From assembly GCA_035504215.1 (NCBI GenBank), contig DATJSI010000044.1, positions 1-62,036 of the forward strand: a DNA stretch of 62,036 bases, given 5' to 3'. Under the pieces are notes generated by a model, which was not told where the DNA came from, made no database searches, and saw nothing but the letters and a program-made list of their open reading frames with translations. Of the stretch, positions 1-62,036 are shown in pieces. Made by a program: the position numbers and the translations under genes. The first letter of the stretch is position 1, and every line of letters begins with the position of its first letter. The DNA is from Mycobacteriales bacterium (GTDB lineage: Bacteria > Actinomycetota > Actinomycetes > JAFAQI01).

Positions 1-70
1 CGCACCGAGCGCCGCGTGCTGGCGCACGCAAGCGAAGGAGAACGCCGCCAGCGGGCAGCTGAGCGCCGGG

Positions 71-1447
71 TCAGGTCCGTTGCATGTCGACGAAGCACGA
101 GTAATGCAGCTTCGAGCTGACCGCGATCTCGCGGGTGGGGCCGTTGCGGTTCTTGGCCACGATCAGGTCCGCTTCGCCGGCCCGCGGCGACTCCTTCTCG
201 TAGGCATCCTCGCGATGCAGCAGGATCACGATGTCGGCGTCCTGCTCGATCGCGCCGGACTCGCGCAGGTCGGACAGCTGCGGCTTCTTGTCCGAGCGCT
301 GCTCGGCGCCGCGGTTGAGCTGGCTGATCGCCACGACGGGCACGTTCAGCTCCTTGGCGAGCAGCTTCAGCGAGCGGCTCATCTCGGCGACCTCCTGCTG
401 GCGGCTTTCGACCCGTCGCGGGCTGGTCATCAGCTGCAGGTAGTCCACGACCAGCAGGCGGAGGTCATGGCGCTGCTTGAGCCGCCGCGACTTCGCCCGG
501 ATCTCCATCATCGTGAGGTTCGGCGAGTCGTCGATGAACATCGGCGCATCCGCGACCTCGCTCATCCGCCGCGCCATCCGGTTCCAGTCCTCGTCCGACA
601 TCCCGCCGTTGCGCATCCGCTGCAGCTGCACGCGCGACTCCGCGGACAGCAGCCGCATGGTGATCTCGCTCTTGCCCATCTCCAGGGAGAACAGCACCGA
701 CGCGAGCCGGCCGCGGATCGACGCCGCGCGCATGATGTCCATGCCGAGCGTCGACTTGCCCAGACCCGGCCGGCCGGCGATGACGACCAGCTGGCCGGGA
801 TGCAGGCCGTTGGTCAGCTCGTCGAGATCGCGGAAGCCGGTCGGGACGCCGGACAGCGCACCCTGATGACCCTGGATCGCCTCGAGCTCGGCGAGCGTGG
901 ACATCATCGCGTCCTCGAGACCGACGTAGTCCTCGCTGGTCCGCCGCTCGACCACCTCGTAGACCGCGGCCTGGGCGCGGTCGACAACGTCGTCGACGTC
1001 GCCCCCCGTGCCGGCCGCCGCGCCGTAGCCGAGCTGGACGACCTTCGTCCCGGCGTCGACCAGCCGGCGAAGGATCGCCCGCTCGCGCACGATCTGCGCG
1101 TAGTAGCCCGCGTTGGCCGCGGTCGGCACCGACTCGATCAGCGTGTGAAGGTAGGGCCCGCCACCGACCCGTTCGAGGGTGCCCAACCTGGTCAGCTCGG
1201 CAGCGACCGTCACCGGATCGGCCGGCTCGCCGCGGCCGTAGAGGTCGATGATCGCGTCGTAGACCATCTGGTGGACCGGTCGATAGAAGTCGAGCGGCCG
1301 CAGCACCTCGACGACGTCGGCGATCGCGTCCTTGGACAGCAGCATCCCGCCGAGCACGCACTGCTCGGCGAGCAGGTCCTGCGGCGGGGTGCGGTCGATG
1401 TCGTAACTCGGCCCGCCCGGCATCGAGACGATGTCCGCGACACTCAT
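71..1447 (-). CDS. dnaB: Replicative DNA helicase DnaB
   Basis: Hexameric 5'-3' helicase that unwinds DNA ahead of the replisome. 458 aa, a normal length. The N-terminal DnaB domain begins with a PPQDLLAEQCVLGGML motif. The RecA-like C-terminal domain has Walker A GRPGLGKS, the SLEMGK motif, Walker B VVDYLQLM and the RESGAIEQDADIVILLHRED region. I chose the ATG at 1447 (protein begins MSVADIV) because the in-frame open stretch upstream is arginine-rich and unlike the family. Unlike DnaB of M. tuberculosis and some relatives, the P-loop region is continuous, with no intein. It lies at the downstream end of the rpsF-ssb-rpsR-rplI run but is separated from rplI by 482 bp, so it probably has its own promoter. 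Identity is certain; the start is likely. Confidence 0.97.
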   Translation of the reverse strand: MSVADIVSMPGGPSYDIDRTPPQDLLAEQCVLGGMLLSKDAIADVVEVLRPLDFYRPVHQMVYDAIIDLYGRGEPADPVTVAAELTRLGTLERVGGGPYLHTLIESVPTAANAGYYAQIVRERAILRRLVDAGTKVVQLGYGAAAGTGGDVDDVVDRAQAAVYEVVERRTSEDYVGLEDAMMSTLAELEAIQGHQGALSGVPTGFRDLDELTNGLHPGQLVVIAGRPGLGKSTLGMDIMRAASIRGRLASVLFSLEMGKSEITMRLLSAESRVQLQRMRNGGMSDEDWNRMARRMSEVADAPMFIDDSPNLTMMEIRAKSRRLKQRHDLRLLVVDYLQLMTSPRRVESRQQEVAEMSRSLKLLAKELNVPVVAISQLNRGAEQRSDKKPQLSDLRESGAIEQDADIVILLHREDAYEKESPRAGEADLIVAKNRNGPTREIAVSSKLHYSCFVDMQRT

Positions 1448-1929
1448 CGGCCTGTGCTCCCGCCTCGTCCGGCCAGCGCCTCGCGCCCGACCCGGATCAC
1501 TGTTGCCTCCCGGTTCGCCCTTAGCTGTCCCCCGACACACAAGCGCTCGGGTACGACAAGTTCGCCCACCGACGGTAGGACGCGCGACGGGCCTGGGCAT
1601 GCGCACCGCGGCGGCGATTCCGAGCCGGTGTGGACGCCGGTGTGACTGGGGTGTGCACCACTCGCCGCGCCGCTGTGTACGAGTCTGTGCACAGGTGTGG
1701 ACGAGGTTGTTGATCGGAACCGCGACACGCGAATCGACCAGCGCAAACGCGCTTTCACAGGTGTGCGCACGCGGTTGTCGGACCGGTCATCGGGGCGACC
1801 GGGAGGCCAAGGCCGCACGAACCCCGGGCAAACGCCGAGGCAGTGCCTAGGCGATTGGCCCTAGGCGGTTGGCCCTAGCCGTCGGGCCTCGGCGTCCGGC
1901 CGAGGATGCACCGTGCGGCCCGCCGGCGC
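1448..1929. promoter_or_regulatory. dnaB upstream region with a DnaA-box-like site and short repeats
   Basis: This 482-bp gap holds no convincing gene. It contains several GTGTG(C/G)AC-type motifs at 1630-1770. One is TGTGGACGA at 1696-1704, the reverse complement of TCGTCCACA, one base off the DnaA box TTGTCCACA; the surrounding 13-mer recurs upstream of dnaA. At 1846-1878 a 14-bp unit starting CCTAGGCG is present 2.4 times in tandem. The dnaB promoter should lie here, reading leftward, but I could not pick one clear -35/-10 pair. Confidence 0.5.
1887..1905 (-). terminator. Possible hairpin downstream of rplI
   Basis: CCTCGG, a 7-nt spacer and CCGAGG form a GC-only hairpin 25-43 nt past the rplI stop on the minus strand. 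No U-run follows, which is common for actinobacterial terminators, so this is only a candidate. Confidence 0.35.
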
Positions 1930-2379
1930 CTAGGAAGCGACGACCTCGACGCTCACCTGAGCCGTGACCTCGGGGTGCAGGCGAACTGACACCGAGTGGT
2001 TGCCGACCGACTTGATGTGCGCGCCGGGCAGCTCGACCCGCCGGCGGTCGAGGCTCGGACCGCCCGCGGCGCTCACCGCGGCCACTACGTCGGCGGTGGT
2101 CACCGACCCGAACAGCCGGCCACTGGCGCCGGCCCGCGAGGGCAGCGTCACGGACAGCGCAGCGAGCTGCTCGGCGATCTCACGGGCCTCGCTCAGCGAC
2201 TTGACCTCGTGCAGCTCGCGGCCGCGCCGCAGCGCGGCGATCTGGCTCTCGCCGCCCTTGGTCCAGCGGAACGCGAGCCCGCGGGGGATCAAGAAGTTGC
2301 GGCCGTAGCCGTCCTTGACCTCGACGACGTCTCCGGGCTCGCCGAGACCGGAGACCTGCTGGGTGAGGATGAGTTTCAT
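1930..2379 (-). CDS. rplI: 50S ribosomal protein L9
   Basis: Large-subunit protein that binds 23S rRNA and reaches towards the L1 stalk. 149 aa, typical length. The N-terminal domain starts MKLILTQQVSGLGEPGD and has the family signature GDVVEVKDGYGRNFLIPRGLA (residues about 16-36), then a long connecting helix and the C-terminal RNA-binding domain. The ATG at 2379 gives this canonical N-terminus and has a GAGG ribosome-binding site in front. The stop of rpsR lies 11 nt upstream, so it is translated as the last gene of rpsF-ssb-rpsR-rplI. Confidence 0.97.
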   Translation of the reverse strand: MKLILTQQVSGLGEPGDVVEVKDGYGRNFLIPRGLAFRWTKGGESQIAALRRGRELHEVKSLSEAREIAEQLAALSVTLPSRAGASGRLFGSVTTADVVAAVSAAGGPSLDRRRVELPGAHIKSVGNHSVSVRLHPEVTAQVSVEVVAS

Positions 2380-2390
2380 CGCCGCCTCGC

Positions 2391-2627
2391 TCAGCGCGCC
2401 GTGCTGGTGTAGGGCAACAGCGCAACCTCGCGGCTGTTCTTCACCGCGACCGCGACGTCGCGCTGGTGCTGCGCGCAGTTGCCGGTGACCCGGCGGGCTC
2501 GGATCTTGCCGCGGTCGGAGATGAACTTGCGCAGCAGGTTGGTGTCCTTGTAGTCGATGTAGGCCGTCTTGTCCTTGCAGAACTGGCAGGCCTTCTTCTT
2601 CAGCTTTCGTACGACGGGCTTGGCCAT
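2391..2627 (-). CDS. rpsR: 30S ribosomal protein S18 (zinc-binding form)
   Basis: Small-subunit platform protein that binds 16S rRNA as a heterodimer with S6. 78 aa. It has the S18 core ([17 protein letters not shown]) and ends in a short polar tail. Cysteines at 14 and 17 (CQFC), with Cys51 and His54, look like a zinc site, so this is the C+ type of S18; many actinobacteria keep a second cysteine-free paralogue elsewhere for zinc limitation, and none is seen here. It sits between ssb and rplI, the usual order. Confidence 0.97.
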
Positions 2628-2701
2628 CGTGGTGCTCCAGTCTTTGCGAGCCCCTCGCGTGAGGGGATGGTCGGATCAGGGAAGGTCTCGGGCGGTCCGG
2701 G

Positions 2702-3184
2702 TCAGAACGGTGGCTCGTCCGAGGAGCCGCCGGCGGGTGCCGGCGTGGCCCATGGGTCGTCGGAGCCCGACGGCGCAGCGCCGGAGGACCCGGAGTAGGA
2801 ACCGCCGCCACCGCTGCGCTGGGCCTTCACGACCTTGGCGGTGGCGTTGCGCAGCGACGGGCCGACCTCGTCGACCTCGACCTCGAAGACGGTGCGCTTC
2901 TCTCCCTCACGCGTCTCGTACGAGCGCTGCTTGAGCCGGCCGGACACGATCACCCGCATCCCGCGCTGCAGCGACTCGGCGACGTTCTCCGCCGCTTGCC
3001 GCCAGACGTTGCAGGAGAGGAACAGGCTCTCGCCGTCCTTCCACTCGTTGGTGTTCTTGTCGAGGTAGCGCGGCGTCGACGCGACGCGGAACTTCGCCAC
3101 CGCCGCGCCGGACGGAGTGAAGCGCAGCTCGGGGTCGTCGACCAGGTTGCCGATCAGCGTGATCGTGGTGTCGCCAGCGGCCAT
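2702..3184 (-). CDS. ssb: Single-stranded DNA-binding protein
   Basis: Coats single-stranded DNA during replication and repair and recruits partners through its C-terminal tip. 160 aa. The OB fold covers residues 1 to about 110 ([20 protein letters not shown], then [16 protein letters not shown] and [16 protein letters not shown]). A glycine/serine/proline-rich linker follows, ending in the acidic tip SSDEPPF, close to the usual DDDIPF-like partner-binding peptide. The ATG at 3184 lies 8 nt after the rpsF stop, supporting one transcript. Longer in-frame extension upstream overlaps rpsF and is not family-like. Confidence 0.97.
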
Positions 3185-3192
3185 CGTCGGTC

Positions 3193-3483
3193 CTACTTCG
3201 TGTCCGGCCGCAGCACCTTGGTGCGCAGCACTGATTCGTTGAGGTTCAGCTGACGGTCGAGCTCCTTGACCGTCGCGGGTTCGGCGGTGACGTCGAGCAC
3301 CGCGTAGATGCCCTCGACCCGGTGCGCGATCTCGTAGGCCAACCGGCGGCGGCCCCACACGTCGACCTTGTCGACGGTCCCGCCGCCCTGGCGGATCACG
3401 CCGAGGAACTGGTCGAGGGAAGGAGTGACGGTTCGTTCCTCGAGATCCGGGTCGAGGATGACCATCAGTTCGTAGTGACGCAT
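3193..3483 (-). CDS. rpsF: 30S ribosomal protein S6
   Basis: S18's partner on the small-subunit platform. 96 aa, normal length, beginning [19 protein letters not shown] and containing the ferredoxin-like fold core ([23 protein letters not shown]). The ATG at 3483 is fixed by a strong AGGAGG ribosome-binding site about 8 nt upstream on the minus strand. It is the first gene of the S6-SSB-S18-L9 operon. Its leader carries a 7-bp hairpin that may be the autoregulatory S6:S18 site (separate entry). Confidence 0.97.
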
Positions 3484-3515
3484 GCGGGCAACCCACCTCC
3501 TTTGGACTCTGAGCA

Positions 3516-3534
3516 CGCCACCGCGGTGGTGGCG
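3516..3534 (-). promoter_or_regulatory. rpsF leader hairpin, candidate S6:S18 autoregulatory site
   Basis: A perfect 7-bp stem, CGCCACC/GGTGGCG, with a 5-nt loop lies 33-51 nt upstream of the rpsF start. On the transcribed (minus) strand the loop reads ACCGC and so exposes CCG. The known S6:S18 leader motif presents a CCG to the S18-S6 dimer. The structure is seen; the role is inferred. Confidence 0.45.
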
Positions 3535-3697
3535 AGGCGGCTACAACCACGTCCATGACCGATGGGAACACCGGCCGGGTCGGGAAGTAGCAGGAGGCTG
3601 CTCTGCGTCGAGCGCCGCCCAGGCTAGCAGTGGACACCGGCAGCGTAGAGGCCGCGACCGACAGCCGGATCGGCGATCCACAGCCCCGGCACAGCCC

Positions 3698-5257
3698 TCA
3701 ACCGCCGAGCGCCGGCTCCGGCTCCGCGCCGTCCAGCCGGAAGTCCGGCGCTCCGTCGAGCAGACCACCCGCCGGATCGTCGACGCCGTCCCGGCGTACC
3801 ACGTCCAGCCGCGGAACGATCGCCTCCCGCACGACCATCACCATCAGCCAGACGAGGACCACGTCGCGGATCACGACGAACAGCAGGTAGATGTCCAGCG
3901 GCAGGCCCTGGTCGGAATGGTCCAGCGAGATCAGCGTGAACAGGTTCGCCGCACCGAGGACCACCTCGACGGCCTGCCAGACCAGCAGGGACGCCCATCT
4001 CGGCCGGGCCAGCACGGCAAGCGGCAGCACCCAGAGGGCGTACTGCGGGGAGTCGACCTTGTTGAGCATCACGAAGCCGGCGACGAGCAGGAACGCCACC
4101 GAGGCCACTCGCGGCCGGCGAGGTGCGGATGCAACGAGCAGCGCGACGCCGGCGATCAGCAGCAGGACGCAGGTCGACGAGGCGAAGTTCAGCGTCGCCG
4201 GCGCCGCCCCGCAGGTGGGCTGGGCGTTCAGCCCACGGCCGATGAAGTCGCCGCCGAACACGTGCTGCGCGACCAGCCAGATGCTGCCCCAGTCGGCCCC
4301 CCGGGTCTGGCTGAGTGAGATGAACCATCGCCAGCCCGCGAGCTTGTGCGCGGACGGGCAGGAGCTCGACGGGAACAGGAACGACCGCGAGATCAGGATC
4401 GCCGGCAGGTAACAGACGGCCACGCCGACGATCGCGCCGAGAACGACCTTCGCGAGCGCCCGCAACAAGCCGGCCCGCACGCACAGCAGGACGATCGCGA
4501 GCAGGATCAGAGCGGGGTAGAGCTTGGTCGCGATCCCGATCCCGAGCAGCAGGCCCGCCCACACCGGCGCCCGTCGACTCCACGCCCACATGCCGAGCCC
4601 CGCGAACGCGACCGCCGCGAGGTCCCAGTTGGTGAACGCGTACATGAACAGCACCGGCGAGGCCGCCACCATCACCGCATCCCAGACCCGGCGCCGGCCG
4701 GCCAGCTGCGCAACCGTCCAGGTGGAGATCAACGCGCACACCGCGAGGCCGAGCGCGGTGAGGTTGAAGAAGGTCTGGTTGTGGACGCCCGCGACGTCCG
4801 GAGGGTCGCCGGGATGCACGAACGTCGTGATCTCGGCGGCCATCCACATCAGCCCGCCCATCACCGGCGGGTACTCCACCGGATGGTCCCGGTACGGGAT
4901 CGAGACGTGGCCCGTGACCTTGTTGTCGACCACCCGCGCGTTCAGGCCTTCGTCGACGTAGAGGGCGTAGGTGTCGGAGTAACACAGTCGCGTGTATTGG
5001 TGCTCGTGCTGGTAGCCGTTCGCCCCGAAGCAGTCGGTCTTCTGCAGGTAGCCGAAGACGGACACCAGGATGGTCAGCCCGAGCGCGACCCGCAGCGGCG
5101 TCCACCACCACGACGTCGGCTCACCGGTGGTGTGCCGTCCCCAGCGGCCGCCGATGAATCGGCTGGCGCCGGCAGCGACGCCGTCGTCGAGGGTCGGTGC
5201 GACCTCGGGTACGCCGTCCACACTCCGACGGTGTCGCGCGTGCGTGGGCGGTGGCAC
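3698..5257 (-). CDS. GT87-family polytopic mannosyltransferase-like membrane protein
   Basis: Likely a polyprenol-phosphate-sugar-dependent (GT-C) glycosyltransferase of the GT87/DUF2029 group, which includes mycobacterial PimE and Rv0051-like proteins. 519 aa, with about ten hydrophobic segments from residue 52 onward. After the first segment an extracytoplasmic loop carries YRDHPVEYPPVMGG, including the Asp/Glu typical of the catalytic loop. Later segments include FTNWDLAAVAF and GIATKLYPALILL, typical of the family, and NKVDSPQYALWVLPL. The C-terminal tail is short and acidic. It is encoded 13 nt downstream of the class A PBP gene and upstream of rpsF, the same neighbours as in M. tuberculosis, so a cell-envelope role is inferred. 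The donor and acceptor cannot be told from sequence. Confidence 0.85.
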   Translation of the reverse strand: MPPPTHARHRRSVDGVPEVAPTLDDGVAAGASRFIGGRWGRHTTGEPTSWWWTPLRVALGLTILVSVFGYLQKTDCFGANGYQHEHQYTRLCYSDTYALYVDEGLNARVVDNKVTGHVSIPYRDHPVEYPPVMGGLMWMAAEITTFVHPGDPPDVAGVHNQTFFNLTALGLAVCALISTWTVAQLAGRRRVWDAVMVAASPVLFMYAFTNWDLAAVAFAGLGMWAWSRRAPVWAGLLLGIGIATKLYPALILLAIVLLCVRAGLLRALAKVVLGAIVGVAVCYLPAILISRSFLFPSSSCPSAHKLAGWRWFISLSQTRGADWGSIWLVAQHVFGGDFIGRGLNAQPTCGAAPATLNFASSTCVLLLIAGVALLVASAPRRPRVASVAFLLVAGFVMLNKVDSPQYALWVLPLAVLARPRWASLLVWQAVEVVLGAANLFTLISLDHSDQGLPLDIYLLFVVIRDVVLVWLMVMVVREAIVPRLDVVRRDGVDDPAGGLLDGAPDFRLDGAEPEPALGG

Positions 5258-5270
5258 GTGCGTAACTCAA

Positions 5271-7415
5271 TCAGTCCGGGCGGATCCTGCGCCGGATTTG
5301 GTCGGCGGCGATTGCCGGGCGCTCATCGCTCGCGCCTCCCGACGTCGAGCTCGGGCTGCTGGTCGGCGTACCGGTCGAGGTCGGTGTGGTCGGAGGAGTC
5401 GTGCTGGGGGTGGTCGGAGGAGTCGAGATCGGAGTCGTCGGGGGCGCCGAGCTCGGCGTGATCGTCGGCGACCCGGACGTGGACGGCGTATTGCTGGGCG
5501 TCGGCTTGGTGATGACTCCGATCTGCGCGGGCGACGGGAACTGCTCGACCGGCGCACCGGCCAGCGTCGCGTTCATCATCGACTGCCACACCTCCGCCGG
5601 CAGCGTGCCGCCGAAGACCTCGCCGATGCCGGCACCTTCCACCGTCTGCGACGGGTTGACGTTGCCGATCCAGACCGACGTGCACAGCTGTGGGGTAAAG
5701 CCGGTGAACCACGCGTTCGTGTTGTTGTCCGTCGTCCCTGTCTTGCCCGCCGCCGGACGGCCGGACAGTGCCCGGCCATACGCCGTACCGCCCGGCCCGA
5801 GAACCTTCGTCATCGCGTAGGTCTCGTCCGAGGTGAGCGCCTTCGAGAACACCCTGGTCAGATGCGCTTGCGGGTCGGCCTTGTAGATCTGCCGCCCGGT
5901 GCTGGTCGTGACCGACGACACGAGATAGGGCTGCGCACGAACGCCCTGCGCGGCGATCGTCGCGTACGCGTTCGCCAGGTCGACGGTCGAGATCGCGTCG
6001 GGCCCGAGGGAGATGTCCGGAACAGCCGCCAGCTTGCGGAACTGCGGGATGCCCGCGTCGTACGCCGCGTTGACGACGTTCTGCGGGCCGACCTTCTGCG
6101 CGAGCGGAACGAAGATCGTGTTGATCGACTCCGCGAACGCCTTGATCAGGGTGCAGCCGTAGCAAGCCTCACCGGGTGAGGAGTTGTGGATCTGCGTGCC
6201 GTTGACGGTGACCGTCGGCGGCCCGTTGTAGATGCTGTTCAGCGAGATGTTCTTCCGCAGGGCGGCGAGCAGCGTGAACGCCTTGAACGATGACCCGGGC
6301 GGGCGCGCCCACTGGCCGGTGTAGCCGGACAGGTCGATGCACGCGTCCTTGTTCTTCTTCGGGTAACGGCAGTACCCGTGCCCGCCGTACAACGCTTCGA
6401 TCGCGCCGTCCCCCGGCTTGATCGACGCCGCACCGCTTTCCGGTGTGCCCCGCCGGTTCTTCGGAACGAACTGCTGTTCCGCCTTGATCAGGTTCTGCTC
6501 GGCGTTCTTACGGATCGTCGTGACGATCTTGTAGCCGCCGAGGTCGAGCTGACTTTGCGTCAGCCCGTCGGTTGCGACCAGCTCGTGCTCGACCGCGTCG
6601 CGGATGAAGCAGTTGGTGCCGGTGCACTGGGCCTGCACGTCGCTGAGCTTCTGGGTCTTCGGGAAGTGCAGCGTCGCGGCCTTCGTCGGGGACAGCCAGC
6701 CCTGCTTCACCATCCCGTCGATCACGTAGTGCCAGCGCGCGATCGCGTTCGCCTTGGTCGTGGCGTTGATCTGCGGGTCGTAGAGACCGGGACCGTTGAT
6801 GACGGCGGCGAGCAACGCCCCCTGCGACGTCGTCAGCTGGGTGGCGCTGTCCAGGTCGAAGTACGCCTTCGCCGCGGCCTGGATCCCGTAGGCGTTGCGC
6901 CCGAAGTAGATGGTGTTCAGGTAGTCGTCGAGGATCGCGTCCTTCGAGCGGGTCTGGCCGAGCTTGGTCGCGATGAGGATTTCCTTGAGCTTGCGGGTCA
7001 ACGTCCGGTGCGGGCTGAGATACGCGTTCTTGACGTACTGCTGGGTGATCGTCGAGCCGCCCTGCGTGATGTCGCCCCCGCGCAGGTCCACCCAGAGCGC
7101 GCGCACGATGCCGGTGGGCGACACCCCCGGCTCGCTGTAGAAGTGCCGGTCTTCGGCCGCGAGCACGGCGTGCTGAACGTCGATGGGAACCTGCGTCAGC
7201 GCTACGTCGGTGCGATTCGTCGCGCCTAACCGTGCCAGCACGCTCGTCCCGTTGCTGTAGTAGATCGTCGTGGTCTGCGCGGCCGCGATCGCCGTGGGGT
7301 TCGGGATCGACGTGCGCGCGTAGGCGATGCCGGCGAGCACGCCGAAGACGATGACGGCGCCGCCGAGACCCCAGAAGATCTGTTTCGGGCGCGGCATCAC
7401 GCCCGCGAGGTTCAC
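5271..7415 (-). CDS. Class A penicillin-binding protein (PonA-type transglycosylase/transpeptidase)
   Basis: Polymerises lipid II glycan strands and cross-links the peptides outside the membrane. 714 aa. One N-terminal membrane segment (residues 13-33). The GT51 domain has EDRHFYSEPGV (catalytic Glu88) and GGSTITQQYVKN (119-130). The transpeptidase has the active-site SSFK (Ser375-Lys378), SIN at 430-432 and KTGT from 558. The last ~80 residues are a Pro/Thr/Ser tail with PPTTP-type repeats, ending in a basic stretch. The GTG start at 7415 overlaps the stop of the upstream DUF5318 gene (GTGA), which supports it; an ATG at 7397 is the alternative. Synteny matches M. tuberculosis ponA1 (DUF5318-ponA1-Rv0051-rpsF). 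Confidence 0.95.
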   Translation of the reverse strand: MNLAGVMPRPKQIFWGLGGAVIVFGVLAGIAYARTSIPNPTAIAAAQTTTIYYSNGTSVLARLGATNRTDVALTQVPIDVQHAVLAAEDRHFYSEPGVSPTGIVRALWVDLRGGDITQGGSTITQQYVKNAYLSPHRTLTRKLKEILIATKLGQTRSKDAILDDYLNTIYFGRNAYGIQAAAKAYFDLDSATQLTTSQGALLAAVINGPGLYDPQINATTKANAIARWHYVIDGMVKQGWLSPTKAATLHFPKTQKLSDVQAQCTGTNCFIRDAVEHELVATDGLTQSQLDLGGYKIVTTIRKNAEQNLIKAEQQFVPKNRRGTPESGAASIKPGDGAIEALYGGHGYCRYPKKNKDACIDLSGYTGQWARPPGSSFKAFTLLAALRKNISLNSIYNGPPTVTVNGTQIHNSSPGEACYGCTLIKAFAESINTIFVPLAQKVGPQNVVNAAYDAGIPQFRKLAAVPDISLGPDAISTVDLANAYATIAAQGVRAQPYLVSSVTTSTGRQIYKADPQAHLTRVFSKALTSDETYAMTKVLGPGGTAYGRALSGRPAAGKTGTTDNNTNAWFTGFTPQLCTSVWIGNVNPSQTVEGAGIGEVFGGTLPAEVWQSMMNATLAGAPVEQFPSPAQIGVITKPTPSNTPSTSGSPTITPSSAPPTTPISTPPTTPSTTPPTTPTSTGTPTSSPSSTSGGASDERPAIAADQIRRRIRPD

Positions 7416-7855
7416 GCGCGGGATCCGGAGCTCGACCCCGTACGACGCCTACGCCCGGCCGGCGCACCGGTGCCGAGAACGTAGGACGTGAGCAGATAGT
7501 TCCAGCCGCAGCCGAGGCAGACTTCGACGACGAAGACGGTGAACTCCGGCAGCGTCACGGCGAGCTCGCGCAACTCGTCGCGGGTGCGGGCCCGGCCGTT
7601 GCCGGTGCCGCCGAAATACTCGCCGAAGGCGTAGCGGACCTCGACCATGGGTTGGGCCGCGCACACCGGACAGAGCTCGTCGCTGGGAACGCCGTGGTAG
7701 CGGGCGGCGCGGCGCAGGTAGACCTGGGCGTCGCACGCCTCTTCCGGGCGGATCCGGCCCGAGCGCAGGCCCGCTAGCGTGGCCCGCCGGGCCAGCGAGT
7801 AGTCGACGACGCACCGGGCATCGGCGCCGTCGACCAGCGTGCGCGAGGTCAGCAC
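7412..7855 (-). CDS. DUF5318 family protein
   Basis: Conserved actinobacterial protein of unknown function, orthologous by position to M. tuberculosis Rv0049. With the GTG at 7855 it has 147 aa. It contains VDYSLARRATLAGLRSGRI, then a Cys pair CPVC, a central hydrophobic strand region and a second pair CLGCGWN, suggesting a four-cysteine metal site. An ATG further upstream would add a sequence unlike the family. Its stop overlaps the ponA start by 4 nt, so the two are co-translated. It diverges from padR across a 269-bp region containing the operator palindrome. Confidence 0.8.
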   Translation of the reverse strand: MLTSRTLVDGADARCVVDYSLARRATLAGLRSGRIRPEEACDAQVYLRRAARYHGVPSDELCPVCAAQPMVEVRYAFGEYFGGTGNGRARTRDELRELAVTLPEFTVFVVEVCLGCGWNYLLTSYVLGTGAPAGRRRRTGSSSGSRA

Positions 7856-7998
7856 GGGCGTCAGCGTACGCCGCGGACCTTTGGGACAAACCCGATCCAT
7901 CGCGCTCGCCCGGGTGAAGCCCGCGAGGTCGCCGGCAGGCGGGCAGGCAATCATCCGGACACCCGGTGTTTGCATTCCGGCCACCCACCGGGTAGGTT

Positions 7999-8044
7999 CC
8001 TCGATGTATCCGTTCGATACATCGAGGTTGACATCCTCGACGTA
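7999..8044. promoter_or_regulatory. Palindromic operator for the PadR-family regulator, with promoter element
   Basis: A perfect 12-bp inverted repeat (CCTCGATGTATC, 5-nt spacer, GATACATCGAGG) occupies 7999-8027. A second, imperfect repeat shares its right arm: TACATCGAGG at 8018-8027 and CCTCGACGTA at 8035-8044. ATGTA/TACAT half-sites are characteristic of PadR proteins. A TTGACA (8028-8033) lies between the arms and could be the -35 box for padR-ino1, so binding would block transcription. No good -10 is obvious. The site lies 81 bp before padR and 144 bp before the divergent DUF5318 gene. Confidence 0.75.
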
Positions 8045-8124
8045 CCGGACCGACCGAGCCAGCCACTGGGCCGATCACATCGGGCCCAGCCAGGGAAGCC
8101 CAGCCCCCGCCGAGGAGCGCGATC

Positions 8125-8754
8125 GTGAGCCGAAAGTCCGGCGTTCTCGAGCTCGCCGTCCTCGGCCTGCTGCACGAGTCGCCGCTGCACGGCTACGAAC
8201 TGAGCAAGCGCCTCAAGGGCGTGCTCGGCCCGCTGCGCGCGATCTCCTACGGCAGCCTCTACCCCTGCCTGTCCGGGCTGCAGGCCACGGGTCTGATCAC
8301 GACCGACGACTCGGCCAGCGTCTCGGGCGCCGGGCGGCGTAAGAAGCATGTCTACAAGCTCACCGCCGAGGGCAAGGAACGGCTGCAAGAGCAGTTGTCG
8401 GAGGGCGGTCCCGCCACCTGGGAGGACGACGCCTTCGGGGTCCGGTTCGCCTTCTTCTCGCAGACCGACGCCGATGTCCGGTTGCGCATCCTCGAGGGCC
8501 GGCGCAGCCGGCTCGAAGAACGTCGCGCCAGTGCTCGTACGACGATGAGCACCCGCGAGAAGCTCGACCACTACACCCTCGAGCTGCAACGCCACGGGCT
8601 CGAGTCCGTCGAGCGGGAAGTGCGATGGCTCAACGAGCTCATCGCGACCGAACGAGACGGGGTCGCGGTCAGGACTCATCTGGCCTCGTCGCGACCCACC
8701 GCATCATCGACCGCTGCACCGCACAGTTCAGCATCTGAAGGAGACAACCGCTGA
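8125..8754 (+). CDS. PadR-family transcriptional regulator
   Basis: DNA-binding repressor with a winged helix and a C-terminal dimerisation helix. 209 aa from a GTG start preceded by a GAGG ribosome-binding site. The wHTH spans residues about 5-85: [22 protein letters not shown], then [18 protein letters not shown] and the wing [13 protein letters not shown] helical region with EERRASART follows; the last ~35 residues are Ser/Thr/Ala-rich and look disordered. Its TGA overlaps the ATG of ino1 by one base, so it is co-transcribed and probably controls ino1 and itself through the palindrome upstream. A padR gene beside ino1 is also found in mycobacteria (Rv0047c-Rv0046c). The effector is unknown. 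Confidence 0.9.
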
Positions 8755-9830
8755 TGGGTTCCATCCGAGTCGCCATCGTGGGCGTGGGCAACTGCGCCTC
8801 GTCCCTCGTCCAAGGCGTCGAGTTCTACAAGAACGCCGACCCGGATGCGCGGGTGCCCGGCCTCATGCACGTCGACTTCGGCGGCTATCACGTCCGGGAC
8901 GTGGAGTTCGTCGCCGCTTTCGACGTCGACGGCAAGAAGGTCGGCCGTGACCTGTCCGAGGCGATCGTCGCGAGCGAGAACAACACCGTGCACATCGCGG
9001 ACGTGCCGCCCACGAACGTGATCGTCCAGCGCGGCCACACCTACGACGGACTCGGCGACTTCTACCGCGAGGTCGTCGAGGAGTCCGACGAGGAGCCGGT
9101 CGACGTCGTGCGGGTTCTGGCCGACGCCAATGTCGACGTCCTCGTGTCGTACTTGCCGGTCGGCAGCGAGCAGGCGGACCGCTTCTATGCGCAGTGCGCG
9201 ATCGACGCCGGCGTCGCGTTCGTCAACGCGCTTCCGGTCTTCATCGCCAGCGACCTCACGTGGGCCAAGAAGTTCGCGGACGCCGGCGTCCCGATCATCG
9301 GCGACGACATCAAGAGCCAGGTCGGCGCGACCATCACGCACCGCGTGCTCGCGAAGCTGTTCGAGGACCGTGGCGTCGAGCTGCTGCGCACCTACCAGCT
9401 GAACTTCGGCGGCAACATGGACTTCAAGAACATGTTGGAGCGCAAGCGGTTGCAGTCGAAGAAGATCTCGAAGACGCAGTCGGTCACCTCGCAGATCCCG
9501 CACGAGATGCGCGGCGCCGACGTCCACATCGGTCCGTCCGACCACGTGCCGTGGCTCGACGACCGCAAGTGGGCCTACGTCCGGCTCGAGGGACGCTCCT
9601 TCGGCGACACCCCGCTGAACCTCGAGTACAAGCTCGAGGTCCACGACTCGCCCAACTCGGCCGGCGTCATCATCGACGCCATCCGCGCTGCGAAGATCGC
9701 CAAGGACCGCGGCATCGGCGGGCCGGTGCTCTCGGCCTCGTCGTACTTCATGAAGTCGCCGCCCGTGCAGTACAGCGACGACGAGGCGCGCGAGTCGGTC
9801 GAGTCCTTCATCAAGGGCGAGACGGCGTAA
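8754..9830 (+). CDS. ino1: Inositol-3-phosphate synthase (NAD-dependent)
   Basis: Converts glucose 6-phosphate to 1D-myo-inositol 3-phosphate, the entry step to phosphatidylinositol, its mannosides and mycothiol in actinobacteria. 358 aa. The Rossmann motif [13 protein letters not shown] is at residues about 9-21; the catalytic region has [29 protein letters not shown] and [12 protein letters not shown], all typical of the bacterial/archaeal-type enzyme. An AAGGAG site precedes the ATG, and the start overlaps the padR stop (TGATG), so the two are translationally coupled. The presence of ino1 fits a mycothiol- and PI-making actinomycete. Confidence 0.96.
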
Positions 9831-9901
9831 GCCCGACCACCCGGGTCGAACCACCCCGATCCGAACCACGTCCGCCCCGCCGGACCGATGCGGTCCGGGA
9901 C

Positions 9902-11149
9902 CTGTTCACCGCGCCGCGGTTCCGTGAGCTCCTCGCCACTCGGCTGACCTCGCAGACCTCGGACGGGTTGTTGCAGACCGCACTGGCCGGTGCGGTGCTG
10001 TTCAACCCCGAGCACCACACCGGACCGCGGCAGGTCGCGGCCGGCTTCGTCGTCCTGCTGCTTCCGTACAGCCTGATCGGGCCGTTCGCGGGCGTCCTGC
10101 TCGACCGCTGGCGACGCCAGCGGGTGCTCTGCTACGGCGCGGCGGTGCGTGCGGTGCTGGTTCTGGCGACCGCGACGTCCCTGGTGGCACACGGCCCGAG
10201 CGGGCCGGTGTTCGTCCTCACCGCGCTCGCCGCGCTCGCGGTCAACCGGTTCTACCTCGCGGCGCTGTCGGCCGCCATGCCGAGCGTGGTCTCCGCCGAC
10301 CGGCTGGTCGTAGCGAACGCGATCAGCCCGACCTTCGGCACCGTCGTGACGATCGTCGGTGCCCTGATCGGTCTCGGGCTGCGCGCCGCCGGCGGAGGTG
10401 CCAGCCACGGCGACGCGCTGGCGGCGCTCGTCGCTGCCGCCGGCTACCTGTGCGCGTCGCTGGTCGCGCTGCGGCTGCCCGCCGACTCGCTCGGGCCGCA
10501 CCCGCCGAGCACCGACCCGTTGCGCCGTCAGCTGGCCGGCATCGTTCGCGGACTGGCCGAGGGCGCGGTTCACCTGTGGCACCGACCGACCGCAGCGCGC
10601 GCGCTCGCCGTCATCTTCGGGCAGCGCTTCCTGTTCGGCATGTGGTCGATCATGGGACTGCTGCTCTACCGCAACACGTTCCACAACGAGGGCATCCTGC
10701 GCGCCGGCCTGGTCGGGGTCGGCCAGGCGGTCACCGCCGCCGGTGTCGGGCTGGTGCTCGCCGCAGCGGTGACCCCGTGGGTCACGGCCCGGATCGGCAA
10801 GCGCCGGTGGATCGTCGCGGTGACCGTAGCCGCGGCAGTCACCGAGCTCGCGCTGGGCGCGCCGTTCACGATGCCGCTCCTGGTCGCTTCCTCGCTGTGC
10901 CTCGGCTTTGCCACCCAGGCGACCAAGGTCTGCGTCGACACGATCGTCCAGACGACAATCGAGGACGACTTTCGCGGTCGGGTCTTCTCGCTCTACGACA
11001 CGATCTACAACATCAGCTTCGTCGCAGCCGCGTTTCTCGCCGCCTTCGTGCTCCCCAGCAGTGGCCGGTCGCTGACGATCCTCGTCGCGATGTCCGCCGT
11101 CTACCTGGTCATCGCGGCCGGGTACGGCGCCGCGGAGCACCGCCGCTGA
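9902..11149 (+). CDS. MFS transporter (start unresolved)
   Basis: Twelve-helix-type permease of the major facilitator superfamily, of the group related to EntS and macrolide exporters. The frame from 9830 to 11149 is open and encodes family-like sequence: FRELLATRLTSQTSDGLLQTALAG, then a short loop LDRWRRQRVL after helix 2 (the usual MFS loop), and ITIEDDFRGRVFSLYDTIYN-like sequence late in the protein. There is no ATG, GTG or TTG in this frame between the ino1 stop and the first helix. The first ordinary candidates are TTGs at 9968 and 9971, which would cut into helix 1. I list a CTG at 9902 as a provisional start. An ATG at 9888 lies in another frame, so a one-base indel is possible. Substrate unknown. 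Confidence 0.7.
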   Translation: MFTAPRFRELLATRLTSQTSDGLLQTALAGAVLFNPEHHTGPRQVAAGFVVLLLPYSLIGPFAGVLLDRWRRQRVLCYGAAVRAVLVLATATSLVAHGPSGPVFVLTALAALAVNRFYLAALSAAMPSVVSADRLVVANAISPTFGTVVTIVGALIGLGLRAAGGGASHGDALAALVAAAGYLCASLVALRLPADSLGPHPPSTDPLRRQLAGIVRGLAEGAVHLWHRPTAARALAVIFGQRFLFGMWSIMGLLLYRNTFHNEGILRAGLVGVGQAVTAAGVGLVLAAAVTPWVTARIGKRRWIVAVTVAAAVTELALGAPFTMPLLVASSLCLGFATQATKVCVDTIVQTTIEDDFRGRVFSLYDTIYNISFVAAAFLAAFVLPSSGRSLTILVAMSAVYLVIAAGYGAAEHRR

Positions 11150-11171
11150 CCGCGACCGGCGACGCCGTCGC

Positions 11172-12620
11172 TCAGCGCTTGTCCACGCCTTGCGCGGCAG
11201 CCCAATCGTGCAGCTCGGCAATCGCTTCCTCGTGGGCAAGCGGACCGCGCTCGAGCCGGAGCTCGAGCAGGTGCTTGTGGGCCTCGCCGACCAGCGGTCC
11301 CGGCGCGATCCCGAGCTCCTGCATGATCTCGTTCCCGTTGAGGTCCGGCCGGATCCGGTTGAGGTCCTCTTCGGCGGCGAGCTCGCCGATCCGGTCCTCG
11401 AGCGAGTCGTAGGCCTCCGCCAACGCCCGCGCCTTACGGGCATTGCGCGTCGTACAGTCCGACCGGGTCAGCCGGTGCAAGCGATCGAGCAACGGTCCGG
11501 CGTCGCGGACATAGCGGCGGACGGCGGAGTCGGTCCAGGCCCCGCCTGAGTAGCCATGGAAGCGAAGATGCAGCTCGACCAGCCGCGAGACGTCATCGAC
11601 CACGTCCTTGGGGAAGCGCAGCTCGGTCAGCCGCCTGCGGGTCATGTCCGCGCCGACCACCTCGTGGTGGTGGAAGGACACCTTCCCGTCCGGCTCGATG
11701 GAGCGGGTCTTGGGCTTGCCGATGTCGTGCAGCAGGGCGGCAAGGCGCAGCACCAGGTCCGGGCCGTCGGTCTCGAGCGCGATCGCCTGGTCGAGCACGG
11801 TCAGCGTGTGCGCGTAGACGTCCTTGTGGCGGCGATGCTCGTCGACCGTCTCGGTTAGCCGGCCCACCTCGGGCAGGCAGTGCTCGACCAGACCGGTCGC
11901 GACCAGGAGCTCGAGACCACGGCGCGGGTACGGCGCGCAGACCAGCTTGATCAGCTCGTCGCGAATGCGTTCGGCGCTGACGATGTCGAGCCGGTCGCCC
12001 ATGGCCCGGATCGCGTCGAACACCTCGGGCACGACCTCGAAGCCGAGCTGTGCGGTGAACCGGGCGGCGCGCAACATCCGCAGCGGGTCGTCGTCGAAGG
12101 ACTGCTCGGGAGCGACCGGCGTGCGTAGCAGGCCGGCGACCACGTCCTGCAGCCCGTTGAAGGGGTCGACGATCGGCTGAGCGGCGTCCACCGGGAGCGC
12201 CACTGCCATCGCGTTGACGGTGAAGTCGCGCCGCGACAGATCGGCCTCGACGGTCGAGCCGTACTCCACGGCCGGCTTGCGCGAGGACGGGTCGTAGGCA
12301 TCGCTACGAAAGGTCGTGATCTCGCAGGCGACGCCGCCGACCTGTACCCCGACCGTGCCGTACTCGAACCCCGTCGTCCAGGTCGGCCCGAGCGACTCCA
12401 CGATGTCGAGGATCTCCTCGGGGCGCGCATCCGTTGTGAAGTCCAGGTCCGTCGATGGCCGGCCGAGCAGCGCGTCGCGAACCGGACCGCCGACCAGGTA
12501 CAAGCGCCGGCCGGCAACGCCGAACCGGCGCGCGAGCGGGTCGGTCGTCCCGCTCACCCGCAGCAACTCGCGGACGGCGCGCCTGGCGGCGGCCGCCACG
12601 TCCGCGGCTTCGGGAGGCAC
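11172..12620 (-). CDS. pcnA: CCA tRNA nucleotidyltransferase
   Basis: Adds or repairs the 3'-CCA of tRNAs. 482 aa. The N-terminal nucleotidyltransferase has LVGGPVRDALLGR and DLDFTTDARPEE (catalytic Asp pair), then RRDFTVNAMAV and the DPLRMLRAARF helix. A C-terminal HD domain has LLHDIGKPKTR and HHHEVVGADM, as in class II actinobacterial enzymes. None of the three tRNA genes in this window encodes a CCA end, so the enzyme is needed. It converges with the MFS gene and diverges from the Nudix gene. Confidence 0.95.
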   Translation of the reverse strand: MPPEAADVAAAARRAVRELLRVSGTTDPLARRFGVAGRRLYLVGGPVRDALLGRPSTDLDFTTDARPEEILDIVESLGPTWTTGFEYGTVGVQVGGVACEITTFRSDAYDPSSRKPAVEYGSTVEADLSRRDFTVNAMAVALPVDAAQPIVDPFNGLQDVVAGLLRTPVAPEQSFDDDPLRMLRAARFTAQLGFEVVPEVFDAIRAMGDRLDIVSAERIRDELIKLVCAPYPRRGLELLVATGLVEHCLPEVGRLTETVDEHRRHKDVYAHTLTVLDQAIALETDGPDLVLRLAALLHDIGKPKTRSIEPDGKVSFHHHEVVGADMTRRRLTELRFPKDVVDDVSRLVELHLRFHGYSGGAWTDSAVRRYVRDAGPLLDRLHRLTRSDCTTRNARKARALAEAYDSLEDRIGELAAEEDLNRIRPDLNGNEIMQELGIAPGPLVGEAHKHLLELRLERGPLAHEEAIAELHDWAAAQGVDKR

Positions 12621-12708
12621 CCGGCAAGCCTAAGAGCGATCCGGCCGCGGCCGGCGGCAACACCCGCGAGCGCCGGTCCGTGACGCAACCCGCGCCTACG
12701 ATCGGGGT

Positions 12709-13167
12709 ATGTCCCCCACGTCGCGCGATCGGTTGCGACGGGTGGAGGAGACCTCGGCCGGCGGGCTGGTCGTCGACGGCACCACCCGCGAGGCCAACTG
12801 CGCCCTGATCGGCCGGCTCGACCGCCGGGGTCGGCTGCGCTGGTCGCTGCCGAAGGGGCACGTCGAGGAGGGCGAGACCCACGAGGCGGCGGCCGTCCGC
12901 GAGGTGGCCGAGGAGACCGGCATCACCGGCCGCGTGGTGGCGCCGCTCGGGACGATCGACTTCTGGTTCGTCGCCGACGGCCGCCGGATCCACAAGACCG
13001 TGCACCACTTCCTTCTGGTGGCGGCGGGCGGAGAGCTGTCCGACGCCGACATCGAGGTCGAGCAGGTCGAGTGGGTGCCGCTGCGCGAAGTGGCCGAACG
13101 ACTCGCGTACGACGACGAGCGCCGGCTGGTCGAGCGGGTGCCGAAGCTGCTCGCGGACTCTGCATGA
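12709..13167 (+). CDS. Nudix hydrolase
   Basis: Hydrolyses a nucleoside-diphosphate-linked substrate. 152 aa. The Nudix box is complete: [23 protein letters not shown] (G-x5-E-x7-REVAEETGI; residues about 48-70), preceded by LRWSLPK. It is the positional counterpart of M. tuberculosis mutT4 (Rv3908), but specificity cannot be read from the sequence. Its TGA (13165-13167) overlaps the ATG of the DUF6049 gene (13164), so it is the first gene of the cell-wall cluster. Confidence 0.9.
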
Positions 13168-15362
13168 CCCGACCGCGGCGTCGCCGGCTCGGCGTACTCG
13201 CTGCGCCGCTGATCGCCGCCATCGTGGGCGTCGGCCCGCTCGCGGCGACCCTTCCGGCCGGACCGGCCCAGGCGGACACCTCCGGGGCGCCGGTCGAGGT
13301 CCGGCTCAGCTCGATGACGCCGGTCGCGCCCCAGCCCGGGGACACCCTCGTGCTGACCGGCACGCTGACCAACGTGTCGGACGAGATCGTCTCGAACCTG
13401 TCGCTCGACCTACAGATCAGCTCGCGGATCAGCTACCGCAGCGAGTTCGACACCTACGCCGCCGACCCCGACGGCTCGCTGTTCGGACTGGGTCTCACGG
13501 CGGCGACGAACCCTGCGCCGGCGACCGACCCGACCCTCGCGCCGGGCGCGAGCGAGCCGTTCACCCTGCGCCTCCCGCTCGACACGCTCACCCGCGAGCG
13601 ACTGGGCCTGGTCAGCGGGTGGCAGGTGCGCGAGCTCGCCGTCTCGGTCACCGGCACCGACCTGTCCGGCACCACCGACGTCGGCCAGCTGCGCACCTTC
13701 CTGCCGTGGGCGCCGCGCAACGCGATCGGGGTCGGCAACCGGGTCCAGGTCGCGTGGGTCTGGCCGCTGATCGACCGGCCGCACCGGCTGGCCTCCGGCG
13801 TCTGGTTCGACGACTCCCTGGCGCCCGAGCTCAGCGCGGGCGGGCGGCTGTCCGGCCTGCTGAGCGCCGGCGACAATGCGGAGGACCAGAGCCCGCTCGG
13901 CCACAAACCCAAGACCGTCAACGTCCCAGTGACGTGGGCGATCGACCCGATGTTGCTCGAGGACGTCAACGCGATGACCTCGGGATACCGCGTGCAGGCC
14001 GCGAACGGTACGACGACGGCCGGGAGCGGCAGCGCCGCGGCCAAACAATGGCTTGCGACGTTGAAGACCGCGACCACCCGCACCGATGCCGACGTACTTC
14101 CCCTGCCCTACGCCGACCCCGACGTGGTCGCGGCAGCGCGGGCCGGTGGCTTTGCGACCGCGATCGGAGTGGCCACGACGTCGGGACGCCAGATCGTCCA
14201 ACGACTGCTCGGCGGCGCGACGACCTTGGAGTACGGCTGGCCGGACGACGGCCTGGCGAACCTGCGCGGGCTCGACCTGCTGCAGGCCAGCGGCGACACC
14301 ACGATGATCCTCTCCGACACCGCGGTGCCGGTGGTCGGCGGACCACTGCCCACTACCCCTTCGGCCCGTGCAGTCGTGTCGACGGACGAAGGTCAGGTCC
14401 AGGCGTTGCTGTCCGACTCCGGTCTCGACGCCGATGTCGACAGCGGGCTGGGCAACCCACTCGGCTCACGGGTGTCGCTTCAGGACTACCTGGCAGAGAC
14501 GCTGATGATCCAGCTCGAAGCGCCGGGTGCACCCGATCGAAGCTTCGTCATCGCCCCGACCCGGCACTGGGACCCGTCGCCGGCATATGCGGCGGCACTG
14601 CTCGCGGACACCGGCAAGGTGCCGTGGATCGAGCCGGTCAGCCTGGCCCAGGTCCGCGACACACCGGTCTCCGGCACCCCGGTCGAGCGCAAGCCGTTGA
14701 CCTACCCGCCGACCGCGCGGCGCGACGAGCTCTCCTCGTCCTACCTCGACGCAGTAGGCGCCACCAAGCGGCAGATCGCAACCTTCGAGGGCGTCCTCCC
14801 GCAGAGCACTCCGCAGATCGCCAGCTACAACGTCGCTCTGCTCCAGGCGTTGTCCTCCGCGTGGCGGGACCGGCCGAAGGAGGGCCGCGAGCAGCTCGGT
14901 GCGCTCAGCTCGGAGGTGACCGCGCAGACCCGCAAGGTCAACATCACGACCGCGCCGAACAGCTACGTGACCCTGACCAGCCACGGCGGCAAGGTGCCGG
15001 TGACCGTCGCGAACAACCTCGATGTCCCGGTCAGCGTGATCGTGCACGTGCTGAAGAACCAGCGACTCACGCTCCGCGACAACGACGTCGTCCGCATCAT
15101 CCCCGCCCATCAGCAGGTCGCGGTCGACCTGCATGCCTCGGCCAAGACCTCCGGGGTCTTCCCGCTCAAGGTCGAGCTCCTGACGCCGGCCGGCCGGACC
15201 TACCAACCGGCGATTCAGTTGTTTGTCCGCTCGACGGTTTACGGCACGATCACGCTCGTGATCACCGGTGCGGCCACCGCCGCTCTGTTGGTTGCGGTCG
15301 CCATCCGGCTGACCCGTCGGGCGCTGGCAGCCCGGCGCAGCGCCGCCGCGGCTGCCTCATGA
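13164..15362 (+). CDS. DUF6049 secreted/membrane-anchored protein
   Basis: Large envelope protein of unknown function found in actinobacteria just before murJ (M. tuberculosis Rv3909 by position). 732 aa from the ATG at 13164. Arg-rich start followed by a signal sequence ending near AGPAQA; a long extracytoplasmic part with Ig-like beta stretches ([38 protein letters not shown]) and a central domain with [11 protein letters not shown], like a polysaccharide-deacetylase-type barrel. One C-terminal transmembrane helix and a short basic tail (residues about 690-732). It is translationally coupled to the Nudix gene upstream, and by ATGA to a 17-codon ORF before murJ. Confidence 0.85.
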
Positions 15363-15412
15363 GCGGGTGCCCGGGCGCGACGACGACGCCGGCTCCACGG
15401 GCGCGCGCATGA
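15359..15412 (+). CDS. Possible 17-codon coupling ORF between DUF6049 and murJ genes
   Basis: A very small frame whose ATG (15359) overlaps the DUF6049 TGA and whose TGA (15410-15412) overlaps the murJ ATG (15409), ATGA at both ends. The predicted peptide is 17 residues, beginning [11 protein letters not shown] and ending in ARA; no domain. It may serve only to carry terminating ribosomes to murJ by re-initiation. It would be meaningless if murJ starts at the GTG at 15367. Confidence 0.35.
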   Translation: MSGCPGATTTPAPRARA

Positions 15413-17067
15413 GCTACGAGATCATCCCGATCAAGCCGGATCCGGTGCCGCCGCCGCGTCCACTGGAGCCACCCGGACCGCCATCGCTCGCACAGAGCAG
15501 CCGGGTCATGGCGGTCGGGACAATCGCGTCGCGCGCGACTGGATTCATCCGCACGGCGGTGATCGCCGCCGCGATCGGGGAAGCCGGCGTCGGCAATGCG
15601 TACGGCGTTGCCAACACCGTGCCGAACGCCCTCTACGACCTGCTGCTCGGCGGCATCCTGAGCGCGGTCGTCGTACCCCTGCTGGTTCAAGCTGCGCATG
15701 ACGACGGAGACGACGGCGAGGCGTACGCGCAGCGGCTGCTGACGATCGTCACGGTCGTGCTGACCGGCGTCGCATTCATCACCGTCGTGCTGGCCCCGTG
15801 GATCATCGACGCCTACGCCCACTCCGCACAGAGTGCCCAACGAGACCTCGCGGTGTCCTTCGCCCGCTTCTTCCTGCCCCAGCTGCTCTTCTACGGCATC
15901 GGGGCGACGGTCGGCGCGATCCTCAACGTTCGCGGCAGTTTCGCCGCGCCGATGTGGGCGCCGGTCGTCAACAACATCGTGGTGATCGGCACCGGGATCG
16001 TGTTCGACGTCATCACCCACGTCCGGCCGCGGCCCGGGCATCTGACGCACACGCAGGTCCTGGTGCTGTCGATCGGCACGACCGCGGGCGTCGTCGCGCA
16101 GACGATCGCGCTGCTCCCGGCATTGCGTGCGGTCGGCTTCAGGTTGAAGGCCCGCTGGGACTGGCGCGGTGCCGGGCTAAGACGTGCCGGCGGCTTCGCC
16201 GCGTGGATGCTGGGATACGTCATCACCAACCAGCTCGCATACGTCGTCATCGTCGCGCTGTCGGAAGCGGTCGGAAAGGGCCACGGCGTCTACGCGATCT
16301 ACTCCAACGCCTACATCCTCTTCTCGCTCCCGTACGCCGTCGTATCGGTGTCCGTGATCACCGCGCTGTTTCCCGGCATGAGCCGAAGCGGTGCGGCCGG
16401 AGACGAACCGGCGGTCGCCCAGTCCCTCGCGAGAGGGCTGTCCGTGGCCGGCGTGGTGCTGGTGCCCGCCACCCTGCTGCTCATCGTGCTCGGTCCGTCG
16501 ATCGCGATCACTGTCTTCGACCACGGCCAGACCACACCGCACAACGCCCTGCAGACCGGGCAGGTGCTGATCGCGTTCGGCATCGGCCTGCTGCCCTTCT
16601 CGGCGTTCCAGATGCAGCTGCGTGCCTGGCTCGCGGTCCGGGACTCGCGGACGCCGATGCTGGTCAACCTGGCGGCGACGGCGATCAACGTGCTGGCGGA
16701 CGTGATCTTGTACGTGTCGCTCCCGAACCGGGACAAGGCGTTCGGGCTCGCGCTCGGATACTCGTTGTCCTACGTGATCGGGACCGCGATCTTCACCGTC
16801 AAGCTGCGCCGGCGCATGGTCGCCGGCGAACGCACGCACGTCATCCGGACCCACGTCCGGCTGGCCCTCGCCGGGATCGTGGCCGCGATTCCAGCGGTCG
16901 CGGTCGACCGGCTGATCGGCTCGCAGCGGGAGAGCCACCCGCTGGGGGCGATCGCCGACCTGGTTGCTGCCGGACTTGCCGGGCTTGTCGTGTTCGTCCT
17001 GGTTGCTCGCCGATTGCGTGTTCGCGAGGTGGACGAGCTGCTCCAACTGCTCCCCGGCCGGGGCTGA
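15409..17067 (+). CDS. murJ: Lipid II flippase MurJ (MviN)
   Basis: Moves lipid II across the cytoplasmic membrane for peptidoglycan synthesis. 552 aa from the ATG at 15409; a GTG at 15367 would add 14 residues. MOP-superfamily fold with about 14 hydrophobic helices; helix 1 region VMAVGTIASRATGFIRTAVIAAAIG and the family loop NALYDLLLGGILSAVVVPLL are present, as is LPFSAFQMQLRAW. The proline-rich cytoplasmic N-terminus (residues 1-28) is short. Unlike the M. tuberculosis protein (about 1,180 aa), it ends after the membrane domain, with no fused pseudokinase; a pseudokinase is encoded separately at 18662. Confidence 0.93.
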   Translation: MSYEIIPIKPDPVPPPRPLEPPGPPSLAQSSRVMAVGTIASRATGFIRTAVIAAAIGEAGVGNAYGVANTVPNALYDLLLGGILSAVVVPLLVQAAHDDGDDGEAYAQRLLTIVTVVLTGVAFITVVLAPWIIDAYAHSAQSAQRDLAVSFARFFLPQLLFYGIGATVGAILNVRGSFAAPMWAPVVNNIVVIGTGIVFDVITHVRPRPGHLTHTQVLVLSIGTTAGVVAQTIALLPALRAVGFRLKARWDWRGAGLRRAGGFAAWMLGYVITNQLAYVVIVALSEAVGKGHGVYAIYSNAYILFSLPYAVVSVSVITALFPGMSRSGAAGDEPAVAQSLARGLSVAGVVLVPATLLLIVLGPSIAITVFDHGQTTPHNALQTGQVLIAFGIGLLPFSAFQMQLRAWLAVRDSRTPMLVNLAATAINVLADVILYVSLPNRDKAFGLALGYSLSYVIGTAIFTVKLRRRMVAGERTHVIRTHVRLALAGIVAAIPAVAVDRLIGSQRESHPLGAIADLVAAGLAGLVVFVLVARRLRVREVDELLQLLPGRG

Positions 17068-17109
17068 GCCCGCTGCGATCTCAAGGCCCCGCGCGCTGAC
17101 GCCGACATC

Positions 17110-17123
17110 CCTCCTGAAGGAGG
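17110..17123 (+). promoter_or_regulatory. Hairpin covering the Shine-Dalgarno of the 17128 gene
   Basis: CCTCC (17110-17114), loop TGAA, then GGAGG (17119-17123): the GGAGG is the ribosome-binding site for the ATG at 17128. A 5-bp GC-rich stem with a tetraloop could hide it until a ribosome or a trans-acting factor opens it. The structure is seen; regulation is inferred. Confidence 0.4.
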
Positions 17124-17127
17124 CACG

Positions 17128-17529
17128 ATGCGGACCAGCGGTGACGACCGTGGCGCCTTGCGACTGCAAACGATCTCGATCTTGCTCGTCGTACTGGCCG
17201 TCGTCGGCGTGTTCGCCTACGACGCCGTGCACGTCATGGCCACCCGCGTGGGCACGCAGACCGACGCGCAGAACGCCGCCTTCGCCGCCAGTACCTCGTT
17301 CCACAACCATGGCAACGTCCAGCTCGCCTACCAGGCCGCCGTTGCCTACGTCGACAGCACCGGCAACGACGAGAAAGTGCTTACGAAGAACTTCTCGGTG
17401 ACCTCCGACGGCACCGTCACGTTGACCCTCCGGCGCCCGGTGCAGACGGTGGTGTTCCGCCGGATCGGGCCGCTGAAGCACTACACGGTCGTGGTCGAGA
17501 CGTCGAGCTCGAATTCCGACGGCGACTGA
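17128..17529 (+). CDS. Small single-pass membrane protein, unknown function
   Basis: 133 aa. Short basic N-terminus, one transmembrane helix at residues about 14-35 (TISILLVVLAVVGVFAYDAVH), then a ~95-residue extracytoplasmic part rich in Thr/Val/Ser and ending SSSNSDGD. The shape resembles TadE-like pseudopilins or secretion-associated membrane proteins, but no diagnostic motif supports that. The overlap of its TGA with the ATG of the NlpC/P60 gene (TGATG) makes it part of the murJ-to-cwlM cluster, and suggests it partners the secreted hydrolase. A strong GGAGG precedes the start. Confidence 0.7.
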   Translation: MRTSGDDRGALRLQTISILLVVLAVVGVFAYDAVHVMATRVGTQTDAQNAAFAASTSFHNHGNVQLAYQAAVAYVDSTGNDEKVLTKNFSVTSDGTVTLTLRRPVQTVVFRRIGPLKHYTVVVETSSSNSDGD

Positions 17530-18623
17530 TGCTCCGCCGTACCCGCTCGATCACGACCGCGATCGCCCTGCTCGCCGCCGGCCTGCCGGTTGCCTTCGCG
17601 AGCCACGCCTCGGCCGACCCGCTCGCGACGGCGCGAGCCCGGGCGGCCGCCCTGCAGAAGCTGGTGGACCGGCTCAACACCCAGGCCGAAGTCATCATCG
17701 AGCGCTACGACGCGACCGAGGCGGAGCTCAACGTCGCGGTCGCCCGGCGCGGACAGGCCGACCAGGCGGTCACCGCCATCCAGGCCAGCGCGAACAACGC
17801 CGAGCAGACCGTCGCGAGCCACGCGCAGGCGTTGTATGAGAGCGGCGGCGACCCCGCGGTGCTCGCCTCCCTGCTGAACGGCACCAACCCGACCCAGGCC
17901 ATCGACCGCTACCGGCTGGCCGGAGATGTCCTGGCCTACGAAAACCGGGTGGCGCAGTCGGCCGAGGCCACGCTCGCGCACGCTCGGGTGCTCGCGCGAG
18001 AAGACAGCGCGATCTCCACCCGGATCACCCGGCTCGAGGGAGCCCGGCAGGCCGACGCGACCAAGGTCGAAGGCCTGCTCGACAGCGAGCAGCAGGCGCT
18101 TGCGCACGCGACCAGCACGGTGCGCGAGATCCTGCGGGCCGACCAGGCCGCGGCCGCGGCCGCCGGCGCGGCGAGCTTCGACTCCGCGCTCACCGGTGCG
18201 GGGGGAACCCTCGGCGGGTCGACGCCGCCGAACGCCACCGCCGCTGCGGCGATCGCCGCGGCGCGCAGCCGGATCGGCGATCCCTACGTGTGGGGCGCCA
18301 CCGGCCCGAACTCCTTCGACTGCAGCGGCCTGACCCAGTGGTCGTACCACCAGGCCGGAATCAACCTGCCGCGTACCTCGAGGGAACAGTGGTACGCCGG
18401 ACCGCACCCGACCCTCGCCCAGCTCGAGCCCGGGGACCTGCTGTTCTTCGCCCTGAACACCTCCGACCCGGCGACCATCCACCACGTGACGATCTACATC
18501 GGGAAAGGGCTGATGATCGCCGCGCCGGAAACCGGTGAGGACGTCCAGATCCAGCCCGTGTACATGCAGGGCTACATCGGCGCGGTCCGCCCGTGGTTGC
18601 CGCCCGGCACGGTTTTGTCCTGA
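17529..18623 (+). CDS. Secreted NlpC/P60 peptidoglycan endopeptidase (RipA-like)
   Basis: Cuts peptide cross-links or stems in peptidoglycan. 364 aa. Signal peptide ends near HASA (residue 29). Residues about 30-210 form a long coiled coil (RipA/PcsB-type) that in this family restrains the enzyme until activated. An Ala-rich linker leads to the NlpC/P60 domain: GDPYVWGATGPNSFDCSGL with catalytic Cys265, then HHVTIYIG with His319 (or 318), and Glu334 as probable third residue. Its position between murJ and the pseudokinase, coupled to a membrane protein, suggests control by the same cell-wall signalling system. Confidence 0.93.
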   Translation: MLRRTRSITTAIALLAAGLPVAFASHASADPLATARARAAALQKLVDRLNTQAEVIIERYDATEAELNVAVARRGQADQAVTAIQASANNAEQTVASHAQALYESGGDPAVLASLLNGTNPTQAIDRYRLAGDVLAYENRVAQSAEATLAHARVLAREDSAISTRITRLEGARQADATKVEGLLDSEQQALAHATSTVREILRADQAAAAAAGAASFDSALTGAGGTLGGSTPPNATAAAAIAAARSRIGDPYVWGATGPNSFDCSGLTQWSYHQAGINLPRTSREQWYAGPHPTLAQLEPGDLLFFALNTSDPATIHHVTIYIGKGLMIAAPETGEDVQIQPVYMQGYIGAVRPWLPPGTVLS

Positions 18624-18661
18624 GCCGACGGCTGCGAGCCGCGACGCCCTAGCATCGACTC

Positions 18662-20059
18662 GTGCAGCCGCGCGCCGACCCCGGCAACCGGCTCGCGGAC
18701 CGCTACCTCCTGGTTCGCCTCCTGCACGAAAGCAGCGCCAACGCGAGCCTCTGGCTGGCGACCGACGAGGTGCTCGGCCGCCCGGTGGCGATCCGCATCC
18801 TCACCGGCCTGTCCGCCGGCGACGCCCGGGCGGTCATCGAGGCGGCCGCGCGGGCGGGTGGCGTTCCGGACGCCCGGTGGGTGCGCGTGCTCGACGTGGG
18901 CGAGAGCGCGGCGGAGCACGGAACGGCAACGGTCTGGGTGATCAGCGAGTGGGTCGATGGCCCGCCGCTGGCAGCACTGCTGCGGGACTCCCCGCAAAAG
19001 CCCGCCGTCGTCACGGACCTGGTCCTGTCCTGCGCCCGAGCCGTTGCCGCCGCCGCGGCGTGCGGGGCGGCGCACCGGATGCTTCATCCGGATGAGGTCG
19101 TCCTGCCGCCGGACGCCGGCCCGAGGATCACCGGACTCGAGCTGTCCGCTGCGCTGCGGCCCGACCCGTCGTACGACGATCTGGTCGGCCTCGGCGGGCT
19201 GCTCTACGCCGGCCTCACCGGCCACTGGCCGCTGCCGGGATGGGACGGCCTGCCGGCCGCCACCCGCGGGGACCGCCGGCACCCGCGGCGCTACCGGCGC
19301 AGGGTCAGCCGGGCGCTCGACGAGGTCACGGCGCGCGCACTGTCCGGCGGGTACGACTCCGCCGCCGCGCTGGCCGACGACCTCGCCCGGCTACCGCTCG
19401 CGCCGCTGCACCCGCCGCCGCCGGATCCCGACGATCCGCGCCGCGGGCGCTGGGTCCGCGTGATGTGGCGGGTCGTCCCGCCGCTGCTGGTCGCGGCGGT
19501 CGGGCTCGGTGCGTGGGGTCTCGGCAGCCACCTCGGCCGCGTGCCCGGGCAGGCGCGCGCGGTCGCGCCGAGCTTCCCGCAGCCGCGCCAGTCGAACATC
19601 AGCGCCAAGACCAGCGTCGTGTGGTCGACGCCGCCGCACATCACGAGCTTCGATCCCGAAGGCGACGGCACCGAGGATCCCGGCGGCGTCGGGCTCGCCG
19701 TCGACGACGACCCGTCGACGCAATGGAGCACCGACACCTACTTCGGGCGGCCGAACTTCGGCGGGCTCAAGCAGGGCGTCGGGCTGCTGCTGGACCTGCG
19801 GCACCCCACGACCGTCTCGGTCGCCCAGCTGCTGCTCTCGGCGGCCGGCTCCGACTTCCAGATCCGGGCCGGATCGGTGCGTCCCCGGCAGGCCTCTGAC
19901 CTTCCCGTGGTCGCCTCGGAGAACGACAGTCCCGCCTCGATCCGGCTGACCCTGGCCAGGCCGGTTCGCGCGCGCTACTGGCTGCTCTGGATCACCTCGC
20001 TGCCCAAGGCCGGCGACGGCTACCGGCTCGGAGTGGCCGAGATCGCCCTGCTCAACTGA
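18662..20059 (+). CDS. Transmembrane pseudokinase with extracytoplasmic discoidin-like domain
   Basis: 465 aa from a GTG. Residues 12-240 form a protein-kinase-like fold lacking the key catalytic residues: the ATP-binding VAIK lysine is Arg (VAIR, residue 45), HRD is HRM (138-140), the following Lys is His142, and the DFG position reads TGL. A basic linker and one transmembrane helix follow (271-290). The outer part has DDDPSTQWSTDTYF and a beta-rich fold like F5/8 type C carbohydrate-binding domains. This matches the C-terminal half of M. tuberculosis MviN (Rv3910), whose pseudokinase recruits FhaA; here it is a separate gene. The membrane-side linker (241-270) has no Ser or Thr, unlike the phosphorylated mycobacterial one. 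Confidence 0.85.
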   Translation: MQPRADPGNRLADRYLLVRLLHESSANASLWLATDEVLGRPVAIRILTGLSAGDARAVIEAAARAGGVPDARWVRVLDVGESAAEHGTATVWVISEWVDGPPLAALLRDSPQKPAVVTDLVLSCARAVAAAAACGAAHRMLHPDEVVLPPDAGPRITGLELSAALRPDPSYDDLVGLGGLLYAGLTGHWPLPGWDGLPAATRGDRRHPRRYRRRVSRALDEVTARALSGGYDSAAALADDLARLPLAPLHPPPPDPDDPRRGRWVRVMWRVVPPLLVAAVGLGAWGLGSHLGRVPGQARAVAPSFPQPRQSNISAKTSVVWSTPPHITSFDPEGDGTEDPGGVGLAVDDDPSTQWSTDTYFGRPNFGGLKQGVGLLLDLRHPTTVSVAQLLLSAAGSDFQIRAGSVRPRQASDLPVVASENDSPASIRLTLARPVRARYWLLWITSLPKAGDGYRLGVAEIALLN

Positions 20060-20131
20060 GCGATCGGGTCCGCCCGCCGGGCGGCCTGTCAGACCGGAAG
20101 CGGCGCACGCAGCACCTACCCTCAAAGGCAA

Positions 20132-20752
20132 ATGACAGCCGAACCGCCGGCCGACGAGGAGTTGCTCGCCCGGCACGTCGCCGGTGATTCCGACGCCTTC
20201 ACCGAGCTCGTGCACCGCCACCGTGACCGGCTGTGGGCGGTCGCGCTGCGCACGCTCGGCAACCCCGACGATGCCGCCGACGCACTGCAGAACGCCCTGC
20301 TATCGGCGTACCGCGGTGCGGCCGGGTTCCGCGGCGGGTCGGCGGTCACCACCTGGCTGCACCGGATCGTCGTGAACGCCTGCCTCGACCTCGCCCGCCG
20401 GCGGGCTGCGCGGCCGACCGAGCCACTGACCGCGGAACCCGCGGGCGAGCGCTACGCCCGCGACCCGGTCACCGAACGCGAGACCTCACTGGCCGTGGTG
20501 GCGGCGCTGCGCACGCTGCCCGCAGAGCAGGCCGCCGCGGTCGTCCTCGTGGACGTCGAGGGCTACTCGGTCGCCGAGGCGGCGGAGATGCTCGACGTAC
20601 CGACCGGAACGGTGAAGAGTCGCTGCGCCCGAGCTCGTGCCAGGCTCGCGGAGGCGCTCAGTGATCTCGACCCCCGCCGCGTGGACGGGAACGCGCCACC
20701 GGCGCCGCGCGTCCAATCCGAGACAACAACCGGCGAGGAGCATCCGGCGTGA
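20132..20752 (+). CDS. sigM: ECF sigma factor, SigM type
   Basis: Group 4 RNA polymerase sigma factor for envelope or redox stress. 206 aa. Region 2 includes FTELVHRHRDRLWAVALRTLGNPDDAADALQNALLSAYRG (residues about 25-64), and region 4 has LPAEQAAAVVLVDVEGYSVAEAAEMLDVPTGTVKSR, with the SVAEAAE/TGTVKSR helix-turn-helix. The C-terminal tail is disordered. The downstream anti-sigma GTG overlaps its stop (GTGA). The sigM-anti-sigma-trxB-trxA order is that of mycobacteria and Streptomyces. I saw no convincing SigM-type (GGAAC...CGTC) promoter in the 72 bp before it. Confidence 0.93.
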   Translation: MTAEPPADEELLARHVAGDSDAFTELVHRHRDRLWAVALRTLGNPDDAADALQNALLSAYRGAAGFRGGSAVTTWLHRIVVNACLDLARRRAARPTEPLTAEPAGERYARDPVTERETSLAVVAALRTLPAEQAAAVVLVDVEGYSVAEAAEMLDVPTGTVKSRCARARARLAEALSDLDPRRVDGNAPPAPRVQSETTTGEEHPA

Positions 20753-21654
20753 ACGACGGCCACCTCAGCTTCGACGAGCTCGCCGAGCTCGACGAGGAGC
20801 TGCTCGACCCGCAACAGGCGGCGCAGGCGCGCGCGCACCTGGCGGGCTGCGAGCAGTGCCGCGGACAGCTCGAGCTGATCGCCGAGGCCCGCCGTGCGCT
20901 CGCCGAGCTGCCGCCCGAACCGATGCCCGAGGACGTCGCCGCTCGGCTGGACCGGGTGATCGCCGAGCAAACCACGCCGAACCGCGACGTGGTGCCGGAC
21001 CTGTCCGCCTACCGGCGGCGACGGTTCAGCCGGCCGACGATGGCCGGAAGCGTCGCCGCCGCGGTCATCATCCTGGCCGTCGTTGCGCTCGTGGTCGGGC
21101 ACCTCGGGACCGGGACTTCCAGCGGCGGCGGCGCAGGTGGGACGAGCACCGCCGCGAAGGGCTTGGCGGGGGTGCCCCAGGTGGCGCAGCCGAGGAACTA
21201 CAGCAAGAACGAGACCGGGACGAACTACACGCCGAGCCGTCTGGACGCGATCATTCCCGGACTGGTCGCGCGCGTGCCGGCCGACTTCGGCCCGGAAAAC
21301 AGCCCGGGCACCGGCGCCGCTCCCGCGACCACGACCGCCCCGGCACCCGTGGCGTCGCCGAGCCAGGTGCACGGCGGGTCACAGGTCACGGAGCGGGTGC
21401 CCGACGTACTCCGGCCGCTACTGGACTCGCGCAGCAAGATCCTGCTGTGCGCCGCAAAGCTGACCGGCAACAGCAACGCCGTGCCGATCACGGTGGATGC
21501 CGGCACCTGGACGAGCGGGTCGCTGCACAAGGTGCCGTCCGCGGTCTTCGTCATGCGCGACAAGGATCCCAACGTGGTCGACGTCTACGTGGTCAACCCG
21601 ACCTGCAGCGGCAGCCTGTTCATTCGGACCTACGTCAAGGTGCCGCTGAACTAG
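20749..21654 (+). CDS. Zinc-finger anti-sigma factor for SigM
   Basis: Membrane protein that holds the ECF sigma factor inactive. 301 aa from a GTG overlapping the sigM TGA. The N-terminal ZAS domain has H-x3-C-x2-C (His30, Cys34, Cys37: AHLAGCEQC). One membrane helix at about residues 98-120 ([19 protein letters not shown]). The outer part is Gly/Thr-rich, then ordered, with two cysteines near the C-terminus (ILLCAAK and NPTCSG) that could form a disulfide. With trxB-trxA next door, a redox-sensing role is plausible but not shown. Confidence 0.9.
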
Positions 21655-21712
21655 GCGACCCAGCCGAGCGCCCGGCCGGGGCCAGTTGGCCGGGAATGCG
21701 GCTGCCTACACT

Positions 21713-21746
21713 CCTGTTCAAGGGGCGCACCTGTTCAAGGAGCGCA
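21713..21746 (+). repeat. 17-bp tandem duplication upstream of trxB
   Basis: Two adjacent 17-bp copies, CCTGTTCAAGG(G/A)GCGCA, differing at one base, end 53 bp before the trxB start. They could be a recent slippage duplication, or paired binding sites in the trxB leader. Confidence 0.8.
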
Positions 21747-21799
21747 ACGATCGTCCGCGCCGGGCCGATCGGCACACGTCGGAGGAGCTGAAGCACACG

Positions 21800-22741
21800 A
21801 TGGCTGCCACTGTTCGTGACGTCGTCATCGTTGGGTCGGGACCGGCCGGCTACACCGCCGCGCTTTACACCGCCCGTGCCAACCTGAAGCCGCTGCTGAT
21901 CGAAGGGGTCCAGTACGGCGGGGCCCTGATGAACACCACCGACGTCGAGAACTTCCCCGGCTTCCCCGACGGGATCATGGGTCCCGAGCTCATGGACCTG
22001 ATGCGCAAGCAGGCCGAGCGGTTCGGCGCCGAGATCATCAGCGACGACGCCACCGCGCTCGACCTGAGCGGCGCGGTCAAGAAGGTGACGGTGGCGGGCG
22101 AGGAACACCTCGCACGCACGGTGATCCTCGCGATGGGTTCGGCGTACCGCGAGCTCGGGCTGCTTAACGAGAAGCGACTGTCCGGGCACGGCGTGTCGTG
22201 GTGCGCGACCTGCGACGGGTTCTTCTTCCGCGACCAGGACATCGCGGTCGTCGGCGGCGGCGACTCGGCGGTCGAAGAGGCGACGTTCCTCACCCGGTTC
22301 GGCAGGTCGGTGACCCTGGTCCACCGCCGTGATGCCCTGCGCGCATCCAAGATCATGGCCGAACGAGCCGCATCGAACCCGAAGATCAGCTTCGCCTGGA
22401 ACAGCGTGGTCGACGACGTGGTGGGTGACGAGCGGGTCACCGGTCTGGTGCTGCGCGACGTCAACACCGGCCAGACCCGCACCCTCGACGTCGGAGGGGT
22501 CTTCATCGCAATCGGGCACGACCCGCGCAACGAGTTGATCAAGGACCAGATCACCTTGGACGAGGAGGGGTACGTCGTGGTCGACGCCCCGCACACCCGG
22601 ACCAACCTGCCGGGCGTGTTCGCGTGCGGGGACCTGGTCGACCACACGTATCGTCAGGCAATCACCGCAGCCGGCAGCGGCTGCGCGGCTGCGCTGGACG
22701 TCGAGCACTACCTCGACGGCCTGCCGGCCGAGGATCGCTAG
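21800..22741 (+). CDS. trxB: Thioredoxin-disulfide reductase
   Basis: NADPH- and FAD-dependent enzyme that keeps thioredoxin reduced. 313 aa. FAD motif [19 protein letters not shown] at the N-terminus, redox site CATC ([10 protein letters not shown]), NADPH motif [13 protein letters not shown], and C-terminal FAD motif [23 protein letters not shown]. The ATG at 21800 gives the family N-terminus; upstream in-frame sequence does not. It is followed by trxA 91 nt later, making a complete thioredoxin system downstream of sigM. Confidence 0.97.
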
Positions 22742-22832
22742 TGTCCGACCCGGCGTCGTAGGGCTGAGGGAACATCGACGACCACGTTCGCGTTGAGCCG
22801 GTAGACGCGACAGCCGTTACCAAGGAGAACCG

Positions 22833-23159
22833 ATGGGCGCCAACACCAAGACCGTCACCGAAGCCAGTTTCGACACTGACGTGCTCGCCAGCGAGCTTCC
22901 GGTGCTGGTGGACTTCTGGGCCGAGTGGTGCGGGCCGTGCAAGATGGTCGCCCCCGTCCTCGAGGAGATCGCGGCGGAGCACGGCGACCGGCTCACCGTC
23001 GCGAAGGTCAACATCGACGAGAACCCCGAGATCGCCCGTCGCTACCAGATCCTGTCGATCCCGACCATGTCGGTGTTCCGCTCGGGTGAGGTCGTGAAGA
23101 GCATCGTCGGCGCCAAGCCGAAGGCCGCGCTGCTGCGCGACCTCGAGGACTATCTCTGA
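22833..23159 (+). CDS. trxA: Thioredoxin
   Basis: Cytoplasmic disulfide reductase. 108 aa, canonical length. Active site WCGPC in the DFWAEWCGPCKMVAPVLEE context, then the cis-Pro loop SIPTMSVF and the terminal helix. An AAGGAG site precedes the ATG. Partner of the TrxB encoded just upstream. Confidence 0.97.
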   Translation: MGANTKTVTEASFDTDVLASELPVLVDFWAEWCGPCKMVAPVLEEIAAEHGDRLTVAKVNIDENPEIARRYQILSIPTMSVFRSGEVVKSIVGAKPKAALLRDLEDYL

Positions 23160-23257
23160 TCGACCCGTCCTTCGACCGCGGGTGATCTGGCGGTCGAGCG
23201 GTGTCACCCTTTTCGGCGCTCTTGCGCCGGCAATCCGCCGGTTAGCATCGGAACGTT

Positions 23258-24379
23258 ATGCAGGTCTACCGCCGCGGTGACAGCGGTCCCGCCGTCGCCG
23301 AGATTCGCGCGAAGCTGGAACGGCTCGGCCTGCTCGACGTGTGCTCCGACCCGGTCTTCGACGACGCGATGGACTTCGCGGTTCGCGGCTTTCAACAAAG
23401 CCGTGGCCTCCGGGTCGACGGCATCATCGGCACCGAGACCTACCGAGCGCTCGACGAGGCGCACTGGCGCTTCGGCGACCGGTTGCTGTCCTACTCCCCG
23501 GCCCACCCCTACGTCGGCGACGACGTCGCGGTGCTGCAGCAGCGGCTGCTCGAGCTCGGCTTCGATCCGGGCCGCTGCGACGGCATCTTCGGGGCGGCCA
23601 CCGAGGCGGCGCTGAAGGAGTTCCAGCACAACGTCGGCCTGCGCGCCGACGGCACGCTCGGACCGGGAACCCTGCGTGCCCTCAACCAGCTACGCCGCAC
23701 TGTCACGGGCGGCTCGCCGTCCGAGCGCCGTGAGGAGGAGCGACTGCGCCGCGGCGGTGCCGCGCTCGCGGGCCGCACGGTCGTCCTCGACCCGGGCCAC
23801 GGCGGCGCGGATCCGGGCTCGGTCGCGGGAGGTCTGGTCGAAGCGGAGATCGTGCTTGACCTCGCGACCAGGGTCGAGGGCCGGCTCGGTGCGCTCGGCG
23901 TGACGACGTACCTCACCAGAAGCGCGGAGAACTGTCCCGACGTCGAGTCGCGGGCGAGGTTCGCCAACGACATGGCCGCCGAGCTGTTCGTCTCCCTGCA
24001 TCTCGACGCGGCGCCGAGCGAACGGCCGTGCGGAAGCGCCTGCTACTTCTACGGCGCAAGGCTGCCCGGCCGGGAGGTGCGATCCGCGGTCGGCGAGCGG
24101 CTCGCGGACCTGATGTCACGCGAGGTCGCGAGCCGCACCGACCTGGTCGACGGTCGGACCCACCCGAAGTCGTGGGCGTTGTTGCGGCTGACCCGGATGC
24201 CCGCGGTTCGGCTCGATGCCGGCTACCTGACCAACCCCGGCGACGTCGCCCGGCTGGCTCACCCTGACTTCCGCGACGCGCTGGCTGAAGCGGTCGTGGC
24301 CGGCATCCAGCGGCTGTACCTGCCGGAGCATCTCGACATTCCGACCGGACAGTTCCGGATTGCCGCGCTCACCCGCTGA
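23258..24379 (+). CDS. cwlM: N-acetylmuramoyl-L-alanine amidase-like regulator CwlM
   Basis: 373 aa, no signal peptide, so cytoplasmic like CwlM, which in mycobacteria regulates MurA and binds FhaA and MurJ when phosphorylated by PknB. Two peptidoglycan-binding repeats (residues about 3-66 and 84-143), then an Amidase_3 domain. Zinc ligands look intact: His181 (DPGHGG), Glu195 (VEAEI) and His248 (SLHLDA). The usual catalytic Glu of the E-x-G-F/Y motif is Asp320 (LDAGYLTN), suggesting weak or no amidase activity. MurJ, PknB and FhaA are all encoded in this window, so the full regulatory set is present. Confidence 0.9.
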   Translation: MQVYRRGDSGPAVAEIRAKLERLGLLDVCSDPVFDDAMDFAVRGFQQSRGLRVDGIIGTETYRALDEAHWRFGDRLLSYSPAHPYVGDDVAVLQQRLLELGFDPGRCDGIFGAATEAALKEFQHNVGLRADGTLGPGTLRALNQLRRTVTGGSPSERREEERLRRGGAALAGRTVVLDPGHGGADPGSVAGGLVEAEIVLDLATRVEGRLGALGVTTYLTRSAENCPDVESRARFANDMAAELFVSLHLDAAPSERPCGSACYFYGARLPGREVRSAVGERLADLMSREVASRTDLVDGRTHPKSWALLRLTRMPAVRLDAGYLTNPGDVARLAHPDFRDALAEAVVAGIQRLYLPEHLDIPTGQFRIAALTR

Positions 24380-24395
24380 TTCGTCCTAAATCCAT

Positions 24396-25022
24396 CTATA
24401 CCGGGCGAAGCGCACCTTCCGGCGTCATCGACCCCAGTAGGCGCTCCAGAGCGACCTCGACGTCTTCCCGCCAGGAGGCTGCGGTCTTGAGCTCGAGCCG
24501 CAGCCGCGGGGTCTTCGGATGCGGTCGCACGGTCTTGAAGCCGACCGCGAGCAGGTAGTCGGCCGGAAGCAGGCAGTGGCCCACCTCCGACCACTGGGCG
24601 TCCCCGAAGGCCTCGATCGCCCGCACCCCGCGGCGGATCAGGTCCTTCGCGATCCCTTGGACCAGCATCCGGCCGAGCCCGGCCCCGGAGAACTCCGGGA
24701 GCACCGCCGCCGTCATCAAGACCACGGCGTCCGCGCTCACCGGGGAGGTGGGGAACGCAACTGTTCGCGGAGCATAACTAGGCGGGGCATAGAGGGCGAA
24801 ACCGGCAGCCACCCCATCGACGTAGAGCACCTTGCCGCAGCTGCCCCACTCGAGCAGCGCGGCGGAGACCCAGGCCTCCTTCTCCAGCGCCGGGTCACCG
24901 GCTTCGATCGCGCGGGTCCCCGCGACCGGGTCCAGCTCCCAGAACACACACCGCCGGCAGCGCACCGGCAGGTCGTCGAGGTTGTCCAGCGTCACGCTGG
25001 CCAGTCGACGGGTCATGGACAC
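24396..25022 (-). CDS. GNAT-family N-acetyltransferase-like protein
   Basis: 208 aa. The C-terminal half shows a GNAT fold: VLMTAAVLPEFSGAGLGRMLVQGIAKDLIRRG contains the acetyl-CoA pyrophosphate-binding pattern (x-x-G-x-G-x, here SGAGLG). The N-terminal half has two close cysteines (RCRRCVFWE) that may bind metal. It is the positional counterpart of M. tuberculosis Rv3916c, between cwlM and parB. Acceptor unknown. It converges with cwlM, with 16 bp between the stops. Confidence 0.8.
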   Translation of the reverse strand: MSMTRRLASVTLDNLDDLPVRCRRCVFWELDPVAGTRAIEAGDPALEKEAWVSAALLEWGSCGKVLYVDGVAAGFALYAPPSYAPRTVAFPTSPVSADAVVLMTAAVLPEFSGAGLGRMLVQGIAKDLIRRGVRAIEAFGDAQWSEVGHCLLPADYLLAVGFKTVRPHPKTPRLRLELKTAASWREDVEVALERLLGSMTPEGALRPV

Positions 25023-25190
25023 CTCGAGACACCGGCTCCGACCGGAAGCGACGGCGACCGCGGCCCACCCACGCGCTCGCCGCGCTCACTGTATCGACGG
25101 CCTGCGGCCCGGGCAATGGGCCGGCACGGTGGCCGGGAGCACCGTGGCCAGGGCGGCTGCGACGAGTTTGGGGCGCTGGGGTTTGGGCGG

Positions 25191-26117
25191 TTAGGTGTCC
25201 TGGTCGGACCCGGCCGGCCCGGCCGAACCCGCAGCAGCGTCCATCAGCACCTGTGGCGCGAGCACGCCGAGCACCCGGTGCAGGTCATCGATCGAGGCAA
25301 AGGTCACCGTGAGCTTGCCCCGGCGCCGGCCGAGCTCCACGGTGACCCGGGTCTCGAGCAGATCCGACAGGGCCGCCTCCAAACGCGCGAGCGCGGGCGC
25401 GGTCGGGGCCCGCACGGCGCGAGCGCGCGGGCGCTTCGGGTCGTCCCCCGCCGCCACCAGCTCCTCGGTCGCTCGCACGGACAGTCCCTCGGCCACGATC
25501 CGCGCCGCGAGCTGCTCCTGGGCCGCCGGGTCGGGCAGTCCGAGCAACGCCCGCGCGTGCCCGGCGCTGAGGACACCGGCGGCTACCCGCCGTTGCACCG
25601 CAGGCGGCAGGGCGAGCAGCCGGATCGTGTTGCTGACCTGCGAACGCGAGCGCCCGATGCGTTCGGCGAGCTGTTCGTGTGTGGCCCCGAACTCCTCGAG
25701 CAGCTGCTGGTAGGCGGCCGCCTCCTCCAACGCGTTGAGCTGCTGGCGATGCAGGTTCTCCAGCAACGCATCCCGCAACAACGCATCGTCGGGCGTCTCA
25801 CGGATGATCGCCGGAACGGTGGCGAGGCCGGCTTCGCGGCTGGCTCGCCAGCGCCGCTCGCCCATCACCAGCTGGTAGTGGCCCGGAGCGCGTTCGCGGA
25901 CCACCACCGGCTGCAGGATCCCGACCTCGCGGATGCTCGCAACGAGCTCGGAGTGCGCGTCCTCGTCGAAGGCGTCTCGGGGCTGGCGCGGGTTCGGCTC
26001 GATCGCCTCGATCGCCAACTCCTCGAAGCGCGCGCCGGCCTCCTGCTCGCCCGCCGGCCCGGAGGGGATCAATGCGCCGAGCCCGCGACCCAGACCACCC
26101 CTTCGCGCCGCACTCAT
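25191..26117 (-). CDS. parB: Chromosome-partitioning protein ParB
   Basis: CTP-dependent DNA clamp that loads at parS and spreads to organise the origin region. 308 aa. The N-terminus [14 protein letters not shown] carries the ParA-activating peptide; the CTPase domain has [14 protein letters not shown] and [12 protein letters not shown]; the central helix-turn-helix includes [17 protein letters not shown]; the C-terminal dimerisation domain follows. It lies 57 bp downstream of parA. Two perfect parS sites are inside parA, about 0.9 kb away. Confidence 0.97.
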
Positions 26118-26174
26118 CCGGCCGCCTCCCGTCGCTCGCTCGCCCTTGACCCGGCAGCCACCGCGCGCACCGGC

Positions 26175-27224
26175 TCAGGCTCGACTGGCGAGATCGTACG
26201 CCGCGGCCTGGTAGGCCCGGGCACCGCGCGAGGCCGGGTCGAAGGTGACCACTGTCTGTCCGAAGCCGGGCGCCTCCGAGATCCGCACGCTGCGCGGGAT
26301 CACCGCCTCGAGCACCAGGCTCCCGAAGTGGGTCCGCACGTCCTCGGCCACCTGGTCGGCGAGCCGGGTCCGCGCGTCGTACATGGTGAGCAGGATGGTC
26401 GACACGTACAGCGCCTGGTTCAGCTCGCTTTTCACCAGCGCCACGTTGTTCAGCAGCTGGCTGAGCCCCTCGAGGGCGTAGAACTCGCACTGGATCGGGA
26501 TCAGGATCTCACTCGCCGCCACCATCGCGTTGAGCGTGAGCAACCCGAGCGAGGGCGGGCAATCGATGAAGATGTAGTCGACGTCGAGCTCAACCGACTC
26601 CAGCGCGCGGCGCAGCCGCGACTCGCGCGCCACGACCGAGACCAACTCCACCTCGGCGCCGGCGAGATCGATCGTGGCCGGCGCGCACCACAGGTTCGGC
26701 AGGTTCTCCACCGCCACGATCACGTCGTTGAGCGAGCGGGCGCCGATCAGGGCCTCGTAGACCGAGGGTGCACCGAGATGATGCGCCACGCTGAACGCGG
26801 TCGAGGCATTTCCCTGCGGGTCGAGGTCGATCACCAGGACGCGGACGTCGTGCTGAGCGAGGGCGGCGGCCAGGTTCACCGCGGTTGTGGTCTTGCCCAC
26901 CCCACCCTTCTGGTTCGCGACCGTCAGCACGCGCCGGGCGGGCGGCCGAGGCCACGCTCCGGCCGGCGGGCGGGCCGGCTCGGCCAGCCCGGATGTTTCA
27001 CGTGAAACGATGCGCTCGGCGTCGTCGCTGGTTTCACGTGAAACCGTCATCGCTTCCCCGCTTCCCTTGCTCGGCGACGCTTCGTCGGGGCCCGCCTCAT
27101 CGTCTGGGTCGGGCTGGTCATTCAGGCCGGTCGGGTCGGCGGCTGACTCCTGGCCCGGGCTCGGCCAGCCCAACCGGCTGCGCGCGAAGTCATCGGATGC
27201 CGGCCAGCCCAGCGCGGAACTCAT
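26175..27224 (-). CDS. parA: Chromosome-partitioning ATPase ParA
   Basis: Deviant Walker ATPase that moves ParB-parS complexes. 349 aa. Walker A NQKGGVGKTTTAVNLAAAL, A' motif VLVIDLDPQGN, and FIDCPPSLGLLT. An N-terminal extension of about 95 residues, acidic and Pro-rich, precedes the ATPase; it encodes both parS sites, which appear in the protein as VSRET twice. The start at 27224 overlaps the rsmG stop by 4 nt, supporting the long form; internal starts would lose the parS-coding part, but a later start cannot be excluded. Confidence 0.96.
   Translation of the reverse strand: MSSALGWPASDDFARSRLGWPSPGQESAADPTGLNDQPDPDDEAGPDEASPSKGSGEAMTVSRETSDDAERIVSRETSGLAEPARPPAGAWPRPPARRVLTVANQKGGVGKTTTAVNLAAALAQHDVRVLVIDLDPQGNASTAFSVAHHLGAPSVYEALIGARSLNDVIVAVENLPNLWCAPATIDLAGAEVELVSVVARESRLRRALESVELDVDYIFIDCPPSLGLLTLNAMVAASEILIPIQCEFYALEGLSQLLNNVALVKSELNQALYVSTILLTMYDARTRLADQVAEDVRTHFGSLVLEAVIPRSVRISEAPGFGQTVVTFDPASRGARAYQAAAYDLASRA
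26994..27009. promoter_or_regulatory. parS site 1 (ParB binding)
   Basis: Contains the 14-bp palindrome GTTTCACGTGAAAC at 26995-27008, matching the bacterial parS consensus TGTTTCACGTGAAACA except for the last base. It lies inside the parA coding sequence, about 3.6 kb from dnaA. Confidence 0.95.
27030..27045. promoter_or_regulatory. parS site 2 (ParB binding)
   Basis: GGTTTCACGTGAAACC, a perfect 16-bp palindrome with the same 14-bp core as site 1, 36 bp away centre to centre. Also in parA. No further copy was seen in the window. Confidence 0.95.
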
Positions 27225-27895
27225 CGCCCACCGCCGCTCGCCCGCGCACCGCTGCGGTCGAGGCTTCGCACCCGCACGACCGTAGCCGGAACGCCGCCGA
27301 GGACCACACTGATCAGCTCGGCGTCGGTGCCCGCCGGCAGCTCGCGCAGCTCCTCGGCGGCGCTCGCGCCCTTCAGCGCGAGCAGCTCACCGCCCGGCCT
27401 CGCCAGCGCACGTGCCAGGCCGATCAGCCGGTGCAATGGTGCGACCGCCCGAGCGACCACCACGTCTGGGGGCGGCTCGAGGCCGGCCTCGGCCCGGGCG
27501 TGGACGATCTCGACCGAGTCCAGGCCGAGCGCGCCGATGCAGTCCCGCAGGAAACGCACCCGCCGGGCCATCGGCTCGACCAGCACCAGGGACAGGTCCG
27601 GGCGGGCGATCGCCAACGGGATTCCGGGCAGGCCCGCACCCGAGCCCAGATCCGCGACTCGTACGGCATCGGGAACCAGCGCAGCGAGCGCCGCACTGTT
27701 GAGCAGGTGCCGGGACCAGATCCGGGTCGCCTCGCCCGGGCCGATCACCCCACGGATGATGCCCTCGCCGGCCAGCAACTCGGCGTAGCGCTGCGCCAGC
27801 TCCACGCCGGCGCCGAAAACCTCGCGCGCGGCAGCGGGCACCGGGCCACTCGCCGACCCGTTCGCCGGCCCGCTCGCGGCGGCCGCTGCGCTCAT
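27221..27895 (-). CDS. rsmG: 16S rRNA (guanine-N7) methyltransferase RsmG
   Basis: Methylates G527 of 16S rRNA using S-adenosylmethionine; loss of the enzyme gives low-level streptomycin resistance in known species. 224 aa. Core motifs: RIWSRHLLNSAALAAL, the SAM loop VADLGSGAGLPGIPLAI, and VVARAVAPLHRL. The N-terminus is Ala/Ser-rich. It overlaps parA by 4 nt. Confidence 0.95.
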   Translation of the reverse strand: MSAAAAASGPANGSASGPVPAAAREVFGAGVELAQRYAELLAGEGIIRGVIGPGEATRIWSRHLLNSAALAALVPDAVRVADLGSGAGLPGIPLAIARPDLSLVLVEPMARRVRFLRDCIGALGLDSVEIVHARAEAGLEPPPDVVVARAVAPLHRLIGLARALARPGGELLALKGASAAEELRELPAGTDAELISVVLGGVPATVVRVRSLDRSGARASGGGR

Positions 27896-27905
27896 CGTGG
27901 CGCGC

Positions 27906-28466
27906 TCACTCCGGGCGGATCACCACCAGGCGCTGCGGCTCCTCGCCCTCGGACTCCGTCGTCACCCCGGTCACGCCGGCCACCGCGTCATGCACGATCT
28001 TGCGCTCGAACGGGGTCATCGGCGTCATCCGCTCCGGCTCGCCGCTGGCCACCACCCGCCCGGCGGCGGCGACCCCGAGCTCGGCGAGCTCCTCGCGCCG
28101 GCGCGCCCGATGGCCACCGATGTCGAGCATCAGGCGGCTGCGGACGCCGGTCTCGCGGTGCACCGCAAGGCGGGTCAGCTCCTGCAGGGCCTCGAGCGTC
28201 GCACCGGCGGGACCGATCAGCCGGTCGAGCCCCGAGCCCACCACGGACACCGCGGCCCGGTCACCCTCGACGTCGATGTCGATGTCGCCGTCGAGGTCGG
28301 CGATATCGAGCAACACCTCGAGGTAGTCGGCGGCAATGTCGCCCTCGCGCTCGAGCAGCGTGAGCCGGTCGGTCTCCCCCGGCTCGCGCTCTTCGCCCGC
28401 AGCCGGCTCGTCCGGCGCCGCCGCAGGTTCGACATCGGTCTCGGTGTCGGGCAACTCGGTCGTCAT
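27906..28466 (-). CDS. khpB: RNA-binding protein KhpB (Jag/SpoIIIJ-associated)
   Basis: 186 aa. An acidic N-terminus (about 45 residues) replaces the full Jag-N domain. A KH domain follows, with SGLDRLIGPAGATLEALQELTRLAV (the GxxG-like GPAG loop), then an R3H-type domain ending PMTPFERKIVHDAVAGV...EGEEPQRLVVI. Found next to yidC in nearly all Gram-positive bacteria; thought to bind small RNAs with KhpA and to influence cell division. The start overlaps the yidC stop by 4 nt. Confidence 0.93.
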   Translation of the reverse strand: MTTELPDTETDVEPAAAPDEPAAGEEREPGETDRLTLLEREGDIAADYLEVLLDIADLDGDIDIDVEGDRAAVSVVGSGLDRLIGPAGATLEALQELTRLAVHRETGVRSRLMLDIGGHRARRREELAELGVAAAGRVVASGEPERMTPMTPFERKIVHDAVAGVTGVTTESEGEEPQRLVVIRPE

Positions 28467-29482
28467 CGTCGTCCTCGCTTGCGGTTGCGGTTGCGGTTGG
28501 CCGGGCGGCGTGGATTGTTGGGCCGCTCGCCCGGCAGCGGCTGGATGGCGCCCCCGGGCGGCAACGCGACATCGCCGTTCGCCGGTGCCGGCTTGGGGGT
28601 GGGCGCGCGCGGCTGCGGCTTCGGCTTGGCCCCCGGGGCCGGGCCGGCGGGCGGCGGCACCGCACTCGGGGCTGCGCCGGCAGTGTCCATCCGCCCGATG
28701 ATCACCCGCTGCTGGACCATGCTCCAGACGTTCGTCGTGAGCCAGTAGAGCAGTACGCCGATCGGGAACTTGAAGCCGTAGAAGAGGAAGAACAGCGGGA
28801 AGACGTAGAGCAGGATCTTCTGCTGCTGCGCCATCTGGGTGTTCGCCGCCGGCCCGTTACGGGCCATCAGCTGACGCTGGGTGATGAACGTGGTCGCGCC
28901 CATCAGCACGGTGAGGACCAGGCACAGGATCCGGGTCGAGGTGTGTGAGCCGCCGAGAGCGTGCAGGTAGGTCGTGCTCGAGGTGAACGACGCCGGAATC
29001 GGGACGCTGAAGATCTTCGCGTGCGCCGCGCTGAAGATGTGCGCCTGGTCGAAGCCGGGCACGCCCTTGTAGCAGGACACGGCGTTGGGGCCGGCCTTGC
29101 ACCCGGAGATCGGCTTGATCTCGCGCAGGGTGTGGAACAGCGAGATGAAGATCGGGATCTGCAGCAGCAACGGGAAACAGCCCGACAGCGGGTTGACGCC
29201 GGCCTCTTTCCAGAGCGCCATCATCTCCTGGTTGAGCCGCTCCTTGTCGTTCTTGTACTTGGTCTGCAGCTCCTTCATCTTCGGCTGCAGCTCCTGCAGC
29301 CCGCGCTGGTTGCGGATCTGCTTGACGAAGATCGGGAACAGCACGAGCCGCATCGCCATGGTCAGCACGACGATGGCAAGCGCCCACGACCAGCCGTTGC
29401 TGGTGATGACGTGCGCGATGCCGTCGTGGATGTGCACCAGCAGCCAGGCGACCGCCTGATACAGCGGGTTGAGGAAGCTCAC
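28463..29482 (-). CDS. yidC: Membrane protein insertase YidC
   Basis: Inserts and folds membrane proteins, alone or with SecYEG. 339 aa. Membrane segments at about residues 7-25, 30-50, 95-118, 170-190 and 215-245, in the Oxa1-type order; the conserved cytoplasmic hairpin [38 protein letters not shown] lies between helices 1 and 2, and [23 protein letters not shown] is signature. A Pro-rich linker and a strongly basic C-terminal tail (ending KRGRR) probably contact the ribosome. 4-nt overlaps with yidD and khpB. Confidence 0.96.
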
Positions 29483-29739
29483 CGGTGGGCTCCTTCCGCC
29501 CGCAGCGGGACCGGGTCATACCCATCGGTAAAGAAAGGTTGACATTTGACCAGGCGCCGCAGGGCTAGCCCAGTGCCACGCAGCGCACCGTGCACGGTGA
29601 TCGCCTCGATCGCGTAGGCGCTGCAGCTCGGGTGGAACCGGCAGTGTGGTGCCATCAACGGGCTCACCCAGCGCCGGTAGACGCCGAGCAGGGCGACCAG
29701 CACCCTTCCCACCGGGCGAACCTGCCGGCCGGCGCTCAT
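29479..29739 (-). CDS. yidD: Membrane protein insertion efficiency factor YidD
   Basis: Small membrane-associated protein that helps YidC-dependent insertion. 86 aa. Family core [27 protein letters not shown] with the conserved Cys pair, then [13 protein letters not shown]. It overlaps rnpA and yidC by 4 nt each. Confidence 0.95.
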
Positions 29740-30101
29740 CGAGGCTCGCCGTCCGCGGCCGGAGTGCTGACGCCGGCCTTCGCCAACGCCGCCGCGAGTG
29801 CGTCCGCGAGCGCCGCACCGGTAAGCCGGGACGCCCCGTCGGTGACGCGGATCACGATCGCGATGCCCGCCGGCGCGTGCTCGAGATACGGCGCGATGAG
29901 ATGCCGCAGCTGACGTCGTACCCGGTTGCGGCGGACCGCCGGGCCAACCGGGCGAGCCACGATGAAACCGGCACGGGCCGGCGCGCCCGAGTCATCGCTG
30001 CGCAGGTAGAGCACCAGCCCGGGCGCGTGGACGCGACGCCCTTGGCGGACCGTCGCGGTGAACTCCTCGCGCCGGTGCACCCGCCGCTCGGCCGGCAACA
30101 C
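29736..30101 (-). CDS. rnpA: Ribonuclease P protein component
   Basis: Basic protein subunit of RNase P, which trims the 5' leader of tRNA precursors. 121 aa. Starts [22 protein letters not shown]; the RNA-binding signature [17 protein letters not shown] is intact. The Ala-rich C-terminus is longer than usual. Start lies 9 nt after the rpmH stop. Confidence 0.96.
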
Positions 30102-30110
30102 CGTCGCGGC

Positions 30111-30248
30111 CTAGGCCGACAGCTCGGCGCGTCCCTTGCGGCGGCGCGCAGAAAGGATCGCCCGACCCGCTCGTGTGCGCATCCGCAACCGGAACCCGTG
30201 CGTCTTCGCGCGCCGACGGTTGTTCGGCTGGAACGTGCGCTTACTCAC
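30111..30248 (-). CDS. rpmH: 50S ribosomal protein L34
   Basis: 45 aa, very basic: begins [20 protein letters not shown] and ends in KGRAELSA, the invariant L34 pattern. GTG start at 30248, with GGGAG about 8 nt upstream. It is the first gene of the leftward rpmH-rnpA-yidD-yidC-khpB-rsmG-parA-parB run, divergent from dnaA. Confidence 0.97.
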
Positions 30249-30644
30249 AACAATCTCCCGCTACGGGTGAGGTCTTTCGAGTTCGGGGCGTACGCAAGCA
30301 ACCCACACCGGGGCGCGGCTGCCACGGTACGGTCGCGCGCGAAGTCAGGTCAAACCGGCCAGCCCCCGAGCGCAAACGTCAAGCGTCCTCAGTCAAGCCG
30401 ACACGCCGAGCGAGGGCCAGTCAATGTGCGCGAGTGGTTGTAGCGGTGGCGGCCCTGCTGTTAGCGTTCCCGCGCCGACCTTCCCTGACCACCGCTTCCC
30501 CGGGTGGTGCCCGCGCGGCGACGTCGGATGGGCTTGCCCTAGCGTTGCGCGTCACGCCCTGATCCACAGTCTGTGGATGGGGGTGTGGACGAGGCGTTAG
30601 CAGACCGCACGAAGTGGGACTGATCGGGAAGCAGGGGATAGTTC
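30249..30644. promoter_or_regulatory. rpmH-dnaA divergent intergenic region with DnaA-box-like sites
   Basis: 396 bp without a gene. DnaA-box-like sites: TGATCCACA at 30560-30568 (8 of 9 with TTATCCACA), an inverted TGTGGATGG at 30572-30580, and TGTGGACGA at 30584-30592 (8 of 9 with TTGTCCACA on the other strand). They lie 53-85 bp before the dnaA start, suited to DnaA autoregulation. Promoters for dnaA (rightward) and rpmH (leftward) must lie here; I could not fix them. Confidence 0.7.
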
Positions 30645-32054
30645 GTGTCAGACCAGGTCCTCGATCTCGAATCGGTGTGGACCCGCGCGATTGCCGGCCT
30701 CGGTGAGGATCAGGTCTCCGCTCAGCAGCGGGCCTGGCTGCGACTGACCAAACCGCTCGCGCTCGTCCAGGACACTGTCGTGCTGGCGACGCCGAACGAC
30801 TTCGCCCGGGACGTGCTCGACACCCGGCTTCGCCCGCTGGTCATCGAGGCGCTGTCCCGCGAGCTAGCTCGTGACGTTCGCGTCGCGGTCACGGTCGAGC
30901 CACCCGCGGACGCGCACCTGAGTGACGCCGCGGCGGCTGCGGAGTTCGACGACGAGCCGTACCCGATGGAGGACGTCGAGCCGGCGCCGGTGGCTCCGAT
31001 TCGCCGGCCGACCGGGGAACCCGACCGGCTCAACCCGAAATACCAGTTCGAGACCTTCGTGATCGGGTCGAGCAACCGGTTCGCCCATGCCGCGGCGGTC
31101 GCGGTCGCCGAAGCCCCCGCCAAGGCCTACAACCCGCTGTTCATCTACGGCGAGTCCGGGCTGGGCAAGACCCACCTGCTGCACGCAATCGGGCACTACA
31201 CGCGCGCCCTCGTCCCGGGCTGCCGGGTGCGCTATGTGAGCTCGGAGGAGTTCACCAACGACTTCATCAACTCGATCCGCGACGGACGCGGCGAGCTGTT
31301 CCGCAAGCGCTACCGCAACATCGACGTGCTGCTCGTCGACGACATCCAGTTCCTCGAGAACAAAGAGCAGACGCAGGAGGAGTTCTTCCACACCTTCAAC
31401 ACCCTGCACAACGCGAACTCCCAGATCGTGATCTCCTCCGACCGCACGCCCAAGCAGCTGGTCACGCTGGAGGACCGGCTGCGCAACCGGTTCGAGTGGG
31501 GCCTGATCACCGACGTCCAGCCGCCCGAGCTCGAGACGCGGATCGCGATCCTGCGCAAGAAGGCGGCGGCCGAACGGCTCGCCGTGCCCGCGGAGGTTCT
31601 CGAGTTCATCGCGAGCAAGATCTCCTCGAACATCCGTGAGCTCGAGGGCGCGCTGATCCGGGTCACGGCGTTCGCCAGCCTGAATCGCCAGACCGTCGAT
31701 CTCGCCCTCGCCGAAATCGTGCTGAAGGACCTGATCGCCGATGCCGCCGGCCCGGAGATCACCGCGTCCACGATCATGGCGCAGACCGCGGCGTACTTCT
31801 CGATCTCGATGGAAGATCTCTGCGGGTCCTCGCGCAGCCGGGTGCTGGTACAGGCCCGCCAGGTCGCGATGTACCTGTGCCGGGAGCTCACCGAGCTGTC
31901 CCTGCCCAAGATCGGCCAGGCCTTCGGCGGCCGCGACCACACCACTGTGATGCACGCCGACCGCAAGATCCGCTCACTGATGGCCGAGCGCCGCTCCGTC
32001 TACAACCAGGTCAGCGAGCTCACCAACCGGATCAAGAGCCAGGCCCGCGGGTGA
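30645..32054 (+). CDS. dnaA: Chromosomal replication initiator DnaA
   Basis: ATP-dependent origin-opening protein. 469 aa from a GTG. Domain I at residues 1-95, an unusually short variable domain II (about 96-125, acidic; Streptomyces has several hundred residues here), AAA+ domain III with [15 protein letters not shown] and [22 protein letters not shown], and DNA-binding domain IV with [20 protein letters not shown] and the [11 protein letters not shown] signature. Sits between two clusters of DnaA boxes. Confidence 0.98.
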
Positions 32055-32394
32055 GCCCGCGCTGCGGCTTCCCCGAACGTTCCCTCTTGCTGCGCCCCGA
32101 GTCCGCTGCTGGTCGTTCACAGGCTGGGGACAACGCTGTGGACGTTTACCGGTCAGATCGTCCAATCCGGGCCCCCCGCTCGGCACTCCCCAGGAGGCCC
32201 ACGGTCAGCGGTCCGTTCTCCACAGCCGGCGCACATCGCCGGCCGGTGGCTAACCTGCGGGTTCGCCGGTTATCGACAGTGTCCACCGCAGCGACAACGA
32301 CGACCGGATCTGAATCTTCCTGTCATACCGTCAATCAAGACTGTGGATGCGGTGCTGCACCGAGGGGTACGCCGCTGCGTAGCGAAAGGTTGAG
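32055..32394. other. Predicted replication origin oriC (dnaA-dnaN intergenic region)
   Basis: 340 bp without a gene, at the position of oriC in other actinobacteria. DnaA-box-like 9-mers (consensus TTRTCCACA): TGGGGACAA at 32125-32133 (8/9, reverse), TGTGGAC from 32137 (reverse), TTCTCCACA at 32216-32224 (8/9), TTATCGACA at 32270-32278 (8/9), GTGTCCACC at 32279-32287 (7/9), TGTGGATGC from 32342 (reverse, 7/9). No perfect box is visible, as in other high-GC origins. An AT-richer stretch at 32311-32345 before dnaN may be the unwinding region. Gene direction flips around it: leftward to parB, rightward to gyrA. Confidence 0.85.
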
Positions 32395-33528
32395 ATGCCC
32401 ATGAAGATCCGGGTCGAGCGGGACGGCTTCGCCGATGCGGTCGCATGGGCGGCCCGCATCCTGCCGCAAAAGGCTGCACTCCCGGTCCTGGCCGGGCTGC
32501 GGATCGAAGCCGGCCAGCAGGGCAGCCTTGAGCTGTCCGGGTTCGACTACGAGGTGTCCGCCCAGGCTCAGCTGGACGCGACCATCGCCGAGGGCGGCGC
32601 GATCCTCGTGCCCGGTCGGTTGCTGGCCGACATCACCCGAAGCCTTCCGCCGCAGCCGATCGACCTGTCCACCGACGGGTCACGAGTGGTCGTGAGCTGC
32701 GGTTCGTCGAAGTTCACCCTTCCGACCCTGCCGATCGAGGAGTATCCGACGCTGCCCGCGATGCCGTCGGTCGCCGGCACGGTCGGCAGTGATGCGTTCG
32801 CGGCGGCGGTGACGGCGGTTGCGGTCGCTGCCGGGCGCGACGACGCGTTGCCGGTGCTCACGGGGATCCGGATCGAGATCGATGGCGAGCAGGTGACGCT
32901 CGCCGCGACCGACCGTTACCGGCTTGCCGTGCGCACGATGCGCTGGGCGCCGGTCGAGGTCGGCATGCAGGCGACCGCGCTGGTGCCGGCCCGGACCTTG
33001 GCCGAAGCCGCCAAGTCGCTCACGTCGGGTGCCGAGATCAGCCTGTCGCTGGCGAGCAACGCTCCGGGCGAAGGGTTGATCGGGTTGTCGGGTGCCGAGC
33101 GGTCGGCGACCAGCCGGCTGTTGGACGGGGAGTTCCCGAAGTACCGGTCGCTGCTTCCCGACGCGGCGTCCTCGACCGCCAGTGTGGACTCTGCGGCACT
33201 GACCGACGCCGTACGCCGGGTGGCGCTCGTGGCCTCCCGCACCTCACCGATCCGGTTGTCGTTCTCGGCCGACGGCGTGACGCTCGAAGCCGGGGGAGTC
33301 GACGAGGCGGAGGCGCAGGAAAGCCTGCCGGCGTCGTTCGAGGGTGAGCCGCTCACGATCGCGTTCAACGCGACGTACCTGCTGGACGGGCTCGGCTCGC
33401 TGGACTCCGACGAGGCCCGGCTGGCCTTCACCGGTCCGACCAAGCCGGCCGTGCTGACCGGCAAGTCCGGCGCCGACGACGGCACCGACCACCGTTACCT
33501 CCTGATGCCCGTACGTTTAGCGTCGTAG
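32395..33528 (+). CDS. dnaN: DNA polymerase III beta sliding clamp
   Basis: Ring-shaped processivity clamp. 377 aa, three repeated clamp domains (1-125, 126-250, 251-377). Markers: MKIRVERDGFADAVAWAARILP at the start, DRYRLAVRTM in domain 2, and C-terminal YLLMPVRLAS. ATG at 32395; an ATG two codons later (32401) is equally likely, giving the common N-terminus MKI. Confidence 0.97.
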   Translation: MPMKIRVERDGFADAVAWAARILPQKAALPVLAGLRIEAGQQGSLELSGFDYEVSAQAQLDATIAEGGAILVPGRLLADITRSLPPQPIDLSTDGSRVVVSCGSSKFTLPTLPIEEYPTLPAMPSVAGTVGSDAFAAAVTAVAVAAGRDDALPVLTGIRIEIDGEQVTLAATDRYRLAVRTMRWAPVEVGMQATALVPARTLAEAAKSLTSGAEISLSLASNAPGEGLIGLSGAERSATSRLLDGEFPKYRSLLPDAASSTASVDSAALTDAVRRVALVASRTSPIRLSFSADGVTLEAGGVDEAEAQESLPASFEGEPLTIAFNATYLLDGLGSLDSDEARLAFTGPTKPAVLTGKSGADDGTDHRYLLMPVRLAS

Positions 33529-33577
33529 CGGTCGGTCCACAACCGACGAACGACGGGGGTAAGGCGAGGAGGCAGGC

Positions 33578-34507
33578 GTGGAGCTCGGGATGATCGGTCT
33601 CGGCCGGATGGGCGGCAACATGGCCGAACGGCTGCGCCGGGCCGGACATACGGTCGTCGGCTACGACCAGTCGCCGGACAGCGGACGCGACGCCGACAGC
33701 CTGAAGGACCTGGTGGGCAAGGTCTCCGCGCCCCGCGCGGTGTGGGTCATGGTCCCGGCCGGCCGGCCGACCACGGAGACCATCCAGGCCCTCGGTGGCC
33801 TGCTCGAGCCCGGTGACGTCGTGGTCGACGGCGGCAACTCGCGTTACACCGACGACCAGCTGCACGCGGCGGCACTTGCCGAGAAACAGATCCATTTCGT
33901 CGACTGCGGTGTCTCCGGCGGCGTGTGGGGACTGACCGAGGGCTACGGCCTCATGGCCGGCGGCACCGATGAGGACATCGCGCGGCTGCAGCCGATCTTC
34001 GATGCGCTGAAGCCGGAGGGTGACTACGGGTTCGTGCATGCCGGCAGTGCCGGCGCCGGGCACTTCGCGAAGATGGTTCACAACGGGATCGAGTACGGCA
34101 TCATGCAGGCCTACGCCGAGGGCTGGGAGCTGCTCGAGGCGACCGATCTCGTCACCGACGTGCGTGCCACCTTCGCCTCTTGGCAGCAGGGCACCGTCGT
34201 ACGCTCCTGGCTGCTGGACCTTGCCGTGCGAGCCCTCGACCAGGACCAGCACTTGACCAAGCTGAAGGGCTACGCGCAGGACTCGGGCGAAGGACGGTGG
34301 ACGGTCGAGGCGGCGATCGACCATGCCGTGCCGCTTCCGGTCATCACCGCGGCGTTGTATGCCCGCTTCGCCTCCCGCCAGGAGGACTCGCCGGCGATGA
34401 AGATGGTCGCCGCGTTGCGCGCGCAGTTCGGCGGGCACGCGGTGGAGTCCAGCGACGGCGGTGCGGCCGGCCAGGGTTCGTCCGCGGACGCCTACCCGAC
34501 CGCCTAA
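33578..34507 (+). CDS. gnd: 6-phosphogluconate dehydrogenase (decarboxylating), short GndA type
   Basis: Oxidises 6-phosphogluconate to ribulose 5-phosphate in the pentose phosphate pathway. 309 aa, the short bacterial form. Nucleotide motif GMIGLGRMGGNMAERL, substrate motif DCGVSGGVWGLTEGYGLMAGG and the catalytic Lys helix GAGHFAKMVHNGIEYG. A GTG start with an upstream GAGGAG-like site. The place between dnaN and recF is typical for actinobacteria. NAD or NADP preference was not determined. Confidence 0.94.
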   Translation: MELGMIGLGRMGGNMAERLRRAGHTVVGYDQSPDSGRDADSLKDLVGKVSAPRAVWVMVPAGRPTTETIQALGGLLEPGDVVVDGGNSRYTDDQLHAAALAEKQIHFVDCGVSGGVWGLTEGYGLMAGGTDEDIARLQPIFDALKPEGDYGFVHAGSAGAGHFAKMVHNGIEYGIMQAYAEGWELLEATDLVTDVRATFASWQQGTVVRSWLLDLAVRALDQDQHLTKLKGYAQDSGEGRWTVEAAIDHAVPLPVITAALYARFASRQEDSPAMKMVAALRAQFGGHAVESSDGGAAGQGSSADAYPTA

Positions 34508-34534
34508 CCCGGCCGTCGGTGGGGTGAGGTCGGC

Positions 34535-35659
34535 TTGTACGTCCGGGCGCTGTCGCTCAACGACTTTCGCTCCTACGCCGACGTCTCGCTGGATCTGACG
34601 CCGGGCGTCACGGCGTTCGTCGGATCCAACGGGACCGGCAAGACGAACCTGGTCGAGGCGGTGGGTTACCTCGCCGGGCTCACCAGTCACCGGGTTGCCC
34701 AGGACGCGCCGCTGGTGCGGTCGGGTGCGGAGCGGGCGGTCGTGCGGGGCACCGTCGTACGCGACGGCCGCGACAGCGTGATCGAGATCGAGATCACGCC
34801 GGGGCGGGCCAACCGGGCCCGGCTGAACGGTTCGCCGGTGCCGCGGCCCCGCGAGGTGCTCGGCGTGCTGCGTACCGTGCTGTTCGCTCCGGAGGACCTG
34901 GCCATCGTCAAGGGTGACCCGGCCCACCGCCGTGGTTTCCTCGACGAGCTGTTGGTGGCTCGCTCGCCACGCTTCGCCGCCGTACATTCCGACTACGAGC
35001 GAGTCCTCAAGCAGCGCAACGCCCTGTTGAAGAGCGCGGGTATGCAGCGCCGGGCCGGCGCCGAGCTGCCCACCCTCGACGTGTGGGACGCCCATCTGGC
35101 GACGGCCGGCGCAGCCGTCCTCGCCGGCCGGCACGAGCTGGTCGCAGCGCTTCGTCCGCTGGTCGACAAGTCCTACAGCGCGGTGAGCCACGGCGGCGGC
35201 CCGGCCCGGATCGACTACCGCTCGGACCTGGCGGAGGACCTTGCCGAGAGCACCGACCGCGAGCTGCTCGCGACCGCGCTGCTGGCTGCGCTGGCCGGCA
35301 GCCGAAGCCGGGAGCTCGATCGGGGCGTGACGCTGGTCGGACCCCACCGCGACGATCTGCTGCTCTCGCTCGGGGAGCTGCCGGCCCGGGGTTACGCGAG
35401 CCACGGCGAGTCGTGGTCGTTCGCGTTGGCATTGCGGCTGGCGGCCTACGACCTGTTGTGCGGCGACGGAGGCGAGCCGGTGCTGATCCTTGACGATGTC
35501 TTCGCCGAGCTCGACGATCTGCGCCGGCGCTCGCTCGCCGACCTGGTCGCACCGGCTGAACAGGTGCTGGTGACGGCGGCCGTCGCCGGCGACGTTCCTG
35601 CGCAGCTCACCGGTGCCCGGTGGGATGTCACCGCCGGTGAGGTGCACCGTGTCCGATGA
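34535..35659 (+). CDS. recF: DNA replication and repair protein RecF
   Basis: SMC-like ATPase that helps load RecA at gaps. 374 aa from a TTG start (34535), supported by the family N-terminus [16 protein letters not shown]. Walker [19 protein letters not shown]; signature region [20 protein letters not shown]; Walker [17 protein letters not shown]. It overlaps dciA. Confidence 0.95.
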
Positions 35660-36161
35660 CCGGCCGGACCCGGGTGCGCGACAGCATCGGGACGCCGCTC
35701 GCCGGCTGCTCGCGCGGGCCCGAAGCGCGAAACCGGTCGCGCCGTCACGCCGGGTCCGCAAGGCCGATCCTGCCGACCAGCCGTGGAGCGGAGCGCGCGA
35801 CGACCCGCGCGACCCGCAACGATTCGGCGATGCGGTCTCGGATCTGGTCCGAGAGCGCGACTGGTCGCGGACCCTGACCGAGGCTGGCCTGTTGCCGCGC
35901 TGGGAGCAGATCGTCGGCACCGAGATCGCCGCGCACTGTCGCCCCGAGCGGCTGGTGGCCGGCGAGCTGCGCTGCGTGGCGGAGTCGACGGCGTGGGCGA
36001 CCCAGTTACGGTTGATGGCGGCCGCACTGGTGGGCCGGATCGCCGCCGAGATCGGGCCCGGCGTGGTCAACCGGATCGTCGTGCGCGGACCGAGCGCGCC
36101 GGACTGGCGGCACGGCCCGCTGCGCGTCACCGGCCGGGGCCCGCGCGACACATACGGATGA
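35649..36161 (+). CDS. DciA-family (DUF721) protein, predicted helicase loader
   Basis: 170 aa from the GTG at 35649, which overlaps the end of recF by 11 nt. An Arg-rich, disordered N-terminus (about 60 residues) leads to the DUF721 domain: [41 protein letters not shown]. DciA is the ancestral loader of DnaB in bacteria lacking DnaC/DnaI, including mycobacteria. Its presence next to recF-gyrB is the standard actinobacterial arrangement. Confidence 0.88.
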
Positions 36162-38343
<2,182 letters not shown>

Positions 38344-38389
38344 GCAGTGCGCAACAGCCCACACCGAACCTTTGCCGTAGAGGACTCCA

Positions 38390-41300
38390 TTGACCGAGAT
38401 GACAACCCCGCCGGGCGGACGGATCGAGCCGGTCGGCCTCGAAGTCGAGATGCAGCGCAGCTTCCTCGACTACGCGATGTCCGTGATCGTGTCGCGCGCG
38501 CTGCCGGACGTGCGCGATGGCCTGAAGCCGGTGCACCGCCGCGTCCTCTACGCGATGTACGACGGTGGCTATCGCCCGGACCGTGGATACTCGAAGTGCA
38601 GCCGGGTGGTCGGCGACGTGATGGGCCAGTACCACCCGCACGGCGACGGCGCGATCTACGACACCTTGGTGCGTCTTGCGCAGCCGTGGGCGATGCGCCT
38701 TCCGCTCGTCGATGGACAGGGCAACTTCGGCTCTCCCGGCAACGACCCTCCGGCCGCTATGCGCTACTGCCTCCGCGGCGATTCGCGCGTGCGACTCACC
38801 GACGGATCGTCGGTGCGTATCGACTCGATCGTTCCGCAAGCGCAGCCGGACTCAGACCACCCGATCGAGCTCAAGGTCCTGGATCGCAACGGTGAGCCTG
38901 TCACCGCAACAGTGTTGTTCCATTCCGGGATCCACGACGTCCTTCGGGTGGAAACCACCGAGGGCTACAACCTGGTCGGCACACCGAACCATCCGGTGCT
39001 CTGCCTCGTCGATGTCGCAGGTGTGCCCACTCTGTTGTGGAAGCTCGCGTCTGAGATCCAGCCCGAGGATCGGGTCGCGATCTACCGGCGTCGTTCTTCG
39101 ACCGTGAGTACGCACACCGGCGAAGAGCTGGCGCTCGGCGTGCTTGCCGGCGCGTGGGTGAGCGAAGGGTTCGTCGGTCCTCGCCGAGCCGGCTTCAACA
39201 ACATCGACAAGGGCTACTTCGATCTGGTGCTCGCGGCTTACGACTTCGCTGTTGGCGGGCCCCGCTACGTCAATGATCGAATCATCGCCTCGGGTAGCCG
39301 GCTCTACGAGCTCGACGTCCAGAATCTCGCCGCGTGGCACGCATCACCGATGAGCCAGGTCGCCGGGCGCAGCAAGGACAAGCGAGTACCGGAGTTCATC
39401 TGGCGGGGATCGCCGGCGCTGAAGCGCTGTTTCCTCCAGTCGCTGTTCGAGGGGGATGGGTCGTCAGCGCTTCTGCCCCGCAACACGATCCAGATCTCGT
39501 ACTCCACGCGCAGCGAGGGTCTCGCGGAGGACGTCCAGCGACTTTTGCTCGAGTTCGGTGTGGTGAGCCGCCGCTGTACCCACGCGACTGGTGAGGTCAA
39601 GGTCTACATCGGCAACCGGCGCGACGCGCGGATCTTCCGCGACGAGGTTGGCTTCATCGGCCGCAAGCAGGCCAAGTTGTGTCTCGAGCTCGCGCAGATT
39701 CCCTCGCACAGCACGGCGTTGTCGTCCGATCATGTTCCTGGATTGGCGGAATACGTTCGGGCTCACGGCGGTCGTAGCTCGGCTGATCGGCAGTGGCTTC
39801 GCCAGCACAACATCGATCGCATCGAGCGGTGGGAACGAGGCCCGGATGAGCTGCGCGCGAGGATCGGACATGCCGAGGTGCTCGACGTCGTCGAACCCCT
39901 GGTCGACGGTCGCTATTACTTCGCGCGCGTCGCCCGCGTTGCGGACGCTGGGCGCGCGCCGGTGTACTCGCTGCGGGTGGACAGTGCCGACCACTCGTTC
40001 TTGACTGACGGGTTCGTCAGCCACAACACCGAGTGCCGGTTAACGGCCGCTGCGATGGAGATGCTGCGGGACATCGACAGCGAGACCGTCGATTTCACCG
40101 CCAACTACGACGGCCGCTCACTCGAGCCGCTGGTCCTGCCGAGCCGGTTCCCGAACCTGCTGGTCAACGGCGCCGCCGGCATCGCGGTGGGCATGGCCAC
40201 AAACATCCCGCCGCACAACCTGCGCGAGATCGGTGCCGCCGTTCACTGGGCGCTCGAGCATCCGGAGGCGAGCGACGAGGAGCTGCTCGAAGCCTGCATC
40301 GAGCGGGTGCACGGCCCGGACTTCCCGACCGGTGCGTTGATCGTCGGCCGCGACGGCATCGACCAGGCGCTACGAACCGGGCGCGGGTCCGTGCGGATGC
40401 GGGCCGTGGTCGAGGTCGAGGAGGACTCCCGCGGACGCCAGCAGCTGGTGATCACCGAGCTGCCCTACCAGGTCAACCCCGACGCGCTCGCCGAGAAGAT
40501 TGCCGACCTCGTCCGCGACGGCAAGGTCGCGGGCATCGCCGACATCAAGGACGACTCGAGCCGGCGTACCGGCCAGCGGCTGGTCGTCGTGCTCAAGCGC
40601 GATGCGATCGCGAAGGTCGTGCTCAACAACCTCTACAAGCACACCCAGCTGCAGGACTCCTTCGGGGTCAACATGCTGGCGCTGGTCGACGGTGTGCCGC
40701 GCACGCTCAACATCGCGCAGCTGGTGCGGTACTACGTCGCGCACCAGATCGAGATCATCGTGCGGCGTACCCGCTTCCGGTTGCGTCGCGCCCAGGAGCG
40801 GGCGCACATCCTGGTCGCACTGCTCAAGGCGCAGGACCGGATCGACGAGGTCATCGCGCTGATTCGTGCAAGTGAGTCGGCCGAGGCGGCCCGTACCGGC
40901 CTGATGCAGCTGCTCGAGATCGACGAGGTGCAGGCAACCGCGATTCTCGACATGCAGCTGCGCCGGCTGGCCGCGCTCGAGCGACAGCGGCTGCAGCAGG
41001 ATTACGACGACGAGATGGCGACCATCGCGGAGTGCGAGGCGATTCTCGCCAGCGACGAGCGGCAGCGCGCGATCATCGGAGAGGAGCTCGGCGAGGTCGT
41101 CGAGAAGTACGGCAACGAGCGCCGGTCGCAGATCATCGCCTACGAAGGCGACATGAGCGTCGAGGACCTCATCGCAGAAGAAGACGTTGTCGTCACGATC
41201 ACCCGCGGCGGGTATGCGAAGCGGACCAAAACCGACCTGTATCGCGCGCAGAAACGTGGCGGCAAGGGCGTCCAGGGTGCGCAGCTGAAGTTGGACGACA

Positions 41301-42133
41301 TCGTCGAGCACTTCTTCGTCACATCGACGCACAACTGGATCCTGTTCTTCACCAACAAGGGCCGGGTCTACCGCGCCAAGGCGCACGAGCTGCCGGAGAC
41401 CAACCGCGCCGCGCGCGGTCAGCATGTGGCGAATGTCCTTGCGTTCCAACCCGATGAGCGCATTGCGTCGGTGATGGACATCAAGGACTACGCGGTTGCG
41501 CCGTACCTCGTGCTGGCGACCAAGCGCGGGTTGGTGAAGAAGACCAAGCTGTCGGACTTCGACTCCAACCGCACCGGCGGCATCGTTGCGATCAACCTTC
41601 GCGAGGACGACGAGCTGATTGCGGCTCGCCTGGTCGCGGCGGAGGACGATCTGCTGCTGATCTCGCGGCAGGCGCAGTCCATCCGCTTCCACGCGGATGA
41701 CGAGATGCTTCGTCCGATGGGGCGCGCCACGAGTGGCGTGATCGGCATGCGTTTCGGCGAGGGCGACGAGCTGCTCGCGATGGAGGTCGTTCGCGACGAC
41801 GAGGTCGACATCCTGATCGCGACCGACGGTGGTTACGCAAAACGCACGAAAGTCGGCGAGTACCCGGTGCAAGGCCGCGGCGGCAAGGGTGTCGTGACGG
41901 CCAAGATCGTGGCCAAGCGTGGGGCACTCGTGGGAGCCTTGACGGTACGAGTCGACGAAGAGATCTTCGCGATCACCTCAGGCGGCGGGGTGATCCGGAC
42001 GAGAGTGAAGGAAGTCCGACGCGCCGGACGCCAAACCATGGGAGTGCGCTTAATCAATCTCCCGGACGAGCAGACTGTGGTGGCGATCGCGCGTAACGCC
42101 GAGGCCGAGGGCGAGGAGGGCGACGAGACGTGA
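38390..42133 (+). CDS. gyrA: DNA gyrase subunit A, interrupted by an intein
   Basis: Cleaves and rejoins DNA; partner of GyrB. The precursor is 1,247 aa; after removal of the 420-residue intein the enzyme has 827 aa, normal for GyrA. N-extein: residues 1-126, with [30 protein letters not shown] and the quinolone-resistance region [16 protein letters not shown], ending at catalytic Tyr126 in AAMRY. The C-extein resumes [16 protein letters not shown] and ends with the six-blade beta-pinwheel, which contains the GyrA box-like QRGGKGV variant KRGGKGV and an acidic tail. The start was read as the TTG at 38390 ([10 protein letters not shown]). Its stop overlaps the DUF3566 start (GTGA). Confidence 0.97.
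38768..40027 (+). other. GyrA intein with LAGLIDADG homing endonuclease
   Basis: In-frame protein intron, 420 aa, at the same site (between catalytic Tyr and Thr, AAMRY/TE) as GyrA inteins of several mycobacteria. Splicing parts: Cys1 (CLRGDSRV), block B GTPNH with His75, C-terminal [22 protein letters not shown]-type block ending His419-Asn420, followed by Thr+1. Between residues about 115 and 370 lies a full endonuclease: two dodecapeptides, LAGAWVSEG (acid Glu133) and LQSLFEGDG (acid Asp230). Many mycobacterial GyrA inteins, such as M. xenopi, lack it. T- and A-ending codons look more frequent than in the flanking exteins. Confidence 0.96.
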
Positions 42134-42690
42134 CGAGCGGCTCGGGCGACTCCCGCATGCTCGGGGGCGTCCCGATGTGGGGCGACCCCAGCGGGCAAGG
42201 CTCGATGCCGCGCACGTCCGCAGTCATGCCTGAGGCAGCAGCCCGCCCCGCCGGCGATGGAAGTGTCGCCGCGGCGCCGCCGCGCCCACTGACCGTCGGC
42301 ACCAGCACGGCGGCCAAGGGCAAGAAGGGTCGCCGCGCGCGGCTCACCGTCCGCCGGATCGACCCGTGGTCGACGCTGAAGTTCTCCTTCGTCTACGGCC
42401 TGGCCGGCATGATCGTATTGCTGGTCGCGGTCGTGATCCTCTACTCGATCGTCGACGCCATGGGCGTCATCGCCTCGCTGCGGTCGTTCCTCGCCGATGT
42501 CAGCAGCAACCCGAACGGCGGCGGGCTTGCGGTCTGGCTCAGCTTCAGCCGGGTCATGATGGTGGCGGTCGTGGTCGGAGCGATCAACGTGATCCTCTTC
42601 ACGGCCTTCGCCACGCTGACCGCGTTCATCTACAACGTCTGCACCGACATCGTGGGCGGGGTCGAGGTCACGCTCGCGGAGCGCAACTAG
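42130..42690 (+). CDS. DUF3566 membrane protein
   Basis: 186 aa from a GTG overlapping the gyrA stop. A disordered Ala/Gly/Pro-rich N-terminus (about 70 residues), a basic patch [17 protein letters not shown], then the DUF3566 domain with two transmembrane helices (about 90-115 and 145-172). The same gene follows gyrA in many actinobacteria (M. tuberculosis Rv0007). No function has been proven; a division or envelope role is usually suggested from neighbourhood. Confidence 0.88.
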
Positions 42691-42692
42691 GG

Positions 42693-42721
42693 TGAACCGC
42701 GCCGGACGGCTGCGGTAGGCT
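42693..42721 (+). promoter_or_regulatory. Possible promoter for tRNA-Ile and tRNA-Ala
   Basis: TGAACC at 42693-42698 and TAGGCT at 42716-42721, 17 bp apart, 35 bp before the tRNA-Ile 5' end. The -10 fits; the -35 is weak. Confidence 0.35.
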
Positions 42722-42755
42722 CGCGGGCCGCAGCGCCGTACGGCGTAGACCACTG

Positions 42756-42830
42756 GGGCCTGTAGCTCAGCTCGGTTAGAGCGCTTCCCTGATAAGGAAG
42801 AGGCCGGAGGTTCAAGTCCTCCCAGGCCCA
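42756..42830 (+). tRNA. tRNA-Ile (GAT anticodon)
   Basis: 75 nt. Acceptor stem GGGCCTG pairs with CAGGCCC, discriminator A. The anticodon stem CTTCC/GGAAG closes the loop CTGATAA (anticodon GAT). TTCAAGT T-loop. CCA is not encoded. It lies after gyrA-DUF3566 as in other actinobacteria. Confidence 0.96.
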
Positions 42831-42846
42831 CCCCGCCACCCCGCTC

Positions 42847-42919
42847 GGGGACGTAGCTCAATTGGCAGAGCGCCGCCTTTGCAAGGCGGAGGTTAGGGGT
42901 TCGATTCCCCTCGTCTCCA
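42847..42919 (+). tRNA. tRNA-Ala (TGC anticodon)
   Basis: 73 nt. Acceptor GGGGACG pairs with CGTCTCC (one G-T), discriminator A. Anticodon stem CCGCC/GGCGG around TTTGCAA (anticodon TGC). TTCGATT T-loop. 16 nt after tRNA-Ile, probably co-transcribed. CCA not encoded. Confidence 0.96.
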
Positions 42920-43163
42920 CTCGTAGCCCTGACCCATGGGGTGGACCACGGTCACACGAGCCGGCCGGTCATGGGCTCGCCTCGGTCGCAGCGAGTCGCA
43001 GCGAGCGGAAACTGTTCGCCCAGTCGTCGTCATTGCCTCCCGGGGGGCACTCCCGGGGCGATCGGCGGACATATGGGGTCAAGCCGGCTGCGGTCTTTGT
43101 CGACCAAGAAGTGTGCAAAGCAAACGGAACCGCCCCTTTGTCGCAGCCGCCCAGCCCGGTGGC

Positions 43164-44054
43164 GTGGCAGCAGGATCGGCTGGTCGACGAGGCGTGCTGC
43201 TGAGCGCCATCGTCCTTGCGCTGGTGTGCTGGGCGCACACCCCCGTGGTTGCCGCTCCCACCAGCGGCCTGGTCAGCCCGGTCGGGAGCACGTTTGCAGT
43301 GGCGTTCCCGTCCGACCCGCGCGAGGCCGTCGCCCGCGCCAGCGGGCTCGAACAGTTCCCGGGCGCGCGCACCGCGACGGCGTACTACGTCTCGCCCGAC
43401 TCCGGCAACATCATGGCTGCATCCGCGCCGGTGCCGCACACCCCCACCTACCTGGTGATGACCTGCACCTTCCGATCGCAGCCGGCCGCCGAGAAGTACG
43501 CCTCGGCGGTCGGCCGGCTGCCGGGCATGAAGCCGGTCCTGGTCGGTGCCGTGGCTGGCTACCGGTTCGTCGGCCGGGAACGCTCCCCGATCAACCGCCA
43601 CAACCACCTCACCCAGCCGAACGCCTTCGAGTCTTATCTGGTCGTCAAGTTCGCCAAGACGGTCTACTCCGCGATTGCCATCACCACGAGCAGGTCAGCG
43701 TCGCTCGCCTTCGTCCGGTCACTGGTCATCACCGACACACCTACCGCAAGCTCTCCGAACGGAGCGGTCTCGGCCGGCGGTGGGCAACCTGCTCACCTCG
43801 CCACCGTCGGGAAGCAGAAGAGCTCGGCCTACCGACTTGGCACCGACACCGGCTACGCGCTCGTTGCGCTTCTCGCCATCGCGATCATCGTCAAGTACGC
43901 CAGGCCACGCCGACCACGCACGGCACGCAGAGCAGCCACCCAGTACGCCGGATCGCCCCCCACGGACCCGTCGTCGCCGAACCCGCAGTTCGCCTGGATG
44001 TACCCGGCTCTCCCGCCTGAGCCGGCGCCGCAGGAGACCCCGAACCAGGGGTGA
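43164..44054 (+). CDS. Secreted, membrane-anchored protein of unknown function
   Basis: 296 aa if translation starts at the GTG at 43164, which gives a good signal peptide (GVLLSAIVLALVCWAHTPVVAAP). The same frame is open back to 42936, but that extension is basic and overlaps nothing known. The mature part (about residues 32-220) has alternating beta/alpha sequence with EAVARASGLEQFPGARTATAYYV and NAFESYLVVKFAKTVYSAIAIT. A second hydrophobic helix (YALVALLAIAIIVKY) and a Pro-rich cytoplasmic tail ending QETPNQG follow. I do not recognise the family. No ribosome-binding site is clear for either start. Confidence 0.6.
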   Translation: MAAGSAGRRGVLLSAIVLALVCWAHTPVVAAPTSGLVSPVGSTFAVAFPSDPREAVARASGLEQFPGARTATAYYVSPDSGNIMAASAPVPHTPTYLVMTCTFRSQPAAEKYASAVGRLPGMKPVLVGAVAGYRFVGRERSPINRHNHLTQPNAFESYLVVKFAKTVYSAIAITTSRSASLAFVRSLVITDTPTASSPNGAVSAGGGQPAHLATVGKQKSSAYRLGTDTGYALVALLAIAIIVKYARPRRPRTARRAATQYAGSPPTDPSSPNPQFAWMYPALPPEPAPQETPNQG

Positions 44055-44222
44055 TCCGCAGCCTGAGTCGTTGCGCCGCACCAGCGCGCTCGACGCGCCA
44101 GCCCACGGGGTCGCTCGGCGAGGGTTCCTTCGCACTGATCCGTAGGGCCCGAACCTCCACTCAAGGCAGGAGCCCGGCGTACCGATCAAACAGGTAAGGA
44201 TCGGACCACCGAAGGACTAACC

Positions 44223-44666
44223 ATGCTCTCCTGCCTGTCGAAGCTCGCTCGCGATGAACGCGAAGAGGGGTTCACGCTCATCGAGCTGCTCGTCGTGATC
44301 ATCATCATCGGCATCCTGGCCGCGATCGCGATCCCGGTCTTTCTGCAGCAGCGCAAGAAGGGCTATGACGCTGCAGTGAAGTCGGACCTGGTCGCCGCTG
44401 CCACGGCAGAGGAGACCTACCTCACGGACTTCAACACCTACACCGACAGCACGAGCAACCTGGCCACCAAGGAGTCCTTCAAGTTCTCGGCCGGCGGCGA
44501 CTACAACGGCGGGACCGCAGCCCTGACGATCGTGTCGAACACGAACCAGGGCTACTGCATCAAGGGCGTGGCGGCCTCTGGCAACACGTGGTTCTACGAC
44601 AGCAGCGCCGGCGGCGTCCAGCCGGCGAACACGACATATACCTGTGGAGTCTCCGGCGCTAGTTAG
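44223..44666 (+). CDS. Type IV pilin-like protein (isolated)
   Basis: 147 aa. The prepilin signal is textbook: a short charged leader ending EEG, then FTLIELLVVIIIIGILAAIAIPVF with Glu at +5 and a 24-residue hydrophobic helix. The globular part has a D-type region with two cysteines (YCIKG and YTCG) that could form the usual C-terminal disulfide loop. A GGA-type ribosome-binding site precedes the ATG. No prepilin peptidase, ATPase or platform protein is encoded in this window, so it must rely on genes elsewhere. Similar orphan pilins of actinobacteria have unproven roles. Confidence 0.9.
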   Translation: MLSCLSKLARDEREEGFTLIELLVVIIIIGILAAIAIPVFLQQRKKGYDAAVKSDLVAAATAEETYLTDFNTYTDSTSNLATKESFKFSAGGDYNGGTAALTIVSNTNQGYCIKGVAASGNTWFYDSSAGGVQPANTTYTCGVSGAS

Positions 44667-45207
44667 TCCCGCGGTTGGCGTCGGCTTGCTCGGCGTCGCC
44701 GCCGGAGCCGCTCGGCGGGGTCGACATCGACACCGGTTCGGTCAGCTCGCTCCAGCTCTGGGACGTCACTTTCTGCTTGATCAGGGGCAGTGCCCCCGCA
44801 AGGGCAGCGACGACCGCGAGAAGGATCGGCCAGCGGCGCCGACGCCGGCGCTGACCGGTAACGACCTTCGCGGGCTCGCTGTCGCGCAGCGCCTTCCAGG
44901 CGTCGCTCCCGGCCTTGACCGCGTCGCTCTTGCGGACCGACTTGACGGCGTCGCTCCCACTCTTCAGCGCATCGCTGTTCCGCACGTTCTTGATCGCGTC
45001 GCTTCCGCGAAGGGCGTCGACGGCATCGCCGGCGCGGCTGGCGGCTTCGGCGTACATCGGGGCGGAGGCGTCGCGGGCGGACTCGAAGGCGGCCATCACG
45101 GCCGGCGCGATCTCGTCCCGTACGGCGGTGATGGTCGCCTCGCGGGCAGCACCGATCGCCTCGACGAGCCGCTCCTTGGCAGCATCCCGTTCGCGCGTCT
45201 TGGACAT
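44659..45207 (-). CDS. Small membrane protein with 16-residue SDA(V/I)K repeats
   Basis: 182 aa. Residues 1-68 are charged and helical. Residues 69-114 are 2.9 copies of a 16-residue repeat with pattern SDAxKxVRxSDAxKxG (copies at 69-84, 85-100 and a degenerate 101-114). A run of Arg (120-125), one transmembrane helix (126-143) and a short polar tail follow. The repeats predict an amphipathic helix. No known family recognised; the overall shape (charged helix, Arg patch, membrane anchor) would suit a cytoplasm-facing adaptor. Its stop overlaps the pilin stop by 8 bp (convergent). Confidence 0.65.
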   Translation of the reverse strand: MSKTRERDAAKERLVEAIGAAREATITAVRDEIAPAVMAAFESARDASAPMYAEAASRAGDAVDALRGSDAIKNVRNSDALKSGSDAVKSVRKSDAVKAGSDAWKALRDSEPAKVVTGQRRRRRRWPILLAVVAALAGALPLIKQKVTSQSWSELTEPVSMSTPPSGSGGDAEQADANRGTN

Positions 45208-45373
45208 GACCGCCCTCCGATCTGTTCGCCTGCGGCCTTGCCATCAGCGTTCCCGGTGAGCGTGCCGTCAACCGTGTTCGTTGCTTTGCCTCCAGGCGTG
45301 CAAGGATGTTTGAACCCCTGATCAGTCGCCGCTGCTGCACGCCGCGGCCAGGCATTTCCCCCCGAGGAGCGAC

Positions 45374-45904
45374 GTGGCTGAGGAACTGTTCGCAACCCTC
45401 GCGACGAGCGAGGGCGACATCCGGGTGCAGCTGTTCCCGAACCACGCGCCCAAGACCGTTGCCAACTTCGTGGAACTGGCCGAAGGCACCCGCGAGTGGA
45501 CCGACCCGCGGACCGGAAAGCGGGGGGCGACCAAGCTGTACGACGGCACGATCTTCCACCGGGTGATCAGCGGTTTCATGATTCAGGGCGGCGACCCGCT
45601 CGGCACCGGGACCGGCGGCCCGGGTTACCGGTTCAACGACGAGTTCCACCCGGAGCTGGCGTTCACCAAGCCCTACCTGCTCGCGATGGCCAACGCCGGG
45701 CCGGGCACCAACGGCTCGCAGTTCTTCATCACCGTCGCTCCGACCGCCTGGCTGAACAACAAGCACACGATCTTCGGTGAGGTCGCCGACCAGGCCAGCC
45801 GCGACGTCGTCGACCGGATCGCCGCCGCCGCGACCGGGAAGATGGACCGGCCGGTCACCGACGTCACGATCAATGCCGTGACGATCGAACGGGTGACCAG
45901 CTGA
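45374..45904 (+). CDS. ppiA: Peptidyl-prolyl cis-trans isomerase, cyclophilin type
   Basis: Speeds proline isomerisation in protein folding. 176 aa from a GTG with a GAGGAG site. Cyclophilin core: TVANFVELAEGT, FHRVISGFMIQGGDP (Arg/Phe/Gln active-site residues), AMANAGPGTNGSQFFIT and LNNKHTIFGEV. No signal peptide. A cyclophilin gene near gyrA-tRNA-Ala is the common actinobacterial arrangement (M. tuberculosis Rv0009). Confidence 0.96.
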   Translation: MAEELFATLATSEGDIRVQLFPNHAPKTVANFVELAEGTREWTDPRTGKRGATKLYDGTIFHRVISGFMIQGGDPLGTGTGGPGYRFNDEFHPELAFTKPYLLAMANAGPGTNGSQFFITVAPTAWLNNKHTIFGEVADQASRDVVDRIAAAATGKMDRPVTDVTINAVTIERVTS

Positions 45905-45905
45905 G

Positions 45906-46844
45906 GTGAGCTCGCCGAGCGACGAGCCGGCAACGGACGTCGACCAGCGGTGCTACCGCCACCCTGACCGTGCGACCGGCGTGCGGTGCACCCGGTGCGA
46001 CCGGCCGATCTGCCCCGACTGCATGCACCCCGCATCGGTCGGCTTCCAGTGCCCCGAGTGCGTCTCCGAGGGCCGGCGTACGGTGCGGTCCCCGCGCACC
46101 GTCTACGGCGGAAGGATCCGCCCGGGTGAACGCCCGGGTGCCGTCACCCGCGCGCTGATCGCGATCAACGTCGCGGTCTTCCTCGCGACGACCGTCAACG
46201 GCATGAACCCGATCTCCGGCAGTGGCACCTCGCCACTGTTCGACCACCTCGCGTTGATTCCGGTCGCGGTCGCGCACGGCCAGTGGTACCGCCTGATCAC
46301 TGCGGCCTTCCTGCACTTCGAGATCTTCCACATCGGCTTCAACATGTACGCGCTCTACATCTTCGGTCCGCCGCTCGAGGCGGCGCTCGGACGGATGCGG
46401 TTCATCGCGCTCTATCTGCTCGCCGGGATCGGGGGCAGCGTCTTGTCACTCGCGCTCGGCCCGATCGGCGAGACGGCAGCGGGCGCCTCCGGTGCGATCT
46501 TCGGCCTGTTCGGTGCGCTCTACATCGTGGCTCGCCACCGCGAGCTCGCGACCAACGGGATCGCGATCACCATCGTCGCCAACCTGATCTTCACCTTCGC
46601 GATCCCGAACATCGACTGGCGCGGGCACGTCGGCGGTCTGGTCACCGGCTCGGTCATCGCGCTGATCTACGCCTACGCGCCGCGTGGGCCGATGCGCGAC
46701 CGGTTGCAAGCGGCCGGCGTGGTCGCGGTCGCGGTGATCCTCGCCGTCGGGGGGCTGCTGGGGGCCGCCCACGTTCACAACGAGTGCCCGATCCTCCAGA
46801 TGTCCCACGGGGTGCCGGTGGCCTGCTACGCCGCGACGCGGTGA
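45906..46844 (+). CDS. Rhomboid-family intramembrane serine protease with zinc-finger N-terminus
   Basis: 312 aa. The GTG lies 2 nt after the ppiA stop. Residues 15-58 have a B-box-like zinc finger: CYRHPD, CTRCDRPICPDCM and CPEC. Rhomboid domain of about six helices: LFDHLALIP, HGQWYRLITAAFLHFEIFHIGFNMYAL, the catalytic GASGAIFG with the active serine, and His in WRGHVGGLVTG. All catalytic parts look intact, so an active protease is expected; substrate unknown. Confidence 0.93.
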   Translation: MSSPSDEPATDVDQRCYRHPDRATGVRCTRCDRPICPDCMHPASVGFQCPECVSEGRRTVRSPRTVYGGRIRPGERPGAVTRALIAINVAVFLATTVNGMNPISGSGTSPLFDHLALIPVAVAHGQWYRLITAAFLHFEIFHIGFNMYALYIFGPPLEAALGRMRFIALYLLAGIGGSVLSLALGPIGETAAGASGAIFGLFGALYIVARHRELATNGIAITIVANLIFTFAIPNIDWRGHVGGLVTGSVIALIYAYAPRGPMRDRLQAAGVVAVAVILAVGGLLGAAHVHNECPILQMSHGVPVACYAATR

Positions 46845-46952
46845 CCTGCGTCGAGGCCGTCGAGGGGAAGATCACAGAATCTGGTTCGGTTTACCTCGTA
46901 CCATGGTCTCCGAGTCCGGCGGTCAGGGGCTCACAGCGCGAGGAGGGTCGAC

Positions 46953-48095
46953 ATGCGTGACGCGGTGATCGTCGAGGCGGTTAGGACTCCGGTCGGGCGC
47001 CGCAACGGCGCGTACAAGGACGTGCACCCGGTCGACCTGTCGGCGCACGTTCTGTCCGCGCTCGTCGAGCGAACGGGCATCGACCCCGCCCTCGTCGACG
47101 ACGTGATCTGGGGCTGCGTCGGCCAGGTCGGCGAGCAGACCTTCAACGTCGCGCGCAACGCCGTGCTCGCCGCCGGCTGGCCCGAGTCGATCCCGGGTAC
47201 GACAGTGGACCGCCAATGCGGCTCCAGCCAGCAAGCGGTCCACTTCGCCGCCGCGGGCGTCCTGTCCGGCCAGTACGACGTCGCCGTCGCCGGCGGCGTC
47301 GAGTCGATGACCCGGGTGCCGATGGGCTCATCGATCGGCTCGGACGTCGGCTTCCCATTCGGGCCAAAGATGCTGGCCCGCTACGCGGGCGAGCAGATCA
47401 ACCAGGGACTCGGTGCCGAGACGATCGCCAAGCGCTGGGGCCTCTCGCGCCAGCAGGTCGACGAGTTCTCCCTGTCCTCGCACCAGAAGGCCGCCGCCGC
47501 GATCGACTCCGGCGCGTTCGCCAAGCAGTACGCCGCCGTACCCGGCACGGGTCTCGAAGTGGACGAGGGAGTACGCCGCGACACCAGTCTGGACAAGCTC
47601 GGCGGGCTCAAGCCTGCATTCGCCGAGGACGGTGTCATCACCGCGGGCAACTCCTCGCAGATCTCCGACGGGTCGGGTGCTCTGCTGATCACCACGAGTG
47701 AGAAGGCGGCGGCGCTCGGCCTGAAGCCGCTCGCGCGGCTGCACAGCTTCTCCGTCGTGGGTGACGACCCGATCGTGATGCTCACCGGTCCGATCCCGGC
47801 GACCGCGAAGGTGCTCGACCGCGCCGGGCTCTCGATCGGCGACGTCGGTGCGTTCGAGATCAACGAGGCGTTCGCCCCGGTGCCGCTGGCCTGGCTGGCA
47901 GAGACCGGCGCCGACCCAAAGGCCCTGAACCCGCTCGGCGGCGCGATCGCGATCGGGCACCCGCTCGGCGGATCGGGCGCGATCCTCATGACCCGCCTCG
48001 TTCACCACATGCTCGACAACGGCATCCGCTACGGCCTGCAGTCGATGTGCGAAGGCGGCGGGATGGCGAACGCGACCGTCCTCGAGCTGGTCTAA
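46953..48095 (+). CDS. Acetyl-CoA acyltransferase (thiolase)
   Basis: 380 aa. Thiolase with nucleophile Cys in TTVDRQCGSSQQAVHFAA, catalytic His in GGAIAIGHPLGGSGA and Cys in MCEGGGMANA near the C-terminus, plus EINEAFAPVPLAW. Could act in fatty-acid beta-oxidation or in acetoacetyl-CoA formation; the length and motifs fit FadA-like degradative thiolases of actinobacteria. No partner beta-oxidation genes adjoin it. Its TAA overlaps the stop of the epimerase remnant on the other strand (sequence CTAA). Confidence 0.93.
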   Translation: MRDAVIVEAVRTPVGRRNGAYKDVHPVDLSAHVLSALVERTGIDPALVDDVIWGCVGQVGEQTFNVARNAVLAAGWPESIPGTTVDRQCGSSQQAVHFAAAGVLSGQYDVAVAGGVESMTRVPMGSSIGSDVGFPFGPKMLARYAGEQINQGLGAETIAKRWGLSRQQVDEFSLSSHQKAAAAIDSGAFAKQYAAVPGTGLEVDEGVRRDTSLDKLGGLKPAFAEDGVITAGNSSQISDGSGALLITTSEKAAALGLKPLARLHSFSVVGDDPIVMLTGPIPATAKVLDRAGLSIGDVGAFEINEAFAPVPLAWLAETGADPKALNPLGGAIAIGHPLGGSGAILMTRLVHHMLDNGIRYGLQSMCEGGGMANATVLELV

Positions 48096-49138
48096 CCGCG
48101 GGCCTCGAGGTAGGCGTCCTCGGCGGTGTAGTCGAGGAGCGAGGCGAAGAACTCGTCATCGGGTGCGGGCACCATCCACGCGTCGACGCCGCCCGCCTGT
48201 GCTGAGACCAGCCAGTCGATCTCCTCGGTCACCGTCTCGGCGTAGGTTCCGGCCGGCCGGTAGCCCAGCGCCAGCGCTGCGCTGACATCGAGGACGATCG
48301 GGCTGGGGTGTTGCCAAGGGTTCCGACCGAGCTCGCCGGCCGTGTCGGCGTCGAGCAGGACCTCGTCCCAGTCGTGGCCGAGATGCCGCGCGATCGCCCT
48401 CGTGATCTCGAGCACGGTGGGGGCTTCGGGGTCTGCGGCGTTCAGGACCCGCGCCGCGGGCATTGCCGCGACGGTCTCGATCACGGCGGCGATGTTCGCC
48501 GCCGCGCTGGGGTGGTCGACACCGGCACCGCGGCCGGCCAGGAACACCGCCGGCCGCCGGTCGAGCACGCGCTTGACGTACATCCACTCGCGCGGCCGCC
48601 GGGATCCCGCGCCGTGGACCTTGGACGGGCGCAGCACCGTGACCGGCGCGCCGCTGGCGAGGTAGGCCTGCTCGGCGGCGACCTTGTTGACCGCGTAGCC
48701 CTCGGCCGTGTCGAAGTGCACGTCGCTGCGCGGCGCGACCGTGGGCTGGCTCTCGGCGATCGGTACGCCGTACTCCGGTGGCTGGTCGCTGTTAACCGTG
48801 CGGCCGGCGCCGTCGACGTACACCGCCTTGGTCGACAGGAAGACCACCGACCCGGCCTCCCGGGCGATTGGCAGCAGGGCCGCCGCGTCAGCGGCGGTGT
48901 AGGCGGCCGCGTCCACCAGCAGGTCGGGCGGCGGCCCGAGCCCGGCCAGGGTCGGCAGCAGCGCGGGATGGTCTTGGCGGTCGCAGCGCAGGAAGCTCGC
49001 GCCCGAAGCGAGCAGCGCGGCGGGCATCGCTGCAGGGTTGCGGCCGGTGATGACGACGTCCCAGCCGGCTTAGGGCAGCCGCGCGGTAGTGGCACGGCCG
49101 ATTGCCCCGGTCCCGCCGAGGATCAGCGCACGGGCCAT
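48092..49138 (-). pseudogene. NAD-dependent epimerase/dehydratase (SDR), broken by one in-frame stop
   Basis: The full frame runs from an ATG at 49138: residues 1-22 contain the Rossmann motif LILGGTGAIGR, then codon 23 (49072-49070) is TAA, then AGWDVVITGRNP and the rest of an extended SDR protein continue in frame: VDAAAYTAAD, STKAVYVDGAGRTV, YAVNKVAAEQAYL (catalytic Tyr-x3-Lys), and an isomerase-like C-terminus to 48092. The part after the stop has an open frame with an ATG at 49027 (311 aa), which lacks the nucleotide-binding loop. CCC-TAA-GCC could differ by one base from a Glu or Gln codon. It may be a recent nonsense mutation or a sequencing error. Confidence 0.8.
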
Positions 49139-49177
49139 CGGTCGACGCTATCCAACCCCTCTCGGGCGGCGGTGCGG

Positions 49178-49420
49178 CTACGAGTCGGCGATCCGCTCGG
49201 CGCTCTCGCGTAGCGCCTTGAAGTCCTTGCCGCGGGGGTCGGCCACCAGCCGGTCGGTGGCGCCGAAGCCCCAGCCGCCGTACTTCACCGCAATCCGGGC
49301 AAACCGGTGGGTTGCGACCGCCCCACAGCTGGCACAAGCCCGATCCGCGGTGTCGCCGAGCTCGAGGAGGAGTTCCATCTCGGCGTCGCATTGGGTGCAG
49401 CGGAACAAGTAGAGCGGCAT
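49178..49420 (-). CDS. FmdB-family zinc-ribbon protein
   Basis: 80 aa from the ATG at 49420. The N-terminus MPLYLFRCTQC, with a second CASCG pair, forms the FmdB-type zinc ribbon (residues 7-36). The rest is short and basic/aromatic (KYGGWGFGATDR). The family was named for a regulator of formamidase/methanol genes, but members are widespread with little known function. The promoter side contains a perfect DnaA box (separate entry). Confidence 0.85.
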   Translation of the reverse strand: MPLYLFRCTQCDAEMELLLELGDTADRACASCGAVATHRFARIAVKYGGWGFGATDRLVADPRGKDFKALRESAERIADS

Positions 49421-49428
49421 GGCGCGGC

Positions 49429-49446
49429 TATCCCCAGTGTGGATAA
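49429..49446. promoter_or_regulatory. Perfect DnaA box with an inverted near-match, upstream of the zinc-ribbon gene
   Basis: TGTGGATAA at 49438-49446 is the exact reverse complement of TTATCCACA. It is joined to CTATCCCCA (49429-49437, 7 of 9) in the opposite direction, so the two form a near-palindrome. The near-match begins 8 bp upstream of the FmdB start. This is the only perfect DnaA box I found in the window; those in the origin are imperfect. Confidence 0.75.
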
Positions 49447-49503
49447 CGGCTGTGGGCAAATGACATGGCTGTGACTACGTGGCTGTTACGGGCACACGCC
49501 CGC

Positions 49504-49752
49504 TTAGCGCCATTGGGTCGAGGTCACGAACCCGGCGATGATGAAGCCGAAGCCGACCAGAAGGTTCCAGTTGGCGATCGACTTGATCGGCAGACTTCCC
49601 CCAGTGACGTAGAACAAAACCAGCCAGACGATCCCGACCAGGAAGCAGCCGAGCATGAGCGGGCCGACCCAGGGCGCGCTGACCCGCTTCTTCACCGATC
49701 GGGTGGGTGGCGGGGTATAGGCCGCCTTCGTGCGAACTCGTGACTTAGGCAC
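49504..49752 (-). CDS. crgA: Cell division protein CrgA
   Basis: Small membrane protein of the actinobacterial divisome, linking FtsZ, FtsQ and PBPs. 82 aa from a GTG with GAGGAGG in front. Basic N-terminus (KSRVRTKAAYTPPP), two transmembrane helices (about 30-50 and 62-80), ending TSTQWR as in other CrgA proteins. Position near trpG-pknB is conserved. Confidence 0.95.
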   Translation of the reverse strand: MPKSRVRTKAAYTPPPTRSVKKRVSAPWVGPLMLGCFLVGIVWLVLFYVTGGSLPIKSIANWNLLVGFGFIIAGFVTSTQWR

Positions 49753-49913
49753 GAACCCTCCTCTTGACGGCGTATCCCGAGCGGCGTGCTCTCCCTAGGG
49801 TAGACATCCGAACGCCCGGTCCGGTTGCGATCCACCGCCGGCGGCTCGGCGCGCGTCCGACGGTCGGCGGCGAGGCGCTGGACATCACGGGTCTCGACCT
49901 GCGCCTGCGTGGC

Positions 49914-51629
49914 ATGATCCGGTCCGTGGCGAGCGCCGACCGTCCGTGGCTCGGCTCCTATCCCGCCGACGTTCCCGCCGACCACGACTTCCCGTCGGTG
50001 CCGGTCACCCGGTTGCTCGACGACGCGGCGACCGCCTTTCCCGCCACGATCGCGCTCGCCACCTTCGCGGTGTCTTCGGTCGGCAACCGGATCAGCTACC
50101 GAGCGCTTCGGGACGCGGTGGATCGGCTGGCCGGCGGACTCGCGGGGGTCGGGGTCGGTAAGGGCGATCGGGTCGCACTCGTGCTGCCCAACTGCCCGCA
50201 GCACGTCGTCGCGTTCTTCGCCGTACTTCGGCTCGGGGCGATCGTCGTCCACTGCAACCCGGTCGCGAGTCCGGACGAGCTGAGGGCGCAGTTCGCCGAC
50301 TCAGGGGCGACGGTAGTGGTCTGTCTCGACCGGGTCGCTGCGACCGTGCTCGAGATCCGGCCGCAGTGCGCGGTGCGGACAGTGGTCGTGACCTCGCTCG
50401 CCGAATCGCTGTCGGCGGCCGCGCGCGGACGGCTGCAGCTCCCGCTGCCGCGCAACCGAATGCAGCGGGCCAGGCTGGTTGCCGAGATCCCGGACGATCC
50501 GGCGGTCATGCGCTTTCGCACCCTGCTGCGGGTGGGCCGACCCGCGCCGCAGGCCGAGGTCGACGCGACGCGGGACGTCGCGGTGCTTCAGTACACCGGC
50601 GGCACGACCGGGGAGCCCAAGGCCGCGATGCTCTCGCACGCCAACCTGGTCGCGAACAGCTACCAGATGCGGCTGTGGATGCCGGACGCGATGCCGGGTC
50701 GAGAGGTCACCCTTGCCGTCCTTCCGCTGTTCCATGTGTACGGCCTGACCCTCTGCATGCTGACCACGGTGCTGCTCGCCGGTCGGCTCGTGCTGGTGCC
50801 GCGCTTCGACCTCGACGCCGTCTTCACGGTGATCGACGAGGAGCGGCCGACGCTGTTCCCGGGGGTGCCGCCGATCTACCAGGCGTTGCTCGACTCGCCG
50901 CGGATCCGCCGCCACGACCTGCGGTCGATCAAGGCGTGCATCTCGGGCGCGATGAAACTGCCGCACGAGACCCAGGACCGGTTCGAACGGGTGACCGGCG
51001 GCCGGCTGGTTGAGGGCTACGGGATGACGGAGGCCTCACCGGCGACGCACTGTACGCCGCTCGCCGGGCCGCGCAAGGTCGGCTCCGTCGGCATCCCGCT
51101 GCCCGGCACCCTCGCGCGGATCGTCGATCCCGCCGATCCCACCAGCCCGATGGCCGTCGGCGACACCGGCGAGCTCGCGGTCAAGGGCCCGCAGGTGTTC
51201 CTCGGCTACTGGGGTGTCGCGCAGACCGACGTGCTCACCGATGACGGGTGGCTGCTCACCGGGGACCTCGCGACCATGGACCCGGACGGTTGGTTCACGA
51301 TCGTCGACCGCAAGAAGGACCTGATCATCGCCGGCGGGTTCAACATCTCTCCGGCCGAGGTCGAAGCCGTGATCCGTGGCCTGCCGGGCGTCACCGACTG
51401 CTGCGTGATCGGCCTGCCCGACCGCTATCGCGGCGAGACCGTGAAGGCGTACGTGGTCGCGCCGGACGCCGGCCTGACCGAGGCGGCGGTCATCGCGCAC
51501 TGTGCGACGGCTCTGACGGCGTACAAGGTCCCGAAATTCGTTGAGTTCCGCGCCGAGTTGCCGCATACGGTGGTGGGGAAGGCGTTACGGCGACAGCTGC
51601 TCGCCGAGGAGCTTGCCAACGAGAGGTGA
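49914..51629 (+). CDS. Long-chain fatty-acid-CoA ligase-like AMP-binding enzyme
   Basis: 571 aa from the ATG at 49914 (a GTG at 49926 is possible; the open frame back to 49764 is not family-like). ANL superfamily: YTGGTTGEPKAAMLSHANLVANS (P-loop), LPLFHVYGLTLCML, GYGMTEASPATH, the adenylate motif GWLLTGDLATMDPDGWFTIVDRKKDLIIAGGFNISP and a C-terminal Lys region KVPKFVEFRAELPHTVVGK (catalytic Lys). Activates a fatty acid by AMP and then CoA. Substrate chain length unknown; it stands alone upstream of trpG. Confidence 0.92.
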   Translation: MIRSVASADRPWLGSYPADVPADHDFPSVPVTRLLDDAATAFPATIALATFAVSSVGNRISYRALRDAVDRLAGGLAGVGVGKGDRVALVLPNCPQHVVAFFAVLRLGAIVVHCNPVASPDELRAQFADSGATVVVCLDRVAATVLEIRPQCAVRTVVVTSLAESLSAAARGRLQLPLPRNRMQRARLVAEIPDDPAVMRFRTLLRVGRPAPQAEVDATRDVAVLQYTGGTTGEPKAAMLSHANLVANSYQMRLWMPDAMPGREVTLAVLPLFHVYGLTLCMLTTVLLAGRLVLVPRFDLDAVFTVIDEERPTLFPGVPPIYQALLDSPRIRRHDLRSIKACISGAMKLPHETQDRFERVTGGRLVEGYGMTEASPATHCTPLAGPRKVGSVGIPLPGTLARIVDPADPTSPMAVGDTGELAVKGPQVFLGYWGVAQTDVLTDDGWLLTGDLATMDPDGWFTIVDRKKDLIIAGGFNISPAEVEAVIRGLPGVTDCCVIGLPDRYRGETVKAYVVAPDAGLTEAAVIAHCATALTAYKVPKFVEFRAELPHTVVGKALRRQLLAEELANER

Positions 51630-51635
51630 GGCGGC

Positions 51636-52268
51636 GTGACCAGAGTGCTCGTCGTCGACAACTACGACAGCTTCGTCTACAACCTCGTGCAGTACCTCGC
51701 CCAGCTCGGGGCCGACGTGGAGGTACGCCGAAACGATGCGGTAGGCGTCGACGACGCGGTCGTGGCGGAGGCCGACGGCATCCTGCTCTCGCCCGGCCCG
51801 GGGCGGCCGGAGGACGCCGGCGTCTGTGTCGAGCTGGTCGGGGCGGTCGGCGCCGACAAGCCGATCCTCGGTGTCTGCCTCGGGCACCAGGCGATCGCGG
51901 TGTCGTACGGCGGGTCGGTCGCGCACGCACCCGAGCTGCTGCACGGCAAGACCAGCGAGGTCGAGCACACCGGCGTGGGGGTGCTCGCCGGACTGCCGAA
52001 CCCGTTCACCGCGACCCGCTACCACTCGCTCGCGACCGTGGAGCTGCCGGCCGAGCTCGAGGTCACGGCGTGGGCGGGAGACGTGGTGATGGCGATCCGG
52101 CACCGCGACCACCCGGTCGAGGGCGTGCAGTTCCACCCCGAGTCGGTCCTCACGCAGGGCGGGCACCAGATGCTCGCGAACTGGCTCGGGAGCTGCGGGG
52201 ACGAGGGAGCGCTCGGCTTCGTCGCCGACCTCTCGGAACGCGTCGAACGCCAGCGCATCGGTTTGTGA
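51636..52268 (+). CDS. trpG: Anthranilate/aminodeoxychorismate synthase glutamine amidotransferase subunit
   Basis: 210 aa, class I glutamine amidotransferase giving ammonia to TrpE or PabB. DNYDSFVYNL at the start, oxyanion region LLSPGPGRPEDAG, nucleophile Cys in GVCLGHQA, and the His-Glu pair in GVQFHPESVLT. GTG at 51636. It lies between crgA and pknB exactly as M. tuberculosis trpG (Rv0013). It may supply tryptophan and folate pathways; trpE and pabB are not in the window. Confidence 0.93.
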   Translation: MTRVLVVDNYDSFVYNLVQYLAQLGADVEVRRNDAVGVDDAVVAEADGILLSPGPGRPEDAGVCVELVGAVGADKPILGVCLGHQAIAVSYGGSVAHAPELLHGKTSEVEHTGVGVLAGLPNPFTATRYHSLATVELPAELEVTAWAGDVVMAIRHRDHPVEGVQFHPESVLTQGGHQMLANWLGSCGDEGALGFVADLSERVERQRIGL

Positions 52269-52311
52269 GGTGGGGGTCGCCGCACTGCTCCCCGTAAGCA
52301 ACCGGTCGGGC

Positions 52312-54030
52312 TCAGGGCGAGCTGGGAGGTGACGTGCTCGGTGTGCCGCTCGGCCCGGTCGAGGTGGAGGGGTTGGGCGAGGTCGACGCCTTCGGCTTGC
52401 GGTCGATGTAGATGACGACGGTCGACCCGGTGGCGGCGTAGGTCTGGCTGGACGGGGACTGGCTCACGACCTGCCCGATCTTGCCCGGGGTATAGACCGC
52501 GGACCGGCGGCTGACGAAGTTGAAGCCGTCCTGTTGGAGGATCGCCTCCGCGGTGGCCTGGTCCTTGCCGACGACGTTCGGCACCTTCACGCGCGAGGTC
52601 GACACGACAAGGTCAACGGTCGAGCCGGCAGGGACGCTGGTGCCTGCTGCCGGTCGGCTGTTGAGCACCTGGTTGGCCGGAGCGCTCGAGTTGCGAGGAA
52701 TGATCCGGCCGAGCTTCAACCCTGCCCCGAGCAGAGTCGACTTTGCCTCCGACAGGGTCAAGCCGACCAAGGTGTTGGGTACGTCGACGCTCCGAACACC
52801 CTTGGAGACCACCAGGTCGACGGCCTGGCCCTTGTGCAGGAAGATCCCAGCGGGTGGGTTCTGGTCGATGACCAGGTTGGCGTCGCTCTTGCCGGTGTAG
52901 CGGTACTGCACGGTGCCGACGACCAGTCCCTGGCCGACCAACGTGGACCGGGCGTCGGCAAGGGTCTGATGAATCACGTCCGGGGTGTTGAGATCGGCGG
53001 TCGAGCTGGCCAGCAGGCTGCGAGCGGCGACGAGGGCGATGACAAAGACACCGAGGGTTGCGATGGCGAGGAGCACGTAGGCGAAACCGCGCTTGCGGTG
53101 TGGTTGCTCGCGCATCAACACCGTGGTCGGCGGCACCGGCGTCACCAACGTGTCGTCGGAGCGAGCCACCGGAATCGCCAGCACCGGCTTGCCGGCGAGC
53201 GCGCGTTCGATGTCGGCGCGCATCTCCGCGGCCGAGCCGTAGCGGTTCACCGGGTTCTTCGACATCGCGACGAGGACGATCGCGTCCACCGATGCCGGGA
53301 CGTCCGGCTCGACCGACGACGGGGGTGCCGGGTCTTCGCGCACGTGCTGGTAGGCAACCGCCACCGCGGTGTCACCTGTGAAGGGCGGCGCGCCGGTCAA
53401 CAGCTCGTAGAGCAGGCAGCCGGTCGAGTAGACGTCGCTGCGCGCATCGACGTGCTCGCCCCGCGCTTGCTCCGGCGAGAGGTAGTGGGCGGTGCCGACC
53501 ACGGCAGCCGTCTGCGTCATCGTGGCGGTCGAGGTCGTGAGCGCGCGGGCAATGCCGAAGTCCATGACCTTGATGTCGCCGTTCGACGTCAACATCACAT
53601 TGGCCGGTTTGATGTCTCGATGCACGATGCCCGCGACGTGCGCCTGCTCCAGCGCGGTGCACACAGCGGCGGTGACCTCCAGCGCTCGCCGCGGAAGCAG
53701 GCGGCCTTCCTCGGCAAGCACTTCGCGCAAGGTCTTTCCGTCGACGTACTCCATGACGATGTACGGCGTGGGCATCCCGGCGACGTTGTCCTCGCCGGTG
53801 TCGTAGACCGCAACGATCGACGGCGAGTTCAGCGAGGCTGCCGACTGCGCCTCGCGACGGAACCTCGTTTCGACCACCGGATCGCGTCCGAGATCGCGGC
53901 GCAACAGCTTGATGGCGACGTCGCGACCCAGGCGCACGTCGCGGCCGCGATGCACCTCGGCCATCCCGCCGTAGCCGATCGTCTCACCGATCTCGTAGCG
54001 GCCGGCGAGCAGCGTGCGCTCGTCAGTCAT
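52312..54030 (-). CDS. pknB: Serine/threonine protein kinase PknB with PASTA domains
   Basis: Membrane kinase that senses muropeptides/lipid II and controls growth and division. 572 aa from the ATG at 54030 (a GTG two codons earlier is open). Kinase domain with GYGGMAEVHRG, VAIKLL, HRDIKPANVML, DFGIAR and the activation loop STATMTQTAAVVGTAHYLSPEQARG. One membrane helix (about 317-337). Three PASTA domains outside (about 342-408, 409-475, 476-541), fewer than the four of M. tuberculosis, then a Ser/Pro tail. It is last in the fhaA-fhaB-pstP-rodA-pbpA-pknB run. Confidence 0.97.
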   Translation of the reverse strand: MTDERTLLAGRYEIGETIGYGGMAEVHRGRDVRLGRDVAIKLLRRDLGRDPVVETRFRREAQSAASLNSPSIVAVYDTGEDNVAGMPTPYIVMEYVDGKTLREVLAEEGRLLPRRALEVTAAVCTALEQAHVAGIVHRDIKPANVMLTSNGDIKVMDFGIARALTTSTATMTQTAAVVGTAHYLSPEQARGEHVDARSDVYSTGCLLYELLTGAPPFTGDTAVAVAYQHVREDPAPPSSVEPDVPASVDAIVLVAMSKNPVNRYGSAAEMRADIERALAGKPVLAIPVARSDDTLVTPVPPTTVLMREQPHRKRGFAYVLLAIATLGVFVIALVAARSLLASSTADLNTPDVIHQTLADARSTLVGQGLVVGTVQYRYTGKSDANLVIDQNPPAGIFLHKGQAVDLVVSKGVRSVDVPNTLVGLTLSEAKSTLLGAGLKLGRIIPRNSSAPANQVLNSRPAAGTSVPAGSTVDLVVSTSRVKVPNVVGKDQATAEAILQQDGFNFVSRRSAVYTPGKIGQVVSQSPSSQTYAATGSTVVIYIDRKPKASTSPNPSTSTGPSGTPSTSPPSSP

Positions 54031-54144
54031 CGGCACCGCCGGCGGGGAAGATCACGCCAAAACCGTAACCGGCCGGGTTCGCAATGCCAGTGATATCGGC
54101 GATGACGGGTGGACGCCGGACCGCCGGTCCCCGGCGCAGGCCGC

Positions 54145-55608
54145 TCACGAGCACCCCAGAACCGCACACATCACGGACTTCGCGATCGGCGCGGAGACCG
54201 CGCCTCCCGTCGCCTCGCTGCCGAGGCTTCCGCCGTCCTCGACCAGCACCGCGACCGCAACGGTCGGGTGGCTTGCGGGCGCGAAAGCAACGAACCAGGC
54301 ATCCGGAGCCAGATGCTGCGACGGCAGCCCGTGCTGTGCGGTTCCGGTCTTGCCAGCGACCGTGATCCCGGGGATCTGGGCGGCGACACCGGTGCCGCTC
54401 TGGACGACCAGCTCCATCATTCCGGTGACCTGGTGGGCGACGTTCGCGCTGACCGCCCGGCGCAGCACCGTCGGTTTGGTGGTCGAGAGGACCGAGGTGT
54501 TCGGCGCTTGGGTCTGTGCCACGAGATAGGGCTTCATCTCGACGCCGTTGTTCGCGATCGCCGCGCCGATCATGGCGGCCTGCAACGGCGTGAGCGCGTC
54601 GTCGTACTGTCCGATCGCCGACAGCGCGGTGTTCGGCTGGTTGGCATCGGCGTTGAACTGGCTGCGCGCGACCGGCAAGGGGATGTTGAGGGACGAGCCG
54701 ATGCCGAAGGCCTTCGCCTGCGCCGCCAGAGCGTGGATGCCGACTTTGAGCCCCAGCCCGGCGAACGCGGTGTTGCAGGAGATCCGGAACGCGTCCCGGA
54801 TCGTGTCGGTGTGTCCGTTGCCGCAGCTTTCGCCGCCGAAGTTGTGCAGGAAGACGTTCGTGAGCGGCAGCTTGAGCTGCGTCGGCGACGGGATGACCGA
54901 GCCCGGGTTGAACCGCCCGCTCGAGAACGCCGCCGACGACGTGACGATCTTGAACAGCGAGCCGGGCGGGTAGGTCTCGCTGGTGGCCCGGTCGATCAAC
55001 GGATCGCCCGGTGCGTGCAGCAGCTGGTGGTAGGTGCGGTTGATCTGCCGCGAGTTGTGCGTCGAGAGCGTCGACGGGTTGTACGACGGAGACGTCGCCA
55101 TCGCGAGGATGGCGCCGGTGGTCGGGTTGAGCGCCACCACCGCGCCGCGCACGCCGTGCAGACCCTGGTAGGCGGCGCGTTGCGCCTTCGGGTTGAGGGT
55201 GAGTACGACGGTGCCGCCCTGCGGCGTGCGGCCGCTGATCTCGTCACCGAGCCGGTCCAGGGCGAGCCGCGAGTCCGTGCCGGCGAGCACGCGGTCCTCG
55301 GCCTGCTCGATGCCGGACGCGCCGATCACCAGCGAGTAGTAGCCGGTGACCGGCGCGTATGTCGGGCCGTCCGGGTAGGTGCGCAGGTACTTCAGCTGGT
55401 CGTGCGTCGCGACCGAACGCGCGACGTCCTTGCCAGCCACCTCGATCGGCCCGCGGTGGTCGCTGTACTCGCTGTAGAGCACCCGCACGTTGTGCGGGTT
55501 GGCGCGCAGCGACGATGCCTCGCCCACCTGCACGATGTTGCTGTTGATCAACAGCGCGGCGAACATCAGCAGCGCAGCGATCGCCACATGACGGAGCTGG
55601 CGGTTCAT
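54145..55608 (-). CDS. pbpA: Class B penicillin-binding protein PbpA
   Basis: Transpeptidase for septal or lateral wall. 487 aa. N-terminal membrane helix; dimerisation region; penicillin-binding domain with active-site YPPGSLFKI (SxxK), SCNT (SxN) and KTGT (AGKTGTAQHG). It ends in Cys-containing CAVLGCS. Its ATG overlaps the rodA stop by 4 nt, matching the RodA/PBP enzyme pair. Confidence 0.96.
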   Translation of the reverse strand: MNRQLRHVAIAALLMFAALLINSNIVQVGEASSLRANPHNVRVLYSEYSDHRGPIEVAGKDVARSVATHDQLKYLRTYPDGPTYAPVTGYYSLVIGASGIEQAEDRVLAGTDSRLALDRLGDEISGRTPQGGTVVLTLNPKAQRAAYQGLHGVRGAVVALNPTTGAILAMATSPSYNPSTLSTHNSRQINRTYHQLLHAPGDPLIDRATSETYPPGSLFKIVTSSAAFSSGRFNPGSVIPSPTQLKLPLTNVFLHNFGGESCGNGHTDTIRDAFRISCNTAFAGLGLKVGIHALAAQAKAFGIGSSLNIPLPVARSQFNADANQPNTALSAIGQYDDALTPLQAAMIGAAIANNGVEMKPYLVAQTQAPNTSVLSTTKPTVLRRAVSANVAHQVTGMMELVVQSGTGVAAQIPGITVAGKTGTAQHGLPSQHLAPDAWFVAFAPASHPTVAVAVLVEDGGSLGSEATGGAVSAPIAKSVMCAVLGCS

Positions 55609-57005
55609 CGGCGGATCACCATTGTCGCCGACTCGTCCGGGATCGGCGGCAGCTCGGCCACCGGGCGCCGCGAGGCGTCGCTGATCCGCAGGAGCAGTGC
55701 GAGCAGGATCCAGTTGGAGATCAGGCTGGACCCGCCGTAGGAGAGGAACGGGAGCGTCAGGCCGGTGAGGGGGATCAGCCGGGTCACACCACCGACCTGG
55801 ACGAACACCTGCAGGGCGAAGCCGAACGCGAGCCCGGCACCGAGCAGCTTGCCGAAGTCGTCCCGGGTGCGGATCGCCGCACGCAGCCCGCGCATGACGA
55901 TCAGCAGGTAGATGGTGAGGATCGCCATCAGCCCCGCCAGCCCGAGCTCCTCGCCGATCGTGGACGCGATGAAGTCGGTGTTGGCGAACGGCACCAGGTC
56001 GGGCCGACCCTGGCCGAGACCGGTGCCGAAGATGCCTCCGGTCGCCTGGCCGAACAACCCCTGCGAGAGCTGGTAGCCGAGGTTGTCGATGTAGCGGGGA
56101 GCCAGCGGGTGCAGCCAGACCTGCACCCGTTGGTGCACGTGCCCGACGAAGTGGTATGCCGCCAGCGAGCCGAGAACGAACAGCACCAAACCGATCAGGA
56201 GCCAGGACCGGCGGCCGGTGGCGATGTAGAGCATCGCCACGAAGATGCCGAAGAACAGCAGGCTGGTCCCGAGGTCGTCCTCGCGGGTGAGGATGAGCAG
56301 GCTGGCCGCCCACGCGACGATCACCGGTCCGAGGTCTCGTGCCCGGGGAAGCGTCAGGCCGAGCACGCGGCGGCCGGCGAGGGCGAGCACCTCCCGCTTG
56401 CGGACGAGATAGCCGGCGAAGAAGACCTCGAGCGCCAGCTTCGCCAACTCGCCCGGCTGGAAGGAGAAGCCGCCGAACCGGATCCAGATCCGCGCGCCGT
56501 TCACCGTGCTGTGGCTGGCGGGGATCAGTGCGGGAAGCACGAGCAGGGCCAGCCCGACCGCCATCGCGGTGTAGGTCAGCGACTGCAACCGGCGATGGTC
56601 GCGGACTACGGCGAGGACGACCACGAACGCGACGATCCCGATGATCGTCCACACCAGTTGAAGCGGTGCGTCCGCGACGCCGGCCGACGTGCCCGCGGCA
56701 TGCGCGTGGGTGGTCGCCGCGAGATCGAGCCGATGGATGATCACCAGGCCGATGCCGTTGAGGGCGATCGCGGCCGGCAGCAGGACCGGGTCGGCGTACG
56801 GCGCGAGCAGCCGGACCGCGGCGTGTGCCACGAGGGCGAGGGCGACGAAGCCGAGCCCGTCCTGCACTAGTCCGGTCGGCAGGCCGTTGGAGTACGCCGC
56901 ACTGACCGAGGTGAAGCAGACCATCGTGAGGACGACCGCGAACAGCAGGAGGGTCAGCTCGGTGCCGCGCCTCGGCGAATCGCTGCTCGCGGTGGCGGCG
57001 CTCAC
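55605..57005 (-). CDS. rodA: SEDS-family peptidoglycan polymerase RodA
   Basis: Glycosyltransferase that polymerises lipid II, partner of PbpA. 466 aa from a GTG that overlaps the pstP stop. About 10-12 transmembrane helices; SEDS signatures include WIRFGGFSFQPGELAKLALEVFFAGYLV, GYQLSQGLFGQATGGIFGTGLGQG and FIASTIGEELGL (catalytic Asp/Glu region), and LTLPFLSYGGSSL. Confidence 0.96.
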   Translation of the reverse strand: MSAATASSDSPRRGTELTLLLFAVVLTMVCFTSVSAAYSNGLPTGLVQDGLGFVALALVAHAAVRLLAPYADPVLLPAAIALNGIGLVIIHRLDLAATTHAHAAGTSAGVADAPLQLVWTIIGIVAFVVVLAVVRDHRRLQSLTYTAMAVGLALLVLPALIPASHSTVNGARIWIRFGGFSFQPGELAKLALEVFFAGYLVRKREVLALAGRRVLGLTLPRARDLGPVIVAWAASLLILTREDDLGTSLLFFGIFVAMLYIATGRRSWLLIGLVLFVLGSLAAYHFVGHVHQRVQVWLHPLAPRYIDNLGYQLSQGLFGQATGGIFGTGLGQGRPDLVPFANTDFIASTIGEELGLAGLMAILTIYLLIVMRGLRAAIRTRDDFGKLLGAGLAFGFALQVFVQVGGVTRLIPLTGLTLPFLSYGGSSLISNWILLALLLRISDASRRPVAELPPIPDESATMVIRR

Positions 57006-58285
57006 TGCTGGACCCCGCTGCACCACGCCGGGATCAGATGGGGCCCGGTCACAACGCGCCGCTTGTGGTGCTTCCCGCGCGCGCTCGGCGTGGTCGCGGG
57101 AGTCGGCAGGGGGGTGGCGAGCGCGCACGCCTGGCTGCGGAGGTTGCTGACGACCTGGTTGGCATCGGACTTGCCCGAGGTCTGGATGCCGCCGGAGATC
57201 CGATCCCGGTCGGCCTGGGGGAGCGCGCTGACCGGGAGGTTGGTGCGGACCCTGAGGTGGGACAGCTGGATGCCCGCGGCGCTGCCCTGCACACCCTGGT
57301 AGACGGCCACCTGACCGCCGGCGTTGGCGACGTACCACTGATGGTGGACGTAGACCGCGACGCCGGCGACAGCGGCGGCGACGAGGAGTACGACGACCGC
57401 CGCGACCGCGGCGAGACGGCGGCCGACGCTGCGCCGGTGACCTGAGGGTTCATCGGACTCGCGACCGCCCGACACCTCGTCGCCGACGGGGATCGGGTGC
57501 TCGTCGAGGTCGACCGCCGGTCTCTCGTCGGCGACGGCACCGCCGATGATCGGTGCCTGGTCGATCTGCTCGCCGTCGACCGGATCGGCGACGATGCAGG
57601 TGACGTTGTCGGGAGCGCCGGCGGCCAGCGCCAGATCGGTCAGCCGTTCCGCGGCGTCCTGCGGATCGGGCGCTGCGAGAGCGCTCGTCATGTCGGCCTC
57701 GCCGACGTAGCCGGACAGCCCGTCGCTGCAGACCAGCAGGCGGTCTCCGGGCTGCAGATCGAGCGTGACCAGGTCCAGCTCGGGCTGCCCGCGCCCGTCC
57801 AGCGAGCGGGTGATCCAGGACCGGCGCGGATGGGTCAGTGCTTCTTCCTCGGTGATCTCCCCTTCGTCGACGAGCGACTGGACCAGCGTGTGGTCGTGGC
57901 TGAGCTGGGTCAGTTGCCCGTCCCGGAGCCGGTACGCCCGCGAGTCGCCGATGTGGCCGAGCGTCAGCTCGCCGTCGGTCGCGACGATGGCGGTGAGCGT
58001 CGTGCTCATGCCCGCCAAGCGAGGATCCCGCGCGATCGTCTCGCGGATGGACGTGTCGGCCTGCTCCGCCGCGTCGCGCAGGGCCGCCTGCGGATCGGTG
58101 ATCGAAGGGGAGTCCAGCGCGGTGATGGCGGTGATCGTGACCGCGCTCGCGACCTCCCCACCGGCCGCGCCGCCGACGCCGTCCGCGACGGCGATCAGCC
58201 GCGGGCCGGCGTACATTGAGTCCTGGTTGTTGTGCCGGACCAGGCCGACATCGCTGCGTGCCCCGAACCGCAGCACGGGGCTCAC
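57002..58285 (-). CDS. pstP: PP2C-family serine/threonine phosphatase PstP
   Basis: Counters PknB. 427 aa from the GTG at 58285, overlapping the fhaB stop (GTGA). Catalytic domain 1-240: VRHNNQDSMYAGPRLIAVADGVGGAAGGEVAS, GHIGDSRAYRLRDGQL, VCSDGLSGYV and GAPDNVTCIVAD supply the metal-binding Asp residues. Linker, one membrane helix (about 290-312) and an extracytoplasmic domain of about 110 residues ending with a Cys, as in mycobacterial PstP. Confidence 0.96.
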   Translation of the reverse strand: MSPVLRFGARSDVGLVRHNNQDSMYAGPRLIAVADGVGGAAGGEVASAVTITAITALDSPSITDPQAALRDAAEQADTSIRETIARDPRLAGMSTTLTAIVATDGELTLGHIGDSRAYRLRDGQLTQLSHDHTLVQSLVDEGEITEEEALTHPRRSWITRSLDGRGQPELDLVTLDLQPGDRLLVCSDGLSGYVGEADMTSALAAPDPQDAAERLTDLALAAGAPDNVTCIVADPVDGEQIDQAPIIGGAVADERPAVDLDEHPIPVGDEVSGGRESDEPSGHRRSVGRRLAAVAAVVVLLVAAAVAGVAVYVHHQWYVANAGGQVAVYQGVQGSAAGIQLSHLRVRTNLPVSALPQADRDRISGGIQTSGKSDANQVVSNLRSQACALATPLPTPATTPSARGKHHKRRVVTGPHLIPAWCSGVQQ

Positions 58286-58830
58286 TTTTGGAGCTCCAGC
58301 ACGCTCTGGCCGATCCGGATCCGGCCGCCGATCGGTACGACGACCGGCGCCGTGACCTTGCGATCGCCGAGGAAGGTGCCGTTGGTCGAGCCGGTGTCCT
58401 CCACCAGCCATTCGTCCCCACGCGGGACCAGCCGAGCGTGGTGGTTGGAGACGTAGTCGTCAGCGCTGAGCATGATCGTCGAGTCGCCCGCGCGGCCGAT
58501 CGTCACCGGGAGCGAGGTGAGCGCGACCGAGGTGCCGGCGAGCGGGCCATCGACGATGGTGAGCCTGGATGCGCCCTTGGTCTTGGCTCGCCGTTCGGCA
58601 CGGCGCTCGGCTCGGGACGGTTTGGGCGGCGCGACCACGGCCGCCGGCGGCGCCGGCATAGCGGCGGCAGCGGCGCCAACGGGGCCTGGAGCCGGAGCCG
58701 GCGAGCGCCCTTTGCGCGGCGTCGCCTCGCTGAAGACGTCGTGCCGGACGGCGACGACGGCAGCGATCACGAACCCCCACAGCAGCACCAGCACCACTGC
58801 ACGGAGCAGGAAGACGACGGCTATCGGCAC
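58282..58830 (-). CDS. fhaB: FHA-domain protein FhaB (FipA-type)
   Basis: 182 aa from a GTG. N-terminal membrane helix (about 3-27), then a long Pro/Ala linker, then a C-terminal FHA domain (about 85-180) with VTIGRAGDSTIMLSADDYVSNHHARLVPRGDEWLVEDTGSTNGTFLGDRKV: the GR, SNHHA and STNGT phosphothreonine-binding residues are intact. Reads phosphorylation by PknB in the division apparatus. Confidence 0.95.
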   Translation of the reverse strand: MPIAVVFLLRAVVLVLLWGFVIAAVVAVRHDVFSEATPRKGRSPAPAPGPVGAAAAAMPAPPAAVVAPPKPSRAERRAERRAKTKGASRLTIVDGPLAGTSVALTSLPVTIGRAGDSTIMLSADDYVSNHHARLVPRGDEWLVEDTGSTNGTFLGDRKVTAPVVVPIGGRIRIGQSVLELQK

Positions 58831-58838
58831 CGGTCGCG

Positions 58839-59576
58839 TCAGTCCTCGTCGCGCCGGAAGATCAGCGTCGTCGAGGCCACGTCGATCCGGTCGCCGTCAT
58901 GCAGGGTCGCCCGCTCGACCGGCGTCCCGTTGACCGTGACGCCATTGGTGGAGTGCAGGTCGACGAGCTCGACCTCGCCGTCGGCGTACCGGAGTTCGGC
59001 ATGCCGGCGGGATACCCCCGGGTCCTCGAGCCGAACATCGGACTCCGCGGCTCGCCCGATCACGGTGACCGGATGGCTCAGGAAGTACGCCGACTCCTCA
59101 CGGCCGACCGAGGTGATGACCCGGGGACGGTCCGGGTAGGCGCCTTCGGGCGCCGGCCGCGGCGGTCGTTGTGGCGTGGGTGACGTGGCGGGCGGTTGAA
59201 CCGCACCCGCCACGCTTGCGCTGCGGATGCGGAAGACGCCGGTCCCGATCTCGCTGCGATGCTCGAAGTCGACGTGGACCGGCCCGACGAAGGAGTACCC
59301 GGCCTCGGCGGCGTGCTCGCGGACCATCGCCGCTAGCTCTGCGCCGAGCGGCCCGGCCCACTCCTCGATGCGGTGGTAGTCATGGTCACCGAGCTCGACG
59401 ACGTACGCGTTGGGAGCCAGGATGCGGTCGGCGCCCACTACCGACCGGCGGTCGTCCGCCTCGCGTTGCAGTGCGCCCGCGATCTCGACCGGCTGGACCT
59501 CACCTTTGAAGACCTTGGCGAAGGCACCTTCGACCAGCCCGCCGAGGCGGCGTTCGAAGGCTTGCAGGACTCCCAC
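58839..59576 (-). CDS. fhaA: FHA-domain protein FhaA (DUF3662-FHA)
   Basis: 245 aa from a GTG. N-terminal DUF3662 (FhaA-N) domain, residues 1-125: VLQAFERRLGGLVEGAFAKVFKGEVQPVEIAGAL. A short Pro-rich linker (mycobacterial FhaA has a much longer one) and C-terminal FHA domain (about 150-243) with GRAAESDVRLEDPGVSRRHAEL and HSTNGVTVNG. In mycobacteria it binds the phosphorylated MviN pseudokinase and CwlM. It is the first gene of the leftward operon. Confidence 0.95.
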   Translation of the reverse strand: MGVLQAFERRLGGLVEGAFAKVFKGEVQPVEIAGALQREADDRRSVVGADRILAPNAYVVELGDHDYHRIEEWAGPLGAELAAMVREHAAEAGYSFVGPVHVDFEHRSEIGTGVFRIRSASVAGAVQPPATSPTPQRPPRPAPEGAYPDRPRVITSVGREESAYFLSHPVTVIGRAAESDVRLEDPGVSRRHAELRYADGEVELVDLHSTNGVTVNGTPVERATLHDGDRIDVASTTLIFRRDED

Positions 59577-59605
59577 GAAGCGTCCCTTCCTTCACCCTGA
59601 TCCTG

Positions 59606-59611
59606 ATCGTA
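59606..59611 (-). promoter_or_regulatory. Possible -10 box of the fhaA operon
   Basis: TACGAT on the minus strand, 30 nt before the fhaA GTG; AAGGAAGG between them serves as ribosome-binding site. The -35 is not clear. Confidence 0.3.
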
Positions 59612-59658
59612 TCCGGGCAAGGCGGGCTGACCCTGCGTGCTAGCGTGAGCGTCCGCTT

Positions 59659-59741
59659 GGGCGAGTGGCGGAATGGCAGACGCGCACGGTTCAGGTCCGT
59701 GTGTCCGTAAGGACGTGGGGGTTCAACTCCCCCCTCGCCCA
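59659..59741 (+). tRNA. tRNA-Leu (CAG anticodon)
   Basis: 83 nt, with the long variable arm of class II tRNAs (TGTCCGTAAGGACGT). Acceptor GGGCGAG pairs with CTCGCCC, discriminator A. Anticodon stem CACGG/CCGTG around TTCAGGT (CAG). T-loop TTCAACT. CCA not encoded. It diverges from fhaA, as in mycobacteria. Confidence 0.96.
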
Positions 59742-59783
59742 CTCTTCGGTTTCTGGCTCGCCCGCCGTTCTCGCGTATGCTCC

Positions 59784-61802
59784 TCAGTTCGTGCTGACAA
59801 CGACGTCGTCGTAGTTCACTGTCATCGTCACGCTGCTCGTATCGCCGATCTGAAGCATTGTGATCGGCGATGTCCCAGTCGAGGACGTCACGCTGAGGAC
59901 CTGCGAGCCGTCTAGCCAACCTGAGATGGATGCAGAGGTTCCTACCGTCGTACAGAGCTTCACCTGGTGCCAGGTACCGGTCGGCAGCGACGTGTTTGAA
60001 ACGAAAGTAGTGCCCGACCCATCGGCGCGGATGGCTAGCTTGCCTGCCGCCGTCAGGAACAAGCGCGCGACACCGGCCGATGCGGTCCGGAAGCGAAGTA
60101 GAACAGAAGTCGTCGAGACTGAGGTGAGGTCCACGTCGGACTGCACACACAGCGAGGAGTATGACCCGCCGAGAGTATGGGTGGCGTATTGAGGGCTGCT
60201 GGTGGTGGAGCCGCGGGCGCTCGGCGCAGCGCCGGTGGCCGGGAAGCGGGTCTGGTCGAGGGAGAGGTTGTTTACGGTCCACGCGCCGAGCCCGTTGCTG
60301 AAATCGTCGCTAAACACCGGAGGAGTTCCCGCCTCGACCGTCACCTGGTTGGAGACGGGGCTCAGGCTGCTCGAGATGGTGCCGTCGCTGGCGCTGACCT
60401 GATAGGTGTGGGTACTGCCGCTGGCCAGGCCGGTATCGGTGTAGGAGACCGTGCCCGTTGATGAGCTGGTGACCGTTCCGACCGGACTGCTGCCCCCGTC
60501 GCGGTACACCGAATAGGTGATCGCGCTGGCCTCGTTGTCGGTGGAGGCCGCCCAGGTGACCGTCGCGGTGCCAGGCGAGGAGCTCGTTGCGGTAGGGGTG
60601 CCGGGAACCGTCGGAGGCTGAGTGTCCATGGCGTTCGGCACTAGGGCGGCCGCGTAGTCACGGCCCGCTGCGATCGACGTCACGCCAGTCAGGCCGGAGA
60701 TCGTGACCGGCGACAGGCGGTCGGTCTTGGTTCCGTCGCCGAGCTGACCAGCGTCGTTGCGGCCCCAAGCGTGAAACGCGCCGTCGGCGGTAACGGCGTA
60801 GCTCGAGTCGCGACCGGCCTCGACGTACGTCGCGCCGGATAGGCCGGCGACGACTACGGGTGAGAGCCGGTTCGTCGTCGTACCGTCGCCGACGGCGCCG
60901 TACTGGTTGAGGCCCCATGCGTCGACCGAACCGTTCGCGAGCACCGCCACCGCGTGGTATGCGCCGGCGGTGATGTCAACAACATGGGAGATGCCCGGAA
61001 CGAGGGTTGGTGTGTGGCGGTTTTTCGTGTCGCCCAGGCCGAGTTGGCCGTCGTCATTGAGACCCCATGCGTATAAGGCTCCCGTGGACGTGAGCGCGTA
61101 GTCGGAGTCCCGCGCCGCGGCGACCATGACGATGCCGCTTAGGCTGCTGAGATGAACCGGAGACATTCGGGTGGTCGTGGTCCCGTCGCCGTCCTCGCCA
61201 TAGGTGTTATCCCCCCACGTCCAGACCGTTCCGTCCGTCCCGAGCGCGATCGTCTGGTCAGCGCCGGCGTCGGCGCTGGCAATCGGCGCCGGGACCGGCA
61301 CCTGCACGGGCGTTGAGCGGTTGGTCAGGTCACCGAGACCGAGTTGCCCGGTCGCGTTGAAGCCCCAGGCGTATAGCTCGCCGCTTGCGGTGAGCGCCAT
61401 CGAGCTGTAATGCCCCGTAAAGACGTGTGTCACGGGCGGCAGCGTGGTCAATGTGACGGGAGTGGTCTGGTTGGTGGTCGTGCCGTTCCCTACCTGGCCG
61501 TAGTCGTTGCGCCCCCAGGCCACGACCGAGCCGTTGGCGCGTAGCGCGAGCACGTTCTCGCGGCCACCCGAGATCTGGATGACGTCGGAGTATGCCGGCC
61601 CGGGCCCGGGCTGTGTGCGGGCAGCCGCTGAGCCGATCCCCAGCTGGCCCATGTCATCGGCACCCCAGGTCCAGACGATTCCAGTAGTAGCGGCGCTGGC
61701 GGCCGTCGCAGGACCCACCACAGACGCTCCAGCTGCGACGGCCAATGCCGTCGCGGCGAGTAGCCGACCGCCCGGCCGTGGCTCCGCTGCTTTTGATCCC
61801 AT
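59784..61802 (-). CDS. Secreted RCC1-repeat protein with FN3 and lectin-like C-terminal domains
   Basis: 672 aa. Signal peptide to about residue 38 (ATAASA). Seven RCC1 repeats of about 50 residues (about 40-395), each starting with a (Y/W/D/H)AWG- or TWG-type strand and GQLGxG loop, enough for a complete seven-blade propeller. Then one fibronectin type III domain (about 400-490) with the Thr/Ser-rich linker, and a C-terminal region (about 500-672; FSNGLGAWTVNN, SDVDLTSVSTTSVLLRFRT, TWHQVKLCT) that looks like a concanavalin/LamG-type sandwich. It lacks a membrane anchor or sortase motif. Secreted RCC1 proteins occur in actinobacteria with unknown ligands; this one probably binds sugar or another surface. 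Confidence 0.85.
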   Translation of the reverse strand: MGSKAAEPRPGGRLLAATALAVAAGASVVGPATAASAATTGIVWTWGADDMGQLGIGSAAARTQPGPGPAYSDVIQISGGRENVLALRANGSVVAWGRNDYGQVGNGTTTNQTTPVTLTTLPPVTHVFTGHYSSMALTASGELYAWGFNATGQLGLGDLTNRSTPVQVPVPAPIASADAGADQTIALGTDGTVWTWGDNTYGEDGDGTTTTRMSPVHLSSLSGIVMVAAARDSDYALTSTGALYAWGLNDDGQLGLGDTKNRHTPTLVPGISHVVDITAGAYHAVAVLANGSVDAWGLNQYGAVGDGTTTNRLSPVVVAGLSGATYVEAGRDSSYAVTADGAFHAWGRNDAGQLGDGTKTDRLSPVTISGLTGVTSIAAGRDYAAALVPNAMDTQPPTVPGTPTATSSSPGTATVTWAASTDNEASAITYSVYRDGGSSPVGTVTSSSTGTVSYTDTGLASGSTHTYQVSASDGTISSSLSPVSNQVTVEAGTPPVFSDDFSNGLGAWTVNNLSLDQTRFPATGAAPSARGSTTSSPQYATHTLGGSYSSLCVQSDVDLTSVSTTSVLLRFRTASAGVARLFLTAAGKLAIRADGSGTTFVSNTSLPTGTWHQVKLCTTVGTSASISGWLDGSQVLSVTSSTGTSPITMLQIGDTSSVTMTVNYDDVVVSTN

Positions 61803-61871
61803 GCCTGACCCCCGACCCGCCGTCGCTATTGAGGACGATCACTCCTGTCGTGATGAAGGTCAAGTCCTAGG

Positions 61872-62036
61872 TGTAGTGACCCGCGAGGTTGTTGACGGCG
61901 CGCCTGCTTGAAAGTGGGAGGACCTCCAGGCGGAGTGGATGTGTCTCGCATCTACCCGCAGGAGGTCTTCGATGGTTCACGCTAGTGCCCGTACGAACCT
62001 GTTCGCTCGTCGTCTGATCGTTGAGCGTGTCGCCGC
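61872..62036 (+). mobile_element. Left end of an apparent IS481-family insertion sequence (continues past window)
   Basis: The sequence TGTAGTGACCCGC at 61872 begins with the TGT typical of IS481-family ends. It is preceded directly by CCTAGG (61866-61871), which fits the NCTAGN target of IS481 itself. A transposase-like start codon follows 100 bp inside. The right end and target duplicate lie outside the window. Confidence 0.55.
61972..62036 (+). CDS. IS481-like transposase, N-terminal fragment cut by the window end
   Basis: About 21 residues are visible, beginning MVHASARTNLFARRLIVERV. IS481 transposases often start M-x-H-A/R-N/S-A followed by a helix with R-x-x-L-x-x-x-V-x-x, which this matches. 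Too short for certainty; the rest is beyond the window. Confidence 0.55.
   Translation, partial: MVHASARTNLFARRLIVERVA

Follow-up and report, generated by a model that had tools for sequence, protein, structure and literature searches.

The DnaA-type box TTATCCACA at positions 49438–49446 (minus strand) of the window, the whole 62,036-nucleotide stretch of DNA analysed here, is of interest not as a single box, being the middle box of a 52 bp composite element (49426–49477, minus strand) that lies between crgA and an FmdB-like gene. Judging from the conservation of this element, the site is probably one of the boxes of a non-coding DnaA-regulating locus that lies close to the origin, is conserved in actinobacteria and is under the control of MtrA, with DnaA and MtrA as the predicted binding proteins. 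The element probably helps to control when the chromosome is copied.

Read along the minus strand, the element consists of an MtrA-like direct repeat, box III, 4 bp, box II, 1 bp and the inverted box I. The repeat, GTCACA-N5-GTCATT with an 11 bp period (49459–49475, minus strand), is a predicted site that fits the published MtrA consensus forms. Box III (TTGCCCACA; 49451–49459, minus strand) has one mismatch to TTRTCCMCA and was aligned with the boxes of other families, box II is the perfect TTATCCACA, and box I (CTATCCCCA; 49428–49436, plus strand) is separated from box II by a single base. The element lies just 3' of crgA (49504–49752, minus strand), which encodes the cell division protein CrgA (Pfam PF06781, E = 8.7e-27), and the gene for an FmdB-type zinc ribbon protein (49178–49420, minus strand; Pfam PF09723 Zn_ribbon_8, E = 4e-10) begins just past it. 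These two genes are co-directional, and the element fills most of the 83 bp gap between them, with box I ending 7 bp before the fmdB ATG. The original prediction described a near-palindrome before the FmdB-type gene, and the partner box was indeed found there; as it begins at 49428, the predicted start of 49429 was off by one, and box III and the MtrA-like repeat had been overlooked. A reductase/epimerase-like gene is also present in the window (48092–49138, minus strand) with an in-frame TAA after 22 codons, within the nucleotide-binding start, and is either a pseudogene or the product of an assembly error.

The exact sequence TTATCCACA occurs only once in the whole window, where 0.01 copies are expected from dinucleotide shuffles and at least one copy was seen in 1 of 100 shuffles, and the box is, as originally claimed, the sole perfect one. 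The distance of 17 kb from oriC was likewise confirmed, the origin region with its weaker DnaA-type boxes being the dnaA-dnaN gap (32055–32394) flanked by dnaA (30645–32054) and dnaN (32395–33528), both identified using Pfam. This gap includes no exact TTATCCACA, and sites with one mismatch to it were found at 30560 (TGATCCACA), 32216 (TTCTCCACA) and 32270 (TTATCGACA). The claim that all of the origin boxes have mismatches holds for TTATCCACA but not for the looser actinobacterial form TTRTCCMCA, to which the origin has one perfect match (TTGTCCCCA; 32125–32133).

In the source assembly (3.47 Mb in 150 contigs), TTATCCACA was found five times, apparently unclustered, and the reversed pattern once, while ~1.8 (first-order) or 0.3 (second-order) copies are expected genome-wide from the composition of the window. 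Copies are few rather than many, in agreement with the original prediction. The related pattern TTRTCCACA occurs 12 times genome-wide, compared with 14 for its reversed control, and, as there is no excess, simple counting gives the site no special status. When the other exact copies of TTATCCACA were inspected, one (contig C112) was found upstream of a DUF222/HNH-like gene, and a related site, TTGTCCACA, in contig C33 was also upstream of such a gene. Both genes presumably belong to the DUF222/HNH endonuclease family, and a search of NCBIfam returned no match for either. These two sites (around position 1501 of loci L004 and L006) include facing box pairs (TCCACAGCTGTGGAYAA) and are followed by a downstream stretch common to both.

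Whole genomes were searched using a sequence-only profile (R1) built from 30 elements of other families, with none from the family of the window. The best match in the source genome was the element at 49426–49477 (47 bits, E = 5.6e-12), which was also the only strong match in the window; the next separate site had an E value of 0.0076, and the other copies of TTATCCACA were absent from the matches in this genome. Across 13 genomes of the order, the element 3' of crgA was the best match in 11; the only one of the 13 from outside the family, G012, had contributed to R1. In the remaining two, G007 and G008, the best match was at a different site, and crgA was not found in the G008 assembly.

A second profile (R2) was built from 31 elements. 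Of the 16 mostly complete genomes that were searched with it, five had contributed to the profile (G053, G073, G088, G111 and G193). The best match was at the locus in 12 of the 16, weakly so in G082 (E = 0.03), whereas in G044, G091 and G118 the best match was weak and by dnaA, and G089 gave no match at the locus. Among 80 genomes drawn from the whole phylum, 31 gave R2 matches at E ≤ 0.001, and 25 of these were among the 73 genomes from outside the class. The loci of seven of the 25 were checked, and crgA was close by in all seven, with FmdB or thiolase genes there too in most. The source genome was not reported at E ≤ 0.001 in the 80-genome search.

Conservation was examined 3' of crgA in 118 loci, which represent 37 families of the class and were obtained from three collections (23, 79 and 16 loci, the 79 being 80 less one repeat). 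A crgA match was present in 194 of 196 class genomes, and the loci read were among the matches listed, with some of the many Streptomyces-like ones omitted. In 102 of the 118 loci, the 250 bp 3' of crgA contained two or more boxes (TTRTCCMCA, one mismatch allowed) within a span of 80 bp; the same was true of 8 of the 2360 dinucleotide shuffles and of 6 of the 869 control windows taken from these loci. The MtrA-like motif, TNACAN4TGTNA within the same 250 bp, was found in 91 loci, 104 shuffles and 12 control windows. Boxes and motif were present together in 85 loci and in none of the 2360 shuffles or 869 control windows, the latter consisting mostly of coding DNA. As the rules for the motif and for the layout of the boxes had been chosen after inspection of the 118 sequences, the same rules were applied unchanged to 77 held-out loci (80 of 519 relatives, less three already seen), in which Pseudonocardiaceae, Streptomyces and uncultured actinobacteria are over-represented. 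The box pair was found in 72 of these, the repeat in 66 and both in 63, compared with none of 1127 held-out control windows, again mostly coding.

That the site is merely a chance box-like word would be in keeping with the small number of exact boxes genome-wide and with the lack of an excess of TTRTCCACA over its reversed control, but this explanation is refuted by the E value obtained genome-wide with an outside profile and by the held-out loci, and we give it practically no weight. The locus is kept in relatives, as the original prediction would have it. However, perfection of a single box is not the property that is conserved. Among the eight family and order loci, the exact TTATCCACA is found in the window only; the six other loci of the family have the same order of parts with diverged letters, and the boxes in this family are mostly imperfect.

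The element is kept beside a crgA/ppiA-rhomboid gene cluster. In G033, the crgA match is ~128 kb away on the other side of the origin, and the element is still by ppiA-rhomboid, 45 kb from dnaA. In G014, a gap of about 1.75 kb separates crgA from the element, which adjoins the rhomboid gene. The retention of the element away from crgA in both genomes indicates that the locus is not tied to crgA. Both family f32 loci examined have mtrA and crgA in the genome but do not have the element. In 23 genomes where both could be placed, the element is ~11–132 kb from dnaA, assuming a circular chromosome where the record starts at dnaA, and this proximity to the origin could merely reflect synteny of the gene cluster. 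In G033 (C1:46875–46978; L304), where crgA has moved away, MtrA-like and box-like units are each present several times, so that the element is multiplied. A possible link to the crgA region was also noted in a strong Mycobacterium tuberculosis CRP ChIP-seq site within Rv0010c, which we take to be the gene neighbouring crgA. According to Table 1 of PMC4117774, Rv0010c holds one of the strongest such sites in M. tuberculosis.

The MtrA motif of M. tuberculosis is given, in an excerpt of PMC11215152, as two 7 bp repeats (t/c-G/t-T/a-n-a-C/T-c) with a 4 bp spacer, an MtrA motif is described in an excerpt of PMC6265350 as a nine-base repeat with 2 bp spacing, and that of S. coelicolor appears in an excerpt of PMC13189361 as GtnAcC-n5-GTnAcn. 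These published motifs are degenerate direct repeats with a period of ~11 bp, and the repeat in the window has the same form, GTnA(C/T) with an 11 bp period. Reading the MtrA-like motif as an inverted repeat was rejected, as there was no covariation beyond independence (34 observed vs 30.9 expected, permutation p = 0.21, 76 distinct sites). Of 21 genomes searched, 20, the source genome (382.9 bits) among them, have a protein scoring above the curated cut-off of the MtrA model, and the sole genome without one, G051, is also without the element, though this is one case. The motif was missing from 10 of 10 family f15 loci, although the f15 genomes that were tested have mtrA. MtrA is described in PMC5487470 as binding oriC and interacting with DnaA, and crgA is not mentioned in the main texts (supplementary tables aside) of PMC5487470, PMC13189361 or PMC11215152. 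In a fourth MtrA paper, crgA appears among the references only.

A second composite of an MtrA-like repeat and a DnaA-type box was observed before nrdR-nrdJ in the source genome (C135:48713–48743; L176 and L308), and similar composites precede nrdR-nrdJ at L168–L174 and L177 in the family and order of the window. The NrdR of the source genome was identified using TIGR00244, and NrdJ and the other nrdR-nrdJ loci by eye. DnaA is described as also controlling a ribonucleotide reductase operon in E. coli.

In 84 of the 116 loci scored with a GC3 heuristic (2 of the 118 were too short), crgA is followed by a convergent gene, and this bears on whether the element is an operator through which MtrA and DnaA act on the expression of crgA or of the gene after it, which in the window is fmdB. 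Such a role would suit the way in which the element occupies the crgA-fmdB gap almost up to the fmdB start codon, fmdB is also the next gene in some other families, and the nrdR-nrdJ composite in the family of the window is similar. However, the next gene is mostly convergent, no promoter- or terminator-like site overlapping the element was found, and the element persists without an adjacent crgA or fmdB, making the operator explanation improbable. An fmdB promoter as a general role was rejected because the position upstream of a co-directional gene is not conserved, and regulation of fmdB, one of the functions originally proposed, is therefore not the general one, given the mostly convergent next gene and the retention of the element where crgA has moved. 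A local effect on fmdB in the source species is possible, as box I ends so close to the ATG.

Boxes II and I make up an inverted repeat that is situated between gene ends, and the element could therefore be an RNA feature, for instance a terminator hairpin. This is largely refuted and very unlikely, since pairing between the boxes (88.5%) was no better than for shuffled partners (88.1%) and one pair is broken in 15 of 30 cases, the z-score for the RNA fold of the element was +0.77, and no T-run terminator was found at the element.

The arrangement of the boxes was examined allowing up to two mismatches per box, a facing triple being a tandem pair plus one more box that is turned towards the middle one. 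A facing triple was found in 98 of the 118 loci, representing 33 families; in seven the boxes were all tandem, in one they were divergent and in 12 there was no triple. In the held-out set, 66 of 77 loci had the facing triple, with one divergent and 10 without, compared with no facing triples and two alternating ones in the 1127 control windows. The commonest spacings, 4 bp between the tandem boxes and 1 bp between the facing boxes, were found in 53 of the 98 facing triples. The triple was seen in both directions relative to the repeat, giving the orders repeat-(+)4(+)1(-) and repeat-(+)1(-)4(-).

The DARS1 and DARS2 cores of E. coli MG1655 read as (+)3(+)5(-), and the facing boxes I and II are stated in excerpts of PMC10380432, and also of PMC5742627, to be a hallmark of DARS and to be required for their function. 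Box I is opposite to boxes II and III, as in DARS, both in the window and in most loci, but the spacings there are 4 bp and 1 bp rather than the 3 bp and 5 bp of the DARS core. As the orientation is DARS-like but the spacings differ, the element is not called a DARS.

Another explanation is that the cluster is purely a DnaA sink, which would bind DnaA soon after duplication and lower free DnaA by titration as at datA, with the repeat only tuning the binding. The element is ori-proximal in every genome measured, and its usual convergent intergenic setting resembles that of E. coli datA, which lies between glyVXY and queG. The D78 cluster of S. coelicolor has reportedly been found to lower the initiation frequency, which would also favour a sink. 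Nonetheless, a compact and fixed triple is unlike E. coli datA, where the boxes are widely spaced over about 250 bp, and there would be no reason for a mere sink to keep its orientation and spacing. The datA-like convergent setting is found in most loci, and in the window itself the element lies between co-directional genes. We regard the sink as conceivable but rather doubtful.

For the preferred reading, a DnaA-regulating locus under MtrA control, the following mechanism is proposed. DnaA would bind the three boxes as a small oligomer, and phosphorylated MtrA would bind the adjoining repeat, either promoting or blocking the assembly of DnaA. As the locus doubles soon after initiation, it would then adjust either how much active DnaA there is or its nucleotide state, and hence the timing of the next initiation, which would in this way be tied to cell-division signalling through MtrAB. 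The box orientation, by analogy with the E. coli DARS core, suggests reactivation of DnaA, whereas the origin-proximal and mostly convergent setting, by analogy with datA, suggests inactivation or titration. We lean slightly towards a DARS-core-like assembly, though the effect on DnaA may have either sign.

The E. coli regulators SeqA, Hda, Fis and classical IHF are, to our knowledge, absent from actinobacteria, and it is for this reason that the limiting of replication to once per cycle is poorly understood in this group. One small locus that is conserved throughout the class and also outside it, whose layout can be tested and for which a candidate regulator can be named, would offer a direct starting point for work on Streptomyces, mycobacteria and corynebacteria. 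If this is indeed a second lineage that keeps the DARS-type box orientation, it would bear on whether the recycling of DnaA by DNA is ancient.

DnaA-control loci outside oriC are already known in E. coli. In Streptomyces coelicolor, ori-proximal DnaA box clusters H69, H24 and D78 were reportedly described by Smulczyk-Krawczyszyn in 2006, a study said to cover one genus and to describe no class-wide conservation, MtrA site or DARS-like layout. H69 is, we assume, the cosmid bearing crgA, and the H69 cluster may be the Streptomyces form of the element. In the portion of the open literature covered, which did not include Smulczyk-Krawczyszyn 2006, no description was found of a DnaA box cluster at crgA, nor of any such element shared by a whole class or phylum, or of its MtrA-like part.

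The original interpretation is partly supported, in that a DnaA-acting site, either datA-like or DARS-like, fits the finding of a deeply conserved, ori-proximal and compact three-box cluster. Like DARS1 and DARS2 of E. coli, the element is non-coding and its three boxes comprise a tandem pair and one box turned towards the middle one; it also has a predicted site for a further regulator beside the boxes, as DARS2 has sites for IHF and Fis. Besides its spacings (4/1 bp vs 3/5 bp), it differs in bearing an MtrA-like repeat and in its position near the origin, whereas the DARS are located mid-replichore. In most loci, as at datA, an ori-proximal cluster of DnaA boxes lies between converging transcription units, but the box triple of the element is only 32 bp long. 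The combination of an MtrA repeat with DnaA boxes is also a feature of the MtrA sites at mycobacterial and streptomycete oriC, though the element is a separate locus tens of kb from oriC. It may be, and we propose this tentatively, that most actinobacteria have, near oriC, a DnaA-control locus that is dedicated to this role and maintained independently, and whose DARS-core-like triple is directly wired to the response regulator of the MtrAB cell-division system, making it the counterpart in this phylum of DARS and datA, with MtrA in place of IHF and Fis.
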